A DNA stretch of 64,000 nucleotides, taken from contig CP096135.1 of NCBI GenBank assembly GCA_023213195.1, positions 622,548 to 686,547 of the forward strand. The letters are read 5' to 3'. Under the pieces are notes generated by a model that was not told where the DNA came from, ran no database searches, and saw only the letters and a program-made list of their open reading frames with translations. The translations under genes and the position numbers were made by a program. Origin of the DNA: Sphingobacteriales bacterium JAD_PAG50586_3. Lineage in GTDB: Bacteria; Bacteroidota; Bacteroidia; CAMBQF01. Shown piece by piece: positions 1 through 64,000 of the stretch. Position 1 is the first letter of the stretch; the number at the start of each line of letters is the position of its first letter.

Positions 1-641
1 CCCTCGCGCTTGCTAACGTTAATATCAGCAAGCTCTATAATAAATTGCGCATCGGCTTTAATACCCAGGTTTTGAACGTAGGTAACACCGGTGTCGCCTT
101 CCTGCTTAATGTTCATAGCCTCTTTCTTCAGGTTCTCGTAGCGGGTTTTATCTACGTAACGGTATTTTTTGGCAGATAAAGCAGAGTTTATCGCATCAAT
201 AGCAAAATCGTAAGTAGCACGGTCGGTTTTGGCTTTTTCTTCGTTAGGTACGGCCATAAAACGCACGCCGCCTACACTTTTAGCCAGCAATTGGTAGTCG
301 GCTTTTAAAGGGTCTAGAGACACAGTAGCGCTGATAGTAACCTGATACAGGCCGTTTGCAGGGCCTTCTTTTACCACGGTGTATTTAGATACGTAGCCTT
401 CGCTATGCGTTGCAATAGCGTCTGATATGGTCATAAAATTCTCCACCTTGGTTTCAGATTTTACCGCAACACCCAAGCCCTGACTAACGGCATTGCGCAC
501 CGCATCTTGTGTAGCATCAATTTTTGCAAGGCCAATGCCTTTAGCCTCTACCACAATGGTGTTTTGTGCATTAGCAGAAACAACAAACAGTAGCAATGTA
601 AATACGCTAAGTATTAACTTAATTGTAAAAGGTTTTTTCAT
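1..641 (-). CDS. FlgT/LPP20-like secreted protein (3' end cut by window)
   Basis: The gene reads leftward from the ATG at 641 and stays open to base 1, so the C-terminus lies outside the window. The first 25 residues are a lysine-rich start, a hydrophobic core and SANAQ, a typical signal peptide with cleavage after ANA. The mature part has the pattern VVEAKGIGLAKIDATQDA, then a glycine-rich segment, then a YQVTISATVS strand. This pattern recurs in the LPP20/FlgT-N fold of periplasmic or outer-membrane-associated proteins. No catalytic residues are visible. The role is unknown; the fold assignment comes from pattern memory only. It lies 125 bp downstream of the end of the kelch protein gene on the same strand. 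Confidence 0.6.
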   Translation of the reverse strand, partial: MKKPFTIKLILSVFTLLLFVVSANAQNTIVVEAKGIGLAKIDATQDAVRNAVSQGLGVAVKSETKVENFMTISDAIATHSEGYVSKYTVVKEGPANGLYQVTISATVSLDPLKADYQLLAKSVGGVRFMAVPNEEKAKTDRATYDFAIDAINSALSAKKYRYVDKTRYENLKKEAMNIKQEGDTGVTYVQNLGIKADAQFIIELADINVSKRE

Positions 642-765
642 TTTAAGTAGTTTGTAAAATGGCGTTTGCAACCACCGTGCCAAAAATGTAAAGTGCTGTT
701 TTATAACAGTCTATAATGATAGTTCCTAAATCCGTATCAAAAATACTAAAAAAAGCCCTGTGCTG

Positions 766-2422
766 TTAGTCCTTAATAATATTCAGCTTCTTCACCAAGC
801 GGCCTTCGGGGGTTTGTATTGACACCATATAAATACCAGATGCCAGCGCGGTTGTGTTTAGGCTGATGGTTTGGCTGCCGGCCAATAAACTGCCTGTGTA
901 ATTAGCAGTCTGTTTTTTACCATCAATAGATAATATGGCAACATCTACCTGTTGTGGTTTTTTCAAATCCAGTTGCAGGTTTACCACATTGTTAGCCGGG
1001 TTGGGGAACATGTTTTTTAGTGCTAATGATGTTGGTATTTCTTCAACACCTATAGTTATATCGCCCTTAAAATATACCCTGTAAATAGTATCGTTGGCCG
1101 ATGATATGCCATTGTTTGGAGCAGTGCCACGTATGCCGCCAAATAAATAGCCTATGAATTTACGTGGTTCTGCCTTGACCGAATGGTAAGTTTGCCCTAC
1201 TTAAAGCACTGTGTGTGGTATTAACGCCATTGCCGGTTAAAAATACTGCATTTGTTCCCAATAAACCCGGCATTGTTCGTAATGATAACTCTTCCCAGCC
1301 AGAGGTGCCAAAAGGCTGAGTCGGGCCATTTACATTAAAATACATTTGGCTAACAGTATTTACAAACGGTACTAAAGAATCGTAATTATTAAGGTTGTTG
1401 TGCGTGCCCATACCTCCCAATAATACTACGGCGCTTGTGCCGGTGTTAGACCAATCATCGTATACCGTAAAGCTAGCCGATGTATATTGGCTAAACCGCT
1501 GGTTTTGGTTAGAAAACACCTGCCTACTTTGACCGTTAAAATAGATAGGTTCTGTATATGGCAAATTCTCCGTTTTCTTAAATACGCCACCCAGTATGGC
1601 CAATCGGTCACCTTCGTCAAATTGTAGCTTAACAACATTTAAATCCCTACGGTGCAGGTTATTTGTGTCTACAAGCTCACTTTGGTTAAAAGGGCCAAAA
1701 GGGCCGCTAGGCTCTATATCTACAATGGTAAAAGAGCGTATGGCATTGGTATAGGTTTGGGTAAACTGGCCGTTGGGTACATCGTTATAGCGGCCTTCAA
1801 ACTTATGTCCACCTACAATGTAAAAGGTGTCGTTAATTTCTTCCATCTCTCCACCGCACACAGCCATGGTGCTATCAAGGTAAAAGCCCAAGTGCGGGCT
1901 TAAGCTATCGCCGTTTTCAACCGCGGTTATCAATCCCGGAACATCAACCGATATTAAATAAGGGAACGTAGCAAACATAGCGTTGGTACTATCCCAACCA
2001 TAGCCACCGGCTATATACAGCTTGTCGCCCTTTTGGTGAAACTGCATATTGGTAGAGCGTAGCGGGTCGGCATGCGCTAACGATAATTGGTTTAACGATG
2101 CCGCAGACCATTGCCAATCGGTAGTATCAACTACAATAATGTTGTTGTTAGAGTATTCCGTTTCAAAATTGCTATTGCTGTTTAAGCCATGCAAACCGTT
2201 GGTACGCCCACCAATAATAAGCCATTTGCTGCCGTGGGTAGCATAAGCAAAAGAGTGGTAACCCGGCACAGTTTCGCCAATAATAGGTTCAAACTCAACA
2301 TGGAAATACCATGGCGAAAGAATATCGGCAGGGCTTTGGGTTGTATTAGGCTGTTGTGCCCATAGGCTGTTAATACTCAGCAATATTACAGAAACTAGAG
2401 AAATAGCGTAACGTTGGCACAT
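766..2422 (-). CDS. Kelch-type beta-propeller protein with T9SS sorting domain (one frameshift)
   Basis: Two adjacent frames together make one secreted protein of about 550 residues. The upstream part (1160-2422) has a signal peptide ending SLWAQQ and repeated Gly-Gly strands: WLIIGGRTNG, KLYIAGGYGW, TFYIVGGHKF, RLAILGGVF, AVVLLGGMG, AVFLTGNG. That is about six kelch blades, as in galactose-oxidase-like propellers. The downstream part continues in another frame through YLFGGIRGTAPNNG and ends in a sorting domain (MFPNPANNVVN ... LASGIYMVSI ... LVKKLNIIKD, 766-1011). This C-terminal domain directs export by the type IX system and cell-surface attachment. The frame break is near 1160-1170 (AGAACCACGTAAA) and is fixed by removing one base. 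Probably a surface protein; the ligand is unknown. Confidence 0.75.
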
Positions 2423-2442
2423 AAATATTAGATTATCAAGAA

Positions 2443-2450
2443 CAAAGTTA
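2443..2450 (-). promoter_or_regulatory. Bacteroidota -7 element for the kelch gene
   Basis: Read on the minus strand this is TAACTTTG, a match to the TAnnTTTG -7 consensus, 20 bases upstream of the ATG at 2422. A clear -33 TTG is not obvious. Confidence 0.5.
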
Positions 2451-2494
2451 AGTTAAACGCATTTAGATTAAAAGGCATATTTTAGCTAAAAGGC

Positions 2495-2502
2495 TATATT
2501 TG
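2495..2502 (+). promoter_or_regulatory. Bacteroidota -7 element (TATATTTG)
   Basis: TATATTTG lies 15 bases before the ATG at 2518. It covers the TTG at 2500, which would otherwise be a possible in-frame start. The ATG at 2518 is therefore the better start for the downstream gene. Confidence 0.55.
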
Positions 2503-2517
2503 CCTATATTGAGAAGA

Positions 2518-4122
2518 ATGACCGTCCGTACGCTACATATAATCACACTGTTACTATTAGGCATTGCCGCAAACGCGCAACAGTTGGGCGTTAAGTGGGG
2601 CGATAGCTATAAGAACCGCAAAAACAGCTATATAACCAAAATAGTGGGCGAGGATAGCGACAGCTACTACGCGTTTCGCTACAGTGGCGGCTATGTGTTT
2701 TCGTACGTGCCACATATTTGGTTAGATAAGTACTCAGGCTTCTCTCTACAGCAGGAGTTTTCTCGCCCTATGGAAATACCCACCCGCGCTGGCGAGGAGG
2801 TTTCTGTAGAAGATATGTTGCAGATAAAGGGCAACTTTATTTTGCTTACCAGCTATTTTAACCGTGATGCCAGCAAAAAATCGGTATTTGCCTATAAGGT
2901 AGATACCGCCGGAAAGGTATATACCAAAAACAGCCGCGAGGTGGACTATATACCATCGGAAACGCGCCGCGATAACCGCAGGGAGCATGTTACTCTTTCG
3001 GCAGATAGTTCGGCCCTGTTTTTTTACCATGCCGAGTATGATGATAAAACGGGCAACGAGCGGTTGATGTGCCGTCTGGTAAGCGGTACCGACTTTAGCG
3101 AGTTGTTTTCTAAGTCTATAGATATTCCCTACAAAAAAGAGCAGATAAATATAATTAACGGGGTTAGCGATGTAGAGGGCAACTTTTTTGTGCTGCTTAA
3201 AATAAGCCCTCTTGATAAAGGCATATTCTTTAAAGACAAAGCCAACTCATCATACCTTATGCTATCTATTTCAGCAGATGGTAAGGTGCGCGAGTACGAC
3301 CTTTCTTTAGGCACCAAAAGCATATCAGAAATACTGCTAAAGCGTGCAGGCGATGGTAACATACTAGTGGCCGGGTTTTACTCTAATCAGGCTAAGTCTG
3401 AAGATAATATGGCGGGCAGTTTTTACATACGTATTGATGGTAAAACGGGCAATATAAGCAGCAAAGGTGTTAAAGACTTTGATAAAGATTTTTTAGCCCT
3501 GTTTATGAGCGAGCGTAAGATTGATAAAGGCCGGGAGCTATACAAATACAGCCTAAACGACTTTATCCTGCGCGATGACCAAGGCGTAATACTTATAGCC
3601 GAGCAAACCTTTGAAGATGTGGTATGCTTTTACGATACTCGCACGGGCCTGCAAACCTGTAATACGCATTTTTATTATAACGATATTATAGTTATAAGTA
3701 TAAACCCCGATGGCACGGTGGCATGGGTACGCAGAATACCCAAGCAGCAGGAAACCATTAATGATGATGGCCTCTTCTCATCCTACCTTATGTATAAGCG
3801 CGATAAGACTATCTACCTGCTTTTTAACGATGATATACGCAACTTTACCCAGCAATCGCTGCCCTTTGGCACGTTTGATGCCGAGCCTTATAACATGACA
3901 GCCCCACACAAGGCGCAGGTGGCTATGGTGAGTATAGACTCTGCCGGTACAGTGGTTAAAAAGCCATTTTTTAATGCGCGCGATAGTAAGATTATTATCC
4001 GCCCAAGCCTGTCTTACAAGGCTAATAGCGATGTTACCGTTATTTATGGTGAATATGGAAACCGTTTCCGTCTAGGGAAACTATTATACACTGAAAGCCC
4101 CGATAGTACTAAGGTAGAGTAA
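2518..4122 (+). CDS. Large secreted protein of unknown function
   Basis: Starting at the ATG at 2518 the protein is 534 residues long. The first 22 residues form a clean signal peptide (MTVRTLHIITLLLLGIAANA, then QQ). The mature region is rich in alternating beta strands with many Tyr, Asp and Lys residues, and it contains repeated phrases such as GDGNILVAGFYS and GTVAWVRRIP, like the blades of a propeller. No known catalytic motif and no T9SS sorting domain are seen at the C-terminus (ends PDSTKVE). I do not recognise the family. The gene is convergent with the methyltransferase at 4124, with one base between stop codons, and divergent from the kelch gene. A TTG at 2500 is in frame but lies inside the promoter. 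Confidence 0.75.
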   Translation: MTVRTLHIITLLLLGIAANAQQLGVKWGDSYKNRKNSYITKIVGEDSDSYYAFRYSGGYVFSYVPHIWLDKYSGFSLQQEFSRPMEIPTRAGEEVSVEDMLQIKGNFILLTSYFNRDASKKSVFAYKVDTAGKVYTKNSREVDYIPSETRRDNRREHVTLSADSSALFFYHAEYDDKTGNERLMCRLVSGTDFSELFSKSIDIPYKKEQINIINGVSDVEGNFFVLLKISPLDKGIFFKDKANSSYLMLSISADGKVREYDLSLGTKSISEILLKRAGDGNILVAGFYSNQAKSEDNMAGSFYIRIDGKTGNISSKGVKDFDKDFLALFMSERKIDKGRELYKYSLNDFILRDDQGVILIAEQTFEDVVCFYDTRTGLQTCNTHFYYNDIIVISINPDGTVAWVRRIPKQQETINDDGLFSSYLMYKRDKTIYLLFNDDIRNFTQQSLPFGTFDAEPYNMTAPHKAQVAMVSIDSAGTVVKKPFFNARDSKIIIRPSLSYKANSDVTVIYGEYGNRFRLGKLLYTESPDSTKVE

Positions 4123-4123
4123 G

Positions 4124-4923
4124 TTAAGCCTTCTTTCTTATCACTATGATATGGTGCAGCGCAAATATCCTGTTAAATGGTATCAACGTAAACTCCCACA
4201 GCTTTATTAGTGGCGAAAAGAACGATGGCAGCACCTGCCTGAAATTTAACCCGCCCGATAGTAAATAGCGGAGGTAGTTATTCAGCGGCTTTTGTAGTAC
4301 AATCTCCAAGTTGGGGTATAGCTGTTCCAGTTTCTTTTTATCGCGGACAAACACAATGTACGATAGGGCCTGGTTAGCGCCATTCATAAAGCCAAGCTCC
4401 TCGTTTACCCATTCTTTCTGGGTCATATCAAAGGTTTCGCTATCAAATATCTTCTTGTAAAAACGGCTTGCAACCGTTCCGTAATAAGGGTCTATAAGCA
4501 CACAGCCGCCGCCAACCTCAAGCACCCGCTCCAGCTCTTTAAAAAACAAGTTTGGGTTGGGGAAATGGTGAAAACAGTTAATACCATAAATACCCCTGAT
4601 GCTGTTGACCTCAAAGGGCATGTTTTGCGCGTCAACCACCATATCAAGGTTCGGGGCCGATTTTACATCGGTAGATACTATCTCGGGGTACTTCTTCTTA
4701 AAAAGCTAACACCCGCGCCAATTTCTACACGCTTACCTATGCCGTTAAAATGCTTGGTGTCAAGGTTTATGCAGGTATCGTAAAACTCGGCAAATACATT
4801 GCGCATCATGGGTTTTTCATACAGCACCTTGCTGTGCAATACCAGTAGTTCATCGCTATCGGGGTCTATGCCCTCTAGGCGTGGCTCTCTTAAATAATTA
4901 CGCAGCTTTATAAAAACCGACAT
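4124..4923 (-). CDS. Class I SAM-dependent methyltransferase (one frameshift)
   Basis: Two frames join into a protein of about 266 residues. The N-terminal part (4678-4923) runs from MSVFIKLRNYLREP to the SAM-binding motif I, VEIGAGVSF. The C-terminal part (4124-4642) begins after the shift with KKKYPEIVSTDVKSAPNLD, where the acidic residue at the end of strand 2 binds the ribose, then NCFHHFPNPNLFFKELERVL and GGGCVLIDPYYG (motif III region). The break is in a run of five T at about 4696 (minus strand CTTTTTAAG); a sixth T restores a continuous frame. The substrate cannot be told; small-molecule or lipid/glycan methylation are both possible. Divergent from the symporter gene, 96 bp apart. Confidence 0.75.
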
Positions 4924-5019
4924 CCTATGTATCTCTTGGTGGGCGTCAAATATACAACCTCCATGCGTTATTAAAATAATTTCACCAAGGCCACAAAGTA
5001 TTTATTTACTTTGCAGTAT

Positions 5020-6413
5020 ATGAAACAGTCGAACAACGCGCTTTTTGCGGCCATAGGTTTCTTTACAATTACTGCTATACTCCAGGCCCTTAAAACATGG
5101 GCCGGTGTTGCTATGCCAAACGAGCTTATGCTTATAAGCCGCCTGCTGTTTGCGGGAGCTGTGTTTTACTATGCTTACAAAATAAAGTCGCTAAGCACCT
5201 TTATTTTCGCGGCCATGATAGCCGGTATACTGGGTGGTATTTACCTGCCAAAGGGTATAGCTATAGACCTTAAACTACTTAGCGACATCTTCCTTAAACT
5301 CATCAAAACCATTATAGCACCGCTGTTGTTTGGTACGCTGGTAGTGGGCATAGCGGGCCATTCAGACATTAAGCAGGTGGGCCGCATGGGTTGGAAATCG
5401 CTGGTGTACTTCGAGATTGTTACCACTTTCGCCCTAATCATCGGCCTTATTGCCATCAATATTAGTCAGGCCGGCGCAGGCTTAGAAAACCTTGCTGTTG
5501 ATACTGAATCTATTAAAGTAGCCGACCCCCTTACCTGGAAAGAAACCATACTCCACATATTTCCCAAAAACATTGCCGACTCTATTGCCCATGGCGAGGT
5601 GTTGCAGGTAGTCGTTTTTAGTATACTTTTTGGTATTGGCCTTGCTATGCTTAGCAAAGAAAAGCGCAAGCCAATGATTGATTTTGCCGAGAGCCTTACC
5701 GAAGCTATGTTTAAGTTTACCAACATAGTAATGCTTTTTGCCCCTTTCGCGGTTTTTGGCGCCCTGTCGTACACCTTGGCTATGTACGGTATAGATGTGT
5801 TTGGCAACCTGATTAAACTGCTGCTAACATTGTATGTAGCCCTTGTAGCCTTTATTGGTGTAGTGTTAATACCCATTATGCTTATTACCGGCATACCGGT
5901 GCTTAAATTTCTTAAAGCGGTGCGCGAGCCTGCTACCCTGGCCTTTGCTACAGCCAGTTCAGAAAGTGCGCTGCCCATAGCTATGGAGCGTATGGTAGAG
6001 TTTGGTGTACCTAAAAAATAGTAGCCTTTGTGCTACCTACCGGCTATAGCTTTAACCTTGATGGTACTACGCTATACCTGTCGCTGGCGGCAATATTCGT
6101 AGCGCAGGCAAGTGGGGTGCAACTCAGCGTTGCCGACCAAGTAATAATCGTCTTTACCCTTATGCTAACCAGCAAAGGCGTAGCAGGGGTTCCACGGGCA
6201 TCGTTTGTAATACTACTGGCTACTGTTTCTTCTTTTGCCTATTTAGGGCTTAAAGAAGACCGAGCCTACCTTATTTTAGGTATTGATGCCTTTATGGATA
6301 TGGCCCGCACTGCGGTAAACGTATTTGGCAACTGCTTAGCATCGGCCGTGGTGGCTAAATGGGAGGGCGAGCTAAACACCAACACCCCCGACCCTAAACC
6401 GACATTGCAATAA
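5020..6413 (+). CDS. Dicarboxylate/amino acid:cation symporter, DAACS family (one frameshift)
   Basis: A polytopic inner-membrane protein of about 464 residues that imports dicarboxylates or acidic amino acids with Na+ or H+. The first frame (5020-6021) holds the early helices, including AAMIAGILGGIYLPKG and the conserved IIAPLLFGTLVVGIAGHSD segment. The second frame (6030-6413) resumes at VLPTGYSFNLDGTTLYLSLA, the family signature around the substrate hairpin, then SKGVAGVPRASFVIL and ILGIDAFMDMARTAVNVFGN, the helix-8 signature carrying Asp and Asn for cation and substrate binding. The break is CCTAAAAAATAG at 6012-6022; seven A instead of six would bridge the halves. The ATG at 5020 is preferred to the in-frame TTG at 5011, which lies next to a TACTTTG promoter-like element. 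Confidence 0.85.
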
Positions 6414-6419
6414 CTCTCA

Positions 6420-6560
6420 ACCCCTACAGGCAGTAGTTAATTAGGCCATTTCGCGGATTCATTTTTTCAACTCCCCTACTTTTTAAGGAGGGGTAATTCT
6501 GACTGTTAAGTCAGAATGGGGTGGTTACTACACACCTACAAGCAGTAGCCGATAAGGTTA
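6420..6560. repeat. Composite palindromic repeat (inverted copy of the 56-kb array unit)
   Basis: The segment contains CCCCTACAGGCAGTAG at 6420, a double hairpin at 6471-6528, and CCTACAAGCAGTAGCC near 6536. Its reverse complement matches 56021-56079 with a single base difference, and the flanks on both sides also resemble the flanks there (a CTAC-N4/5-GTAG mini-palindrome on each side). No gene is seen here. Confidence 0.75.
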
Positions 6561-6564
6561 TTTT

Positions 6565-6663
6565 TCATTTTTCACTTTTCGTTTTTAGTTTGCCGAAGGC
6601 ATTAAACACCTTTAGGTGGCCTACCGTAGTAAACCACCTGAAAAAGTGCACAATCTTTATCAT
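6565..6663 (-). CDS. Possible 32-residue small ORF (weak)
   Basis: An open frame from the ATG at 6663 encodes MIKIVHFFRWFTTVGHLKVF and then a lysine-rich tail. It lies downstream of the two strong leftward promoters at 6925 and 7142. There is no homology that I recognise, and the frame could be chance. Listed because it is the longest plausible reading frame in what appears to be a transcribed region. Confidence 0.15.
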   Translation of the reverse strand: MIKIVHFFRWFTTVGHLKVFNAFGKLKTKSEK

Positions 6664-6793
6664 AACAATTTAGCTACTAACCAACAGATGGTTCTGTTGT
6701 TAAGCTTGTTCTCTCGCTAAACTATTTATCTTAAATTCTTTCTTAAACCATTAATCTTGAACCGTAATAAGCATTGTAGGTACTATTAATAAA

Positions 6794-6843
6794 GTCCCTT
6801 TTAAAAGGGGTTGTTTAGTGCAAAGCACTAAACGGGGGATTTT
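6794..6843. repeat. Double-hairpin repeat
   Basis: First hairpin CCCTTTTAAAAGGG, second hairpin TTTAGTGCAAAGCACTAAA with a GCAAAGC loop, closed by GGGGGATTTTT. Same architecture as the copies at 10531 and 39356. It lies about 80 bp downstream of the promoter at 6925, so it could also act as a terminator or structured end of that transcript. Confidence 0.65.
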
Positions 6844-6924
6844 TAGCCCGGGCCTGCCCTGACAGTATCGTCATAGGCTCTTTTTGTTTTAATTACTAAT
6901 AATGTGTATTTGCAAATACGGGTA

Positions 6925-6956
6925 CAAAGATACAACACCCAACCATCTTTTGTCAA
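6925..6956 (-). promoter_or_regulatory. Strong leftward promoter without a clear gene
   Basis: On the minus strand it reads TTGACAAA, 16 bases, then TATCTTTG with a G before TA, matching both the -33 and -7 consensus. The total span is 32 bases, the same as the promoters at 7142 and 45491. No convincing CDS follows before the convergent symporter gene. Confidence 0.65.
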
Positions 6957-7141
6957 GTATAAAATAAATATTGTTAATAAATAATTTTAAAGAATTGCCT
7001 CTCATGAGAAGCAGCTCTGAATAAACAACCATGTATCCTAGCGCACCTCTCAAGAGAGAATACTTATAGTTCACTTTATGTTGTAGTAAACTTTTGACTT
7101 TTTGCAGGCTTGGTTTTTCGTTTTTTACTTTTCGTTTAACA

Positions 7142-7173
7142 CAAAGGTACGACCGGGCATAGGCCTTTGTCAA
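7142..7173 (-). promoter_or_regulatory. Second strong leftward promoter without a clear gene
   Basis: On the minus strand it reads TTGACAAA, 16 bases, then TACCTTTG; the span is 32 bases. It lies about 217 bp upstream of the promoter at 6925 in the same direction. The transcript would run into an AT-rich stretch with no good ORF. Confidence 0.6.
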
Positions 7174-7178
7174 GTAAA

Positions 7179-7220
7179 CCCCCCCCTCTAAGAGGAGGTG
7201 CCTCGCAAAGCGAGGTGCGC
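7179..7220. repeat. Double-hairpin repeat
   Basis: CCCCCCCTCTAAGAGGAGG followed by CCTCGCAAAGCGAGG, a hairpin with a GCAAAGC loop. Member of the same family as 6794 and 10531. Confidence 0.6.
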
Positions 7221-7235
7221 GAGTCTTGCCAACAT

Positions 7236-7384
7236 ACCAAACGCAGAAAAGCCTCCGCCTAAGGCGGGGGCTTTTCATTTTATGGCGTTCGGGAAATTAA
7301 TCCTTACTGCTATAAACTCTTTTGAAGAAGGTCAGTTTAGTTTGTTAGTTCTGATTGTAGAACACTAGCAAATTGGGTTTTGTT
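7236..7384. repeat. 149-bp direct repeat, copy 1
   Basis: This matches 7959-8107 over 149 bp without length change. The last 77 bases (7308-7384 and 8031-8107) are identical as read by eye. The first about 45 bases include a hairpin, AAAAGCCTCCGCC-TAA-GGCGGGGGCTTTT (7247-7275), like an intrinsic terminator. About 25 bases in the middle (7283-7307) differ. No gene is seen in it. Confidence 0.85.
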
Positions 7385-7460
7385 GGGGGATATGTAATTC
7401 TTGGTTGCATTAGTTTATTTTTTCAATACAATAAATTAAGGTATTCTTTACTTTTAGCCC

Positions 7461-7946
7461 ATGCTAAGGCTTCCTCTTTTATTTCTTTTGCTATCTGTGT
7501 ATGCGTCGGCGCAAACGGTTACTATTAAAAAACTGCTTGCTGCTTGTAAAGACACTACCGGTGCCACCCAAATAATACCAAAGAATTATGTAAAAAGCGG
7601 GTATGAAAAGTCGTTTGACGATACGTTGTACATTTATAAATCGAAGCGGGGCAACACCATGCTGTTGGCAACCCAAAATGGCGACTATTATATTTTTAGA
7701 ACCAACAACAGGGCTAAATATGTTAGGATGATACGCGCGCTTAAAAGACAAGAGTTTGTTTTTGATAAACCCCAATGGCTCTACCGCACAATACTAAGAA
7801 AAGCCGAATCTGTAAATCACCCCAAAATTGTTGTATCATCACGCCCCAGGTGGACGTATGGCCGTGTAGCCTTCTACTCAGGGCCTTTTAACCGGAAAGG
7901 AATAGACAATAAATGCTATACTATTTCTGTTTTAAAGACGAAGTAG
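7461..7946 (+). CDS. Small secreted protein of unknown function, flanked by direct repeats
   Basis: 161 residues with a signal peptide (MLRLPLLFLLLSVYASAQ, cleavage after ASA). The mature protein is basic, with many Lys, Arg and Tyr residues, and includes YKSKRGNTMLLATQNGDYYI and YSGPFNRKGIDNK. No known domain is recognised. A few phrases (VAFYSGPFNRKG) recall the FVFYTGPSEKS of the protein at 58676, so the two may share a small beta domain; this is a loose resemblance. The gene lies exactly between the two 149-bp repeats at 7236 and 7959, and a terminator-like hairpin follows its stop. Confidence 0.65.
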   Translation: MLRLPLLFLLLSVYASAQTVTIKKLLAACKDTTGATQIIPKNYVKSGYEKSFDDTLYIYKSKRGNTMLLATQNGDYYIFRTNNRAKYVRMIRALKRQEFVFDKPQWLYRTILRKAESVNHPKIVVSSRPRWTYGRVAFYSGPFNRKGIDNKCYTISVLKTK

Positions 7947-7958
7947 TAACTAACCATT

Positions 7959-8107
7959 ACCAAACGCAGAAAAGCCCCCGCCTAAGGCTGGAGCTTTTCA
8001 TCTTTATTGCTAACGGGATTTGACTCCGTGTGCTATAAACTCTTTTGAAGAAGGTCAGTTTAGTTTGTTAGTTCTGATTGTAGAACACTAGCAAATTGGG
8101 TTTTGTT
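7959..8107. repeat. 149-bp direct repeat, copy 2
   Basis: Second copy of the repeat at 7236-7384. The hairpin near its start (7970-7998, AAAAGCCCCCGCC-TAA-GGCTGGAGCTTTT) is placed to terminate the gene ending at 7946. Confidence 0.85.
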
Positions 8108-8169
8108 TTCTAAAGACGTTTTTTTGATTGTCAGATGTCAAAATATCTACTCCTTGAGATTTTTATGAG

Positions 8170-8508
8170 CTAAATATCGAATACATTTCGTAAAGATTGT
8201 TTTATGGCTTCAAACTCTTCGTCCGAAACAACTCCAATTTGCTTTGCGAATCTGTCTGTAGACAATGATTTGACTTGAAAACAATCCGCTACAGAGTCTT
8301 TAGTTAAATTATTTTCAGCGCTCATTACTAATTTAACCATCCAATCGGCTGTATTATACCTTTCATTCCAATCTGTTATTGGAACGACAATTCTTAGTGG
8401 TAGAATTCCTATCGCATTATCATTAACAATTATGGCTGGTCGTCTTTTCTTTATCTCTGCTCCAATGGTAGGATTAAACTCAACCAACCAGATTTCCTTA
8501 GTATTCAT
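8170..8508 (-). CDS. PemK/MazF-family toxin (mRNA endonuclease type)
   Basis: 112 residues, the usual length of MazF/PemK ribonuclease toxins. The N-terminus EIWLVEFNPTIGAEIKKRRP carries the family pattern (G[DE]iw.v.f.p..G.E..k.RPaiV), with the following AIIVNDNAI strand and IVVPITDW as in MazF strands. The later segment QVKSLSTDRFAKQIGVVSD matches the family's D...R...GVL ending. Such toxins cleave mRNA. The start overlaps the upstream Panacea-domain gene by 11 bp (8498-8508), so both are co-translated from the promoter at 9190. A solo PemK is usually paired with a small DNA-binding antitoxin; here the partner is instead a Panacea protein. Confidence 0.8.
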   Translation of the reverse strand: MNTKEIWLVEFNPTIGAEIKKRRPAIIVNDNAIGILPLRIVVPITDWNERYNTADWMVKLVMSAENNLTKDSVADCFQVKSLSTDRFAKQIGVVSDEEFEAIKQSLRNVFDI

Positions 8509-9067
8509 GAATATCGTCAGTATCGGTTTTAGTTAATTCTGTTAGATTCTTATCATATAAATAATCTACTAAAAGAAATTGAGCTGCTGCTTTTCTTTCT
8601 TTTTTTATATCTGACAAATTTCCAAATAAATTTACTAATTCAGACTTTTCAAAAAAAGCAGCCATTAATCCATTAGGTATTACCTGTTCTTTGCCGAACG
8701 TTGCTAACCAAGGTTCTTCACTGTGAGTCAGTTCCATTAATTTAATGGCAGAAAACTGCCTATAGTATGAATATACTTTATTAATAAAGCTTTTTTGGAT
8801 TGCGTTAAGAAAATCAAAATTCAAATTAGCATCAGGAACCACTATTGAGTTATTCCCATACCCTTTATAAGTATGGTAAACTTCACTCACAACAGGGCCA
8901 TATTTCCATGCCTCAATTTCATCCTCGAACAATTGTTCTTTATACAAAGCGAAATGGAACCCTTGTAAATAGTACAGTATTTTTTGAAGTTTAAGGTTTG
9001 TAAGGTTTTCTTCCGGATTGTTCTGTGTTAGGCTAATAACATAGCCTGCAATATTGTTCGCTTTCAT
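8498..9067 (-). CDS. Panacea-domain (DUF4065, SocA/GepA-like) antitoxin
   Basis: 189 residues. The N-terminal 140 residues show the Panacea pattern: NLTNLKLQKILYYLQGFHFA, then LFEDEIEAWKYGPVVSEVYH and YKGYGN. Panacea proteins are known as antitoxins that neutralise many unrelated toxins by direct binding, and SocA belongs to the same fold. Residues after about 145 form an extra acidic and basic tail (SDIKKERKAAAQFLLVDYLY ... TKTDTDDIHEY), which could be a toxin-contacting segment. It is the first gene of a two-gene operon with the PemK-like toxin, overlapping it by 11 bp, behind a near-consensus promoter. The whole unit is AT-richer than its neighbours, consistent with transfer. Confidence 0.8.
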   Translation of the reverse strand: MKANNIAGYVISLTQNNPEENLTNLKLQKILYYLQGFHFALYKEQLFEDEIEAWKYGPVVSEVYHTYKGYGNNSIVVPDANLNFDFLNAIQKSFINKVYSYYRQFSAIKLMELTHSEEPWLATFGKEQVIPNGLMAAFFEKSELVNLFGNLSDIKKERKAAAQFLLVDYLYDKNLTELTKTDTDDIHEY

Positions 9068-9189
9068 AGTATATTTATTAGATAAGCCTCACCCCGGTTG
9101 CAATATTTATAAATTATCCGCACAATTTATAATCAACTCCTAATTTGAATTTGAGCTATGGTTTAAACGTTTCTGTTTTAGTTATGTTG

Positions 9190-9220
9190 CAAATATACAA
9201 ATTATATTAATATTTGTCAA
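9190..9220 (-). promoter_or_regulatory. Promoter of the Panacea/PemK operon
   Basis: Minus strand: TTGACAAA, then 15 bases, then TATATTTG, span 31 bases, both elements perfect. It implies a leader of about 115 bases before the ATG at 9067, long enough for control of the toxin-antitoxin transcript. Confidence 0.75.
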
Positions 9221-9242
9221 GCTTAATATATAACTATTGCCA

Positions 9243-10505
9243 TTAAATCTCTCCCCTCGCCTCTTCCTCCCTTAGCCCCTGCAATATCTGCTTAGGGTAA
9301 ATAAGGTAGTACTTCTGCACAGTTTTGGTTAGCGATGCTATGTTGTATTGGTCTGATGCCGTGGCAATATCTTTTACCGTACCGTCTTTGTATTTTATGC
9401 TTATCTGCTCGCTCTTTGGGCTGTAGGCACTGTTGGTTATAGAGTCGTGCATAACAAAGTAGCTAATCTCGTTATTAGTAAGCCCAAACACTTTTTTGGT
9501 GCGCTCTTTTACCGCCTGCACATCGGCCCTGTTAAAGGCAGAGTTTTGTATTTCTATTTTAAACAGGCTGCGGTTAACCAGGTTCCTTGAAAGGAAAGCC
9601 AATATCCTGTCGCTATGGTTGCACCACTCTTTTAGCGATGCCATAATATCGTAATCGTCCAACTGGCTAAACAGGTCAAGGTATTCGGGGTTGTTCCTAA
9701 AATCTTCTATCGTAACACCTTTAGTAAGGAATGTTTTTAGCGCAGTGGTACCAAATACATCAATATCCTGAAAAGCCAAATCGCGGGCTCGTTTAAGTAT
9801 GTTTACCAGCAGCGCCTCTGCCGCCAGTACTGTTTTGTGTAAATACACCTGCCAATACATCAGGCGGCGGGCTATAATAAACTTTTCTACGCTGTATATA
9901 CCCTTGGCCTCAACCACCAGCGTATCGTCTACCACATCAAGCATTTTAATAATACGATCATAGCTTATAACGCCTTCTGATACTCCTGAAAAGAAACTGT
10001 CACGGCTTAGGTAATCAAGTCTGTCCATATCCAGTTGGCTGGATACCAGCTGATGCAGGAATTTTTTGGGGTAACGGTCATTAAAAATATCAATGGCGGT
10101 GGTAAGCAGCCCGTCAAACTCCTCGTTTAACCGTTGCATAAACAAGGCAGATAGTTCCTCGTGGTGTATACCCGAAACGATAGAACTTTCTAAAGCATGA
10201 GAGAATGGCCCATGGCCAATATCGTGCAGCAATACGGCAATTAAAACGCCGTTGGCTTCATCATCAGTAATCTCATTGCCCTTAAAGCGCAAGGCTTCTA
10301 CGGCTTCGCTGGTAAGGTGCATAGCACCCAGTGCATGGTGAAAGCGTGTGTGGTTAGACCCCGGGTAAACAAGGTACGTCATACCCAGTTGCTTAATGCG
10401 GCGCAGGCGCTGAAAGTAGGGGTGCTCTATCAGGGCAAATACCAAATCGTTAGGTATTTGTATAAACCCGTAAATAGGGTCGTTTATTATTTTATACTTT
10501 TTCAA
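9243..10505 (-). CDS. HD-domain phosphohydrolase (dNTPase/SAMHD1-like)
   Basis: 420 residues. The N-terminus has YKIINDPIYGFIQIP and PYFQRLRRIKQLGMTYLVYP, the typical start of the YdhJ/SAMHD1-like HD family. Metal ligands are visible: His in TRFHHALG, the HD pair in LLHDIGHGPFSHALE, and the distal Asp in QLDMDRLDYLSRD. These enzymes hydrolyse nucleoside triphosphates or other phosphoesters with a two-metal centre in the cytoplasm. The C-terminal 150 residues (FGLTNNEISYFVMHDS ... LREEEARGEI) are less conserved. The gene is complete. The next leftward gene start is 175 bp away across the toxin-antitoxin promoter, so it is probably transcribed separately. Confidence 0.85.
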   Translation of the reverse strand: MKKYKIINDPIYGFIQIPNDLVFALIEHPYFQRLRRIKQLGMTYLVYPGSNHTRFHHALGAMHLTSEAVEALRFKGNEITDDEANGVLIAVLLHDIGHGPFSHALESSIVSGIHHEELSALFMQRLNEEFDGLLTTAIDIFNDRYPKKFLHQLVSSQLDMDRLDYLSRDSFFSGVSEGVISYDRIIKMLDVVDDTLVVEAKGIYSVEKFIIARRLMYWQVYLHKTVLAAEALLVNILKRARDLAFQDIDVFGTTALKTFLTKGVTIEDFRNNPEYLDLFSQLDDYDIMASLKEWCNHSDRILAFLSRNLVNRSLFKIEIQNSAFNRADVQAVKERTKKVFGLTNNEISYFVMHDSITNSAYSPKSEQISIKYKDGTVKDIATASDQYNIASLTKTVQKYYLIYPKQILQGLREEEARGEI

Positions 10506-10530
10506 TGGGGCAAAGGTAATTATAAAAAGT

Positions 10531-10578
10531 TCCCCCTTTTAAAAGGGGTGCTCCCGCGCAAAGCGGGAGTGGGGGATT
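10531..10578. repeat. Double-hairpin repeat
   Basis: CCCCCTTTTAAAAGGGG followed by CTCCCGCGCAAAGCGGGAG and GGGGGATTT. The outer CCCCC can pair with the terminal GGGGG, giving a closed two-stem structure. It lies just upstream of the HD gene start (10505). Confidence 0.7.
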
Positions 10579-10602
10579 TAATTCCCCGATTGCAGTGTTT
10601 TA

Positions 10603-10628
10603 TTACTTTTTGCTTGTCCAAAAAGTAA
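10603..10628. repeat. Perfect 10-bp inverted repeat
   Basis: TTACTTTTTG, six bases (CTTGTC), CAAAAAGTAA. A palindrome of this type followed by ACCAAAAAA is, in my recollection, a recurrent intergenic element in this phylum. It lies in a 404-bp gene-free stretch (10506-10909). Confidence 0.6.
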
Positions 10629-10640
10629 CCAAAAAAGACA

Positions 10641-10730
10641 CCACGCACACCAACCTTCATTTTTAGCCTCCCCACCGCGGGTCCTAACGCACAACCGCCG
10701 GCTAAAAATTCAGGTTCGCACTGCGCGTGG
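10641..10730. repeat. Long imperfect inverted repeat
   Basis: Left arm: CCACGC, then AACCTTCATTTTTAGCC (to 10668). Right arm: GGCTAAAAATTCAGGTT (from 10700), then GCGTGG (to 10730). The inner arms pair over 17 bases with two mismatches, around a loop of about 31 bases, with extra pairing at the ends. It is either a mobile palindromic element or a structured RNA. No gene is seen. Confidence 0.65.
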
Positions 10731-10783
10731 ACATCCACCGCACATTAACGCTACCACAAATGCTGCTCATTTGATAACACTAA

Positions 10784-10847
10784 AATCCCCATTCCTGATT
10801 TCAATTTTATCGAAATCAGAACACGCCCTTTATTTAAAGGGGGATTA
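10784..10847. repeat. Double-hairpin repeat
   Basis: AATCCCC, an inner hairpin CTGATTTC-AATTTTAT-CGAAATCAG, then CCCTTTATTTAAAGGGGGATT. Same plan as 10531 but in the opposite order, so an inverted member. Confidence 0.6.
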
Positions 10848-10851
10848 AAAC

Positions 10852-10876
10852 AAAAAAGCCCCTTTGCGGGGCTTTC
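10852..10876 (-). terminator. Rho-independent terminator of the TlpA gene
   Basis: Minus strand GAAAGCCCCGCAAAGGGGCTTTTTT: stem AAGCCCC/GGGGCTT with a short loop and a T-run, 34 bp past the stop codon at 10910. Confidence 0.75.
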
Positions 10877-10909
10877 ATTCTATATCTCTTTATCTATTAA
10901 TTAAAGAAA

Positions 10910-11400
10910 CTACTTAACAAGCTTCTTAACCTCCTCATACAGCTCATCCTCATCGCCGGGGGCGTATGAGTTATGAGACCATACAATGTTGCCGCTACCG
11001 TCTACTAAAAACGTCATAGGCGGATTATTTACACCCATGGCACGTTTAAAATCGCTGTTGGGGTCTAAGATAATATCATATTCCCAGCCTTTGGCATCAA
11101 CAAAGGGTTTAACCTTGGCTGTATTACGGGCATCGTCAATAGACACCGCTACCAGCTTAACGCCGGTTTCTTTTACCCAAGTTGGGTATTCATCGGCAAT
11201 GGTGTTAAGCTCTTTTACGCAAGGCGCGCACCAGGTAGCCCAAAAATTGATAATCATGGGCTTGCCGCCGTTATTAAAGTCTTTGGTATCAAAGGTGGTA
11301 CCATCTAGCAATTTAACACTAACTGATGGTACTGTGCGGCCTGTTTGGGCAACGGCTTGGAAAGAAAGGGCCACCAGGGCCAAAAGGATAATTTTTTCAT
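10910..11400 (-). CDS. TlpA-family periplasmic thioredoxin (frameshift in signal peptide)
   Basis: About 163 residues when repaired. The continuous frame starts at MALVALSF, but just upstream ATGAAAAAATTATCC at 11386-11400 gives MKKIILLALVALSFQAVAQ if the A-run had seven instead of six. That is a complete signal peptide, so the start is put at 11400. The mature protein is a thioredoxin fold: MIINFWATWCAPC at about residues 48-60 holds the redox-active CxxC (CAPC), followed by EYPTWVKETGVKLVAVSIDD and the cis-proline region NNPPMTFLVDGSG. It probably reduces disulfides or cytochrome c precursors in the periplasm. It is downstream of the thioredoxin-T9SS gene (88 bp gap). Confidence 0.85.
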
Positions 11401-11487
11401 TGTTGTTGGTGTGCTATTAAAAGAGTAACCGGCACATGGTATGCAAAATGCAAGCCAAAGTGCCGGTTACAAATATTAATTAACTAA

Positions 11488-12966
11488 TTACTTAGCAATA
11501 GTAATACGCTTGCTGTAAAGTTTATCACCAACATAAACGTTAACCATGTACATACCGTTAGATAAAGACGATAAGTTCATGTTCATTATGTGTTGGCCGG
11601 CAGCCATATTTTGTTTGCTATCGTTATAAACCATTTGGCCCATAACGTTAGTTACGTTAACCGCAACAGTAGCTTTTTTAAGTAAGCTTAGGTCTAGGTT
11701 AAAGTTACCTTCTGATGGGTTAGGGAATACGTTAAAAGCACCAACAGCAGTTTCATCTTCAACACCTAAAACGCTAACTTTAAATTGTTTTGATTCGGTT
11801 AAGCCAAAGTCGCCACCCGAAGCAAGTACGTTACCGTTAGCATCAACTACTTGGTAGCCGCCATTACCGTAATCACAGCACATGCCATCTTGGTATTGCT
11901 CAGAGTCTGAAATTTCAAAGGTGAAACAGCCAGTAGCACCCATTGGGTAAGTTACCGGAGGTTGAACTGTTTCGCCGGCTGCCTGTAGGTCGTTGTAAGG
12001 ACCACCCTGTGCAATAATTTGGTTACCGTTTTTCAGTTTCCAAGTAGTTTCAGAGCCGTAAGCATCGGTAGTAATTTTTACTGTAATAAACTGGCTAACA
12101 GCCTCAGGAGCTGCACCACCCGGTGTTTTAGCCGCATCGTTAGCAACATCAGAGTTTGCGCTTGTTACTTTAATCTCAATAGTATCTAAAGAGCTTGGGG
12201 TAAAAGAGCCTACTGTAATATCAGCAATACCGTATTTAGGCAGGTTACCAGTCCAATCGTAGCTGGCAACTTCAACATCGTTAAAATATGCTTTAACAGT
12301 AGCTGCTGTTAACGGTGCAGTACCCATGTTTTGCAATTTTGCAGTTAATGGAATGTTAGAGCAGCTGATAGTGCCACCGGTGTAAGAGAAAATGGCAGGG
12401 TCGTTAGCAAATGTAGCTACAGGGCAGTTAGAGGCTGCTGAGTAAATAGTAGCGGCAGGTGCCTTACCAATCTCTACAATACGACGGTTAGGGCATACTA
12501 AGTAGATAGTTGGGAAATAGCCAATTTGGTAAGCATTGTTAAACGATGCATTGTCTATAATAGGGTATGGTGTGCCTTGTACCCAGTTGCCTTGGCTTGT
12601 TAAAACGCCAGAACCGCTTGTGCCCGTTAACTGTGCGCCTGTGTTTTGGGCTTCGCCTTCAATAAAAAACACCATTACATCGTTAGTAGTGCTATTAGAT
12701 ACACCAGATAAACCTGTAGGACCGTGGTTAATGTACAAGTCTTCTAAAGCACCGCTGTTGTGGTAGTTCCAGCAAGGGCCGCACCACGCAGCAGAAAAAT
12801 CAAGCACCACAGAGTAACCTTGGCCTAGGTACTCATACAAAGTGTGGCTATTGCCATTAAGGTCTGTACCTGTAAAATTAGGCGCTACAGAGCCATCTTG
12901 TAATTGTGCATTAGCTGTAAAAAGTGCAGTAGCACAAGCCAATACTGTTGTAAATATTCTTTTCAT
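11488..12966 (-). CDS. Secreted thioredoxin-like protein with T9SS sorting domain
   Basis: 492 residues and intact. The signal peptide ends TANAQ. Residues about 25-170 are a thioredoxin/peroxiredoxin-like domain with SAAWCGPCWNYHN (CGPC active site) and an insertion before the TIYLVCPNRRIVEIG strand. The middle (about 190-400) is made of two beta-rich domains; the second has FTFEISDSEQYQDGMCCDYG, a cysteine-bearing jelly-roll-like segment. The last 80 residues are a T9SS sorting domain (GAFNVFPNPSEGNF ... MNLSSLSNGMYMVNVYVG ... YSKRITIAK). It is exported across the outer membrane and probably surface-anchored. A TAACTTTG -7 element precedes it at 12996. Redox activity is likely from the intact CxxC; the target is unknown. 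Confidence 0.85.
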   Translation of the reverse strand: MKRIFTTVLACATALFTANAQLQDGSVAPNFTGTDLNGNSHTLYEYLGQGYSVVLDFSAAWCGPCWNYHNSGALEDLYINHGPTGLSGVSNSTTNDVMVFFIEGEAQNTGAQLTGTSGSGVLTSQGNWVQGTPYPIIDNASFNNAYQIGYFPTIYLVCPNRRIVEIGKAPAATIYSAASNCPVATFANDPAIFSYTGGTISCSNIPLTAKLQNMGTAPLTAATVKAYFNDVEVASYDWTGNLPKYGIADITVGSFTPSSLDTIEIKVTSANSDVANDAAKTPGGAAPEAVSQFITVKITTDAYGSETTWKLKNGNQIIAQGGPYNDLQAAGETVQPPVTYPMGATGCFTFEISDSEQYQDGMCCDYGNGGYQVVDANGNVLASGGDFGLTESKQFKVSVLGVEDETAVGAFNVFPNPSEGNFNLDLSLLKKATVAVNVTNVMGQMVYNDSKQNMAAGQHIMNMNLSSLSNGMYMVNVYVGDKLYSKRITIAK

Positions 12967-12995
12967 CTTTAAATAAAAGTTTACAGTTGTTTCTA

Positions 12996-13003
12996 CAAAG
13001 TTA
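12996..13003 (-). promoter_or_regulatory. Bacteroidota -7 element (TAACTTTG)
   Basis: Read on the minus strand, 30 bases upstream of the ATG at 12966. Confidence 0.5.
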
Positions 13004-13130
13004 TTATTAATTGTTAGTAAACACTAGTTTTTTAACATTTTTTTGATGGTGGGCTAATACTGCAATACCTGTTGGCATCAAAAAGTGCCAACTACATTGA
13101 TTTTCAGTAGCTTTATAACTACCGGCAAAC

Positions 13131-13160
13131 AAAAAGCCGTGGTTATGTGCCACGGCTTTT
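13131..13160 (-). terminator. Bidirectional-looking terminator after the deoxynucleoside kinase gene
   Basis: AAAAAGCCGTGGTTATGTGCCACGGCTTTT: stem AAAAGCCGTGG/CCACGGCTTTT with a loop of about seven bases. It sits 25 bp past the stop at 13185. There is no rightward gene to terminate. Confidence 0.8.
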
Positions 13161-13184
13161 AATAATATATGGTAACCTGTTTTA

Positions 13185-13820
13185 TTAAAACAGGCCGTGC
13201 AATTCGGCATCTATTTTATTAATAATAGCACCAAAATGCTCTTGGTTTTCTATAAACTTGTTATCGTCAACATCAATAATAAGTAGTTTACCACCGGTAT
13301 ACTCGCTAATCCAGGCTTCGTAACGCTCGTTAAGGCGGCGCAAATAATCAAGGCGGATAGAGTTTTCGTACTCACGGCCACGTTTTTGTATCTGGTTTAC
13401 CAGAGTGGGTACGCTGGCACGCAGGTAAATAAGCAAATCGGGCGGGCCAATAAGCGATGACATTAAACCAAACAGCTGAGAGTAGTTTTCAAAGTCGCGG
13501 GTGGTCATAAGGCCCATGGCGTGCAGGTTGGGCGCAAAAATATGGGCATCTTCGTATATGGTACGGTCTTGCACCACGGCCTTTTTGCCATTGCGTATTT
13601 GCAGCACCTGGTTAAAGCGCGAGTTTAAAAAGTATATCTGCAGGTTGAACGACCAACGCTGCATATCTTCGTAAAAATCATTCAAATATGGGTTTTCATC
13701 CGCATCTTCATAATGCGCTTCCCATTTATAGTGGTTAGATAGTAAACCTGTTAGGGTTGTTTTACCTGAGCCTATGTTACCCGCAACGGCTATGTGTTTA
13801 GCGGTAGTTTTTTCGCCCAT
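13185..13820 (-). CDS. Deoxynucleoside kinase (dAdo/dCyd kinase family)
   Basis: 211 residues, the usual size of bacterial dNKs. Walker A is AVAGNIGSGKTTL at about residues 11-23. The catalytic and substrate-binding part includes YEDADENPYLNDFYED (Glu/Asp region), LQIYFLNSRF and VVQDRTIYEDAHIFA, the DR(S/T) motif that sits next to the Glu-Arg pair, and the lid arginines in QIQKRGREYENSI. It phosphorylates deoxynucleosides with ATP for nucleotide salvage in the cytoplasm. It begins with an MGEKTTAKH leader directly before the first strand, so the ATG at 13820 fits. Single-gene unit with its own terminator. Confidence 0.9.
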   Translation of the reverse strand: MGEKTTAKHIAVAGNIGSGKTTLTGLLSNHYKWEAHYEDADENPYLNDFYEDMQRWSFNLQIYFLNSRFNQVLQIRNGKKAVVQDRTIYEDAHIFAPNLHAMGLMTTRDFENYSQLFGLMSSLIGPPDLLIYLRASVPTLVNQIQKRGREYENSIRLDYLRRLNERYEAWISEYTGGKLLIIDVDDNKFIENQEHFGAIINKIDAELHGLF

Positions 13821-13944
13821 AAACTTTAATGTATGTATTAACAGCTACTGAAATTTTTGATTGGAATGTGCAAAACTAAAACTTTAGTACAATTAGCAAG
13901 AGAATGTTAATAAGTTGATTTGAGAAACTGCTATAATTGTAGCT

Positions 13945-14546
13945 GTGAAAAGGCGCTTATCCATCTTATTGCTATTGCTTGTTATGTCGGTGGGCATAAA
14001 AGCGCAAAGGCTTGGCAGGCTGTATACTGATTTTGGCGTACAACGCAGCCCCGGGCTTACCAACCTTAATGCAACACTAATGTTCGATTTTAAGGTTAGG
14101 TTACATAAACCCCGCCCGCCCCGCTTTTACATTTATACCCCAAAAACAGATACCGCAACAACCCCACAGCCGAAGAGAGAGCATACGCGGCCCTCTTCTA
14201 TTGGGTGCCGGTGGCGGTGCTGAATATTCCCTTAACAACGAAAAATTTGGCGCGCCCTGACTGTTTGATATACGCCTTGCGTTTTATTTGAAAAAAGCCG
14301 TGCGTGCTATTTTCCAATGTATTGGACACCGTGGTTTGCCACCCTGCATTATAAGTTTAACAGCGACTTTAAACGCAATTTTATATGTCCTGAAATTGGC
14401 TACCACGCCCGGTTGGTAAGCGATAAGCTTTTTTGGCCACATCAATAAACTACTATATACCGCTTAGTGCCAAAGCGGGTTTAAATAGCTGGGATAACCT
14501 GTACCTGACTGTAAAATTATGTGTGCCTATTGCACAAGAATACTAG
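13945..14546 (+). pseudogene. Outer-membrane barrel-like secreted protein, broken in several places
   Basis: A signal peptide (MKRRLSILLLLLVMSVGIKAQ) starts an open frame that stops at 14223. Past this, the neighbouring frames continue with protein-like stretches: GAGGGAEYSLNNEKFG, then LFDIRLAFYLKKAVRA, ATLHYKFNSDFKRNFICPE, IGYHARLVSD and LSAKAGLNSWDNLYLTVKLC, ending at TAG 14544-14546. Alternating aromatic residues suggest beta strands of a barrel. At least four frame changes or stops are needed, more than in any other gene here. Either several sequencing errors or a decayed gene. No function can be assigned. Confidence 0.45.
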
Positions 14547-14608
14547 TTGATGCCAACAAAAACCCGCTGGCTGCTGTTTACCCAAAACAACCTAAACACA
14601 ATAACATT

Positions 14609-15109
14609 ATGGCAACCCAGGCAGCACCAAGGCAACAACAGTGGCATTACAGGCCATGCCGATATAGAAATTAACGCGCAACCCGCCATTGTTTGGGATG
14701 CCCTTACCAACCCCGCTAAGGTTAAGCAATACTTTTTGGTACCAAGCTTGAAACCGATTGGGAGGTAGGCAGCCCCATTAAGTTTAGCGGAGAATTTGAG
14801 GGTAATAAGTACCAAGACAAAGGCACCGTGCTGGAAAACCACCCACACGAACTGTTAAAATACACCTACTGGAGCAGCATGGGTGGTGTTGAGGATAAAG
14901 CCGAAAACTATGTTATAGTTACCTACAAGCTAACCACCAAAGGAGCCAGCACATTGCTTGAAATTACCCAAGAAAATATTCCTGACGAGAAAAGCCGCAA
15001 ACACTCTGAGAAAAACTGGGGCACGATGCTGCAAAACCTGAAAGAGTTTATTGAAAAAGGCGCTGAGCTTTCTACCGAAGAAGATATGGACCAATTGGGC
15101 GGGGAGTAA
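14609..15109 (+). CDS. SRPBCC (AHSA1-like) lipid-binding-fold protein (two frameshifts)
   Basis: Repaired length is about 165 residues. Visible pieces in order: HADIEINAQPAIVWDALTNP then AKVKQYF (the classic AHSA1 start, where a strand is followed by W.alT.p...), then after a shift GTKLETDWEVGSPIKFSGEF, then LLKYTYWSSM, YVIVTYKLTTKG and EKNWGTMLQNLKEFIEKGA, the long C-terminal helix. The break at about 14733 is a run of five T that needs six; a second break lies near 14655. The helix-grip fold binds hydrophobic ligands; here no ligand can be named. The ATG at 14609 is a likely but unproven start. Confidence 0.65.
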
Positions 15110-15113
15110 TTAT

Positions 15114-15431
15114 TTATCTCTCAATATAGACCGCATCCGTCATGTTAGGAAAGTGTATTCTAATTCTACTGTTTCTAGATGGATAATCTTTAGACCCACC
15201 AGTAAACTGCCCAACAAACTTTCCATGCAAAAACAACTCGCACCTGTGGTTTATATAGCATTTTGTAGTGTCTCCGAATTTTAAAACATCCGGCGGGCGA
15301 AAAGTGTCATTATTTGCAATTTTCACTTCCTCAAGCTTCCAAATGCCTTTTGATTGATTGGCGTCTTGACAATCGTATTTGCATGATTGAAAAAGTAAAG
15401 AAATAAGAAGTAAAAGAAATAACTTTTTCAC
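15114..15431 (-). CDS. Small lipoprotein of unknown function
   Basis: 105 residues. MKKLFLLLLISLLFQSC is a lipoprotein signal with a Cys at position 17, so it should be lipid-anchored. The rest includes GIWKLEEVKIANND, resembling the first strands of lipocalin-like META/DUF proteins. Convergent with the SRPBCC gene, with four bases between stops. No other motif is recognised. Confidence 0.6.
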   Translation of the reverse strand: MKKLFLLLLISLLFQSCKYDCQDANQSKGIWKLEEVKIANNDTFRPPDVLKFGDTTKCYINHRCELFLHGKFVGQFTGGSKDYPSRNSRIRIHFPNMTDAVYIER

Positions 15432-15438
15432 GGATATT

Positions 15439-15696
15439 CTATTCGTAAATGTCTTTTTTGTGGCCTAGTGCAATAACCTCAACAACCAATATTTTATCAA
15501 TAATATCGTAAATAATACGGTAACTGCCCGATCGAACCCTATAACCATCTCTGCCTTTGAGTTTTTTAAGGCCCTGCGGACGTGGGTTTGTTGAAAGGGA
15601 TAAAATAGTTTTAAGTAAATCTTCCGACACACTATTAGGCAATTTATCTAATTGCTTTTGAGCGGTTTTGGTTAAAGTAACTTTATACTTTACCAT
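15439..15696 (-). CDS. RelE/ParE-family toxin
   Basis: 85 residues. The pattern YKVTLTKTAQKQLDKLP at the start, then NPRPQGLKKLKGRDGYRVRS, then GSYRIIYDI and VEVIALGHKKDIYE at the end is that of RelE toxins (the GYR...G.YR...D strands and a basic and aromatic C-terminus). RelE proteins cut mRNA in the ribosome. The ATG overlaps the antitoxin stop (TAATG), so the two are coupled. Confidence 0.85.
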   Translation of the reverse strand: MVKYKVTLTKTAQKQLDKLPNSVSEDLLKTILSLSTNPRPQGLKKLKGRDGYRVRSGSYRIIYDIIDKILVVEVIALGHKKDIYE

Positions 15697-15893
15697 TACT
15701 TTTTAGACTTCTTTCTCTTCGCAATATAATCCTCTAAAGATATTGTGTCTTCATTGCGTGCTTTTACTGCATCGTAAAGCTTAATATCTTCAAACTCTTC
15801 CAAGTCTTCCAATATCTTCTTGTAATCTTTCAATGAAAGAACCACAGACACTTTTTTGCCTTTCTTATCAGTGATATATTGTGGGCTGTTCAT
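15696..15893 (-). CDS. Phd/RelB-type antitoxin
   Basis: About 65 residues from the ATG at 15893 (an in-frame upstream ATG at 15899 is also possible). It contains YITDKKGKKVSVVLSLKDYK, like Phd/YefM antitoxins with a short DNA-binding N-terminus, then an acidic helix (LEDLEEFEDIKLYDAVKAR) that would wrap the toxin. It precedes and overlaps the RelE toxin by one base. The operon probably autorepresses. Confidence 0.75.
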   Translation of the reverse strand: MNSPQYITDKKGKKVSVVLSLKDYKKILEDLEEFEDIKLYDAVKARNEDTISLEDYIAKRKKSKK

Positions 15894-15927
15894 ACACAAA
15901 TATAATAAAAATCGCTATAATTTACAA

Positions 15928-17475
15928 CTACGCCTTCTCCTCTTCCTTCTTTACCTCTACAACCTTTTCAGGGCGCATTTGTGGGAAGAACAGTACATCT
16001 TGTATAGAAGGTGAGTTAGTCATAAGCATGGCAATACGGTCTATACCAAAGCCAATGCCCGATGTTGGGGGCATACCATACTCCAGCGCACGTAGAAAAT
16101 CGTGGTCTATAAACATGGCCTCATCGTCTCCACGCTCCATAAGTTTTACCTGCTCTTCAAAGCGCTCACGTTGCTCTATAGGGTCGTTAAGCTCGCTATA
16201 GGCGTTGGCCATTTCTTTGCCGTTTATCATCAGCTCAAAACGCTCTACCAAGCCCGGTTTGCTGCGGTGTTTCTTGGTTAGCGGACTAAGCTCTACAGGG
16301 TAGTCTATAATGAATGTTGGCTGGGTGTAATGCCCTTCGCATTTGCCACCAAAAATTTCGTCAATAAGCTTGCCTTTGCCCATGCTGGCATCGGTTTCTA
16401 TGTGCAGTTGCTTGCACACATCGCGCAGGCCGTCTTCGTCCATAGCGGCTACATCAAAGCCCGTGTGTTCTTTAATGGCATCGTGAATAGATACGCGCGC
16501 AAATGGCGCTTTGTAGCTGATGATGTTATCTCCTGTTGGAACCTCGGTAGTACCGTGTAAAGCAATGGCTACACGCTCCATCATCTTCTCGGTAAACTCC
16601 ATCATCCAGTAATAATCTTTGTAGGCAACATAAAACTCAAGCACCGTAAACTCGGGGTTATGGGTGCGGTCCATCCCTTCGTTACGGAAGTTGCGGCTAA
16701 ACTCGTACACAAAATCGAAACCGCCTACAATAAGGCGTTTCAGGTATAACTCGTTAGCTATGCGCAGGTAAAAAGGAATATCAAGCGCGTTGTGGTGCGT
16801 AATAAACGGCCTTGCAGCAGCGCCACCGGGAATGTTTTGCAACACAGGGGTATCAACCTCTAGCGCTCCGTGCTCATTTAAAAAGTCGCGGATGGTAGAA
16901 ATCATTTTGGTGCGTTTAACAAAGGTATCGCGCACGTGTGGGTTCACAATCAAATCAACATAACGCTGGCGGTAACGCATTTCAGGGTCAGAGAAGGCAT
17001 CGAATACCTCGCCGTCTTTCTCTTTAACCACCGGCAGCGGGTGCAGCGATTTTGATAACAACGTTAGCGATGTTGCATGCACAGTAGTTTCGCCCGTTTG
17101 GGTGGTAAATACATAGCCTGTAACACCAATAAAGTCGCCAATATCAAGCAGCTTTTTAAACAGCGTGTTGTACAATGTTTTGTCTTCGCCGGGGCAAACC
17201 TCGTCGCGGTTAATATAGATTTGTATACGACCTGTTGAGTCTAAAATTTCGGCAAAAGCAGCCTTGCCCATAATGCGGCGGGTCATTAACCTACCGGCTA
17301 TGGTTGTGTTTTTAAACGCTTCTTCTTCGCCCTGTTTATAGGTATCGTGTATGGCTTTGGCGGTAGTGTTTACCGGGTACAAAGCAGCGGGATACGGGTC
17401 TATGCCTAGGTTAATAATTTCTTGCAGCGATTGGCGGCGTATTACTTCTTGTTCCGAAAGTTCTTGTAGACTCAT
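15928..17475 (-). CDS. lysS: Lysyl-tRNA synthetase, class II
   Basis: 515 residues from the ATG at 17475 (MSLQELSEQEVIRRQSL). An in-frame upstream start at 17505 would cross the promoter and is less likely. The N-terminal OB domain binds the anticodon (TIAGRLMTRRIMGKAAFAEI). Class II motifs are visible: motif 2 FRNEGMDRTHNPEFTVLEFY and motif 3 SGIGFGIDRIAMLM. ATP and lysine residues are present in ELYLKRLIVGGFDFVYE. The enzyme charges tRNA-Lys and is essential. The protein ends with a short acidic/basic tail (VVEVKKEEEKA). A TATCTTTG -7 element lies at 17493-17500. Confidence 0.95.
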   Translation of the reverse strand: MSLQELSEQEVIRRQSLQEIINLGIDPYPAALYPVNTTAKAIHDTYKQGEEEAFKNTTIAGRLMTRRIMGKAAFAEILDSTGRIQIYINRDEVCPGEDKTLYNTLFKKLLDIGDFIGVTGYVFTTQTGETTVHATSLTLLSKSLHPLPVVKEKDGEVFDAFSDPEMRYRQRYVDLIVNPHVRDTFVKRTKMISTIRDFLNEHGALEVDTPVLQNIPGGAAARPFITHHNALDIPFYLRIANELYLKRLIVGGFDFVYEFSRNFRNEGMDRTHNPEFTVLEFYVAYKDYYWMMEFTEKMMERVAIALHGTTEVPTGDNIISYKAPFARVSIHDAIKEHTGFDVAAMDEDGLRDVCKQLHIETDASMGKGKLIDEIFGGKCEGHYTQPTFIIDYPVELSPLTKKHRSKPGLVERFELMINGKEMANAYSELNDPIEQRERFEEQVKLMERGDDEAMFIDHDFLRALEYGMPPTSGIGFGIDRIAMLMTNSPSIQDVLFFPQMRPEKVVEVKKEEEKA

Positions 17476-17492
17476 TGTATAAAAATGGAGAG

Positions 17493-17500
17493 CAAAGATA
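17493..17500 (-). promoter_or_regulatory. Bacteroidota -7 element for lysS (TATCTTTG)
   Basis: Read on the minus strand, 18 bases upstream of the lysS ATG; supports 17475 as the start. Confidence 0.5.
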
Positions 17501-17553
17501 CTCAATTAGCTGATTGGCTGTTGAGGTGAATTGGCTGATTGAAAAATAGTTCC

Positions 17554-17964
17554 TTATTCTATTTCACCGATGCAACAATCTTCTCTTATTTTGTAGTGGC
17601 TAATGGTAGATTCCAATATATATCCTTTGTAGGGTGAATAATACAAATCGCCATGAAAGAAATAATCATAGCATATAATGCTTTGACATTTTTCTTTCGC
17701 TATTTTATCATCAAGCTCTTTTTCGTAATGCACAATAATATCTGTACCGATTAACGAATCATATTTGCTGTTTTTACCATAGCAGTTATGAAACTTTATT
17801 ACACGCCATTCCTGCTCATAACAATCCCCACAGGCATATTGCATATTGTGGCATTCAAGATCTAAATTCTCGGCAACTTTAAAAGGAACAAAATACCAGA
17901 TCGCTAACCCGCTGGTTGTAAGCGCAAAAATTATTAAAAAGAGGATTAGTGTTTTCTGTTTCAT
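17554..17964 (-). CDS. Single-pass membrane protein of unknown function
   Basis: 136 residues from the ATG at 17964. The first 30 residues (KQKTLILFLIIFALTTSGLA) form a membrane anchor or signal. The rest has seven or more cysteines (ECHNMQYACGDCYEQ, CQSIICYD, REDCCIGEIE), suggesting disulfides outside the cytoplasm. The start overlaps the stop of the methyltransferase by one base (TAATG). The longer in-frame extension to 18042 lies over the methyltransferase and is not credible. Function not recognised. Confidence 0.65.
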   Translation of the reverse strand: MKQKTLILFLIIFALTTSGLAIWYFVPFKVAENLDLECHNMQYACGDCYEQEWRVIKFHNCYGKNSKYDSLIGTDIIVHYEKELDDKIAKEKCQSIICYDYFFHGDLYYSPYKGYILESTISHYKIREDCCIGEIE

Positions 17965-18735
17965 TAATTCGGTTTCCTCGCCACAATAAAAACCGAGCTG
18001 CCAAAAGGCGCACGTGTAAATAACTTCATTTCCAGCTTGCAAATACCGTATAGCAGGCTATTTAACCAAGTGGGCGGCATGTCAATATCTGATTGGGTTT
18101 TCTTTTGAAACTTCCGCACTAAATAGACTAGGGGAGATAATAAAAAAGGCCACTGGGTGCAATTGACAATTGATAATTGACAATTGACAATTATACCCAC
18201 AAGTTCTTTTGGAACAAAACGGGTAACTATACCCACTGCCTTGTCATGAGAACCACTGAACGCAGCATGTGCCGGGTTATTCATTATTAGCAATCCGCCT
18301 GGTTTTAGCAACGATTTAAAGCCTTCAATAATTGGTGGGATTTCGTCCATTGTAAAATAGCAAAGCACATCGTTACAGATGATAACATCGAAGGTTTGTC
18401 CGTTGGCTTTTTGGGGCAACTCACGCACATCAGATTGGATAACATTTAAGCCGCTCTGCGTACAAATTTCGACAGCTAGTGGCGATACATCGGCACCAAC
18501 AACATTAATACCTTTATCAAGCAATTTTAGCATTAATCCACCTGTACCGCATCCGGCATCAAGGATTGAGACCCCTCCCCTGCCCTCCCCTGAAAGGGGA
18601 GGGGTATTAAAGTCCTCCCCTTTTAAGGGGGAGGATTTAGGAGGGGGTCATGCTCTTTTCATGCAACGCCCTGTACCACCAGTGGTTGCCTTCCACTGCG
18701 GCCATGCGCTTATATTCTTCGGGGTTGTTAAGCAT
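17964..18735 (-). CDS. SAM methyltransferase carrying inserted repeats (frameshift at the insertion)
   Basis: The start MLNNPEEYKRMAAVEGNHWW then YRALHEKSM (18735 onward) is the usual N-terminus of this methyltransferase group. It is followed by an 80-bp palindromic repeat (18570-18649), after which the gene resumes with SILDAGCGTGGLMLKLLDKG (motif I GCGTG), VGADVSPLAVEIC and DVIICNDVLCYF. The repeat is open in the downstream frame, but one base must change between ATG at 18653-ish and the repeat to join it. A second intrusion near 18152-18196 encodes IVNCQLSIVNCTQ from repeated AATTGTCAATT units. It overlaps the glycosyltransferase stop by 8 bp. Likely role with the glycosyltransferase: methylating a lipid or glycan carrier; this is inference. 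Confidence 0.7.
18570..18649. repeat. Double-hairpin repeat inside a coding sequence
   Basis: GACCCCTCCCC ... CTTTTAAGGGG ... GGGGGTC, 80 bp, bounded on both sides by the complementary GACCCC/GGGGTC. It contains two palindromes (CCTCCCCTGAAAGGGGAGG and CTCCCCTTTTAAGGGGGAG). It interrupts the methyltransferase between its N-terminal helix and the first strand of the Rossmann fold. Confidence 0.8.
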
Positions 18736-19633
18736 TAAATGATTTTTTGGCCTGTTTAAACTCCTTCTGCACAGCCCTTATTTTTAGTTTGAAAACAAAT
18801 GCCGAAACAAGTAAAACCAAAAACAATAGTATACATAAAAACAGCAGGCAAATAAAGCCTGTAAAGATGCCGAAATTGGCATTGCCCACCGGTTGGTCTG
18901 ACATGATAGAAACCATTGCAAAAAACCAAAACACAGGTACCATAACCACCAATAGCAACATCATTGCATACTTGTTTTTTCCACTATCCATCATAGATAA
19001 GGTAGTGCCTGTTAAACGGCTATAATCGTACCGCGACGGGATAAGGCTTGGCTTATGTTCTACCACCACAAAACTGTATTTGGGCGATAGTTGAAAAATC
19101 AACCCATCTAAATACGTACCGCCTGTTTGTATTTCTAATACCTCGTCCAAGAATTTACGGCTTAATACTTTAAAACTGGACAAGTACAGCTTAAACGGTT
19201 TGCCAATAAAAGCTACCGCCAACAGGTTGCTAAGCCAACTGCCCAGGTTACGGTCGCGGCTGTGCATTTTCTCGCTGTACCTTGCATACACTACATCGTA
19301 GCCTTTCTCCGCTTCGGCTAATAGTTTTAATATTTCACTTGGAGGGTTTTGCCCATCATCATCAATAATAGCTACATAGTCGGCGGTAGCATAATTCAAG
19401 CCGCACATAACCGCGTTAAACTCGCCCACATTTTTAGCCAACGAAATAGCCTTGATATTGGGATGGGTTTCTGCTAAATTAAAAATCACCTCTTCACTAT
19501 TATCCACACTTCCATCATTTACCAATACCAACTCAAAATCAATATGCCCCAATGCTGCAAAGCAATCGCCCACTACCGTTTTAATGGTGGCAGCGCTATT
19601 GTAAACAGGTATAACTACTGATAGGTGCGGCAT
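18728..19633 (-). CDS. Family 2 glycosyltransferase with membrane anchor
   Basis: 301 residues. The GT2 start is SVVIPVYNSAATI, with the nucleotide-binding ELVLVNDGSVDNSEE and the metal-binding DXD as YVAIIDDDGQNPP. SRDRNLGSWLSNL and a basic region precede it as in DPM1/ArnC-like enzymes. Two transmembrane helices are at about 222-245 and 255-283 (LLLVVMVPVFWFFAMVSIM; FICLLFLCILLFLVLLVSAF), so the catalytic domain faces the cytoplasm. It probably transfers a sugar from a nucleotide or to a polyprenyl phosphate carrier. It is followed by the methyltransferase with an 8-bp overlap, suggesting a shared pathway. Confidence 0.85.
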   Translation of the reverse strand: MPHLSVVIPVYNSAATIKTVVGDCFAALGHIDFELVLVNDGSVDNSEEVIFNLAETHPNIKAISLAKNVGEFNAVMCGLNYATADYVAIIDDDGQNPPSEILKLLAEAEKGYDVVYARYSEKMHSRDRNLGSWLSNLLAVAFIGKPFKLYLSSFKVLSRKFLDEVLEIQTGGTYLDGLIFQLSPKYSFVVVEHKPSLIPSRYDYSRLTGTTLSMMDSGKNKYAMMLLLVVMVPVFWFFAMVSIMSDQPVGNANFGIFTGFICLLFLCILLFLVLLVSAFVFKLKIRAVQKEFKQAKKSFNA

Positions 19634-19640
19634 TTTTAAC

Positions 19641-19676
19641 TCCCTCCCCTTAAAGGGGAGGGTTGGGGAAGGGGTC
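19641..19676. repeat. Short palindromic repeat
   Basis: TCCCTCCCCTTAAAGGGGAGGGTTGGGGAAGGGGTC. Near-identical to the copy at 44369 (CCCTCCCCTTAAAGGGGAGGGTTAGGGAGGGGTC), directly upstream of the glycosyltransferase ATG. Confidence 0.7.
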
Positions 19677-19730
19677 TATGTGATGAGGCTTCAAATTTAC
19701 TATCTTTAGCCCTTGTATATCAAAACCAAT

Positions 19731-22700
19731 ATGTTTCGTACCCTCTTTTTATTTGTTTTTATTCTGGTTTCGGCAGCTGTTGTAGCCCAGCCAACCTTTC
19801 CGGTAAACGGCGTTGCTAACCAAAAGCCTATTTACACGGCTTTTACCAATGCCAATATTTTTACCGATTACCAAACGCTGCTAACCAACGCTACGCTGCT
19901 GGTTAAAGACGATAAAATTGAGGCCATAGGCACCAACATAACCCTGCCAAAGGGCACTATTATTTACAACTTAAAGGGCAAATACATATACCCCGCTTTT
20001 ATAGATTTGTGCAGCAGCTACGGTATGCCCGAGGTTAAGCGCGGCGAATATACCGGCAACCAATTCCTATCAAACAGCAAAACATCTACCAACTGGAACC
20101 AGGCCGTTAAGCCCGAAATAGACGCTATTTCTTTGTTCGGTGTAAACAGTAAAGAGGCTTCGGAACTGCGTAAAGTGGGCTTTGGCGCGGTGCTTACCCA
20201 ACAGGCCGATGGTATTATGCGCGGCACTTCGGCAATGGTAGCATTAGGCGATGGCAAGGTGAACGAGCAGATTGTAAAAGACAAAGCCGCTACAGGCTAC
20301 TCTTTTAGCAAAGGGGTTTCTACACAAGATTATCCATCATCGCTAATGGGCAGTATAGCCCTTATGCGCCAATCGTTTTACGATGCAGACTGGTACGCCA
20401 AAGGCGGCAACAAGGTGGAGTTTAACCTGTCGCTGGATGCCATCAACCTAAATAAAAAATTGCCTGCTGTTTTTGAGGTGGGCGATAAGCTGAACGTTGT
20501 GCGTGCCGATAAGGTGGGCGACGAGTTTGGCATACAGTTTATTATTAAAGGCGGTGGCGATGAATACCAGCGCATAGACGAGATAAAAGCTACCGGCGCA
20601 CCGGTTATTGTGCCGGTAAACTTCCCTATGGCGTTTGACATTAGCGACCCTGATGCGGCGGCCCTTATACAACTTACTGATATGAAGCATTGGGAGCTTG
20701 CCCCCACCAATGCCGCTGCTATTGACAAGGCGGGAATCCCCTTTACGTTTACCTCTGCTGGTTTAAAAGAGCCTGCCGGTTTTTTACGCAACGTACGCAA
20801 AACGGTAGAGTATGGCCTGCCCTACAAAGCGGCTATTAAAGCCCTTACGCAAACGCCTGCTAACCTTGCAGGTGTTACCAATTTGTTGGGCGATTTAAAG
20901 CAAGGCAAACTGGCTAGCTTTTTAATTACCAACGACAGCCTTTTTACCCGCACCACCGCCATTGCCGAAACATGGGTTAATGGCAAGCGCTACTCTCAAG
21001 AAGATATTACAATGCCCGCTCTGCGTGGCTCTTACAACGCAACTATAAAGCCTGAAAATGGCGCGGCTATACCGTTTGCTGTGGTAATGCGTGGCACACC
21101 GGGCAAACCAAGTGCCGAGATTAAGCGTGATAGCCTGCACTTTGATATTGAGGTACGTAGGGATAACAACATGCTTACGTTTACAGGTAACCTTAAACGT
21201 TTGGGACTTGATGCTAACTTTACTTCTAACGTTTATATCATTAATACTGATGCTGATAACCACGCTGCAACCCTATCGGGCCGCGGGGTTTTATCTAACG
21301 GTAGCACCTTAACATTTGACGCAGCTTTTGTAAATGATACCATAAAAACCAAGCGCGATACCTTTAAACTGAAAACAGTTGATGGCAAAGCTTGGCTTCC
21401 ATTTGCACCCTATGGCTCAACAGAAAAGGCCAAGCCTGCCACTTACCACATTAAAAACGCTACTGTGTGGACTAACGAAAGCCAGGGCAAGCTAGAAAAT
21501 GCCGATGTGGTTATTACCAACGGCAAAATTACTGCCGTGGGCAAAAGCCTTGCTACACCCAGCGGCGCAACGGTTATAGATGGTACGGGCAAACACGTAA
21601 CACCGGGTATTATTGATGAGCATTCGCACATTGCTATTAGCAAAGGTGTAAACGAAGGTGCGCAAAGTGTATCGTCAGAAGTACGTATAGGCGATGTTGT
21701 AAACCCCGACGATGTAAACATTTACCGCCAGCTATCGGGTGGTGTTACCGCCGCGCAATTGCTGCACGGTTCTGCCAACTGTATAGGCGGCCAATCGGCT
21801 ATTATTAAGCTACGCTGGGGCCAGCCTGCCGAGGATATGAAGATTAAATCGGCCCCCGGTTTTATAAAATTTGCCCTTGGCGAAAACGTAAAACAGTCTA
21901 ACTGGGGCGACGACCGTACGGTGCGCTTTCCGCAAACACGTATGGGTGTTGAGCAAACCTTTAAAGATGCTTTTACCCGCGCCAAAGAGTACAACAAGCT
22001 ATGGGCGGTATATAACGCTACAAAAACCACAAAGAACGTTACCGCACCGCCACGCAAAGATTTAGAGCTTGACGCGCTGGTAGAAATATTGGACAAAAAA
22101 CGCTTTATCACCTGCCACTCCTACGTTCAATCAGAAATTAATATGCTGATGAAACTGGGCGACAGCCTGGGCTTTAAGGTGAACACCTTTACCCATATTT
22201 TAGAGGGCTACAAGCTGGCCGATAAAATGGCAAGCCGTGGTATTGCCGGTTCTACCTTCTCTGATTGGTGGAGTTATAAGTATGAGGTAATGGATGCATC
22301 GCCCTACAATGCTGCACTTATGACAAAAGCAGGCGTTTTAACCTCTATAAACTCTGACGATGCTGAGATGGCCCGCCGCCTTAACCAAGAAGCAGGCAAA
22401 ACTGTTAAATACGGCAAGCTTGGCGAAGAAGATGCCCTTAAACTGGTTACCCTAAACCCGGCTAAAATGCTGCATATTGACGATGTTTGCGGTAGCCTTA
22501 AGCCCGGCAAAGATGCCGATGTGGTTATATGGAGCGACAACCCCCTGTCTATATACGCCCGTGCCCAAAAACCTTTGTTGATGGCATTTTGCTGTATGAT
22601 ATAGAGGCCGACAAAAAGCTGCGCGCCGACCTTAAAACCGAGCGTGTACGCCTGCTAGGCAAAATGGCCGAGGCCGCCAAAAAAGGCGAGAACACCCGCA

Positions 22701-22786
22701 AACCCGAAGGTAAACCCGAGCGCTTTTTCCATTGCGGCTCTGTTGGCGAAGACGGTGAGTTAAACGGCTCAGAGAATTTGCATTAA
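19731..22786 (+). CDS. Double amidohydrolase-family secreted protein (one frameshift)
   Basis: About 1018 residues after repair, starting at ATG 19731 (MFRTLFLFVFILVSAAVVAQ, signal peptide). It holds two amidohydrolase halves. The first (about 30-440) has ANIFTDYQTLLTNATLLVKD and YIYPAFIDLCSSYGMPEV, where the HxH metal motif is missing. The second (about 575-1000) has NATVWTNESQGKLENADVVI, VTPGIIDEHSHIAISKG with HSH intact, later a HSYVQSEINM, HILEGYKLAD and INSDDAEMARR set that supply the other metal ligands. The frame break is in a run of five A at 22565-22570 (CCAAAAACC); six A give KTFVDGILLYDIEADKKL. Likely a periplasmic metal-dependent hydrolase; substrate unknown. Confidence 0.8.
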
Positions 22787-22810
22787 GAGCACCAAGATTG
22801 GTAAGGTACC

Positions 22811-24169
22811 CTACAACTTATCTTTCAAAAAAGTTTTTATTTGGTCGGTATCCAATCTTTTAGCCAAAATCACCTTGTTTTTATCTAATAGGTAAAGCGT
22901 AGGTGTTGAAGTTATATCATAGGTACTTATAGCATCAGCATCGGTACGCACATTGGTAAAGCTTGCATCTATTGCCGCCGCTTTGCAGTCAGTCTCATTG
23001 CTTTCTATACACACAGCATACACTTTAAGTTTTCCGTTGCTGCTTTTTATCAAATCGGCTAGGGCGCTTGTTTCATTTACACAATAGCGGTTGTTGCCAT
23101 AAAAATAAACTATAGTGTAATCAGCCTTAATAGACGATAGCTTTGCCGGTTTCCCATTCATATCATCCAACACTAATTCGGGTGCGGTGCGGCCTATCAA
23201 AATCCTATCTAGCTGCGCAGCCCTGTCTACAATTTCATCCAGCTTATCTTTCTCCATCCAGGTAACTTTGCCTGTAGCATAGTAACGTTTAACCAGAGCG
23301 GCAAATACAGCATCAAAGCCCATCATTTTGCTGTTTTCGTATTTGTAGGTAAGCATCCAGGTAGTGTATTTAAACATTTCAGCATTTACAGTACACCTAT
23401 CAATAACCTTAAAGCACGATTCTATAAGGCTATCGGGCTGTTGCACAGTAAGGGTTTCAACATACTGGGTTAGTTTCCTGCCAAAAACAGGGGTGCGCAA
23501 CACCCTGCCATCGCTAAAGGGAAACTTATCCCAAAAATGGTTTTTGTAATATGCCCATGCCCCGTATTTATCATTAGAAATACCTTCGGGCACTTCGAGC
23601 TCCCACATGGCATTAAAAACGCTGGACAGAAAGGTTCCTTTCTTCTCGTTCATAATCTGCGTGCGGAAAATGATAAATTCTTTGGTAATTTTTTTCAGTT
23701 GCCTGTCGCAGGCGGCAACTGAGTCGGGCTGATTGTTTTCTTTAAAACTTTTACTCCTAAAGTTTACCTCGGCAATCAACTCGCCCTTGGTAGCCATGTG
23801 CGACACATAATCGCAAAACAGGCTGCACTCGTAGTTATCGGCCTTTAGGTTTTTATTGGGGTTAAAATAGGTTGTGGTGTAATTGTACCGCTGGTCGTCG
23901 TTATTAACCAGTATCTCAAAGTAGCTGTTATCATCCGTATATAAAACCAGGTAAATTCCGGGGTCTAACGATTTTTCGCCTGCAAACAAATAGCTACCAT
24001 TGCCTTTTAAGTAAGCAGTATCGGCAACGTATGTTTTATCGCCATAATAATAGGCTAATACTACATAGGGCTTTTTGCACCCATCAATGGTAATAGATAT
24101 ATTGTGAGATGCTTTAGCGGTAAAGAAGCCCAACAGGCATAAAATGCCCAACAGCCAGTTCTTATTCAT
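22811..24169 (-). CDS. Thioredoxin-fold protein with DUF4369/DUF5106-like N-terminus, CxxC lost
   Basis: 452 residues and intact. The signal peptide ends TAKAS. The first part (ITIDGCKKPYVVLAYYYGDK ... GIYLVLYTDDNSYFEIL) is the DUF4369-like beta domain, followed by a helical DUF5106-like middle. The C-terminal domain is a TlpA thioredoxin fold (IGRTAPELVLDDMNG, TIVYFYGNNRYC, FTNVRTDADAISTYDI, STPTLYLLDKNKVI), but where CxxC is expected it has YCVNETS, so only one Cys remains. Its paralog at 24223-25670 keeps CGHC. It probably acts as a non-redox binding protein in the periplasm. Same direction as the paralog, 53 bp apart, likely one operon. Confidence 0.8.
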   Translation of the reverse strand: MNKNWLLGILCLLGFFTAKASHNISITIDGCKKPYVVLAYYYGDKTYVADTAYLKGNGSYLFAGEKSLDPGIYLVLYTDDNSYFEILVNNDDQRYNYTTTYFNPNKNLKADNYECSLFCDYVSHMATKGELIAEVNFRSKSFKENNQPDSVAACDRQLKKITKEFIIFRTQIMNEKKGTFLSSVFNAMWELEVPEGISNDKYGAWAYYKNHFWDKFPFSDGRVLRTPVFGRKLTQYVETLTVQQPDSLIESCFKVIDRCTVNAEMFKYTTWMLTYKYENSKMMGFDAVFAALVKRYYATGKVTWMEKDKLDEIVDRAAQLDRILIGRTAPELVLDDMNGKPAKLSSIKADYTIVYFYGNNRYCVNETSALADLIKSSNGKLKVYAVCIESNETDCKAAAIDASFTNVRTDADAISTYDITSTPTLYLLDKNKVILAKRLDTDQIKTFLKDKL

Positions 24170-24222
24170 CTAGTATTTACTTAGGTTTTTATTTAACAAA
24201 TATACAAACCTATAGCTAATAG

Positions 24223-25670
24223 CTAGTGAGGGGCGTCGGGGTCTTTTTGGTTAAAGGTTGGCAGGGTAGATGGCGGTACTTTTACCTTATACTGCTTCTC
24301 AAAAAAGTCTTGCATTTGTGGTGTATCAAGCTTTTTGGCGCGTATAATTTTGCCTTTATCCAGCATGTACATCATAGGGGTGGTTTGCACATCGTAAAAC
24401 TTGCGGTAGCCTAGCTCATCATACACGTTTACCCAGTCCATTTTATACTCCCGTATCAGCTTTTTCCATTCCTCTTTTGTTCCGCCCGATGCTACAGCAT
24501 AAACCTGTATGCCTTTACCGGCTGCACGCTTATGAAAGTCTAGCAACTTAGGCAGCTCTTTTTTACAATGGCCGCAGGTAGGGTCCCAAAAAACATGATG
24601 GTGTAATTGCCCGCCAACGATGATAGCTTTACCTCTTTGCCCGTAGTATCGGGTAAGCTAAGCTCTAAAGCAGGCTTGCCTAAAAGTATCGGCTCAAGAA
24701 TTATTACCCGCTCTTTTATCTTCTCGTACTGGGTAGAGTCTATCCAAGTGGCACGTTTGCTTACATAGTATTTCTTTGCCATGTGTACAAACACAGCATC
24801 AAAACCCATGGTTTTAGATGTTTCGTAGTAGTTGGTAATGTAGTTAACCACAAAGTGGAACACCTCTGGGTTGGCGGTAGATTTTTCTGAAATAAGCGAT
24901 GCCGATACATTAATAGAATCGGGTGTTTGTGGGGTAAGCTTATCTAAATACTGGCGCATTTTAGGCTGTAGTATGGGGGTGCGGATAATGCGAATATCAT
25001 CAAACGGAAACTTATCCCAAAAGTGGCCTTTGAAATAGCGGTAGGCAAATGTAGAGTCTTTAGGGTTGGGGTTTGGTGGCACCTCGGGCTCCCACGATGC
25101 GTTGAATACCGCAGCCAAGAAGCTTTTCGGGTCGGTAGCCATTATGCGCATTTTATAATCCTTAACCTCGTTATCTATATTCTCCAGCTTTTTGCGGTAC
25201 ACCTCTGCCGAGTCTTTAGGGCCTGCTTTTTTAAATGTGTTAAACTTATCTTTATAAGGTTTAAGCTGTTCCTGCTTGCCGTTTACAAATACCAGGTACT
25301 CAAAAAACAACTTGTTAGCCGGGCTGTTTTTAATCTTCATGTGTTTAATGGGTTCTACCGTGTCTGTTTCCATGGTAAAATCCTGCTCGTTGGCATCTAT
25401 AAACAACTCAAAGTACTTGTTCTTTTTTGTGTATGCAACAATGTAAATGCCCGGTTCGTAGGTGTTGTCGCCTTTAAAAACAGCGGTACCGTTAGCATCG
25501 GCCAGCACACTATCCTGCACATATTGTTTATCGCCCAAATAAAAGGCAAGGCGAACGTATTCGTCTTTTAAGCCTTTAATTTTAAACGTAATGTTATGCC
25601 CTTTAGATTGGGCAAAAGCTGAAGAAATAGCCAGCGAGAATAAAATTATCGCTAATAAACGTTTTGCCAT
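24223..25670 (-). CDS. TlpA-like thioredoxin with DUF4369/DUF5106-like N-terminus (one frameshift)
   Basis: Two frames make about 482 residues. The signal peptide ends SSAFAQS. The N-terminal domain (ITFKIKGLKDEYVRLAFYLG then DKQYVQDSVLADANG) is a DUF4369-like beta domain; the middle is helical. The thioredoxin domain has LSLPDTTGKEVKLSSLAGNY, and with one more T in the run at about 24590 it reads MFFWDPTCGHCKKELPKL with active site CGHC. The rest, FHKRAAGKGIQVYAVASGGT, VQTTPMMYMLDKGKIIRAKK, is in the other frame (24223-24546). It probably reduces periplasmic disulfides. Its paralog downstream has lost CxxC. Confidence 0.8.
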
Positions 25671-25678
25671 AAAACTAC

Positions 25679-26109
25679 TTATTTACTATAAACTGCCGAG
25701 TATACTGTGCTTTGTAAGCCGTCGTTTACGGTGTAGTTAAGGTTTATTTTATCAGTAGCGGCATTGTATGTGCCAGAGCCCTGTATAGTATTACCATCAA
25801 CACTTTGGGTAGGTATAGATACGGTATTACCGCTAATGTTACCCGTAGCCAAACCGCTAAGGCTGCTAAAATTGCTTATTTTAACAATGGTATTGGTATC
25901 GTCATTTACGTCTTTGGTAATGTTTACGTTAAACGTAACGCTGGGGCCTGCGGGGTTGGTAGGGGTTTCTGTACAAAACCACTGGCTCACAAAATTATCG
26001 CGGGCATCGGTTGGTCCATCGGGGTCGGTAGTTTCGCAGGCTACAAGGCTTACCGCAACTACAACAGCAACAATGGCTGTTTTTAAAAATAAGGGGCATA
26101 CTTCTTCAT
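25679..26109 (-). CDS. Small lipoprotein of unknown function (frameshift near start)
   Basis: About 143 residues if the start is MKKYAP at 26109. The signal is VAVVVAVSLVAC with Cys near residue 27, so a lipoprotein, then CETTDPDGPTDARDNFVSQW. The frame break is at about 26085-26095 next to a run of T. The mature part is a beta-rich domain with repeated phrases (TVSIPTQSVDGNTIQGSGTY, DKINLNYTVNDG). It lies eight bases before the DUF5106-like gene and may be cotranscribed with it. Function unknown. Confidence 0.6.
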
Positions 26110-26151
26110 ACAGTTATAACTTAAATGCAAAAATAATGTTTACAAGGGATA

Positions 26152-26349
26152 TTAATCAACCTGTTTTGTTCTAAACGCAGCTAAAAGCATGCCAAGGGCA
26201 ATAATAAGTATAAAAATACCTGTATAAAGGTTCATTTGCTGGTCCCAGCTGTTGCGTGGAGCGCCTATAAATGCAGCCAATAGCAGTATAAGCCCAACTA
26301 TGCCTATAAACAGGCCTATAACAAAACGGAGGTCGGTAAAGCGGTTCAT
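26152..26349 (-). CDS. Small two-helix membrane protein next to the SGLT symporter
   Basis: 65 residues from the ATG at 26349. Two transmembrane helices are seen (FVIGLFIGIVGLILLLAAFI and GIFILIIALGMLLAAFR) with a short loop between. Its start overlaps the symporter stop (TGATG), so it is translationally coupled. Small coupled partners of symporters are known in this phylum; a stabilising role is only a guess. Confidence 0.7.
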   Translation of the reverse strand: MNRFTDLRFVIGLFIGIVGLILLLAAFIGAPRNSWDQQMNLYTGIFILIIALGMLLAAFRTKQVD

Positions 26350-28001
26350 CAAAACAAAAGTATATTAACCATCAGGGTTAAAAACAAAATGATGGCGCCT
26401 AATATCAACGGGTTTTTCAACCATGTAACGCCCGTAAATTGCTGTTTTGGGGTAAGGCTGTACACCAAGCCTATTAGCTCTTCTTCTTTACGGGGTTTGG
26501 TAAACAGGCTTATTAGCGCGGTAAACACAAAGCAAACGGTAAAGGCCGCTATGGCTATCATAAACGCCTGCCCCATGCTCGATTTAAACTCGTGAACATT
26601 GCCCAGCCACGCGCCTTTATTCTCGGCCAAGGTAATGCCGTGGGTAACGGCCGCCGCGGTAGTACCCGCTATTAAGCCCCAAAAAGCGCCGTTGGCGGTG
26701 GTACGCTTCCAAAACATGCCTAAAAAGAAGGTGGCAAACAGCGGCGCGTTTACAAAGCCAAACACCAGTTGTAAAAAGTCCATAATGTTATTAAACTGCT
26801 GGGCCAGATAGGCCGTGCCTACTGATAGTATAATGCCCACAATGGTGGTTATTTTTCCTACGGTAAGGTAGTGCTTATCGCTGGCGCCCTTTTTAATATA
26901 GGCCTGGTAAATATCAAACGTAAAAACAGAGTTAAAGGCCGTAACATTGCCCGCCATGCCACTCATAAACGATGCCAGCAAGGCAGTTAGCCCCAAACCA
27001 AGTAAGCCGTTGGGGTAAAAACGAGCTATCATATCGGGCAAAATACGGTCGTAGTTGGTGCTGCCATCGGGTTTTAGGGTAAGGGCAAAGTCGTAGTTGG
27101 CATTAACAAGCGCCACGGCAATAAGGCCGGGCAGAATAACCACTAACGGCATAAGCATTTTGGGTAGGGCAGCAATAATGGGCGTGCGTTGTGCCTCGTT
27201 CATGTTGCGGGCTATCATAGCGCGTTGCACCACCAAAAAATCGGTACACCAATAGCCAAATGACAGCACAAACCCAAGCCCCAGGGCCATTTGCCACCAG
27301 TTTACCCCCATAGCATTGTCGCTTTCGCTGCCCATGTGGGTCCAGGTGTGGGTCATGCTATCGGGCAGGTTGGCCACAAGGCCACTTAACCCGCCAATTT
27401 GGTCAAGGCCAATAAATACCACCGGGGCTATGCCCAGTACAATCAGAAAAAACTGCAACGTTTCGTTATACACGGCGCTGGTAAGCCCACCCGTAAAGGT
27501 GTATGCCATAACAATGCCTGCGGCTATAAGTATAGAGAATGAAAACTCCCACCCCAACATGGCCTGAAAAAGCATGGCCAAGGCGTAAAGTGATATGCCC
27601 GACGAAAAAATGGTCATTAACGCAAATGATAGCGCGTTGAAGGCACGGGTTTTTTCGTCAAAGCGCAGTACCAAATATTCGGGTACAGAGCGGGCACGGC
27701 TGCCATAATAAAAAGGCATCATAAACACGCCTAAAAACACCATGGCGGGTATAGCGCCCAGCCAATAAAAATGGCCTGTCATAATACCATATTTAGCACC
27801 CGATGCCACCATGCCAATAACCTCTTGCGCGCCCAAATTGGCTGATATAAAGGCCAAACTGGTAATCCACAACGGTATGTTACGGCCCGACGATAGAAAA
27901 TCGGCACTGGTTTTTATTTTGCGTTTTAACAGCAGGCCAATGCCTACCACAAAAACAAAATAGAGTATTATAATGGCGTAATCGAAAAAGCCTAACTGCA
28001 T
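26349..28001 (-). CDS. Sodium/glucose-type solute symporter, SSS family (SGLT-like)
   Basis: 550 residues with about 14 transmembrane helices. The family pattern is clear: ADFLSSGRNIPLWITSLAFI then SANLGAQEVIG in helix 1, PFYYGSRARSVPEYLVLRF, then GGLTSAVYNETLQFFLIVLG. The region with ISANLGAQE and FNSVFTFDIYQAYIKKG matches SGLT-like sugar carriers that move glucose or galactose with Na+. The gene is complete. About 2 kb away galT and galK are encoded on the other strand, so galactose is a likely substrate, but this is context only. It is divergent from the histidine kinase gene (137 bp between). Confidence 0.85.
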   Translation of the reverse strand: MQLGFFDYAIIILYFVFVVGIGLLLKRKIKTSADFLSSGRNIPLWITSLAFISANLGAQEVIGMVASGAKYGIMTGHFYWLGAIPAMVFLGVFMMPFYYGSRARSVPEYLVLRFDEKTRAFNALSFALMTIFSSGISLYALAMLFQAMLGWEFSFSILIAAGIVMAYTFTGGLTSAVYNETLQFFLIVLGIAPVVFIGLDQIGGLSGLVANLPDSMTHTWTHMGSESDNAMGVNWWQMALGLGFVLSFGYWCTDFLVVQRAMIARNMNEAQRTPIIAALPKMLMPLVVILPGLIAVALVNANYDFALTLKPDGSTNYDRILPDMIARFYPNGLLGLGLTALLASFMSGMAGNVTAFNSVFTFDIYQAYIKKGASDKHYLTVGKITTIVGIILSVGTAYLAQQFNNIMDFLQLVFGFVNAPLFATFFLGMFWKRTTANGAFWGLIAGTTAAAVTHGITLAENKGAWLGNVHEFKSSMGQAFMIAIAAFTVCFVFTALISLFTKPRKEEELIGLVYSLTPKQQFTGVTWLKNPLILGAIILFLTLMVNILLF

Positions 28002-28138
28002 TTTAAAATGGTTTATTGCAATGATAGATAATATTTTGCAATGTGTATTCCTTTCTGATTTTTGAAAAACAAGAGGGTTTTTTCTTTGCCCCCTATGCGC
28101 TTATTTTTGTTTTGCTTAATTAGATAATACTACTGTAA

Positions 28139-29608
28139 ATGAATGCTATCCAATACGATAAAGAGGATATTCTAGCCCTTATTACCCAAGGTATAGATGC
28201 TGGCGTGTGGGATTGGAACGTAGATACAGGCAAAGCGTGGTGGTCTGACGGGTATTACCGCTTACTGGGTTACCAACAGGGCGATGTAGAACCAAGCTTT
28301 GGCACCTTTGCCGATGGCCTTGTTCACCCCGACGATAGGGACGCTGTGCAAACAGCCGTTACCAACCACATTAACTTTAATGTGCCGTATGAGTTGGAAA
28401 TACGGCTTAAAACTAAAAACGAAGGGTATAAGTGGTTTGAAACATCGGGCAGCGCTAAACTTGATGAAAGTGGGCGTACCACCCGCATGTCTGGCGTTAT
28501 CATCAACCGCCACAATAAAATATCGCTGCGCCGCAAGCTTGAACTATCTGAATTTTTGTTGAACGAAACCGGACGCATTGCCAGTATTGCCGGGTGGGAA
28601 TTAGTTATTGAAACCGGCGAATTTTATATGACCAAGGCGGGCTACGAAGTGTATGGCCACGAAGAGGGTAAGCCCATTACCGCCGAAGACAGGGAGAAAA
28701 TGTTTAGCCCCGAAGACTGGAAAGAGCGTAACGAGAAATTGCAGGAAACTATAAAAACGGGCAAAGAATACGAGTCTGTAAACCAGATAACCCTGCGCGA
28801 TGGCACCAAAAAATGGATACACAACAAGGTAGTACCCATATATGGCGATAATGGCATGGTAACCATGTTGCGCGGTGTTACACAAGATATTACTGAGCAA
28901 AAGCAGCACGAAGAAGATATGCGTAGCACCTATGCTACTATAGAAGAGCAAAACAGGCGGCTTCTAAACTTTGCACACATTGTTACCCACAACCTGCGCG
29001 CCCACAGCGGCAATCTTATTAAGGTGTCTGAAATACTGGAAAGTACAGACTCTGACTTAGAGCGCATGGAAATGACTAGCTTTGTTAAGCGCCTTAGCCT
29101 ATCGCTACACGAAACGATAAACAACCTTAACGAGATTGTGCAGATACAAACCCGGCAAGGGCTTAAAAAGAGGTGCTGGAGTTTGATAAGGTTTACTCTA
29201 AAATACTAAACATTGTAAGGCCTGAAATTAAAGAGAACGACATTACAATAATTACCGATTTTTCTGACTGTAAAGAGATAGAAAGTGTACCATCGTACTT
29301 AGAAAGTATATTGCTAAACTTTACTACCAATGCCATTAAATACCGCCACCCGGGCCGCCGTGCTTTTATACAAATAAAAACTACGGTTGAAGATGGGCGC
29401 AAGATATTGCAAATAGAAGATAACGGGCTGGGCATAGATTTAGAACGCTATGGCGATAAACTGTTCGGTATGTACAAAACATTTCATAACAACCCAGATG
29501 CGCGCGGGGTTGGGCTATTTATAACAAAAAACCAAATAGACGCGCTGGGGGGAAGTAAAAGTATCAAGCGAGCCCAACGTGGGCACCACTTTTAAAATTG
29601 TGTTTTAG
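28139..29608 (+). CDS. PAS-domain sensor histidine kinase (two frameshifts)
   Basis: About 489 residues after repair. Two PAS domains are seen, near residues 15-125 (GVWDWNVDTGKAWWSDGYYR) and 140-265 (IASIAGWELVIETGEFYMTK ... KWIHNKVVPIYGDNGM, a PAC end). The phosphoacceptor His lies in NFAHIVTHNLRAHSGNL. The ATPase domain has the N box LNFTTNAIKYRHP, G1 DNGLGIDLERYGDKLFGMY and G2 GVGLFITKNQIDALGG. The first break is a run of five A at about 29165 (CTTAAAAAGAG needs six); the second is near 29555, after which SEPNVGTTFKIVF ends at 29608. No transmembrane segment, so the signal is probably cytoplasmic. The response regulator follows 9 bp later. Confidence 0.85.
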
Positions 29609-29616
29609 TTTTTTTG

Positions 29617-30021
29617 ATGAGTAAAGCAGTTACGGCTTACATTATTGACGACGATCCTATTTTTGTTTACAGCCTAAAAAAGTTAATAGCCCTTCGCAGT
29701 TATTGCGATAATGTATTGTCGTACCCCAATGGTGCCGACGCGCTAGAGGCTTTGCAAAACGCCAACCAAAGCGGCTTGTTAATGCCCGATATTGTTTTGC
29801 TGGATATTAATATGCCGGTAATGGATGGGTGGGAGTTTTTAAACGAGTATGCCAAGCTAAAACCCACGTTTAGCAAACCCATAACACTGTTTTTACTAAC
29901 CTCATCAATAGACGACCGCGACATTAAACGCGCCAAGGCTATAGAGGCGGTAAACCGCTACATAACCAAGCCCGTTACCATGGCCAAACTTGTTGAAATT
30001 TTTGGCGAGCCGCTGGTATAA
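29617..30021 (+). CDS. Response regulator, receiver domain only
   Basis: 134 residues. Acidic pocket AYIIDDDPIF, phosphoacceptor Asp in DIVLLDINMPVMDGW, conserved Thr/Ser in FLLTSS and Lys in RYITKPVT. There is no output domain, so it probably acts by protein contact or passes phosphate on. It follows the histidine kinase directly and is likely its partner. The ATG at 29617 is used; a TTG at 29614 is in frame. Confidence 0.9.
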   Translation: MSKAVTAYIIDDDPIFVYSLKKLIALRSYCDNVLSYPNGADALEALQNANQSGLLMPDIVLLDINMPVMDGWEFLNEYAKLKPTFSKPITLFLLTSSIDDRDIKRAKAIEAVNRYITKPVTMAKLVEIFGEPLV

Positions 30022-30059
30022 ACTGCGGCGGCAAAACATTTAATGGTTACTTTGCACCC

Positions 30060-31040
30060 ATGTCTGAACTACGATATAACCCGCTGCTAAACTCGTGGGT
30101 AATACATGCCGCGGCAAGGCAAAACCGCCCGCACCTGCCAAAAGACTTTTGCCCCTTTTGCCCCGGCAGCAGCCAGGTTCCTTATGATTATGATGTGCTG
30201 GTGTATAAAAACGATTTTCCGGTACTGAGCAACGACCCCGTTGCTGTTAAAGAGCATCCGCACCCGTTATATTCTACTAAAGAGGCTTACGGCGTTGCCG
30301 AGGTTATACTCTATTCGCCCAACCATAACGCTACATTTGGCAGCCTTACGCGCGAGCATATTGCCCGCATTGTGCAGGTTTGGAAACAGCGTAACGATGA
30401 GCTAAGTGCCGACCGTAAAATTGAATATGTTTACCCGTTTGAGAACCGTGGCGAAGAAGTAGGTGTTACCATGCACCACCCGCATGGGCAGCTCTACGCT
30501 TTCTCCTGGGTGCCGCCCAAGGTAGAAGAAGAACTGTCTAACTGTATAGAATACTACCACACCCAGGGCTTTAACCTGTTTGATGTAATAACCGATATTG
30601 AGCGCAAAGACAGGAAACGCTGGCTCTACGAGAACGACCATTTTGTAGCTTACCTACCCTACTTTACCGATTACCCCTTTGGGGTGTTTGTGGTAGCTAA
30701 AGATTCCATTGCCAACCTTAGTGATTTTACGCCTGCACACATTACCGACTTAGCCGATATATTAAAGGTTATTACCAACGCGTTTGACAGGATATACGAC
30801 AGGCCTTTCCCGTACATGATGGTTACACACCAGGCCCCGGTAAATAAAGGCGGCTATGAGCATGCCAACGAGTTTTACCGCTTTCATATAGAGTTTTATC
30901 CGCCACTTAGAGATAAGGATAAAGTAAAATGGTACGCATCGTCAGAGATGGGTGCATGGGTTGCTACCAACCCCAACTCTTTAGAAGATTGTGCCGAATT
31001 ATTACGCAGCAAAATAGACGAGGTACCTGAACATGAGTAA
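30060..31040 (+). CDS. galT: Galactose-1-phosphate uridylyltransferase
   Basis: 326 residues. The Zn site is in FCPFCPGSSQVPY; the second is MHHPHGQLYAFSW, where the central His of HPHGQ forms the covalent UMP intermediate. The remaining signature is APVNKGGYEHANEFYRFHIE, which binds the second hexose phosphate. The enzyme exchanges UMP between UDP-glucose and galactose-1-phosphate in the Leloir pathway. It overlaps galK by 8 bp, so they are cotranslated. A TTACTTTG element lies shortly before the ATG. Confidence 0.93.
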   Translation: MSELRYNPLLNSWVIHAAARQNRPHLPKDFCPFCPGSSQVPYDYDVLVYKNDFPVLSNDPVAVKEHPHPLYSTKEAYGVAEVILYSPNHNATFGSLTREHIARIVQVWKQRNDELSADRKIEYVYPFENRGEEVGVTMHHPHGQLYAFSWVPPKVEEELSNCIEYYHTQGFNLFDVITDIERKDRKRWLYENDHFVAYLPYFTDYPFGVFVVAKDSIANLSDFTPAHITDLADILKVITNAFDRIYDRPFPYMMVTHQAPVNKGGYEHANEFYRFHIEFYPPLRDKDKVKWYASSEMGAWVATNPNSLEDCAELLRSKIDEVPEHE

Positions 31041-32196
31041 GCACGGTTTTGAAGAAAAGGCACTGCCCTTTAGCACCTATTTTTGCCCCGGGCGTGTAAA
31101 CCTTATTGGCGAGCATATAGACTATAACGGGGGCTTTGTTTTGCCCGCAGCTATTAGCCTTGGCACCAAGTTGCACATTCGCAGGCGCGATGATGCTGTC
31201 ATTTCTATCCAATCTACCAACTTTGATGGCAACTACCTTTTATGGCCTAACGAGGAGAATAGCTACAACGCCCAAAACCGTTGGGCTAACTATGCCATTG
31301 GTTGTATTGAATTACTACGCCAAAAAGGGGTAGAAATGCACGGGTACGATATGTTGTTTGAAAGTGATTTACCCATAGGCTCGGGGCTTTCATCATCAGC
31401 CAGTGTAGAAGTGGTTACGCTTTTTGCTTTGTTAAGCGAAGAAAAAATATCAACCTACAGCAAGCAAGATATTGCCCTAATGGCCCGCGAGGTAGAGAAT
31501 AATTTTATTGGCGTAAGCTGCGGCATTATGGACCAATTTGCCGTTGCTATGGGCAAAGAAAACCACGCCATAAAACTGAATTGCGAAACGTTAGAATACG
31601 AATACATTCCTGCTGATTTTGGAGAATATACCCTCGTAATAATCAATACCAACAAGCCACGCTCGCTAATCCACTCGGCTTATAACCAAAGGCTTGCAGA
31701 GTGCCAAGAGGCGTTAGCCATCATCAACAAAAAACATAATTATACCAACCTGTGCAGCGTGCCATTGGCGGTTGCCGAAGCGGAGTTAACGGGAGTTTTA
31801 TTGCAACGCGCCCGCCATTGCATTACCGAGCAGCAAAGGGTTTTAACGGCTTGTAATGCACTAAAAGAAGGCAACATGGGGGTGTTTAGGCAGCAATTGT
31901 CTGACTCTCATTTATCATTACTTAATGATTATGAAGTAACAGGATTTGAATTAGCAATGCTGTGGTATCATTCCACCGGTATGGGTGTTACATGCCGCAT
32001 GACAGGAGCGGGTTTTGGGGGCTGTGCTATAGCATTAGTAAGACCTGAAATGGTTGAAGAGTACAAAAGCTACATTACAACCCATTACCATGCAGCTACA
32101 GCACAGCACTATATAAAAAAAGGCTCAAACCAAGAGCCTTTAACACCTACATTCTACGAGTGTAAAATAGTAAACGGGGTGGGCTTACAAGCCTAG
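31033..32196 (+). CDS. galK: Galactokinase
   Basis: 387 residues. GHMP-kinase motifs are complete: the galactokinase signature CPGRVNLIGEHIDYNGGF, the ATP loop LPIGSGLSSSASVEV, CGIMDQFAVAMGKENHA with the catalytic Asp, and the C-terminal GAGFGGCAIAL. It phosphorylates galactose at C1 with ATP, before GalT. The start overlaps the galT end (ATG inside CATGAGTAA). Its stop overlaps the end of the convergent bcp gene by 12 bp. Confidence 0.95.
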   Translation: MSKHGFEEKALPFSTYFCPGRVNLIGEHIDYNGGFVLPAAISLGTKLHIRRRDDAVISIQSTNFDGNYLLWPNEENSYNAQNRWANYAIGCIELLRQKGVEMHGYDMLFESDLPIGSGLSSSASVEVVTLFALLSEEKISTYSKQDIALMAREVENNFIGVSCGIMDQFAVAMGKENHAIKLNCETLEYEYIPADFGEYTLVIINTNKPRSLIHSAYNQRLAECQEALAIINKKHNYTNLCSVPLAVAEAELTGVLLQRARHCITEQQRVLTACNALKEGNMGVFRQQLSDSHLSLLNDYEVTGFELAMLWYHSTGMGVTCRMTGAGFGGCAIALVRPEMVEEYKSYITTHYHAATAQHYIKKGSNQEPLTPTFYECKIVNGVGLQA

Positions 32197-32648
32197 CAAA
32201 TCCAGCACCTGTTGGGTGCTATTGTCTGTTTCTACTTTATCAATAATGTGCTCTATTTTGCCCTTTTCATCAATAATAAAGGTAACACGGTGCGTGCCCA
32301 TGTACTCGCGGCCCATAAACTTCTTCATGCCCCACACATCGTAGTCTTGTACCACTTTTTTTCGGTATCGGCAATAAGGGTAAAGGGTAGTTCGTACTTA
32401 TCAATAAACTTGTTGTGTTTTTTCTCATCGTCAATACTTACGCCAACAACCTCCAGGCCTTTCTTTTTTAATATGCTGTAGTTGTCGCGAAAGTTGCAGG
32501 CCTCTTTGGTGCAACCGGGGGTATCGTCTTTTGGGTAGAAGTAAAGAATTACCTTTTTACCGGCCAGTTTTTTTAGGGAAAACGGGGTGCCTGTTTGGTC
32601 GTTTGCTGTAATCTCGGGGGCTTTATCGCCTACTTTTAAAGATGTCAT
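32185..32648 (-). CDS. bcp: Thiol peroxidase, BCP/PrxQ type (one frameshift)
   Basis: About 154 residues after repair, starting MTSLKVGDKAPEITANDQTG. The peroxidatic Cys is in FYPKDDTPGCTKEACNFRD and the resolving Cys follows five residues later, as in BCP. The frame breaks in a run of seven A at about 32355 (GAAAAAAAGTGG); eight A give EKKVVQDYDVWGMKKFMGRE then GTHRVTFIIDEKGKIEHI, ending in QVLDLLGL at 32185. It reduces peroxides using thioredoxin. It is convergent with and overlaps galK by 12 bp. Confidence 0.87.
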
Positions 32649-32766
32649 TGTGTTTTTATTGTGTAGCGCAAATAAACAACAAGTTGGCAATAAGGTTTAT
32701 ATCAATTAAAAAATTAAAGAGCGAAAGAATGAACAATCTGTTTAATGGATACCTATCTGATCCATG

Positions 32767-33216
32767 TTATTTAAGTTCTTCAACATCGCCCAAATCGCGT
32801 GGGCGTCCGAGTGCTGCTTTGTTTACAAGGAGACTATCTTTATCCAGTATTGTTAATTTTATACCCTCGTACTCTGTTACAATGGCTTTAGGATAGCATT
32901 CATCAAATATTAATCCCGTTAAAGATGTTAGAAAATCTATCCTAAGTGGTTGACGGCCCAGCTGCAAAACCATGTCATCATCTAAAAAATCGGCACTGCT
33001 TAGGCCTAAAGAACCAAAACCAAATTCATTAAGACACTTAATAACCTTATCGGCATTATCTTTAGAAACGGCAATCCAAAAATCTATATCGCCTGTAAAG
33101 CGCGGATAGCCATGGTAAGTAACCGCTACACCGCCCACAATAATATATTTAACCTCGTTTGAGTTTAACAATTCTACCAACTCTTTCCATTCGTTGGGTA
33201 AATATAGTTTCGCCAT
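32767..33216 (-). CDS. Nucleotidyltransferase-fold protein (DUF6036-like)
   Basis: 149 residues. The pattern YIIVGGVAVTYHGYPRFTGD with IDFWI is the minimal nucleotidyltransferase GG...DxD signature, followed by RIDFLTSL as the third acidic strand. Ending: DKDSLLVNKAALGRPRDLGD. This arrangement is typical of standalone nucleotidyltransferases found with a small partner upstream. Its 5' end overlaps the small ORF at 33149-33349 by about 68 bp. Could be an antitoxin-like or tRNA-modifying enzyme; not proven. Confidence 0.75.
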   Translation of the reverse strand: MAKLYLPNEWKELVELLNSNEVKYIIVGGVAVTYHGYPRFTGDIDFWIAVSKDNADKVIKCLNEFGFGSLGLSSADFLDDDMVLQLGRQPLRIDFLTSLTGLIFDECYPKAIVTEYEGIKLTILDKDSLLVNKAALGRPRDLGDVEELK

Positions 33217-33349
33217 AAAATTCTTTCATATAAAACAGCATAGCCTCTATACGCTCGTTGGGGGTGCGTGTTAGCCAATAAGTACTGTCTTTGGGCTGTT
33301 CGCCCTTTTTGTACTTAACAACTGTGGTTTTATCTATTGTAAAAGGCAT
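33149..33349 (-). CDS. Small partner of the nucleotidyltransferase
   Basis: 66 residues: MPFTIDKTTVVKYKKGEQPK, then STYWLTRTPNERIEAMLFYM, then YGETIFTQRMERVGRIVKLK. The W...TP.ERIEA...L...YG...R..R..RIV pattern is like the small proteins that often precede DUF6036 nucleotidyltransferases, from memory. It overlaps the nucleotidyltransferase start in another frame. An indel inside the overlap could also explain this. Confidence 0.55.
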   Translation of the reverse strand: MPFTIDKTTVVKYKKGEQPKDSTYWLTRTPNERIEAMLFYMKEFYGETIFTQRMERVGRIVKLKRG

Positions 33350-33375
33350 ATATAAATATACAAATAAATTACCAA

Positions 33376-34492
33376 TTAATCAACCTTAAACGAGCAGGTA
33401 ACCGGGTAATGGTCGCTAAGCTCGCGGGCAATGGTTTCAAAGTCGGCGCTTTTAATGTCTTTGCTATGCAAAATATAATCTATTCGGAACGATGGGAACC
33501 TGTCTATAAACGTACGCCCAATGCCCGAGCCGCTAATTTTAAAGGCATCGTAAAGGCCGCGTGTTAGGGTTGCATAGGTGTACGATGTTGGCGGGTCGTT
33601 AAAATCTCCACAAACCAATACTTTATAGGGGCAATTGCGTATGTGCGATGATATAACCTCGGCCTGCCATGCGCGGCGTACAAAGGCCCTCTTCATGCGG
33701 GCCAATATATTCTTTGCCCCCTCCAGTTCGTCTACTTCTTTGTCGGCAGATATATCGGTAATAAACTTATAATCTTCTTTACCAAAGCGGATGGATTGCA
33801 GGTGCATGTTGTATACCCTAACGGTATCGGCACCTATAAGCATATCGGTATAAATACAGCGGTTTGATGTTTTATCAAACGTAATTTTGCCTTGGTTTAG
33901 TATGGGGAAGCGCGTAAAAGTAGCTAAGGCCAAAGTGGTTGGTTTTTTGCACCGTGGTGGTAATTTCTACGTGGATGTTTTTGGCTTTCATAAAACTTTG
34001 CATCGTATCTAACGAGTTAAAGTCTTTTTGGTCTTCGTAGTAAAACTCCTGAAAGCACACAATATCAGGCGATTCCTCATCTAAGAGAGAGAAAATCTGG
34101 TCGCGGGTTTTGGTGTTATTGTTCCAGTTATACAAATCGAACAGGCGCACGTTGTACGACATTATTTTGTACACAGAATCGGGCTGCTCGGCCAGTTCGG
34201 CCATGGTGCGTTTGTTGCTAAAAAACTGTATGTGGTAAAAATTATCAAACGTTCTAAACCCTATAAGAATGGCTATAAGTGATATTAGCACCTGCGGGCG
34301 AAGGGTTACGGCCCAGTAAACAACAAACAGAATGTTTACCAGCAGTATAACGGGGTAGCCCAGGGCAAAAAAAGCCAGTAACCAATAGTCGGCGGGGCTG
34401 TAGCGTGCCGCTAAATAAGCCAGCAATAGCGCGCATGCCGCCGCTATGTTGAGAAAGAACATTATTTTATTTCCCAGCGATAGCTTTTTCAA
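33376..34492 (-). CDS. Membrane-anchored endonuclease/exonuclease/phosphatase family protein (one frameshift)
   Basis: Two frames make about 370 residues. The N-terminal part (33875-34492) has about three transmembrane helices (IMFFLNIAAACALLLAYLAA and others to residue 80), then the catalytic start KIMSYNVRLFDLYNW and PDIVCFQEFYYEDQKD with the metal-binding Asn and Glu. The C-terminal part (33376-33933) has VRVYNMHLQSIRFG with the catalytic His, VLVCGDFNDPPTSY and LSDHYPVTCSF at the end. Break near 33930. The fold hydrolyses phosphodiesters or phosphomonoesters; the substrate is not known. Confidence 0.8.
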
Positions 34493-34592
34493 CGTATAGT
34501 GCCTGTTGGTGTTTAATTAGCGTAAAAGTACAATTACCTTGCCTTAATTAATGTGATATGTTGCCCGTATATCAACATACGTGGTTTTAAAA

Positions 34593-35084
34593 CTACCTGC
34601 GGGTATAAACAGTTTCAAGCGCAAGCTGCTCAGGCTGGCCGTGCTCTATGTTATATGCGGTAATTACCAGCGTATTGGCGTCTTTTAACTCTACGGTAGT
34701 GCGCCAGCCCCAACGGTGCTCCATGCCCAGATAGCCGTAGCTGCCCAACACATTAAAAACAGTGCCGTTATCGCCTTCAGACAGCATAATGCCCGTACCC
34801 ATGTGGCCGGTATCAATCCAAGCGCTTTGGTATTTTGCTTCGGCAATGTTAAAGCCAATCCACATCATACCTTCTGTAGGCTTGCCCATAAAGCTGCCTG
34901 TGTATTCCAGCAACATAAAACGGCCGCCTAAAATGGGTTTTATAGTACCTGTGTAGGTGCTTTCATCGCCTATTTTACCGGGCTCAAACCATACTTTGGT
35001 ATTGCCCGCCCATTGCCCTGCCAGTTGGCTTAGCCTATGGTGGTTACCACCCTCTAACGATGTTTTAAATTTATCTTCGGCCAT
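34593..35084 (-). CDS. DUF1579 family protein
   Basis: 163 residues. LSQLAGQWAGNTKVWFEPG is the family start, followed by LGGRFMLLEYTGSFMGKP and GFNIAEAKYQSAWIDTGHMG, which form a lipocalin-like barrel. There is no signal peptide. The function of the family is unknown. It is 4 bp after the lipoprotein gene upstream on the same strand, likely an operon. Confidence 0.8.
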   Translation of the reverse strand: MAEDKFKTSLEGGNHHRLSQLAGQWAGNTKVWFEPGKIGDESTYTGTIKPILGGRFMLLEYTGSFMGKPTEGMMWIGFNIAEAKYQSAWIDTGHMGTGIMLSEGDNGTVFNVLGSYGYLGMEHRWGWRTTVELKDANTLVITAYNIEHGQPEQLALETVYTRR

Positions 35085-35088
35085 GGTT

Positions 35089-35433
35089 TTAGTCTATTTT
35101 CAAAAAAGTTAAGCTAACCACCTTGCCACTCATACAAGTCGTCATAACGCCATCCTGCACATCGTATTGTATAGCAACCTTGCGGCCATCAACTAGTTTA
35201 TCTCCGCCCATAGCAACCAAATTGGTAGGGTTAAGCATGGCACCGTTATCAAGCTTTATCATCCACTTGCAACCGTCTAACGCAGAGTTATCTACCAGCA
35301 CACCGCGTTCTACCTTAAATTCAGTATAGTTTTTCTTAACTATAACATCTTTATTCGTTTTATGGCAGGCGCTAAACGCCACCATTACGGCAGCAAAAAC
35401 AAGGGTTAATGCAATGCGGATATTGGTTTTCAT
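35089..35433 (-). CDS. Small lipoprotein of unknown function
   Basis: 114 residues. MKTNIRIALTLVFAAVMVAF then SACH is a lipoprotein signal. The mature region includes CKWMIKLDNGAMLNPTN and VAIQYDVQDGVMTTCMSG, two Cys that could form a disulfide. It precedes the DUF1579 gene by 4 bp. Confidence 0.65.
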   Translation of the reverse strand: MKTNIRIALTLVFAAVMVAFSACHKTNKDVIVKKNYTEFKVERGVLVDNSALDGCKWMIKLDNGAMLNPTNLVAMGGDKLVDGRKVAIQYDVQDGVMTTCMSGKVVSLTFLKID

Positions 35434-35497
35434 ATAGCCAAAGATAATTTAAAAAACTTTAGCCATATACTCAACACTCACCCCTTAGTACTCAAGA

Positions 35498-36061
35498 CTA
35501 TTTTTCGCTCCAGCGGTAGCTATCTTGTTTTAACCCGGCAAGGTCTATAACACGGTCTACCACGGTAGCGGCAAGCTCTTCAAAGGTTTGTGGCCTGCTA
35601 TAGAACGATGGCGACGCCGGGCAAATAATTCCACCGGCTTCGGTTACCGTCTTCATATTATTTATGTGGATAAGGTTGTAGGGCGTATCGCGCACCACCA
35701 TAAGCAGGCGGCGGCGTTCTTTCAGCATAACATCGGCGGCGCGGGTAACAAGGTCGTCAGACACGCCGGCGGCTATACGGCCCAGTGTACCCATAGAGCA
35801 TGGGCAAATAATTAACACGCTGTAGCTTGATGAACCCGAAGCGAAAGGGGCGAAAAAATCGGTTTTATCAAAAAATCTAAAGTTATTGTTTTCGTAGTCT
35901 TTGTTGCCAAGCTCGTACTGCCAAACATCTTTGGCGTTTTTGCTCATAACCACCCCTACCTCTTCTACCTGGTCGGTTAGTTTAGCAAGTTTATCAAACA
36001 ATACTTTGGCATATACAGAGCCGCTGGCGCCGGTAACGGCTATGGCAATTTTCTTTTTCAT
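35498..36061 (-). CDS. ubiX: Flavin prenyltransferase
   Basis: 187 residues from the ATG at 36061 (MKKKIAIAVTGASGSVYAK). The upstream in-frame extension to 36157 is not part of the family. FMN-binding GASGSVYAKVL, then IICPCSMGTLGRIAAGVSD and LVTRAADVMLKERRRLLMVV, then RDTPYNLIHINNM and the PASPSFYSRPQTFEELA ending. UbiX makes prenylated FMN for UbiD-type decarboxylases; no UbiD is seen in this window. It is 25 bp after the barrel protein gene. Confidence 0.93.
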   Translation of the reverse strand: MKKKIAIAVTGASGSVYAKVLFDKLAKLTDQVEEVGVVMSKNAKDVWQYELGNKDYENNNFRFFDKTDFFAPFASGSSSYSVLIICPCSMGTLGRIAAGVSDDLVTRAADVMLKERRRLLMVVRDTPYNLIHINNMKTVTEAGGIICPASPSFYSRPQTFEELAATVVDRVIDLAGLKQDSYRWSEK

Positions 36062-36086
36062 GATAGTATAAGGAACAAGCAACCGC

Positions 36087-36701
36087 TTATTCTGTTGCCC
36101 GCAGGCCAAAATCGTAACGTAGGTTAAGGCAAAGCAGGGTATTATACTGGCCTGCATTTAGGCGGAAATCTACACTGCCCTGATGGTCGCGCACGGGCAA
36201 TACCGACTGTTGAAAGCGGAAGTTTACCAGCCAGCCATTGCCTACTTTGTAGTTAATACCCGCCAGCACGCCCACCTCTAGTTTTTTAAAGGTTAGGGGT
36301 TGGTTAAGGTCGCCCAGTTCGCTACGCTCTGTATAGTTTATCAGGTAGCCAAAGGTAGGACCAAGCTCAAACAAAAAGCGGCTGCCCCAAGGCATAAAGC
36401 GGTATAAAACAGGCACCTCTACATAGTTAAGGTTTAGGCTGTATTTGGTGTTATCGTCTTTTTTGGGGCCTTTGTAGCTGCCTTTGCCAATAAAGTTAAT
36501 CTCAAACTGCAGCCAGTTCCTGTCGTTAAAAGCGTAGTTACCAAAAAAGCCGCCAAAAGGGCCGGGGCGGTTAAAGCCCGAAAGGTTATCGCCCGATACC
36601 TGGCTGGTTGTAAAGCCGAAACCAAAACCTCCACCAAAACGGCTTTGCGCACTAAGCGATAAGCCAACCAACACACACAGGGTAACTAAAAAACTCTTCA
36701 T
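36087..36701 (-). CDS. PorT-like outer-membrane beta-barrel protein
   Basis: 204 residues with a signal peptide (MKSFLVTLCVLVGLSLSAQ). Strands alternate Gly and aromatic residues: FGGGFGFGFTTSQVSG, WLQFEINFIGKGSYKG, LNLNYVEVPVLYRFMPWG, LEVGVLAGINYKVGNGW, with a terminal aromatic-rich strand CLNLRYDFGLRATE. The LNYVEVPVL phrase is typical of PorT-family (outer membrane beta-barrel) proteins. PorT is associated with the type IX system, but this copy is only a general barrel. It is 7 bp after Omp28, which may be cotranscribed. Confidence 0.8.
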   Translation of the reverse strand: MKSFLVTLCVLVGLSLSAQSRFGGGFGFGFTTSQVSGDNLSGFNRPGPFGGFFGNYAFNDRNWLQFEINFIGKGSYKGPKKDDNTKYSLNLNYVEVPVLYRFMPWGSRFLFELGPTFGYLINYTERSELGDLNQPLTFKKLEVGVLAGINYKVGNGWLVNFRFQQSVLPVRDHQGSVDFRLNAGQYNTLLCLNLRYDFGLRATE

Positions 36702-36708
36702 TAAAAAA

Positions 36709-37548
36709 CTATTGTATTATTTCCTTCTCTTCTACCTGCACCACCTCTTTGGTAGAGGCATTGTAAACGTATGCTACTACATAGCAGTGGGCAGCGTCCC
36801 AAGCAGGGTTAAGCGTCATGTTAAAGCTGCCGGTATAGGTATCGCCCTCTACAAGGCTTCCTGTGCCAATATCTGTTCCCCAGGCGGTATTCATAGCCCC
36901 ACGGTAAACATGGCGGTGGGTGTAAAACTCAATATCGGTAGGGTTTAGCTGATAATCTTTTTGCCAGCCCACAATGCTATCTTCAGTAACAACCACACAC
37001 AACTTATAATTGCCATTTAGGTTATTAAGTATTGATGTGTTTATGGTAGTGCTAACCTGCCTTGTGGTGCTATTGTAGGTATTGTTAATTTTAATGCGGG
37101 CATCGGGTTCGGCATTAAGCATTTGGCCCACTAACGAGCCCCAGTTGCTGTAGCTTTGTATGTAGCTGCCACCGGCGTTAGAACGGTTTATCAAGCCATT
37201 AGGCAGACCTGCGGCACTGTTACCAAAAAACTGGTCAATAATATCGCCATCGGGCGTGCGGTAGTCTGTTAAAAATTTGGTGCCGCCGGTGCTGGGCACA
37301 GCAAAAAAGCCGGCATGTATGCCATATGTAACAATCCTATCGCCATAAATACCTTTAAGACTTTCTATGGTTTCGGCAGCGCGGGGGCAGTTGCCACACT
37401 TTTGGCCGGTAAAATCTTCTATCAAAATACGGCGCACAGCACCGGTATCGCTACCGTTGCCGGTAGGCTTTTCAGAGTATGGGCCTTCAATTTTATCGCA
37501 GGCTGCAAATAAGATAACAGCCGCTACTAGGGGCAAAAACTTTTTCAT
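36709..37548 (-). CDS. Omp28-related lipoprotein
   Basis: 279 residues. MKKFLPLVAAVILFAAC is a lipoprotein signal. The thioredoxin-like part has RILIEDFTGQKCGNCPRAAE with a CGNC motif, and GIHAGFFAVPSTGGTKF. The second half is beta-rich (YKLCVVVTEDSIVGWQKDY, FYTHRHVYRGAMNTAWG). These match Omp28, an outer-membrane protein of this phylum. Its function is unclear; the CxxC could be redox active. Confidence 0.87.
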   Translation of the reverse strand: MKKFLPLVAAVILFAACDKIEGPYSEKPTGNGSDTGAVRRILIEDFTGQKCGNCPRAAETIESLKGIYGDRIVTYGIHAGFFAVPSTGGTKFLTDYRTPDGDIIDQFFGNSAAGLPNGLINRSNAGGSYIQSYSNWGSLVGQMLNAEPDARIKINNTYNSTTRQVSTTINTSILNNLNGNYKLCVVVTEDSIVGWQKDYQLNPTDIEFYTHRHVYRGAMNTAWGTDIGTGSLVEGDTYTGSFNMTLNPAWDAAHCYVVAYVYNASTKEVVQVEEKEIIQ

Positions 37549-37725
37549 GCTTTAAAATCTAATATCAAATATACAAAAATATTAAACGCCTATACCCAAC
37601 AAATTATTGTTAAACGCTATTTATGTAGGCAAGGAAACCGAGTGTGGAATGTTAAGCACAGTTTATCCATTGTGCATTGTGCATTATGAATTTTGCATTT
37701 GTGCTATACACTATACACTAAAAAT

Positions 37726-37733
37726 TATATTTG
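37726..37733 (+). promoter_or_regulatory. Bacteroidota -7 element (TATATTTG)
   Basis: It lies only 4 bases before the ATG at 37738, so translation would be nearly leaderless or start slightly downstream. A TTG-containing -33 is seen near 37693. Confidence 0.45.
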
Positions 37734-37737
37734 CCAC

Positions 37738-39249
37738 ATGGGCTTGTTAAACTCTGTAGTATCTTGGATAATGAAACAGCGAATCCACCAAATGGAGCTG
37801 TTTATGAAATACCCGCACGATGTGCAGGCTGAATGGTTTAAAAAACTGATAGAGGCCGGGCGCGACACCGAATGGGGCCAGCGGTACGATTTTAAAAGCA
37901 TAACTACCGTTGAAGAATTTAAAAACCGCGTACCCGTTAGCAACTACGATGATATACGCGATGATATTGAACGGGTGCGCCATGGCGAGCAAAATATTTT
38001 ATGGCCTACCGATATTAAGTGGTTTGCCAAAAGCAGCGGCACCACCGGCGATAAAAGCAAGTTTATACCCGTAAGTGCTGAAAGCCTTGCCGAATGCCAT
38101 TTTAAGGGTGGTAAAGACATGCTTTCCATCTACTGCAACAACTACCCCGAAACTAAAATATTTAGCGGCAAAGGGCTTACGTTGGGTGGCACACACCAAA
38201 TGGGCGAGTTTGAAAACTCCAGCTACTACGGCGACCTATCGGCTATACTGATGGAAAACCTGCCGTTTTGGGTGCATATTATCCGCACGCCCGATTTATC
38301 TATCGCCCTGATGGACGAGTGGGAAAGCAAAATTGACGCTATTACCAAAGCCACCGTAAACGAGGACGTTACCAACCTGGCGGGTGTTCCATCGTGGACG
38401 CTGGTACTGCTTAAATATGTGCTGGAAACAACCGGAAAAAGCAACATCACCGAGGTGTGGCCTAACCTGGAGGTGTTTTTTCACGGGGGATAAACTTTAC
38501 CCCTTACCGCGACCAGTTTGCTAAGCTGATACCATCGGGCAGCATGAATTACCTGAAACGTACAACGCATCGGAAGGTTTTTTGGAATACAGGACACTAC
38601 AGACAAGCGCGAGCTGTTGCTTATGCTTGATTACGGCGTTTACTATGAGTTTATGCCGATGGAAGAAATGGCTAGCGACAACCCAAAAACGTTGCAACTG
38701 CACGAGGTAAAGTTAGACACCAATTATGCGCTTATTATAACCACCAACGCGGGCCTGTGGCGCTACCGTATTGGCGATACGGTTATGTTTACTTCGCTTA
38801 GCCCCTACCGTGTGCAAATTACAGGGCGCACCAAAAGCTTTATAAACGCCTTTGGCGAGGAGCTGATGGTAGACAATGCCGACAAAGCCCTTGCTGCCGC
38901 CTGCGACAAAACGGGTGCGCTGATACGCGATTATACTGCCGGGCCGGTATTTATGAGCGATAACAGCAGCGGCGCCCACGAGTGGCTTATTGAGTTTGAA
39001 AAACACCCCGACAATCCGCAATATTTTGCCGAGTGCCTGGACAATGCTTTAAAGGAGGTAAACTCTGACTACGAAGCCAAGCGTTATAAAGATATGGCGT
39101 TGAAAGACCCTATTATCCGCATAATGCCGGAGGGTACTTTTTTCAACTGGTTAAAGTTTAAGGGTAAACTGGGTGGGCAAAACAAGGTGCCGCGCCTGCA
39201 CAACGACCGTAAAATGCTGGAGGAGGTGCTTTCTTTAACTGAAAGTTGA
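37738..39249 (+). CDS. GH3 auxin-responsive promoter family acyl-adenylating enzyme (three frameshifts)
   Basis: About 504 residues after repair, starting MGLLNSVVSWIMKQRIHQME. The adenylating motif FAKSSGTTGDKSKFIP is clear, followed by GGTHQMGEFENSSYYGDLSA and AGVPSWTLVLLKYV. The C-terminal part (38617-39249) has LMLDYGVYYEFMPMEE, LWRYRIGDTV, ITGRTKSFINAFGEEL and EGTFFNWLKFKGKLGGQNKV with the catalytic Lys. Breaks at 38483-38488 (a G-run), about 38553 (CTGAAACG, one G missing) and about 38577 (a T-run one short) all fit lost bases. GH3 enzymes join acyl groups to amino acids; the bacterial substrate is unknown. Confidence 0.85.
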
Positions 39250-39355
39250 AATCTTAAATCTGAAAGTTAAAAATACAATTGTCCTCTAGTAACTCACAGT
39301 GTTAAACTAAACATCAGTAGAGGGGTTACGAAGTCACGGAGGAGATTATTGTTTA

Positions 39356-39409
39356 ATTCCCCCTTTAAATAAGGGGGGTGGATTCTGCGAAGCAGAAGAC
39401 GGGGATTTT
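39356..39409. repeat. Double-hairpin repeat
   Basis: TTCCCCCTTTAAATAAGGGGGG, then GGATTCTGCGAAGCAGAAG with the very stable GCGAAGC mini-hairpin loop, then ACGGGGATTTTT. A further copy follows at 39432. Confidence 0.7.
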
Positions 39410-39431
39410 TATTTTACGTGTGCTATACCAA

Positions 39432-39480
39432 GTAACCACCCCGGCCTAAAGGCCACCCCTCCTTAAAAAGGAGGGGAGTT
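39432..39480. repeat. Double-hairpin repeat
   Basis: GTAACCACCCC-GGCCTAAAGGCC-ACCCCTCCTTAAAAAGGAGGGGAGTT. Same plan as the array units at 56021, with the middle stem replaced by GGCCTAAAGGCC. It lies in the 271-bp gap between the GH3 and creD gene ends. Confidence 0.7.
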
Positions 39481-39520
39481 GTAAAAAATGTTATTAATTT
39501 TTTATACAGTAGCAGGTTAA

Positions 39521-40876
39521 CTATTGCTCAGTGTTTGGCGGGGTGTTTTGTGCCGCTTTGTGGTTGCTAAATTGAATATCGCTCCAGTTAACTTTACGCG
39601 ACAAATACATGGTTACGCTGAGTATTACAAACAGCGCTATGCTGCCAATTAGCAAGGCATAATCTTCCAGTTGCAATGTTGTAAATAAGAACCCGTACAG
39701 GGCTGCCAACACACCAAAAACAGCTACTGTGTTTTTACGGTGTTTTACAAAGGTGCTGGCATAAAAAGTTATTTGCATTATTACCGCAATACTGGCAAAC
39801 AGGTAAGCCATGTTAAAGCCTATTTGTTCTGATAACGATAGCAAAAGCAGGTAAAACGTGCTTAATGCAAACCCAACCAATACGTATTGAATAATGTGGA
39901 TTTTTGTTTTGCTTAAAACCTCTGTTAAAAAGAATGCCAAAAAGGTTAGCGCCAAAAACATAATGGCATACTTAGCCGACCGGGTCGTTTTATCGTAGCT
40001 GTTTATGTTATCTAACAGCGTAACACCAAAATTAGACGAGTAAATATCAGACGAGCTACCCACCCATACCTGCGGAAAAGAACGGTTTATATACAGCACA
40101 TTCCAATTGGCATTAAAGCCGCTGCTGCTAACATCGGCCTTTGTCTCAGGTAAATGCGCGCCTGTAAAGCTGGGTTTTGTCCACGTAGATTGCAGGTTTG
40201 TTTTGGTTTCTTTACCAATGGGGGCAAAGCTTAGCGACTCTGTGCCATTAACAGAAAGTGCAAAGCTGAAGTTAAACACCTCTGTACTGTCTGCCTTTAA
40301 ATCAATTTTAGCCCCCAGGCCGGTGCTGCAAACATCGCGGGTATCAAGGCCCGGCATGGCTTCTAACTCTTTGCCGTTCATTTTAATTTTAAGGGTATTC
40401 TTAACCCCTTTTAAATCAGTTATACCAACGTAAACCGATGCCCCCTCCCATAAAATATCTTCGTTTTTTACGTTGGGCAAATTAATATCAGGCCTTTTAA
40501 TAGTACCCGAAAAAGCCAGGTCGGCATTATAAACAACGGCATTATAAATACCGCGGTGGCGTATTTCGGGCTTTATGTTTCCTTTTATATCAAGCGTTTC
40601 GGGCAAAAAGTGTACATACTCTAATGTAGTAGTAACATTGTTGTTGTTATTATCTGTAGACCGCACCCGGTAGGGTACAGAAACTATAGGCCCCACAACC
40701 GATTGGCTACTGCCCCATTTAGAGCTAATCTCGTTTACGGCATCTTCTTGCAAACGGCTTCTTTCCCTTATAAGCTGCATTACAAAAGCCGAAGGAATCA
40801 GAAGTAATAGCGTAAGGGCACAAATTGTGGCAAGTTTTATGGTTGGCGATTCGCTAAACCAGCTACGTAAGCTCAT
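39521..40876 (-). CDS. creD: CreD-like inner membrane protein
   Basis: 451 residues from the ATG at 40876 (MSLRSWFSESPTIKLATICA). The in-frame TTG extension to 40912 is less likely. One N-terminal helix (LATICALTLLLLIPSAFVM) is followed by RERSRLQEDAVNEISSKWG, the CreD signature, a periplasmic beta domain of about 260 residues, and then six or so helices (YAIMFLALTFLAFFLTEVLS and others). CreD is an inner-membrane protein linked to stress and beta-lactam responses in other bacteria; its role here is unknown. It is divergent from the ECF sigma factor. Confidence 0.85.
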   Translation of the reverse strand: MSLRSWFSESPTIKLATICALTLLLLIPSAFVMQLIRERSRLQEDAVNEISSKWGSSQSVVGPIVSVPYRVRSTDNNNNNVTTTLEYVHFLPETLDIKGNIKPEIRHRGIYNAVVYNADLAFSGTIKRPDINLPNVKNEDILWEGASVYVGITDLKGVKNTLKIKMNGKELEAMPGLDTRDVCSTGLGAKIDLKADSTEVFNFSFALSVNGTESLSFAPIGKETKTNLQSTWTKPSFTGAHLPETKADVSSSGFNANWNVLYINRSFPQVWVGSSSDIYSSNFGVTLLDNINSYDKTTRSAKYAIMFLALTFLAFFLTEVLSKTKIHIIQYVLVGFALSTFYLLLLSLSEQIGFNMAYLFASIAVIMQITFYASTFVKHRKNTVAVFGVLAALYGFLFTTLQLEDYALLIGSIALFVILSVTMYLSRKVNWSDIQFSNHKAAQNTPPNTEQ

Positions 40877-40956
40877 ATTTTGGAAGTATTTAACACCCTG
40901 TAAACGTATCAAAACCAGTTATTATTACAAAAAAGTAAAAATATTTTTAATAATGC

Positions 40957-40986
40957 TGTAACTTTTCGGTACGGTTATCCATCTTA
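40957..40986 (+). promoter_or_regulatory. ECF sigma-factor promoter (auto-regulated)
   Basis: TGTAACTTTT, 13 bases, then the ATCCATCTTA end. The same two blocks with identical spacing recur at 42603-42632 before the barrel gene. The shared -35 is TGTAACTTTT and the shared -10 is ATCCATCTTA. It implies a start site about 7 bases downstream, near 40993. Confidence 0.7.
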
Positions 40987-41005
40987 TGTATAAAATGCCC
41001 TAACA

Positions 41006-41488
41006 TTGACCCGCGCTGAATACAATAAATGTGTAGATATGTATGCCGATGGCTTGTATCGTTTCGTGCTGAAAAATATGCGCGATGAAGATGATGCGCA
41101 CGATGTTGTACAAGACACGTTTGAAAAGGTTTGGGTTAAGGTTGATACCATACAGTATGAAAAGGCAAAGTCGTATATGTTTACTACGGCCTACCATACA
41201 ATGATTGAGAAGATACGCCGCAACCGCAGCACAGATTTAGACGAGGCCGACCTTAGCAGCCAAACCCACAGTGGGCAATACACCGGCGCTAACGAGGCTT
41301 TGAATGAAGCACTGCAACGCCTGCCAGATATGCAACGTAGCGTACTTATGCTACGCGATTACGAGGGCTACGACTACGCAGCCATTGGCGAGATAACCGG
41401 CCTTAGCGAAAGCCAGGTGAAAGTGTACATTTTTAGGGCACGCGTTTTTTTAAAAGAGTATTTAGTTAGTATAGACAACGTATTATAA
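41006..41488 (+). CDS. ECF-family RNA polymerase sigma factor
   Basis: 160 residues beginning MTRAEYNKCVDMYADGLYRF at a TTG start (41006). This N-terminus matches the usual start of this Bacteroidota group, so TTG is preferred to the later ATG. Region 2 has KNMRDEDDAHDVVQDTFEKV for -10 recognition; region 4 has LQRLPDMQRSVLMLRDYEG and AAIGEITGLSESQVKVYIF, a helix-turn-helix for the -35. The sigma factor, the anti-sigma gene and the barrel gene probably form one regulon. The promoter at 40957 suggests autoregulation. Confidence 0.87.
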   Translation: MTRAEYNKCVDMYADGLYRFVLKNMRDEDDAHDVVQDTFEKVWVKVDTIQYEKAKSYMFTTAYHTMIEKIRRNRSTDLDEADLSSQTHSGQYTGANEALNEALQRLPDMQRSVLMLRDYEGYDYAAIGEITGLSESQVKVYIFRARVFLKEYLVSIDNVL

Positions 41489-42574
41489 ATGAGCCGCATT
41501 AACCACGATAATTACGAAGCATTTTTGCTTGACATGGTTGAGGGCACCATTAGCGCCGCCGACCGTGAGGAGTTGGTGCTGTTTCTTGCGCAACACCCCG
41601 ACCTTGACGTTGACTTAGACGGGCTGGAGTTTGCTACCCTTGATGATGAGGGCATATCATTTCCCGATAAAGAAAGTTTAAAAAAACAGGTATATCTCGT
41701 TTTGATGAATTAGCCGTTAAGCAAATTGAAGAGGGGCTTACGCTTGCCGAACAGCAAGAGCTTAATGCCATTGTAGCATCTAACAAAGAATATACTAAAC
41801 ACCTGAATGCTTTTGCCCAAACGGTGTTGGTGGCCGATAGGTCTATTGTATTTAAAGGCAAAGAAAATTTAAAGCAGGGTGCTGTTGTTCGTCCGCTATG
41901 GGTTAACGCGCTGCGTGCCGCTGCCGCAGTGGCGTTGCTTGTTGGTGGTGTATTCGCTTTTCAGCAATATGGGACTACTGAGCAAGATACCTTTGCCGGA
42001 GTAATTGATAGCAAAGGAAAAACCATTCCGGCACTTAAAGCGAAACAGCCTAAAAACACTACCGCATTTGCAGATAATAGCACACCAAACACTATTGTAA
42101 ATACTCAACCTAAAAAAGTGGTTGCGCCCGATAATAACACTGTTATTATTCCTGATAACAATACCGTTATTGAGTATGCCAAAACAGAGCCTTTGTATTT
42201 AAATACTGCACAGGCGGCGGTTACTTTTGAGCCTACGCAACTGGATATTGAGCAGCCTACAGCATCGTACATGGCGCTGCCGTATTTTGATATGCCAACC
42301 AAAAAGCCAACGCTGCTTAACGATATGATGGCAAGCCTGCGCAAACGTATTGGCGAAGGGGTGAAAGACGAAGAAATGGCCCATAGACTGGATACCATTA
42401 CCAAACGCGGCCCCGAGCTTAGCGACCTTGCTTTTATGGGTAGCAAAGGCTTTGAAAAACTAACGGGCTTTAAACCCAGTTTCCGCAAAACCCAAAAGGA
42501 TAATAACACAGGTATCGGCATTCAGCATTGGCCGCTACACCATTGTTACCAGCCGCCCTAAACGCGAAGAATAA
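41489..42574 (+). CDS. Anti-sigma factor-like membrane protein (two frameshifts)
   Basis: About 362 residues after repair. The N-terminus MSRINHDNYEAFLLDMVEGT then LVLFLAQHPDLDVDLDGLE is the zinc-free anti-sigma pattern in this phylum. A second similar block follows (FDELAVKQIEEGLTLAEQQE LN). A single helix LRAAAAVALLVGGVFAFQQY is at about residue 150. The rest is a periplasmic, low-complexity region with NNTVIIPDNNTVIEY, ending in GRYTIVTSRPKREE. First break near 41695; second near 42515. It follows the sigma factor with no gap. Confidence 0.7.
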
Positions 42575-42602
42575 AAGATTTTCAAAAAAATTTCCACCCT
42601 AT

Positions 42603-42632
42603 TGTAACTTTTTATTGCCTTAATCCATCTTA
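42603..42632 (+). promoter_or_regulatory. ECF sigma-factor promoter for the barrel gene
   Basis: TGTAACTTTT, then 10 bases, then ATCCATCTTA; 30 bases, the same length and end blocks as at 40957. It lies 54 bases before the ATG at 42687. The matched spacing suggests that the neighbouring ECF sigma controls both promoters. Confidence 0.7.
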
Positions 42633-42686
42633 CTACCAAACAAGACAATTAATAAGAAAACAACACAACACTTAATACTATTAGTT

Positions 42687-43568
42687 ATGAAAGTTTCAGC
42701 CATAATTTTAGCCGCCGTTTTAAGTTTATCGGCAATAAGCGCAAAGGCACAAACCGATACTTTGCCTAAAACTAAAATAGACACTACCAACATTAATGTA
42801 GGCAACACAAAAATTACCATTATAGAAGATAAAACCGGCGACAATAAAAAGGTTACCGTACTTTCTGACACTACTATAATTGTGAATTTAGACAGCCTGC
42901 CTGATGAGCCTCGCGAGCCATCTAAACGCAAGCAAAAACCATCGGGAGTGTGGGCCGGTATTGAAATTGGGATAAACAGCCTTTTGAACGCCGACCGCAG
43001 CTTCTCTTTAACCGGTGCCGATGCACCTTACGCTCTTAACTACGCCAAATCGGTATCAATAGGTATAAACCTTTACGAATACAGGGTGCCGATTATAAAG
43101 AACAACTTTTACATGTCTACCGGCTTTGGTTTAGAGTTTAACAACTTCCGTTTTGACAATACCAGTGTAATACTTGACCCCAACGCCAGCCCGCTAACTG
43201 TTAGTTACGACACTACCCGTAACTACACCAAAAACAAGTTGGCTACCGCCTACATAAATGTACCGCTATTGTTTACCGTTGCGGCTAACAACAAAAAGGG
43301 CAAAAACGCTTTCCACGTAAGTGTGGGCGCTATGGCAGGCTTTAAATACCGTACCCACCAAAAATTGGTTTACTACGAAGATGGCGACAAGAAAAAACCA
43401 AAAGAGTTTGATGGCTTTAACACCAACCCATTCCGTTTTACTGCCATGGCGCGCATGGGCTACAAAAACATAGGGGTGTATGCAAACTACGCAATGAACT
43501 CTTTATTCCAAAAAGACCAGGGGCCAGAACTTTACCCTTTAACTATGGGTGTATCGTTCTTATTCTAA
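42687..43568 (+). CDS. PorT-like outer-membrane barrel protein (ECF target)
   Basis: 293 residues. The signal peptide ends AISAKAQ. Residues 22-95 form a linker with TKITIIEDKTGDNKK, then the barrel with GVWAGIEIGINSLLN, FYMSTGFGLEFNNFRF, ATAYINVPLLFTVAANN, GAMAGFKYRTHQKLVYY and a final MGVSFLF strand. A C-terminal aromatic (F) ends the last strand, as in OMPs. Barrels next to ECF sigma and anti-sigma genes often act in envelope stress; here that is inference. Confidence 0.8.
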   Translation: MKVSAIILAAVLSLSAISAKAQTDTLPKTKIDTTNINVGNTKITIIEDKTGDNKKVTVLSDTTIIVNLDSLPDEPREPSKRKQKPSGVWAGIEIGINSLLNADRSFSLTGADAPYALNYAKSVSIGINLYEYRVPIIKNNFYMSTGFGLEFNNFRFDNTSVILDPNASPLTVSYDTTRNYTKNKLATAYINVPLLFTVAANNKKGKNAFHVSVGAMAGFKYRTHQKLVYYEDGDKKKPKEFDGFNTNPFRFTAMARMGYKNIGVYANYAMNSLFQKDQGPELYPLTMGVSFLF

Positions 43569-43608
43569 CAGAGAAAGCGAGTAAATCAATATAGGCAACA
43601 ATGCCCAC

Positions 43609-43628
43609 GGGGCGGTCAGCAATGGCCG
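43609..43628 (+). terminator. Probable terminator after the barrel gene
   Basis: GGCGGTCAGCAATGGCCGCC followed by TTT; a GGCGG/CCGCC stem plus a G.T pair. It lies about 40 bp past the stop at 43568. Confidence 0.5.
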
Positions 43629-43646
43629 CCTTTAGGGTTTTATAAA

Positions 43647-44313
43647 CTAAGCGTTAAGCAACGCCTCTGCAATGGTTAAATCGGCCGGGGTTGTTATTTT
43701 GATGTTGGCCCTATCGCCCTCAATTAGGTGTATGCGCTCTCCCATATCTTCGGCTACTGATGCATCGTCGGTAAACACCTCGTTATAAGGTGCTTCATAG
43801 GCACGTTTTAAAACACTCAGCTTAAAGCACTGAGGAGTTTGTATAAGTCGCAGATGGTCGCGGTTTAGCTGTTTGCTTATTGACCCGCTAATTTCGCGTA
43901 CCGTTTCGGCAGGAGCTACGGCAGGTATAGCATTGCCATACTTCTCTGCAACGGTGTAAGCTTCTTTAATTAAAGCGGGGTTTATTAATGGCCTGAGCAC
44001 CATCGTGCACACCTACTACACCATCGGTAGAATCAATAGCATGCAAACCGCTTTTAACCGAGTGGAAACGCGTAGGGCCGCCCAGGGCAATAGTATGGGG
44101 GATAGTGAAGTTATGCTCCTCGCACAGGCCTTTCCATTCGTTTACGTGCTTCTCTGGCAGTACCAGCACAATATTTATTGCGGGGTCGAATGCATGAAAA
44201 CGCTCCATCGAATAAAAAACCACCGGCTTGCCTGCCAACTGCATAAACTGTTTAGGGGTATCGCTTTTCATGCGGGTACCCAATCCTCCGGCAACTATAA
44301 CAACGTGGTTCAT
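43647..44313 (-). CDS. ispD: 2-C-methyl-D-erythritol 4-phosphate cytidylyltransferase (one frameshift)
   Basis: About 222 residues after repair. MNHVVIVAGGLGTRMKSDTP with KQF is the CTP-binding loop, then GGPTRFHSVKSGLHAI. The second frame (43647-44012) resumes with RPLINPALIKEAYTVAEKYG and AVAPAETVREISG, RLIQTPQCFKLSVLKRAY, VFTDDASVAEDMGERIHLIE and the ANIKITTPADLTIAEA ending. The break is near 43988 (GGTGCTCAGGCC; one base too many relative to GARPLI). It makes CDP-methylerythritol for isoprenoid synthesis by the MEP pathway and is essential there. Confidence 0.9.
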
Positions 44314-44368
44314 ATACAGCCAAATTAATAAAAAACCCCACCGATAAGGCAGGGCTTTAATATTTTAT

Positions 44369-44403
44369 TCCCTCCCCTTAAAGGGGAGGGTTAGGGAGGG
44401 GTC
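44369..44403. repeat. Short palindromic repeat
   Basis: CCCTCCCCTTAAAGGGGAGGG then TTAGGGAGGGGTC; nearly the same as 19641-19676. It lies just past the queA stop at 44406. Confidence 0.7.
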
Positions 44404-44405
44404 AA

Positions 44406-45455
44406 TTACAAAATCAACATGGCATCGCCGTAGGTAAAAAAGCGGTACTTTTCTTTAACAGCCACCTTGTAGGCCTCCATTAAAAAGTCGTGGCCGGCAA
44501 AGGCCGACACCAACATAACCAGCACTGTTTGCGGCATGTGGAAGTTAGTAATCATACAGTTTGCAACCTGAAAATCGTATGGTGGAAGGATAAATTTATT
44601 TGTCCATCCTTTGTATGGTTTTAGGTGGCCATTGGTAGTAACCGATGTTTCTATGGCACGCATAGTAGTAGTACCTACTGCACAGATACGCTTGCGCTCG
44701 TCGCGGGCTTTGTTAACTATTTTAACAGCAGCCTCATCAATTTCCATTTCTTCAGAGTCTACCTTGTGCTTGGTCAAATCTTCAACCTCTACCACGCGGA
44801 AGGTACCCAAACCAACATGCAAGGTAATCTCGGCAAAGTTTACGCCTTTAATCTCTAAACGCTTCATTAGCGTTTTGCTAAAGTGCATACCGGCCGTTGG
44901 TGCGGCAACAGCACCTTCGTGCTTAGCAAATACCGTTTGGTAACGCTCGGCATCGGCAGCATCGGGGGTACGTTTTATAAATTTAGGTATGGGGGTTTCG
45001 CCCAACTCATAAACGGTTTGCTTAAACTCTTCGTAGCTACCATCAAACAAAAAGCGCAGGGTACGTCCGCGCGATGTGGTGTTATCAATTACCTCAGCTA
45101 CTAACTCGTCGTTATCGCCAAAGTAAAGCTTGTTGCCAATACGTATTTTACGGGCAGGGTCAACAAGAACATCCCACAGGCGACTTTCGCGGTTAAGTTC
45201 GCGCAATAGGAAAACCTCTATCTGGGCACCTGTTTTTTCCTTATTGCCATATAAACGGGCCGGAAAAACACGGGTGTTATTCACTATCATGCAATCGCCA
45301 TCATCAAAATAGTCGAGAACGTCGCTAAATTTTTTGTGTTCTATTTTTTTCGTTTTACGGTCAATAACCATCAAACGGGCATCTTCACGGTTCTTGGCAG
45401 GGCGCTCGGCAACCAATTCAGGCGGAACGCGAAACTTAAATTGAGATAATTTCAT
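44406..45455 (-). CDS. queA: tRNA preQ1(34) S-adenosylmethionine ribosyltransferase-isomerase
   Basis: 349 residues, complete. The start [20 protein letters not shown] then ARLMVIDR, the [44 protein letters not shown], then [31 protein letters not shown] and [20 protein letters not shown] are the family blocks. The enzyme transfers ribose from SAM to preQ1-tRNA to form epoxyqueuosine. The gene has a near-consensus promoter at 45491. Confidence 0.95.
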
Positions 45456-45490
45456 TAAGTATCTATGTATAAGTAAAAATTAAAAGAGCG

Positions 45491-45522
45491 CGAATATACA
45501 ACATCCATACCCCCTTTGTCAA
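45491..45522 (-). promoter_or_regulatory. queA promoter
   Basis: Minus strand TTGACAAA, 16 bases, TATATTCG; one mismatch in the -7 element, span 32 bases. Confidence 0.65.
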
Positions 45523-45722
45523 GCGGACACGCTGTAATGCTTGGTAACGTTGAAAAGAAAGTTTTATTGTGCTAAAAATACATTTAAAATCGTACTCAGA
45601 GGGTGGCACGTAGTGTTGGAGGGAGTGCCAAAAAACTTCTCAAAAAATTTGGATATATAAAAATTACTTCTAAACTTTACAATACCAAAAACAACAATTC
45701 ATCGTTTTAATATTGCCTACTA

Positions 45723-46193
45723 ATGAAAAAAGCAATATCCATAATAATCATTTTATCTGTCTTTCTTTTTGCGTGTGAAAAGGATAAAGATTTTCGCGAT
45801 AGGTATGTTGGTGATTATGAAGGCAGGGCCACTTTTAATACTTTAACGTTCCCTCATGCAATTGCACCTTCAGATCCTGCTGCCATGCTTCATTTATCAA
45901 AACATCCAAACATTGACAATGCATTAATTATAGATTTTGCTAGTGTACAATGGCCTAACGGTAGTGGCTATGAATATGACATAAATTTTCAGGATGAAGA
46001 ACCCCAAAACACAATCTACTTAAGTGATGAGGGTTTTCTTTATTTATATGGAACCCATGAATATAATTTACACAAAAACTGCATTTTTATAGAACCCGAC
46101 AGTTTATTTACTGTAGTAGCTATGCCATACTACAATGGCAATAATAACCAATGGTATTTAGAATATAATTTTTTTCGCCTAAAAAAGAAATAG
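45723..46193 (+). CDS. Lipoprotein of unknown function
   Basis: 156 residues. MKKAISIIIILSVFLFACEK is a lipoprotein signal. The mature protein has RDRYVGDYEGRATFNTLTF, a strand pattern also seen in the lipoprotein at 47360 (YEGNYSGYTVIRNYYSQ), so the two are probably related. AT-rich codon use with the next three genes. Function unknown. Confidence 0.65.
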   Translation: MKKAISIIIILSVFLFACEKDKDFRDRYVGDYEGRATFNTLTFPHAIAPSDPAAMLHLSKHPNIDNALIIDFASVQWPNGSGYEYDINFQDEEPQNTIYLSDEGFLYLYGTHEYNLHKNCIFIEPDSLFTVVAMPYYNGNNNQWYLEYNFFRLKKK

Positions 46194-46196
46194 ACT

Positions 46197-47349
46197 ATGA
46201 AACTAAGAACATTGTTATACTTACTTCTTATGGCTGTTTTAAATGCCAAAGCACAAGTGCCAAATGTTGCAATTGATGCTAAGTGGAATTTAATTTTTGA
46301 AGATGAATTTAACGGAACGGCCGTAAATACTAGCGTTTGGAAAATCCCGTTTTTTTATTTTGAGTCTGAAGACAGTTCGTGTATTTATGATAATACGATT
46401 AGGGCATACAGAAGCGAAAATTTACCGAACGATAATGTAATTGTTGATAATGGTATTTTAACCCTTACAGTAGATTCTTTACACACACCTGTTACTGCTA
46501 ACATACATTGCAACTACGACACCCTATGGCCTAGTTTTGACACTACAGTAACGTTTACTACTGGAGTATTACAAAGCATTGATACGTTTCAATTTGGTTA
46601 TTACGAGATTAAATTTAGAATACCTGGAGCCGGGAGAAGACGGAAAAACATTTTATCCATTTGGCCCTAATTTTTGGTTATATAGAGGGCAGGACATTAA
46701 TAATATAGAAAGCTGCTATTCTGAAATTGATATTTTTGAAATTATTGATGGTGAAATGAATACTTATACTTGCAATTCGCATAATAGTCCATTAGGATCA
46801 GACTCTTGTGGAGGCTATCCCTTTTATACAGACGATGGAAGCTACTATGGTGGCGGTTTTGGTAAACAGGATATAAGTGGCAATACATGGCATTTTAGCT
46901 CTGTACACTGGACACCGGAAAAAGTAGACTATTATCTTGATAGAAAACTGATAAAAACAAACTACAAACAGTGGGCAGAGAATTTAGACCCTATGCAAAT
47001 AATATTAGATATAAATGCCCCAAAAGGAGGAAAAGATGCAATTATGTTGTTAGATAATCCAATTATACAGTATCCATACCGTTATGACATTGATTATGTA
47101 CGCATATACCAACCTATAAGCAATTGTGGAACAATAGACAAGACATACTGTACATCTACCTACCCAAGCACATTAGACGGTGCTACAGTTCAAAAAAGCA
47201 TAACATTCGGCGGTACTGGCTGTTCAGCTAGCTATCCTGATATTATAAATTCTTTTTATGCTAACGATTATATTTTAATAAACGAAAACACTACACTGGG
47301 AGGAGGTTCTACAAGTGAATTGTTTTTGGAAGTACACAGTTGCTATTAA
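46197..47349 (+). CDS. Glycoside hydrolase family 16 (beta-glucanase type), one frameshift
   Basis: About 384 residues after repair; the signal peptide ends NAKAQ. KWNLIFEDEFNGTAVNTSVW is the usual GH16 start, followed by YYEIKFRIPGA. The second frame (46579-47349) carries the catalytic motif CYSEIDIFEIIDGE (ExDxxE), then WHFSSVHWTPEKVDYYLDRK and the final strand YRYDIDYVRIYQP. The break is near 46628-46640 (GGGAGAAGACG; one base too many). A short Cys-rich domain follows YVRIYQP. GH16 enzymes cut beta-1,3 or beta-1,3-1,4 glucans, agar or carrageenan; the substrate is not fixed here. Confidence 0.85.
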
Positions 47350-47359
47350 TTAATTTAGT

Positions 47360-47788
47360 ATGAGAAAAATAGTATATATGTTATTGATTGTCGGTTTAAT
47401 GTCTTGTAAAGAAGAAGAAAACCCATTAACCCAATACGAGGGTAATTATTCGGGCTACACGGTTATTCGTAATTATTATTCGCAAGACAGCATTACTATG
47501 GACACTATTCCTTGTAAAATTACAGTTACAGTAAATTATGCTAATAAAAATCAACTAAGTCTGAACCATTATGACAATAATAACAATCCGTTGAATCAAT
47601 GGAATGCTGTAGAGGTAAATAACATTGGGCAAATTGCACATTTTGGTGATGATTGCAACACTTTTTATGGCACTATAGCTGCCGATTCATTAAATATAAA
47701 AAACATTGTAACATATAACGGACCATATATTAGCCCTTATTGTAGTAATACAATATCATATATTAAATTTTCTATTGCTAAAGATTAA
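47360..47788 (+). CDS. Lipoprotein of unknown function
   Basis: 142 residues. MRKIVYMLLIVGLMSC is a lipoprotein signal. The mature region has QYEGNYSGYTVIRNYYSQDS and SYIKFSIAKD, related in pattern to the lipoprotein at 45723. It lies between GH16 and the S74 protein, so it is likely part of one surface operon. Confidence 0.6.
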   Translation: MRKIVYMLLIVGLMSCKEEENPLTQYEGNYSGYTVIRNYYSQDSITMDTIPCKITVTVNYANKNQLSLNHYDNNNNPLNQWNAVEVNNIGQIAHFGDDCNTFYGTIAADSLNIKNIVTYNGPYISPYCSNTISYIKFSIAKD

Positions 47789-47819
47789 ATCCTTATAGCC
47801 AATTTCTAAACCTACCAAA

Positions 47820-49712
47820 ATGAAAAACCTAAGCCTACTTCTATTATTTTTAGTTGTTTCTATTTGTGTAAATGCACAGATAAAAATATTCCCCGGAGGA
47901 CCTGTTTCTATTGGCACTACCAATGCACCTAGTAGTTATTACCGTACTTTGTTTTCTGGGCCAACAAATTTTACACAGAACGGTTATGACCAACAACTTA
48001 TTAACCTTGATGGCGTATTACAACCAAACTATGCCAACATGATGATTAGCAATTCTATTAGCCGAAAGGTTAAAAATTATGTTGTTTCATTTAAAGGCAA
48101 TCACACTTTTTGTGTATATACTGATGGAGGAATTTGGGCTAGGGAGGGATGGTATTATTCTGACTCTACATTAAAAACACAGATAAGTACAATCGACAGT
48201 TCATTACATAAGCTATTGCAATTAAATCCTGTTTCATATAAATATAAAACCGATGTTAGCGACACATCAATATACGGAGGAGCAAATGCAAAACAGTATA
48301 TTGGCGTATTAGCACAAGAGTTAAATACAATAGCACCTGAATTGGTAGACACAAACGAGAACGGCATTATGGCTGTTAATTATGATGGATTAGCAACCTT
48401 GGCTATAGGCGCTATACAAGATTTGAATACTAAAATAACCCGTATGGATTATTGGCAAAAAGATACGGCAACGGGTAATATTAATTATGACACAGGCAAT
48501 GTAGGCATTGGTACATCAACCCCTGAAGATAAACTTACTGTGATTGGCGAGGTTGGTTTTAAAAATGATCTAACAGATTTAAACACATATATAATTAGAA
48601 CCCCCGGTGGTGAACCCGAAATTGGGCAATTAGATAGTACAGGGCGGTTTGCGGGGTTTCAATCAAATGTTAATTATACCAAGCTTATTAAATATGGCGG
48701 TGGTAATGAATTTGTTTTTGATAACACTACAGGCTTTGTAGGCATTGGCACTACACCCACAGCAAAACTGCAAGTATATGCTAATTACGATGTTGCGGGT
48801 CCTACAAAAGCAGGCTATTTCTACGCAACAGGCAATGCTACCACAAACTATGGCATACATGCGTATGCGCCTGTTGATACAGGCTATGCAGCCTATCTGC
48901 AAGGTGATGTTATGGTAACCGGCACCTTATACACCCCGTCTGATGAAAAACTAAAAACCAACATTCGCCCATTAGAAAATAACACACTGGCTAAAATTAA
49001 CAACCTGGGTGTTGGCAGCTACGAGTTTAACAGCAATATGCAGGGTAAGCACAACTTCGCCAAAGGCCCGCAAATAGGTATTATGGCACAAGATATTGAA
49101 AGGCAATGGCCGCATTTGGTTAATACCGATAAGCACCCTACTGTTACAGACCCTACAGATAGCACCGCTGTGCCTGTTATGGATGAGTTTAAGGTGGTAA
49201 ACTACACAGGTTTAATTCCGGTATTGGTTAAAGGCATTCAAGAGTTAGATAGCAAGGTAAACACTCTTAAACCTACTACTACCGATTCTGTAATAAAAGC
49301 ACTTGCTGCCCAAAACGCCGTATTAAAAGCAGAAAACGAAGACCTTAAAAAAGATGTAGCATCTATAAAAGATGTGCTGGCTAAGTTTGGTGATGATTTG
49401 CAATACTGCTGCTTTAACCACGATAACAACAATCAACGCCCTACCGGCGATGGCAGCATACTAGAGCAAAACAATCCCAACCCGTTTACCGAAAATACCG
49501 TTATACGCTACTACATATCGCAGCAAGCTACCAATGCGTCTATACGAGTTGTCAACCTAAACGGAACAATTTTAAACACGTTTAAAATAGACAGTAAGGG
49601 CGCAGGGCAAATACTAATATCGGGCAATAGCATGCAAGCCGGCACCTATGTTTACGAGCTTATTGTAGACGGCAAGCAGGTAGATACCAAGCGTATGGTG
49701 CTAACATATTAA
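47820..49712 (+). CDS. T9SS-exported protein with two S74-type chaperone domains
   Basis: 630 residues. The signal peptide ends ICVNAQ. Two blocks match the intramolecular chaperone (peptidase S74) of tail fibres: the first near 115-205 (YSDSTLKTQISTIDSSLHKL ... IGVLAQELNTIAPELVDT) and the second near 375-480 (PSDEKLKTNIRPLENNTLAK ... IGIMAQDIERQWPHLVNTD). A coiled coil follows (LKAENEDLKKDVASIKDVLA), and the protein ends with a T9SS sorting domain (LEQNNPNPFTENTVIRYYIS ... MQAGTYVYELIVDGKQ). S74 domains usually trim themselves off fibres; here they sit inside the chain. The first half is AT-rich, the second half is not. Confidence 0.8.
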   Translation: MKNLSLLLLFLVVSICVNAQIKIFPGGPVSIGTTNAPSSYYRTLFSGPTNFTQNGYDQQLINLDGVLQPNYANMMISNSISRKVKNYVVSFKGNHTFCVYTDGGIWAREGWYYSDSTLKTQISTIDSSLHKLLQLNPVSYKYKTDVSDTSIYGGANAKQYIGVLAQELNTIAPELVDTNENGIMAVNYDGLATLAIGAIQDLNTKITRMDYWQKDTATGNINYDTGNVGIGTSTPEDKLTVIGEVGFKNDLTDLNTYIIRTPGGEPEIGQLDSTGRFAGFQSNVNYTKLIKYGGGNEFVFDNTTGFVGIGTTPTAKLQVYANYDVAGPTKAGYFYATGNATTNYGIHAYAPVDTGYAAYLQGDVMVTGTLYTPSDEKLKTNIRPLENNTLAKINNLGVGSYEFNSNMQGKHNFAKGPQIGIMAQDIERQWPHLVNTDKHPTVTDPTDSTAVPVMDEFKVVNYTGLIPVLVKGIQELDSKVNTLKPTTTDSVIKALAAQNAVLKAENEDLKKDVASIKDVLAKFGDDLQYCCFNHDNNNQRPTGDGSILEQNNPNPFTENTVIRYYISQQATNASIRVVNLNGTILNTFKIDSKGAGQILISGNSMQAGTYVYELIVDGKQVDTKRMVLTY

Positions 49713-49791
49713 AAACAGGCTATAGTTTTATTTGCCACTTTGTAGTGGGGCAAAAACACTATTTTTGCCCCCATATTTGGTAAACAAAAGC

Positions 49792-50668
49792 ATGGCAAAA
49801 GCAAAAACAATAGTAGTTACAGGTGCACACGGGCAACTGGGCACGGTATTAAAAGAACTGGCAGAAACGCTTCCGGGCTTTAATTTTGTGTTTACCGATG
49901 TTGCCGACCTTGATATTACCAAGCCGGTAGAGCTCAAAGCACTTTTTTAACCTGCATGCGCCTAAGTACCTTATTAACTGCGCCGCTTATACTGCTGTAG
50001 ACAAGGCTGAAAGCGAACCCGCTATTGCCCGCCTTATAAATGCCAAAGCGGTAGAAATGATGGCTACCGAATGCAAGCTGCACAAAACAAAATTTATCCA
50101 TATTTCTACCGACTATGTGTTTGATGGTATTGCCAGCAACCCTTATGTAGAAACCGATTTTACCAACCCTTTGGGTATATATGGCCTTACCAAATGCGAG
50201 GGCGAAGAGGCGTTGATGCTATCGGGCTGCGATGGGTATGTGCTTCGCACATCGTGGTTATACTCGGTATACGGGCATAATTTTTTAAAAACTATTATAC
50301 GCCTTGCAACAGAGCGCGATAGCCTGAACATTATATCTGACCAGATAGGCACCCCTACCCTGGCCGATGATTTAGGCAGGACAATTTTAGAGCTTATACG
50401 CCAGTTAACCGATAAAAAGAAAGTGCCTACCGGCATATACCACTTTAGCAATGAAGGTGTTGCCAGCTGGTACGATTTTGCCCATGCAATAGTAGAACTA
50501 GCAGGCATAAAATGCAAGGTAAACCCCATACTTACCAAAGATTACCCTACGGCATCGGCAAGGCCTGCCTATAGTTTGCTAAACAAAGGCAAGGTAAAGG
50601 CGGCTTTAGGTATTGAAATTCCGCACTGGCGCGATAGCCTTAAACAAGCGGTAACCAAATTGGTATAA
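49792..50668 (+). CDS. rfbD: dTDP-4-dehydrorhamnose reductase (one frameshift)
   Basis: About 292 residues after repair. IVVTGAHGQLGTVLKELAET is the NAD(P)-binding loop. The next frame has YLINCAAYTAVDKAESEP, FIHISTDYVFDGIASNPYVE, NPLGIYGLTKCEGEEALML with YxxxK, SWLYSVYGHNFLKTIIRLA and DQIGTPTLADDLGRTI. The break is near 49944 (CTTTTTTAA; one T too many gives a stop). It makes dTDP-rhamnose for surface glycans. No rfbABC neighbours are seen. Confidence 0.87.
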
Positions 50669-50716
50669 GGCAAAAAATTCGTTATTATTGCATGTTTTTC
50701 AAACAATACACCTCTT

Positions 50717-51436
50717 ATGAATAAGATTAAAATATCTTTTGTTGCCCTTGCCCTATTGGCATTTACAAGCGTTGGTTTTGCGCAAGACGCGGCTAAAGCC
50801 AAAGTAGAAAAACCTAAAAAAGAAAAAAAGGCCAAACCGGCTAAAGACAGCGGCCCGGATATGGTTATACACACCACACAGGGCGATATTTCTGTTAAAT
50901 TATACGTTGAAAAAGTGCCTTGCACCGCGGGTAACTTTGTAGACTTGGCTGAGAAGCATATTTTAGACAGCACCCTTTTTCACCGTGTTATACCCAACTT
51001 TATGGTACAAGGCGGCGACCCCGCATCTAAAGGCGCTAAGCCTGGTGTAGCGCTAGGTATGGGCGGCCCTGGCTATATGTTTAACGATGAGTTTGACCCA
51101 TCGCTTACGCACGATAAAAAAGGCCTGTTGTCTATGGCTAACAGCGGACCAAACACCAACGGCAGCCAGTTTTTTATTACCGCCGTTGCTACGCCTTGGT
51201 TAAACAACAAACACTCTATTTTTGGCGAGGTAACTGCCGGGCTAGATGTGTTTGATAAAATTATAGCCCAAAAGCGCAACCGCATGGATAGGCCCGATGT
51301 TGACCAGGTTTTAATATCAATAGATATTATAAAAGTTAAGAAATTGAAAAAACGCATTGCTGCGGCTAAAAAGCAAAAGGCGCAGATTGCACCACACGTC
51401 CGTTTACGGGTAAACAATAACAGCCTCACCTCCTAG
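50717..51436 (+). CDS. Peptidyl-prolyl isomerase, cyclophilin type, secreted
   Basis: 239 residues. The signal peptide ends SVGFAQ, followed by a Lys-rich linker (KVEKPKKEKKAKPAK). The cyclophilin core has VIHTTQGDISVKLYVEKVPC, LFHRVIPNFMVQGGDP, and LSMANSGPNTNGSQFFITAV with active residues FHR...QFFI. The C-terminus has an extra Lys-rich stretch (KKLKKRIAAAKKQKAQ) and APHVRLRVNNNSLTS reaching the repeat at 51431. It catalyses proline isomerisation outside the cytoplasm. Confidence 0.9.
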   Translation: MNKIKISFVALALLAFTSVGFAQDAAKAKVEKPKKEKKAKPAKDSGPDMVIHTTQGDISVKLYVEKVPCTAGNFVDLAEKHILDSTLFHRVIPNFMVQGGDPASKGAKPGVALGMGGPGYMFNDEFDPSLTHDKKGLLSMANSGPNTNGSQFFITAVATPWLNNKHSIFGEVTAGLDVFDKIIAQKRNRMDRPDVDQVLISIDIIKVKKLKKRIAAAKKQKAQIAPHVRLRVNNNSLTS

Positions 51437-51460
51437 CCCCCTCTCCAAAAGAGAGGGGGT
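51431..51460. repeat. Short palindromic repeat
   Basis: TCCTAGCCCCCTCTCCAAAAGAGAGGGGGT; the stop codon of the cyclophilin gene lies within its left edge, so the repeat may have supplied the last residues and act as terminator. Confidence 0.6.
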
Positions 51461-51501
51461 AAAATAAAAGAGGAAATAATTTAGCCTTAAAGGCTAGTTG
51501 A

Positions 51502-52530
51502 ATGATGAAAGAGAAGATTGACCAGTTATTAGCAGAGATTGATACCCTGACAGCGCAAACCGCTGAACAGGCAGAGGAGTTACGCATTAAGTATTTATCA
51601 AAAAAAGGCTCGGTATCTGTTTTATTTGATGATTTTAAAACGGTTGCACCCGAGGTAAAACGCGAGGTTGGCCAGCACCTTAATCAGCTTAAAAACAAGG
51701 CTACCGAAAAAATAAACGCCCTTAAAGAGGCTGTTGAAGCCAACGGCGGCCCTGCAGTAGCAGGCCTAGACCTTAGTCGCCCGGCCGACCCTATTGCCCC
51801 CGGCGCACGCCACCCGTTATCAATCATACTTAACCGTATATCAGAGGTTTTCTCGCACATTGGTTTTGCTGTTGAAGAAGGCCCCGAGATTGTAGACGAC
51901 TGGCACAACTTTACCGCCCTAAACTTTGCCGAAGAGCACCCTGCCCGCGACATGCAGGACACCTTTTTTGTAGAGGGCGAAGAGAAGATGCTGCTACGCA
52001 CGCACACATCTACCGTGCAGGTAAAAATTATGCAAACACAAAAGCCACCTATCCGCGCTATTATGCCGGGCAGGGTGTACCGTAACGAGGCTATATCGGC
52101 CCGTGCGCACTGCTTCTTCCACCAGGTAGAGGGTTTGTATATTGACGAAAACGTATCGTTTGCCGACCTTAAACAAACGCTGTTATACTTTGCTAAGGAA
52201 ATGTTTGGCGAGGAAACTAAAATCCGCCTAAGGCCATCGTATTTCCCATTTACAGAGCCAAGCGCCGAGATGGATATATCGTGTACCATTTGTGGTGGCA
52301 AAGGCTGCAACATTTGTAAATACAGCGGTTGGGTAGAGATTTTGGGCTGCGGCATGGTAGACCCTGCCGTACTGGATAATTGCGATATTGACAGCAAAAA
52401 ATACAGCGGCTTTGCCTTTGGTATGGGCGTAGAACGTATAGCCCAGCTAAAATTCCAGGTAAAAGATTTGCGCCTGTACTCTGAAAACGATGTACGCTTT
52501 TTAGGCCAGTTTAAAAGCGCTTTACTGTAG
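51502..52530 (+). CDS. pheS: Phenylalanyl-tRNA synthetase alpha subunit
   Basis: 342 residues. The N-terminal coiled coil (KIDQLLAEIDTLTAQTAEQA) binds tRNA. Class II motifs: HPLSIILNRISEVFSHIGFA, VEEGPEIVDDWHNFTALNF, the motif 2 region GRVYRNEAISARAHCFFHQV, FFPFTEPSAEMDISC-like (SYFPFTEPSAEMD), and motif 3 FAFGMGVERIAQLKFQV. It charges tRNA-Phe with PheT, which is not seen here. Two ATG codons (51502, 51505) are possible starts. Confidence 0.95.
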   Translation: MMKEKIDQLLAEIDTLTAQTAEQAEELRIKYLSKKGSVSVLFDDFKTVAPEVKREVGQHLNQLKNKATEKINALKEAVEANGGPAVAGLDLSRPADPIAPGARHPLSIILNRISEVFSHIGFAVEEGPEIVDDWHNFTALNFAEEHPARDMQDTFFVEGEEKMLLRTHTSTVQVKIMQTQKPPIRAIMPGRVYRNEAISARAHCFFHQVEGLYIDENVSFADLKQTLLYFAKEMFGEETKIRLRPSYFPFTEPSAEMDISCTICGGKGCNICKYSGWVEILGCGMVDPAVLDNCDIDSKKYSGFAFGMGVERIAQLKFQVKDLRLYSENDVRFLGQFKSALL

Positions 52531-52578
52531 TACCTCAACCTGCTCTCTCCTAAAGAAGAGGGTTCTAAAATAATACCT

Positions 52579-53043
52579 ATGGCTATAACATGGTTTGCTG
52601 CTGTTAAAGAGGTATCGGGCCTGTTTAAAGATATTGGGGGCCTGGTTACCAAAAGCAACGCCACCAAAAAGCTGTTGCTTAGCGAGGTAGAGCTAAACCT
52701 GAAACAGTTTCAAAACGCCTATAAAACCAAGGCCACGTACGACCAGCTTATTGAGGTTTTATCTAACACCCGCACTACCAAAGCCCGCGAAGACGCTTTT
52801 ATCTTTAGCACCATAAAGGCCGGCAAAATAAAAGAAAGCCATATTAAAGACCCCCGCAACAAGCGCTATGCAGGCGAAGACTGCGAGTGGCTATTCATAA
52901 ATATTGCAGATAAAATAGAAGAACTAAAGGGTCTTAAAAAGATGAATGGCACATTAGAGGGCATAACTACAATGAATGTACCGCTGCAGTTTTCTAACCT
53001 CTTCTACAAGCTAAAGCTACTGGTTGCGTTTGTAAAGAGTTAG
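52579..53043 (+). CDS. Cytosolic helical protein of unknown function
   Basis: 154 residues without a signal peptide. It is mostly helical: ITWFAAVKEVSGLFKDIGGL, LLSEVELNLKQFQNAYKTKA, YDQLIEVLSNTRTTKARED. No known domain is recognised. It follows pheS by 48 bp and may be cotranscribed. Confidence 0.6.
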   Translation: MAITWFAAVKEVSGLFKDIGGLVTKSNATKKLLLSEVELNLKQFQNAYKTKATYDQLIEVLSNTRTTKAREDAFIFSTIKAGKIKESHIKDPRNKRYAGEDCEWLFINIADKIEELKGLKKMNGTLEGITTMNVPLQFSNLFYKLKLLVAFVKS

Positions 53044-53091
53044 GGTATCCTAAAATTGGCTGCTCCAATAACCATTCGGCTAACTTTTTCG

Positions 53092-53099
53092 TATATTTG
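53092..53099 (+). promoter_or_regulatory. Bacteroidota -7 element (TATATTTG)
   Basis: It lies three bases before the ATG at 53103. It covers the in-frame TTG at 53097, which supports the ATG as start. Confidence 0.5.
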
Positions 53100-53102
53100 A
53101 GT

Positions 53103-53339
53103 ATGAAAGCTAGGAACATAGAAATTGAGCGCGCCAAGGCTTTAGAGGTAGTTAAAAACATTACCGATGCAGATACCCTGCATGAAATAATTGTTTTATA
53201 TGATGAAAATAATGCATCGTCTGAAAGGATATCAATAGAGGAATATAACAAGGCTTTAGATGAAGCTGAAAACCGCGTTAACGAAGGCCAATTTGTTACC
53301 CTTGATGAATTTAAAAAAGAAATGGCTAAATGGAAATAG
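53103..53339 (+). CDS. Antitoxin-like small protein
   Basis: 78 residues, MKARNIEIERAKALEVVKNI and a highly acidic C-terminal half (SSERISIEEYNKALDEAENR). It has the size and acid-rich shape of an antitoxin and precedes a RelE-type toxin by a 10-bp overlap. A short DNA-binding N-terminus is not clear. Confidence 0.7.
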   Translation: MKARNIEIERAKALEVVKNITDADTLHEIIVLYDENNASSERISIEEYNKALDEAENRVNEGQFVTLDEFKKEMAKWK

Positions 53340-53635
53340 TTAAATACAGCATTGTATTTGATAGTTTAGCCACACAATCTTTAACTGAAGCATACCTCTA
53401 TTTAAAAAGGGAATTACCTTCTGCGGCAAATGGTTTTAAAGAAGAATTAGAAGAGGTTTTACTATTGCTTACTACCACCCCTTATGTTTTTCAAAAAGAC
53501 CGCTTTAAGAAAAACAACAATGGCCAATACCGTGCTTTTATCATCTACAATTTTAGGATAACATATAAAATAGCAAACAAACAGGTTATCATACTGCTTG
53601 TTCGCCATACATCGCGCAGGCCCATTAAATACTAA
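53330..53635 (+). CDS. RelE/ParE-family toxin
   Basis: 101 residues. KYSIVFDSLATQSLTEAYLY then LKRELPSAANGFKEELEEVL are the two ParE helices; QYRAFIIYNFRITYKIANKQ and LVRHTSRRPIKY give the closing strands and basic end. ParE acts on gyrase and RelE on mRNA; which one this is cannot be said. It overlaps the antitoxin by 10 bp. Confidence 0.8.
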   Translation: MEIVKYSIVFDSLATQSLTEAYLYLKRELPSAANGFKEELEEVLLLLTTTPYVFQKDRFKKNNNGQYRAFIIYNFRITYKIANKQVIILLVRHTSRRPIKY

Positions 53636-53670
53636 CGCCTAATTCAAAACCTTTTATCCCCTAAAACAGT

Positions 53671-53678
53671 TATCTTTG
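53671..53678 (+). promoter_or_regulatory. Bacteroidota -7 element (TATCTTTG)
   Basis: It lies 22 bases before the ATG at 53701 and starts the cytochrome-hflX operon. Confidence 0.55.
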
Positions 53679-53700
53679 CACAATAACACATTATACCACT

Positions 53701-54378
53701 ATGATACAATCATTACTCCTTCCTACCCATAAGGTTGCCGTAATTATCTTTTTATTGCATTACGTTATAAAAACGTTTTTACTGCTGATAAACAAGCCCG
53801 AAGCACTTAAAAAATATACCGCCGGCACCAAGGTTGCCGAAATGATTATTAGTGTAGTGTTTTTAATTACAGGCGTTTGGCTTATTGCCGAAACCGGCAG
53901 CCCATCAACCTTGCAGATAATTAAGTTTACCCTGGTTGCATTATCTATTCCTATAGCCATTATAGGTTTTAAAAAAGGCAACAAGGCTATGGCTATAACA
54001 GCGTTGCTTTTTATTATTGGCGCATACGGCCTTGCCGAAGCTAACAAGGCACAAAAAAGAAAAGGAGCGGCTAATGCAACTGTAGAAGCTACCGGCGATG
54101 TGGTTACCGACCCGGCTGCGGCAGACTATAACAGCATTAAGCATGGAGAATATATATACAACAACATAAGCGGGGTGCCTTGCAAAAGCTGCCATGGTAC
54201 CGATGGTAAATCTATGGTAGGTGGCGCAAAAGATTTGAGTGTTACCGCGCTTGATAAAGAGGGTATAAAATCGGTTATAAAAAATGGGCAAAACAATGGT
54301 AAAATGCCAGCATATAGCAGCCTTAAACCTGCGGAATATGATGCCCTTGCTGACTTTGTATTGAGTTTGAAAAAATAA
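53701..54378 (+). CDS. Membrane-anchored c-type cytochrome
   Basis: 225 residues. Residues 1-115 have four transmembrane helices (VAVIIFLLHYVIKTFLLLIN, MIISVVFLITGVWLI, FTLVALSIPIAIIGF, MAITALLFIIGAYGLAEAN), a SirB-like arrangement. The C-terminal part has one haem site CKSCHG at about residue 160, with a distal Met in GKMPAYS, as in small cytochromes c. It probably carries electrons at the periplasmic face of the inner membrane. The stop overlaps the hflX ATG (TAATG). Confidence 0.85.
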   Translation: MIQSLLLPTHKVAVIIFLLHYVIKTFLLLINKPEALKKYTAGTKVAEMIISVVFLITGVWLIAETGSPSTLQIIKFTLVALSIPIAIIGFKKGNKAMAITALLFIIGAYGLAEANKAQKRKGAANATVEATGDVVTDPAAADYNSIKHGEYIYNNISGVPCKSCHGTDGKSMVGGAKDLSVTALDKEGIKSVIKNGQNNGKMPAYSSLKPAEYDALADFVLSLKK

Positions 54379-55583
54379 TGATTGAAAGAAAAAGCGCTGC
54401 CAAACAAGACGAAACCTGTGTGCTTATTGGTGTTAGCACCGGCATGCAGAGCGATGAGCAGCTAAAAGAATATTTAGATGAGTTGGCCTTTTTGGCCGAA
54501 ACGGCAGGCGCACGCCCCGTTATCACCTTTACGCAAAAGCTGCAAAGGCCCGACCCTAAAACCTTTATGGGTTCGGGTAAAATACAGCAAATAGCCGATT
54601 ATATTAAGGAACACGAGATAGACCTGGCTATTTTTGATGATGAGTTATCGCCATCGCAACAGCGGAATATAGAGCGTGTGCTTAAATGCAAGGTGCTAGA
54701 CCGCACCCTGCTTATACTTGATATTTTTGCCGCCCGTGCCCAAACGGCGCATGCTAAAACGCAGGTAGAGCTGGCGCAATACCAATACCTGTTGCCACGC
54801 CTGTCGGGCCTGTGGACCCACTTAGAAAAGCAACGCGGTGGTATTGGTATGAAAGGCCCCGGCGAGAAAGAGATTGAGACCGACCGCCGTATTGTACGCG
54901 ACAAAATATCGTTGCTGAAAGACCGCCTAAAACTTATAGACCGCCAAATGGCTACGCAGCGTAAAAACCGTGGCGAATTAGTACGTTTGGCTTTGGTTGG
55001 TTATACCAACGTAGGTAAATCTACGCTGATGAACCTACTGGCAAAAAGCGAAGTGTTTGCCGAAAACAAACTGTTTGCCACGCTAGATACTACGGTGCGC
55101 AAGGTGGTGATACACGATTTGCCGTTTCTGCTATCAGACACTGTAGGGTTTATCCGCAAGCTGCCTACCAACCTAGTAGAGTCGTTTAAATCGACACTGG
55201 ACGAGGTGCGCGAGGCCGATATTTTGCTGCATGTAGTAGATATATCGCACCCTGCGTTTGAAGAGCATATAAACGTGGTTAACCAAACCCTAAAGGATAT
55301 TAAGGCCCTTGATAAGCCCGTAATACTGGTGTTTAACAAGATTGATGCCTATAAGCATGTAGAGCGCGATGAAACTGATTTGGTAACGCCTATCATCCGC
55401 GAAAATTATACGCTGGAAGAACTGCGCAAAAGCTACATGGCTAAATTTAACACGCCTACCATATTTATTTCGGCCGTAAACAAGGATAATATAGACGAGC
55501 TGAAAGAAACGGTTTACTTAGAGGCCAAGCGCATCCACATGGACCGCTACCCCCACCAAACCTTGTGGGATACTAAACTTTAG
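54378..55583 (+). CDS. hflX: GTPase HflX
   Basis: 401 residues. The N-terminal HflX domain includes PDPKTFMGSGKIQQIADYI then DLAIFDDELSPSQQRNIERV, and VLDRTLLILDIFAARAQTAH. The GTPase motifs are G1 LVGYTNVGKSTLMNLL, G3 DTVGFIRKLPTNLVESF, G4 VFNKIDAY and the G5-like FISAVNK. It binds 50S ribosomes and splits stalled ones. Complete, with the start overlapping the cytochrome stop. Confidence 0.95.
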   Translation: MIERKSAAKQDETCVLIGVSTGMQSDEQLKEYLDELAFLAETAGARPVITFTQKLQRPDPKTFMGSGKIQQIADYIKEHEIDLAIFDDELSPSQQRNIERVLKCKVLDRTLLILDIFAARAQTAHAKTQVELAQYQYLLPRLSGLWTHLEKQRGGIGMKGPGEKEIETDRRIVRDKISLLKDRLKLIDRQMATQRKNRGELVRLALVGYTNVGKSTLMNLLAKSEVFAENKLFATLDTTVRKVVIHDLPFLLSDTVGFIRKLPTNLVESFKSTLDEVREADILLHVVDISHPAFEEHINVVNQTLKDIKALDKPVILVFNKIDAYKHVERDETDLVTPIIRENYTLEELRKSYMAKFNTPTIFISAVNKDNIDELKETVYLEAKRIHMDRYPHQTLWDTKL

Positions 55584-55659
55584 AGAAGTGAGGAGTGGTT
55601 AAGATAAATCTTGACAACCCCTGCCCTACTGTCGTACCTTTGTAAAAACTAAACTTATG

Positions 55660-56297
55660 CCTTTGAAACCTCCCCCGTCCCGCCTCAGGCGGGAGCAACC
55701 CTTCGTGAGTGGGACAAAAAAACTGATGCGCAAAATTGATAGCTTCTGCTACCGCCCGTAGGGTTTCCGTACCCCTCCGCCGATCACGCCCTTGGCGTGA
55801 CGTCACCTCCCCTACAAGTAGGGGGAGGAAAAACCGAGTAACGCGAGGTTAGGAGGGGTACAGGGTGAGCAGAAATGTATTGATTTGCTACCGCCTGTAG
55901 GACCTCCCCCTCCCCCTCCTAAATTTAGGAGGGGGTGTCGCGGCATTAGCCGTGACGGGGGTGGTAGCATGCGCGAAAATAGAGTATTGACTACCGCCTG
56001 TAGGGGTTAAGCATAACAGGGTAACCACCCCATTCTGACTTAAACAGTCAGAATTACCCCTCCTTAAAAAGTAGGGGAGTTTAAAAAAATAGTGAGCAAA
56101 AACGCACTAATTAGCTACCGCCGCAGGCGTTACAGCCTGGGCAAGCCTGTAAGGGTTAACTCTCCCCCGACACAGGTTGGTTAACCCCAATATGTACTTG
56201 AGAACGGTCACCCCCTCTCTTAAGTTTAAGAGAGGGGGACGGGGGAGAGTTATGGTGAGCAGAAACACATTGTTCTGCTACTGCCTGTAAGGGTTTA
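55660..56297. repeat. Array of composite palindromic repeats
   Basis: A gene-free stretch of about 0.8 kb (55584-56402). Five copies of a mini-palindrome GCTACCGCCTGTAGGGGTTA and variants start at 55748, 55887, 55989, 56114 and 56277. Each is preceded by a fragment like GTGAGCARAAAYRYATTGAT. The intervals are filled by GC-rich double hairpins: 55771-55860, 55901-55970, 56021-56081 (nearly identical, reverse-complemented, to 6471-6528) and 56161-56255. Spacing is uneven, 102 to 163 bp, and the units vary, so it is not a CRISPR array. No ORF is credible in it. Confidence 0.75.
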
Positions 56298-56402
56298 TGG
56301 GTATATACGACTAATAGAGGCTTGTGGCATAATTAGCTATAGATGCGCTATTTTTTTAGTCGCAAATAGTGGTTACATTTGTATATACAACTGAAATTGA
56401 TA

Positions 56403-56792
56403 ATGAAGTATTTAAAAATATCAGCATTGGCTTTTACGGTGTTAGCGCTGTATGCCTGCCGCTACGATAAAGCCGACGAACTATACGTAACGCCCGATTG
56501 CGATACTACGGTAAGCACCACCTTTTCGCAATATGTTTCTACCGTAGTAGATAATAACTGCCTGGAGTGCCACAGCAATGCCAACAACGCTACCTTAGGC
56601 GGCAGCATAAACCTTGATGGGTATGCCAACCTTATAAACTATGTAAACGATGGCGCTAACGGGGGTAGCTTTTTAGGCTCTATCAAGCACGACCCTAACT
56701 ATCTTCAAATGCCCGATGGAGGCGCTAAGCTAGACGATTGCACTATACAGAAATTAGAAAAATGGATTAATAATGGAGCGCAAGACAATTAA
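56403..56792 (+). CDS. Lipoprotein with single haem site (cytochrome-like)
   Basis: 129 residues from the ATG at 56403. MKYLKISALAFTVLALYAC is a lipoprotein signal. A haem c site CLECHSN lies near residue 55, and MPDGGAKLDDC with a following Met is the usual later ligand region. The upstream TTG at 56379 lies directly after the promoter element TACATTTG and is not used. It is followed at once by the DUF5777 barrel gene, and such pairs recur in this phylum in my recollection. Confidence 0.75.
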   Translation: MKYLKISALAFTVLALYACRYDKADELYVTPDCDTTVSTTFSQYVSTVVDNNCLECHSNANNATLGGSINLDGYANLINYVNDGANGGSFLGSIKHDPNYLQMPDGGAKLDDCTIQKLEKWINNGAQDN

Positions 56793-56793
56793 G

Positions 56794-57723
56794 ATGATGA
56801 AAAAGATACTCCTAACCGTTTTTGTGTGCGCAACTGGCCTTGCTATTGCACAACCGCCTGCAGATACAACTAAAGCTCCTGATTTTGACGCTTTGTTAAA
56901 ACTGGCCGACAGTACCCAACCGGTAGAAAAAGCAGTGGTTACAGCCACCTTTAAATCATCGAGGATAATTAACGGGCACTCAACAGAATTGGCCAAGCCC
57001 AAGCATTTAGAGTTTCGCCTGTCGCACAGGTTTGGTAGCGTGCGCGATGGCCTTAGTGGCTTTTTTGGCCTTGATAACGCCAGCACACGCATTGGCCTTG
57101 AATATGGCATTAACAATTTTATGATGGTGGGCATAGGCCGTAGCGGGGCTTTTGGCAAATCGGTAGACGGGTTTTTTAAAGCCAAAATACTGCGCCAAAA
57201 AGAGCATGGCATGCCAATTACTATTGCGCTGCTAGGTACAACAGCCATAAATACCGCAGAAAATAATACCGAAGGTTACAGGTTTGATTCGCGCCTTAGC
57301 TACACCTTTCAGGCATTGATAGCTTCTAAAATTAGTGAGAAGCTATCGCTACAACTTATGCCAACAGTGGTACACCGCAACCTGGTGCCTACCGCTGCTT
57401 ACCCTAACGATTTGGTAGCCATTGGCGTAGGAGGCCGCCTAAAACTATCGCGCAGGGTATCGTTAAACGCTGAATATTTTTACCGTGTGCTATCGGCAGA
57501 ATACCGCCGTGTAGACCCTTACCACAACTCGCTTTCTATAGGTTTTGATATTGATACAGGCGGCCATATATTCTCGCTACACTTTACCAACTCTCGCCCA
57601 CAGATAGAAAACGGCTTTATTGGCGAAACTAGCTTCGACTGGTTAAAAGGTGATTTTAGCTTCGGCTTTAACATTACCCGCCAGTTTTATTTAGGTAAGA
57701 AAGATAAAAACGTGGGTTGGTAG
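56794..57723 (+). CDS. DUF5777-family outer-membrane barrel protein
   Basis: 309 residues from the ATG at 56794. The signal peptide ends GLAIAQ. It includes KAVVTATFKSSRIINGHSTE, HLEFRLSHRFGSVRDGLSGF, RIGLEYGINNFMMVGIGRSG and a final FGFNITRQFYLGKK strand, all pointing to a beta barrel. Family function is unknown. It overlaps or abuts the cytochrome-like lipoprotein and is probably cotranscribed with it. Confidence 0.8.
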   Translation: MMKKILLTVFVCATGLAIAQPPADTTKAPDFDALLKLADSTQPVEKAVVTATFKSSRIINGHSTELAKPKHLEFRLSHRFGSVRDGLSGFFGLDNASTRIGLEYGINNFMMVGIGRSGAFGKSVDGFFKAKILRQKEHGMPITIALLGTTAINTAENNTEGYRFDSRLSYTFQALIASKISEKLSLQLMPTVVHRNLVPTAAYPNDLVAIGVGGRLKLSRRVSLNAEYFYRVLSAEYRRVDPYHNSLSIGFDIDTGGHIFSLHFTNSRPQIENGFIGETSFDWLKGDFSFGFNITRQFYLGKKDKNVGW

Positions 57724-57734
57724 TACCCTACCCT

Positions 57735-57778
57735 AGCCCCTCCTATGGTTTGTCTGCGCTTGCCACAACGGAGGGGGA
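57735..57778. repeat. Palindromic repeat
   Basis: AGCCCCTCC with a variable middle (TATGGTTTGTCTGCGCTTGC) and GGAGGGGG; a looser member of the double-hairpin family. Confidence 0.45.
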
Positions 57779-57826
57779 AGAATAAATCAAAACAAACTAC
57801 TGCCAAATGGTGTATCTTTAGGTACC

Positions 57827-58679
57827 ATGAAACAGCTATTACTATTTACCTTATGCCTTGCTTGGCTTGGCCTTGCCGCACAGCCCGATACTACAGAAAT
57901 TAAAAAACTGAAGTATAACAACGTTAAGTTTTATTTGGGCCAAAAGCGGGTGCTGAAAGACATTTTAATGTACGATGCCTGGAGCTTAGGCAAGCTAGAT
58001 ATATCGCCCGTTGTAGCCGATAGCCTTGCCGACTTTTTGTTGCTTAGAAAGAATATTGTTATAGAACTTGGCGGCCACAGCAACTGCATAGAAATGCAAG
58101 AGCCTAAAGAATCATCACTTAACGCAGCTAACTATGTTAAGAATTACCTGATAAGCAAAGGAGTGCCCGCAGACAGGGTACAAACTTACGGCTATGGTAA
58201 AAACCAACCTTTGGTAGCCTGCCCAGATAGTGGTAACGTGCACAGCAACACCTTTGTAAACCGCCGTATTGAGGCCAAAATAGTAGACATTGTAAAGCCT
58301 AAAATAACCTTTAAAGATAGTGTGTTGTATAGCGGGCAGGTGATGGTGTTTAACGGCTTGTTAAATCATCATCCAATGGACTTAGATACCGTTAGTAACC
58401 TTAGCAGGTTTTCTAAATAAATGGCCTAAACTTAAAATTGAAATTGGGGTACATACTGATAGTAGGGGAACTAAACAGGAAAAGTTAGACAAATCCTCTA
58501 GTGATGCACAAATTATTAAAAAAGACCTTGTGGGCATGGGCATTAGCGAAAGCCGCATAACAACCGTAGGCTATGGCGATGAATATATATTGAACGATTG
58601 CCGTGGAACTAAGAAATGTACCGAAGAACAGCATCAGGTAAACCGCCGTGTAGAGGTTAAAATACTAAGTGTGGAATGA
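57827..58679 (+). CDS. Secreted protein with two OmpA-like domains (one frameshift)
   Basis: About 284 residues after repair. The signal peptide ends LAAQPD. Two OmpA-like peptidoglycan-binding repeats are seen: IELGGHSNCIEMQEPKESSL then VPADRVQTYGYGKNQP and NRRIEAKI; and IEIGVHTDSRGTKQEKLDKS, ISESRITTVGYGDEYIL and NRRVEVKI at the end. The break is near 58412 (GGTTTTCTAAATAA). Its last four bases overlap the start of the next gene (ATGA). It probably holds to the cell wall. Confidence 0.8.
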
Positions 58680-59335
58680 AATACACATTACTAATATTTA
58701 CCCTTTTTACTGCATTGCTTTTGCGTGCACAAAATGATACGTATTCCTGTGGTTTTGACAATGAAATGATTAGCCTCGGTATTGGTGTTATCACAACCGA
58801 AGAACATTTTATTGTTATGTATAATGACAGCCTGATGAAAGATAAATACGTCAGCTGGGATTATAGGAAAGAAGGACCCGAAAAGCCTGTTTGTGGTGTG
58901 TTTTTTAAGCCTGACTATGGTATTTTACATGTGGTTTGCCTACGTAAGCTAAAGAAAGGGTATGAAGTGCTTATCAATTACAATGAAAAGAAATATATGC
59001 CCTATTTCAAAAGTTTCGAATTTCATTCGTGGGAGAGATATTTGGACACGGCTCCGTTAAGGGTAGGCCGTAAAGAAAAAGACAATAATAGGTTTGTTTT
59101 TTATACCGGGCCTTCTGAAAAATCTGACCCTGTTACCATCAATTATGCATCACATCATTTTTGTGTGCAACGCACTAGTGGCGATTGGGTTGAAGTACAA
59201 CTGGAATGCGATCTTGATGAATCAACGGAAGGGCTTCCGTGTGCTGATTTTATACACCGATGCGATTACAAATCAGGATGGTTTCAATGGCGCAAAGGCA
59301 ATAAGTTGAATATTGAGATTTACCTTTTACTTTAA
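58676..59335 (+). CDS. Secreted protein of unknown function
   Basis: 219 residues. Signal peptide MKYTLLIFTLFTALLLRAQ. The rest has YVSWDYRKEGPEKPVCGVFF, LRVGRKEKDNNRFVFYTGPS and WVEVQLECDLDESTEG, with several Cys and Trp residues. No domain is recognised. It overlaps the OmpA-like gene and ends 9 bases inside the convergent ceramidase-like gene. Confidence 0.65.
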   Translation: MKYTLLIFTLFTALLLRAQNDTYSCGFDNEMISLGIGVITTEEHFIVMYNDSLMKDKYVSWDYRKEGPEKPVCGVFFKPDYGILHVVCLRKLKKGYEVLINYNEKKYMPYFKSFEFHSWERYLDTAPLRVGRKEKDNNRFVFYTGPSEKSDPVTINYASHHFCVQRTSGDWVEVQLECDLDESTEGLPCADFIHRCDYKSGWFQWRKGNKLNIEIYLLL

Positions 59336-60029
59336 CTCTACCGCCTTACTGTTCTTTGATAAATTGAGTATAGCCTGCATATAAAGGCCCATATAGTATG
59401 CGCCAATACCGCTACTTACATGCCATAAAAAGTGTGTGCCCATAGGCAAAGCCCCTGTCACATCTTTATCTATGGTACGGAATACCAAAGCGGCTATCAT
59501 TAGGCCCATGGCTAAAAACAGGTAGTTGCTTTTATACAGCTTGCTTTGTACCAAAAAGATAACGCATGGCAGGAATATAGTAACCCCCGAAATAAAGTAG
59601 GATATATTCATCAACGCCTTAGCCTGTAAACTGAAAGTACTCTTGCTGCCAGTAGGGTACTACACGCAAGGCCATTAAGCCTAAAAGCACTATAGATGCT
59701 AGCGTCCAGCTTTTTAGCACCTTTTGCCAAAACAAAAGACCTATGGCTAACGATACTATAATAATGGGCATAAAGTCCATAAACACCAACCACGGCGATG
59801 TACGCAACCCGTGGAACAGCGTACTGCCCAAGCCACCAATAAGCAGCATACTGGCGCAGAAATAAATAAAGCCACGACCTTTATCGCCTTTACGTACTTT
59901 GAAAAAGAACACCAACCCTGCACCCGCTATAAATAGCGATGATATGGAGTTCCAGGGCTCGTAAAACGGAGGGTGGCCCGTTAGCGTTTCGGCGTATATG
60001 GGGCCGCTATCTAAAATTTGTAATAACAT
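59327..60029 (-). CDS. Ceramidase-like membrane hydrolase (one frameshift)
   Basis: About 233 residues after repair with about seven helices. The first part (59619-60029) has HPPFYEPWNSISSLFIAGAG, GGLGSTLFHGLRTSPWLVFM and DFMPIIIVSL. The second (59327-59614) has ISYFISGVTIFLPCVIFLVQ and MGTHFLWHVSSGIGAYYMG. His in STLFH, Asp in DFMP and two His in GTHFLWH are placed as the zinc ligands of alkaline ceramidases/CREST proteins. The break is near 59617 (GGCTAAGGCG; one T too many). Bacteria of this phylum make sphingolipids, so a lipid role is plausible, though unproven. Confidence 0.75.
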
Positions 60030-60083
60030 AATGCTTTCAATACTTTAACCAAAAATCGTACTAAATGTTTGTATAATTGTAAA

Positions 60084-60485
60084 ATGAAGATTGTAAAACT
60101 ATTGCCTTTTTTAATTGGCCTGCTTGGCAATGCAATAGCGTTCAGGTTAATATGTGCGCTTTTTGTACTGCAGCATTGGCCCGGAAACCAAGACCTTTAT
60201 TTGGCAAGCACTATAGCTGTAGGCAGTTTGCTAATTGCTGTTGCAGCACTGGGTTATTATTCCAAAGCCAGCCTGCTTATATTCAGCCCCTGGAAAGCCT
60301 TGCCGGGCATGTTAAAAAGGTTGTGCAGCATTGGCATAGCCATAACATTGGTAGGTGCATTATTTAAAATACAGCATTGGAAAGGGGCTGATGTTCAACT
60401 GGTAACGGGCCTGTCGCTACTGTCTGTAGTAGCCATAGGCTGGGGAATAACCGTTGCAATAAAGGTTAAAAAAATAGATGGGTAA
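60084..60485 (+). CDS. Small membrane protein with GldL-like QHW repeats
   Basis: 133 residues from the ATG at 60084. Four membrane helices are seen. Two repeated motifs: LFVLQHWPGNQDLYLAS and LFKIQHWKGADVQLVTGLSL, each the Gly-rich helix with an xQHWxG loop seen in the GldL N-terminus. Complete. It is 22 bp before a second protein with a related motif (FKTRHWAG). Confidence 0.6.
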   Translation: MKIVKLLPFLIGLLGNAIAFRLICALFVLQHWPGNQDLYLASTIAVGSLLIAVAALGYYSKASLLIFSPWKALPGMLKRLCSIGIAITLVGALFKIQHWKGADVQLVTGLSLLSVVAIGWGITVAIKVKKIDG

Positions 60486-60507
60486 TTAAACCGTAACCAA
60501 CTGTAAA

Positions 60508-60902
60508 ATGCTTCTTAGGTATTTCACCCTTTTACTTTGGCTTGCTGTTGGTTTAACAGGCATAGTAACAGCGCATTTATTTTTAATTGATAGTGGGCAA
60601 ACAGCAAGCGAATTTGACTTGCCTATGTATTTTTTGCTGCCTGCGTAATTGGTGTCCAAATAGCATCAATGCTTAGTTCAAGCCTGGGTATAGACGCCCG
60701 CAGTAATATGCCACATTGGAAAATGTTGTTATGGCTTGGCTTCTATTTGTTGCTGCTGCTTATTCACATGGAATTTAAAACACGGCATTGGGCAGGCACA
60801 ATAATACTAAGCGGCTTAGTATACTATATACCCGGCGTGGTGTTTTTTCTTTTCTGCCTAAAAAATGTAAGAAGGGTAGACCGACTGCGGTTTAAGCCGT
60901 AA
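60508..60902 (+). CDS. Small membrane protein with a related HWAG motif (one frameshift)
   Basis: About 131 residues after repair. MLLRYFTLLLWLAVGLTGIV starts it. A run of six T at about 60630-60635 should be seven to read MYFFAACVIGVQIASMLSSS; the other frame is 60669-60902. It carries FKTRHWAGTIILSGLVYYIP, similar to the partner upstream. Four helices. Its stop lies 11 bases inside the convergent purQ end. Confidence 0.6.
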
Positions 60903-61583
60903 CCAACTGCAAAATGCTCTCGAAGATAGCGCGGCCATCGGTGTTGCTAAGCTCTTCGTCGGCGGCACGTTCCGGGTGGGGCATCATACCAAATACGTTT
61001 TTGCCAGCATTGGTAACACCGGCAATATTGTCTAACGCGCCGTTAGGGTTGCTTTCGGGGGTAATGTTGCCATCCGCATCGCAGTAACGGAAAAGCACCT
61101 GGCCATTATCGTTAAGGCGTTTTAACTCATCATCCCCAACATAAAAGCGGCCTTCGCCGTGGGCAATAGGTATTTTTAAAGCCTTATCGGCATTCAAACC
61201 ACGGGTAACCAACGTATCCATGTTTTGAGGCTTCATATAAATGTTTTTGCAGATAAATTTATGGCTGGCGTTGTGCAGCAGCGCACCGGGGTTAAACCCG
61301 CTTCGCACAAAATTTGGAACCCATTGCAAACACCCATCAGGTAACCTCCGCGGTTGGCGTGGTTTATCACCTCATTCATAATAGGCGAAAAACGTGCAAT
61401 AGCCCCAGAGCGTAGGTAATCGCCATAAGAGAAACCACCGGGCAATACAATAAAATCGCAGCCTTTAAGGTCGTGTTCTTTATGCCATAAGCGCTCTACT
61501 TTTTGCCCCATAAGGGTTTCAAGCACATAAATCATGTCGTGGTCGCAATTAGAGCCGGGGAATGTTACAACGCCAAATTTCAT
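60892..61583 (-). CDS. purQ: Phosphoribosylformylglycinamidine synthase subunit PurQ (one frameshift)
   Basis: About 229 residues after repair. [20 protein letters not shown] starts it, with the glutaminase Cys in [18 protein letters not shown], then after the break [38 protein letters not shown] and [18 protein letters not shown] with the catalytic His and Glu. The break is near 61290 (TTTAACCCC). PurQ supplies ammonia to PurL in purine synthesis. A TATCTTTG element lies at 61588. Confidence 0.92.
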
Positions 61584-61587
61584 GCTA

Positions 61588-61595
61588 CAAAGATA
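61588..61595 (-). promoter_or_regulatory. Bacteroidota -7 element for purQ (TATCTTTG)
   Basis: Read on the minus strand, only 5 bases before the purQ ATG at 61583. The -33 would lie inside two copies of CAATTGAGCATTGA, a small direct repeat. Confidence 0.5.
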
Positions 61596-61652
61596 GTGAT
61601 TTCAATGCTCAATTGTCAATGCTCAATTGTAGGTTTACGGCAATAAATGGCT

Positions 61653-62676
61653 TTAGATAATATTTACCTCGCGTTCCAGTTCTACGCCAAACTTTTCTTT
61701 AACCGATTGCAGCACTTTTTCTGACAAGGCATACACTTCGTTACCCTTGGCATTGCCATAGTTTACTAATACCAATGCTCTGGTTTTTATGTACACCTGT
61801 ATCGCCCTCTCGGTAACCCTTCCAGCCACATTGTTCTATAAGCCAACCGGCAGCAAGTTTTTGGTTTTCGCCCGATGGGTAGGCCGGCATATCAGGATAT
61901 TGGGCCTTTAACTCTGCAACCTTTTCGGCACTTACCACAGGGTTTTTAAAGAAGCTGCCCGCGTTGCCAATTTGTTTTGGGTCGGGCAGTTTGCTTTGGC
62001 GAATATGTATTACAGCATCGCTTATGGCTTTTATGTTGATGTGGTCCTTGTCAACACCCTGTGCAGCTAATTCTGTTTCTATTGCACCATACGATGTGTT
62101 AAAGACAGGCTTTTTACTCAGCTTAAAACTAACGTGGGTAATAATGTATTGGCCTTTTACGTCGCGCTTAAAAATACTCTCGCGGTAGCCAAAGCGGCAT
62201 TCTTCTTTAGCAAAAACACGGGTGGTTAAACCATCAATCTTTAATGCTTCCAACGAATGGAATACCTCTTTAATTTCTACCCCATACGCCCCAATATTTT
62301 GCATGGGCGCAGCACCTACGCTGCCCGGTATCAGCGATAAATTCTCCACACCGCCGTATCCGTGTGCTATGCAATGCAATACAAACTCATGCCAGGGCTC
62401 GCCTGCACCCACCCGCATTACAACGTGTTCATCGTTCTCTTCAACAACAGTAAACCCCTTTATTTTTATGTGGAGTACAAGGCCATTAAAATCTTGTGTT
62501 AGCAGCATGTTGCTACCTCCACCCAATACCAACAAAGGTTGGTCTTTTACCAAGGGCGATGTTAAAATTTCTTTAATATCCTCTATACTTTCTGCCACCG
62601 CGTAATAAGCAGCAACAGCTTCTATACCAAAGGTATTAAAGGGCTTTAACGATATGTTTTGTTGGATTGAGGGCAT
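61653..62676 (-). CDS. murB: UDP-N-acetylenolpyruvoylglucosamine reductase (one frameshift)
   Basis: About 341 residues from the ATG at 62676 ([20 protein letters not shown]). FAD-binding: [19 protein letters not shown] and [19 protein letters not shown]. The catalytic Ser is in [11 protein letters not shown]; the C-terminus has [20 protein letters not shown] and [20 protein letters not shown] after one base is dropped near 61783 (CAGAGCATT). The true end is TAA at 61653. It makes UDP-MurNAc for peptidoglycan and is essential. Confidence 0.92.
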
Positions 62677-62736
62677 AGCTATATCCCACAAAAGTATACA
62701 ATTATGCGAATGGTAATCAAGATAGGAATAGCTTAA

Positions 62737-64000
62737 CTAAAACCGCACCCCAATTCCACCCATAAAGTTAATACCCGCTTGTGGGTAGTAGTAGTTTTCC
62801 GTTGTTTGCTGCCCGCTGTATATATAGCTAAAAGTATAGCCGTTGGGTTCGTATTTGGCGTTTAGCAGGTTGTTTACTGATAGTATTAACGAAATGTCTT
62901 TTGCTGCACCCACGCTAAAGTTGTAATTGATGCGTAAATCTTGCGTAGTATACCCTTTTAGCGACCGTGCTTTGTTGCTTGTATTATCTAAGTACTGGCG
63001 ACTAACATATTTATTAATCAAACTAAAAACAAGCTTTTTAACCGGCTCATAGCTCAGGGTTGCAGCCCCAACCATGTTTGGCGAGAATGATATATCGGTG
63101 CTTTTGTATTGGTTTACAATCTGCCCGCCATTATCATAATCGTCAATATATTCAGCAAAGTCAATCACCTTGTTTTGGCTGAATGTGAAGTTACCAGCAA
63201 ATTTTACTTTCTTGCCAATGTTTACAGCCCCTTCCAGCTCTATACCTGCGCGGTAGCTTTGGTCTATATTGCTGCGTATGTAAGCGCCAACATCATTAAT
63301 TCTGCCGGTTAATACCAGTTGGTTTTGGTAGTACATAAAGTAGGCATTAGCCCCTACCATTGCATTGTTCCAACGTTTTTTATAGCCCAGTTCTGTATCA
63401 ATCATGCGCTCGGCTTTGGGCCTGCTGGCTAGGGTACTTTGCGTAAAATCGTCGCGGGTAGGTTCGCGGTGCGCTACACTTACTGATAGGTACAATTGCT
63501 GGTCGCTAGGCAAATCAACCGTTAAACCTGCCTTGGGGTTGAAGAAATTTAAGTTGGTTTCTTGCTGCACGTTTTGCAGGTTATTATCAAACCCTAAAAA
63601 TGAGTAGCCTACGTGGCGGTATTGCAAATCTATAAAGGCATTAATGCCCGCTCCAAAATCGTAATTGGCTTTGGTGTATACGTTTATATCGGTTTTAACC
63701 GCATCGTTATCGTAGTAGCGGTAATCTTTAGGCGCGGTGGCATATTGCATCCATATAAGCTGCCCAAAATGCTTGCCACGGTATTGGTTTGCACCGCCGC
63801 CTACTATAAAGCTTAAACGCTTGTAGCTCTTGTAGTTTACAGAGTAGGTAAGCCCGTAAAAATGGTTATCTAACCAGCGTTGGCGTACAAGGTCTGTTGT
63901 GCTTACTGTTATTGGCGGTATGGTATCTTGCGAAAGTTGAAAATTGGGCAACCCATAGTTTGCAAACTCATCCTGACTTTTAAACTCCTCGTAGTAACCT
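62737..64000 (-). CDS. TonB-dependent receptor, C-terminal part (5' end cut by window)
   Basis: About 421 residues are visible, open to base 64000; the plug domain lies outside. Repeated barrel strands are seen: FYGLTYSVNYKSYKRLSFIV, ANYDFGAGINAFIDLQYRHV, YLSVSVAHREPTRDDFTQST, ELGYKKRWNNAMVGANAYFM, LILSVNNLLNAKYEPNGYTF, ending with GGIGVRF, the terminal Phe of an outer-membrane barrel. FNPKAGLTVDLPSDQQLYLS is typical of the ferric-siderophore/cobalamin receptor class. The ligand is unknown. Confidence 0.87.
   Translation of the reverse strand, partial: GYYEEFKSQDEFANYGLPNFQLSQDTIPPITVSTTDLVRQRWLDNHFYGLTYSVNYKSYKRLSFIVGGGANQYRGKHFGQLIWMQYATAPKDYRYYDNDAVKTDINVYTKANYDFGAGINAFIDLQYRHVGYSFLGFDNNLQNVQQETNLNFFNPKAGLTVDLPSDQQLYLSVSVAHREPTRDDFTQSTLASRPKAERMIDTELGYKKRWNNAMVGANAYFMYYQNQLVLTGRINDVGAYIRSNIDQSYRAGIELEGAVNIGKKVKFAGNFTFSQNKVIDFAEYIDDYDNGGQIVNQYKSTDISFSPNMVGAATLSYEPVKKLVFSLINKYVSRQYLDNTSNKARSLKGYTTQDLRINYNFSVGAAKDISLILSVNNLLNAKYEPNGYTFSYIYSGQQTTENYYYPQAGINFMGGIGVRF

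Follow-up and report, generated by a model that had tools for sequence, protein, structure and literature searches.

A palindromic repeat within a methyltransferase gene lies at a predicted loop that in related bacteria holds other repeats or lacks one

The window analyzed here, a 64,000-nucleotide stretch of the genome of Sphingobacteriales bacterium JAD_PAG50586_3 (hereafter G000), contains an 80-bp, G+C-rich palindromic repeat that begins with GACCCC, closes with GGGGTC, and lies inside a methyltransferase gene read on the minus strand (Table 1). An earlier reading of the letters, made without database searches, had placed an 80-bp repeat with these ends at the same coordinates, which our analysis confirmed. 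Folded as single-stranded DNA, the repeat forms two hairpins enclosed by an outer stem, with a fold z of -3.7 on the plus strand and -2.9 on the minus strand; its fold was matched by 1 of 200 shuffles on the plus strand and by 2 of 200 on the minus strand. The window copy comprises two units on opposite strands, and other copies are often single.

Table 1. Features of the window, with positions counted from its first letter
Feature	Position	Strand	Basis
Methyltransferase, downstream piece: 27 open repeat residues, SAM motif I, and remainder	17964..18647	-	translation; Pfam
Seven-base tandem repeat in the same gene, second variable spot among orthologs	18160..18197		sequence; ortholog comparison
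Double-hairpin palindromic repeat inside the methyltransferase gene	18570..18649		motif, translation, fold, own-genome matches
First hairpin, unit type B	18583..18603		fold; model match, - strand, 18569-18608
Second hairpin, unit type A	18613..18635		fold; model match, + strand, 18609-18649
Methyltransferase, upstream piece: 32 residues, stop within the repeat	18637..18735	-	translation; orthologs
Further unit copy, just before the neighboring glycosyltransferase	19637..19676	+	model match
Exonuclease-family gene, frame-broken	33379-34516	-	Pfam, translation
Further unit copy	44365..44404	+	model match
rfbD, frame-broken	49740-50665	+	Pfam, translation
purQ, frame-broken	60895-61601	-	Pfam, translation

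Within the gene, the repeat separates the N-terminal helix from SAM motif I. The upstream frame, starting from the ATG at 18735, encodes MLNNPEEYKRMAAVEGNHWWYRALHEKSMTPS and then reaches a stop in the repeat, four codons beyond HEKS. A TGA at the edge of the repeat precedes the open part of the downstream frame, which reads 27 residues, PPPKSSPLKGEDFNTPPLSGEGRGGVS, directly into ILDAGCGTGG (SAM motif I); this piece matches the Pfam family Methyltransf_25 (E 2.4e-17), and the two frames are offset by one. Our translation is therefore in agreement with the sequence-only reading that the N-terminus, running leftward from 18735, enters the repeat, that the protein resumes at the SAM motif, that the repeat is open in the downstream frame for about 27 residues, and that it has one frame mismatch with the upstream part. 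Its claim that the repeat can be read through is not supported for the window copy, which, as the sequence stands, is without a single open frame. The gene call for G000 is a truncated protein of 186 residues (P0019).

We compared the same linker in three genomes of the genus, namely G000 itself and the same-genus G001 and G002. The G001 ortholog has no repeat in its linker, and the DNA of the G002 ortholog shows another palindromic repeat at this spot, read in frame. The repeat is also absent, and the linker short, in all 23 of the more distant ortholog loci (L061-L083; 35-44% identical), a count from which the distant loci L084-L086 were excluded; the absence from related methyltransferases that had been proposed as a check was thus found both in G001 and in these 23 loci. 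Relative to the orthologs, the window copy lacks the end of the helix that precedes the repeat (RVFSAIKK in G001 and RVMGVLK in G002), and because this helix end is missing, the window repeat is not a clean addition, so that a clean insertion into the window gene is ruled out. Among 18 close relatives (P0001-P0018, P0017 being the G001 protein), which were drawn from the best 120 of 658 protein matches and compared as protein sequences, 13 have long, mutually differing linkers, for example NSPPNVGGVPRSGEGVLSG, LIPLTPFSKREGE, NTSSPLRGTPPILRGE, NTPSPFAGGE, and LDPLPTLPLKGEGYNTPSPFAGE, and five have short ones. In a tree of 44 rows, for which the linker was left out of the alignment, the sisters P0001 and P0002 (support 100/99) carry different linker peptides at 93.9% identity elsewhere, as do the sisters P0003 and P0004 (support 97/96) at 92.9% identity. 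Linker classes, which were assigned by eye, change nine times on this tree against a shuffled mean of 13.5, and they are partly inherited. Since G001 and L061-L083 are without the repeat, G002 carries another palindrome, and close relatives have differing peptides, we conclude that repeats come and go at this linker. The earlier suggestion that the repeat family moves is borne out to that extent, but the window copy replaces part of a helix and was not merely added.

To place the peptide in the protein, we modeled P0007 with AlphaFold2 (77 relatives; mean pLDDT 93.3). In the model, the repeat peptide sits between the helix at residues 19-29 and the strand at residues 54-58, and pLDDT is 75 for residues 31-40 and 53 for residues 41-50. 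A comparison with the PDB returned a class I methyltransferase fold (best match 4htf, E 8.3e-13), so that both the Pfam domain and the predicted fold identify the host gene as a class I SAM-dependent methyltransferase. A floppy loop predicted beside an intact fold fits with a tolerance of many different peptides.

Repeats were also found in other genes. In the AroE (shikimate dehydrogenase) of G001, AVNTI and GYNTD are separated by NPSPLRGTPPTLEGE, which is encoded in an open frame by repeat DNA that by eye is the reverse complement type of the G002 methyltransferase repeat. The G000 aroE (L013) holds two repeat units at that loop, with differing frames, and against the PDB relative 3don its upstream piece stops at residue 90 and its downstream piece begins at residue 94, which makes the two nearly adjacent; no aroE was found in G002. 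The long loop is present in 11 of the 26 closest AroE proteins examined, and the other 15 have the short one. In a mannosyltransferase, the first site carries an insertion of nearly identical DNA in the same frame in G000 and G001, whereas the DNA of the second site, a loop, holds different hairpin repeats in the two genomes, the frames of the G000 copy (L018) differing. At this second site, G000 has three hairpins in a row (positions 1330-1560 of L018), which are stacked repeats in one loop, and G001 has two different ones, in frame; the site was judged by eye to be repeat-like in 17 of 20 close proteins and not so in the other three. Further, a P-type ATPase gene of G000 (L006) contains a repeat copy with differing frames, the same site in G001 and G002 having other residues and open frames, and an ACC-deaminase-like gene of G000 (L124) contains a copy in a local open frame, with the 5' part of the gene in another frame.

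These genes come in part from scans. The G000 scan for gene hits covered 83 loci plus the window, which form 75 distinct repeat clusters. Its open-reading-frame part gave six open spans, of which we accepted two (the mannosyltransferase L018 and the ACC-deaminase-like L124); the L004 span resembles a 5' extension, a further span of L124 lies on the opposite strand, and the L135 and L164 spans are ambiguous. Its flank part gave four candidates, with one accepted (the P-type ATPase L006). The window gene and aroE were found by eye and flagged by neither scan, and because both scans missed them, the five repeat-hit genes in G000 are a lower bound. In a scan of 22 loci of G001 and G002, only L112 (mannosyltransferase) was accepted, and the open spans of L115, L088 with its duplicate L057, L110, and L116 were not.

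The window repeat belongs to an abundant family. By blastn (E<=1e-3), it has 22 matches in its own genome, two in G002, and none in G001. A covariance model built from 19 units, with which 150 candidates were scored per genome (150 of 1717 in G000) and whose E-values are rough, gave at least 131 matches in G000 and 33 and 32 in the other two genomes at E<=0.01. Judged by these sequence matches, the family is present in all three genus genomes compared and is commonest in G000. Of 122 distinct units, 66 have GGGGT at the tail, 28 have GGGGTC, four have GTAG, and none has CGTC. Palindrome type C, which by eye is ∼48 bp long, occurs as an exact pattern in one place in G000, one in G002, and none in G001.

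As for a mobilizing enzyme, Y1 transposase (RAYT) genes number three in G000 (L023, L024, and L025) and six in G001 and G002, and a search of these nine loci (nhmmer, E<=1) gave no match to the window repeat. A Y1 transposase acting in cis was rejected on this ground and because the G000 genes are flanked by other repeats; its action in trans is possible. By eye, L023, L024, and L025 each stand amid distinct repeats, namely GGTCCGGAGGACC for the first, CCCCGCACTTTAGTGTGGGG with GGGCTTTAGCCC for the second, and CACGCCGTGGCAGGTG for the third, surroundings that resemble small REPtrons of other families.

The window copy is one of these abundant palindromic repeats, situated at a predicted loop at which relatives have varying repeats or none, and we therefore consider it probable that such repeats move and are translated. 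Hairpin-forming units would be copied, as hairpin DNA, into new places, whether through recombination among existing copies or by an enzyme that works in trans, and the survivors would be those that landed in loops, in an orientation and frame free of stops, where selection would retain them. A loop once occupied may stay tolerant and so become a site of repeat-for-repeat exchange. Weighing against this reading are the broken frame of the window copy, the long loops that show no 5-mer match to translated repeats (see below), the absence of the repeat from the nine Y1 transposase loci, the single occurrences of the exact type C pattern in G000 and G002, and the partial inheritance of linker classes. 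With somewhat less confidence, we further favor the broader view that fixed loops of core enzymes (AroE, the methyltransferase, and the mannosyltransferase) serve as lasting docking sites, at which several palindromic families swap between close species with the frame kept, so that the loops are continually rewritten.

A group of non-sisters on the tree, namely the window gene and P0002, P0007, and P0011, has an HE(K/R)S junction in common. This junction may reflect a favored target or an exchange across lineages, and it also speaks for the alternative that homologous recombination of the gene spread the loop variants among related species, with few true insertions needed. We regard this alternative as doubtful. 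At the methyltransferase loop (P0001 versus P0003) and at the AroE loop (P0176 versus P0177), both directions of palindrome type C are translated, a pattern that exchange alone does not produce. Moreover, the long AroE loop is gained or lost between proteins that are 94-96% identical, as in P0179 (long loop) and P0188 (short loop), which are 95.8% identical outside the loop.

A second alternative is that the window methyltransferase is a pseudogene, in which the repeat arrived, removed the helix end, and broke the frame. The one-step offset of its frames and the missing helix end are what such a history would leave, and frames differ likewise in the G000 aroE, P-type ATPase, and mannosyltransferase second site. 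However, genes of the window that include housekeeping functions, such as purQ and rfbD, are broken without a repeat. The purQ gene lies in two frames (GATase_5 profile positions 4-111 and 108-234), with the break somewhere within ∼61286-61323, a stretch containing a CCCC run; rfbD has its first 44 profile positions in another frame, with the break at a T run; and an exonuclease-family gene is split, its first piece scoring just below the Pfam cut-off. A motif scan found none of the motifs of the window repeat family at these three breaks. Because these genes are broken without the repeat, indels in the assembly, a single 4.16-Mb contig, are the likely cause of the window frame break as well. 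Uncorrected indels are the simplest reading of the frame breaks, given that purQ is among them, and they would affect the G/C runs in repeats too, so for the window copy an assembly indel in a base run is a likelier source of the break than true gene loss. Further, P0002, P0007, and P0011 also lack the helix end, yet their frames are open, and P0180 contains an AroE peptide in the repeat order of the G000 aroE in an open frame. We therefore hold the pseudogene reading to be unlikely.

Far less probable is a third alternative, namely that the linker is protein sequence of an ordinary, fast-evolving kind and by chance rich in Pro, Gly, and Ser. For G000, G001, and G002, it is refuted by the DNA, which at the called sites is palindromic repeat. 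For the proteins, we examined 5-mer matches to a library of six-frame translations of 143 repeat regions (G000, G001, and G002), from which the loci of the tested genes were excluded, as were the truncated proteins P0019 and P0022 from the test. Matches are many times commoner in the long loops, with 24/299 positions in the methyltransferase, 46/191 in AroE, and 49/495 in the mannosyltransferase, than in the rest of the same proteins (22/7546, 17/6099, and 36/6153, respectively), and the maxima in the long loops with shuffled libraries (n=50) were 12, 15, and 22. Short methyltransferase linkers gave 0/79 matches in P0014-P0018 and 3/293 in P0020-P0040, and short or non-repeat loops gave 0/62 in AroE and 0/108 in the mannosyltransferase. 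At least one match is present in 8 of 13 long-loop methyltransferases, 10 of 11 AroE proteins, and 13 of 17 mannosyltransferases; the remaining 5/13, 1/11, and 4/17 are without a match, and some long loops are therefore not tied to repeats by this test, among them the linkers of P0008 and P0010, which speak for ordinary sequence. With 4-mers, the result pointed in the same direction by a smaller margin (86/263 against a shuffled mean of 52.7, in a run without P0002 and P0008). Least credible is that the repeat is a translation switch enabling the start of a shorter downstream methyltransferase: the stop does lie within a strong hairpin with an open frame downstream, but in that frame the first listed start codon (ATG, GTG, or TTG) is at 18533, past SAM motif I, and close relatives read straight through.

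Intragenic REPs and Rickettsia palindromic elements are already established (PMC3733652; PMC10969869; PMC6006769), the latter being in-frame palindromic insertions of ∼150 bp in unrelated genes, whose peptide the host protein is expected to accommodate (PMC10969869). The sequence-only reading had likened the window repeat to these elements, and the likeness stands for the effect: repeats lie in frame in unrelated genes at the DNA level (the G002 methyltransferase, the G001 AroE, and the G001 mannosyltransferase). It does not extend to family membership, since the size given in that text differs from the 80 bp of the window repeat (∼48 bp for type C), the sequence is different, the host belongs to another phylum, and CGTC, which at one end marks the RPE-4/6 type (PMC3733652), tags 0 of 122 units. 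The window copy itself is also not in one frame, and a further difference is that close relatives here have exchanged repeats at a shared site.

The window repeat shares with REPs, REPINs, and intragenic GTAG/CGTC repeats its short G+C-rich hairpins, many copies, some intragenic positions, and frequent inverted pairs, and its two hairpin units in inverted orientation are REPIN-like. Unlike REPIN and REP-RAYT systems, it has the GTAG end tag in only 4 of 122 units and CGTC in none, and none of the nine Y1 transposase loci in G000-G002 has the repeat beside it. A precedent for a shared site is Xanthomonas recB, in which different REPs are reported at about the same site (PMC3733652). The enterobacterial RU-1, RU-2, and RU-3 elements, as described in PMC2759123, are small mobile sequences within genes that carry open frames, as here, but they measure 103 to 168 bp and have other hosts. 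In the literature searched, which covered few subscription journals, we found no report of the window repeat family and none of same-site repeat exchange in Bacteroidota. As far as that literature goes, what is new is this repeat family in the lineage, together with the fast replacement of one repeat by another at a given loop of several core genes; the unusual feature is the same-site turnover, in which the loop remains a repeat site and the repeat changes.

In-frame genic palindromes are best known from Rickettsia, where dating them has been hard. Here, sister proteins differ mainly in the loop repeat, and the rate, direction, and frame rules of insertion are therefore measurable. Selfish repeats as a source of new protein loops also become testable in well-understood enzymes such as AroE. 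Annotators should note that repeat DNA may underlie Pro- and Gly-rich loops in genomes of this kind, and that base runs in such repeats can break gene calls.

Several smaller observations concern the window. The open frame of the glycosyltransferase next door (18728-19676) extends 5' of its ATG into a repeat copy, and this upstream extension encodes TPSPTLPFKGRELK ahead of MPHLSVV. A gap between open reading frames at 55800-55935 contains inverted repeats of the GGAGGGG type, CCCCCTCCTAAATTTAGGAGGGGG among them, which are more loosely related to the window repeat family. In the methyltransferase gene, seven-base repeats (caattga in the window and of the aattatg type in G002) stand directly 5' of the part coding for WPFLLSP. 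The exact pattern AATTGACAATTGACAATT has four occurrences in G000, two of them overlapping, and none in G001 or G002. The seven-base-repeat spot is seen at the equivalent place in L027, L028, and P0001-P0018, and its peptide varies among relatives (NCQLSIVNC, NYELLIMNS, and GYQLSVINC).
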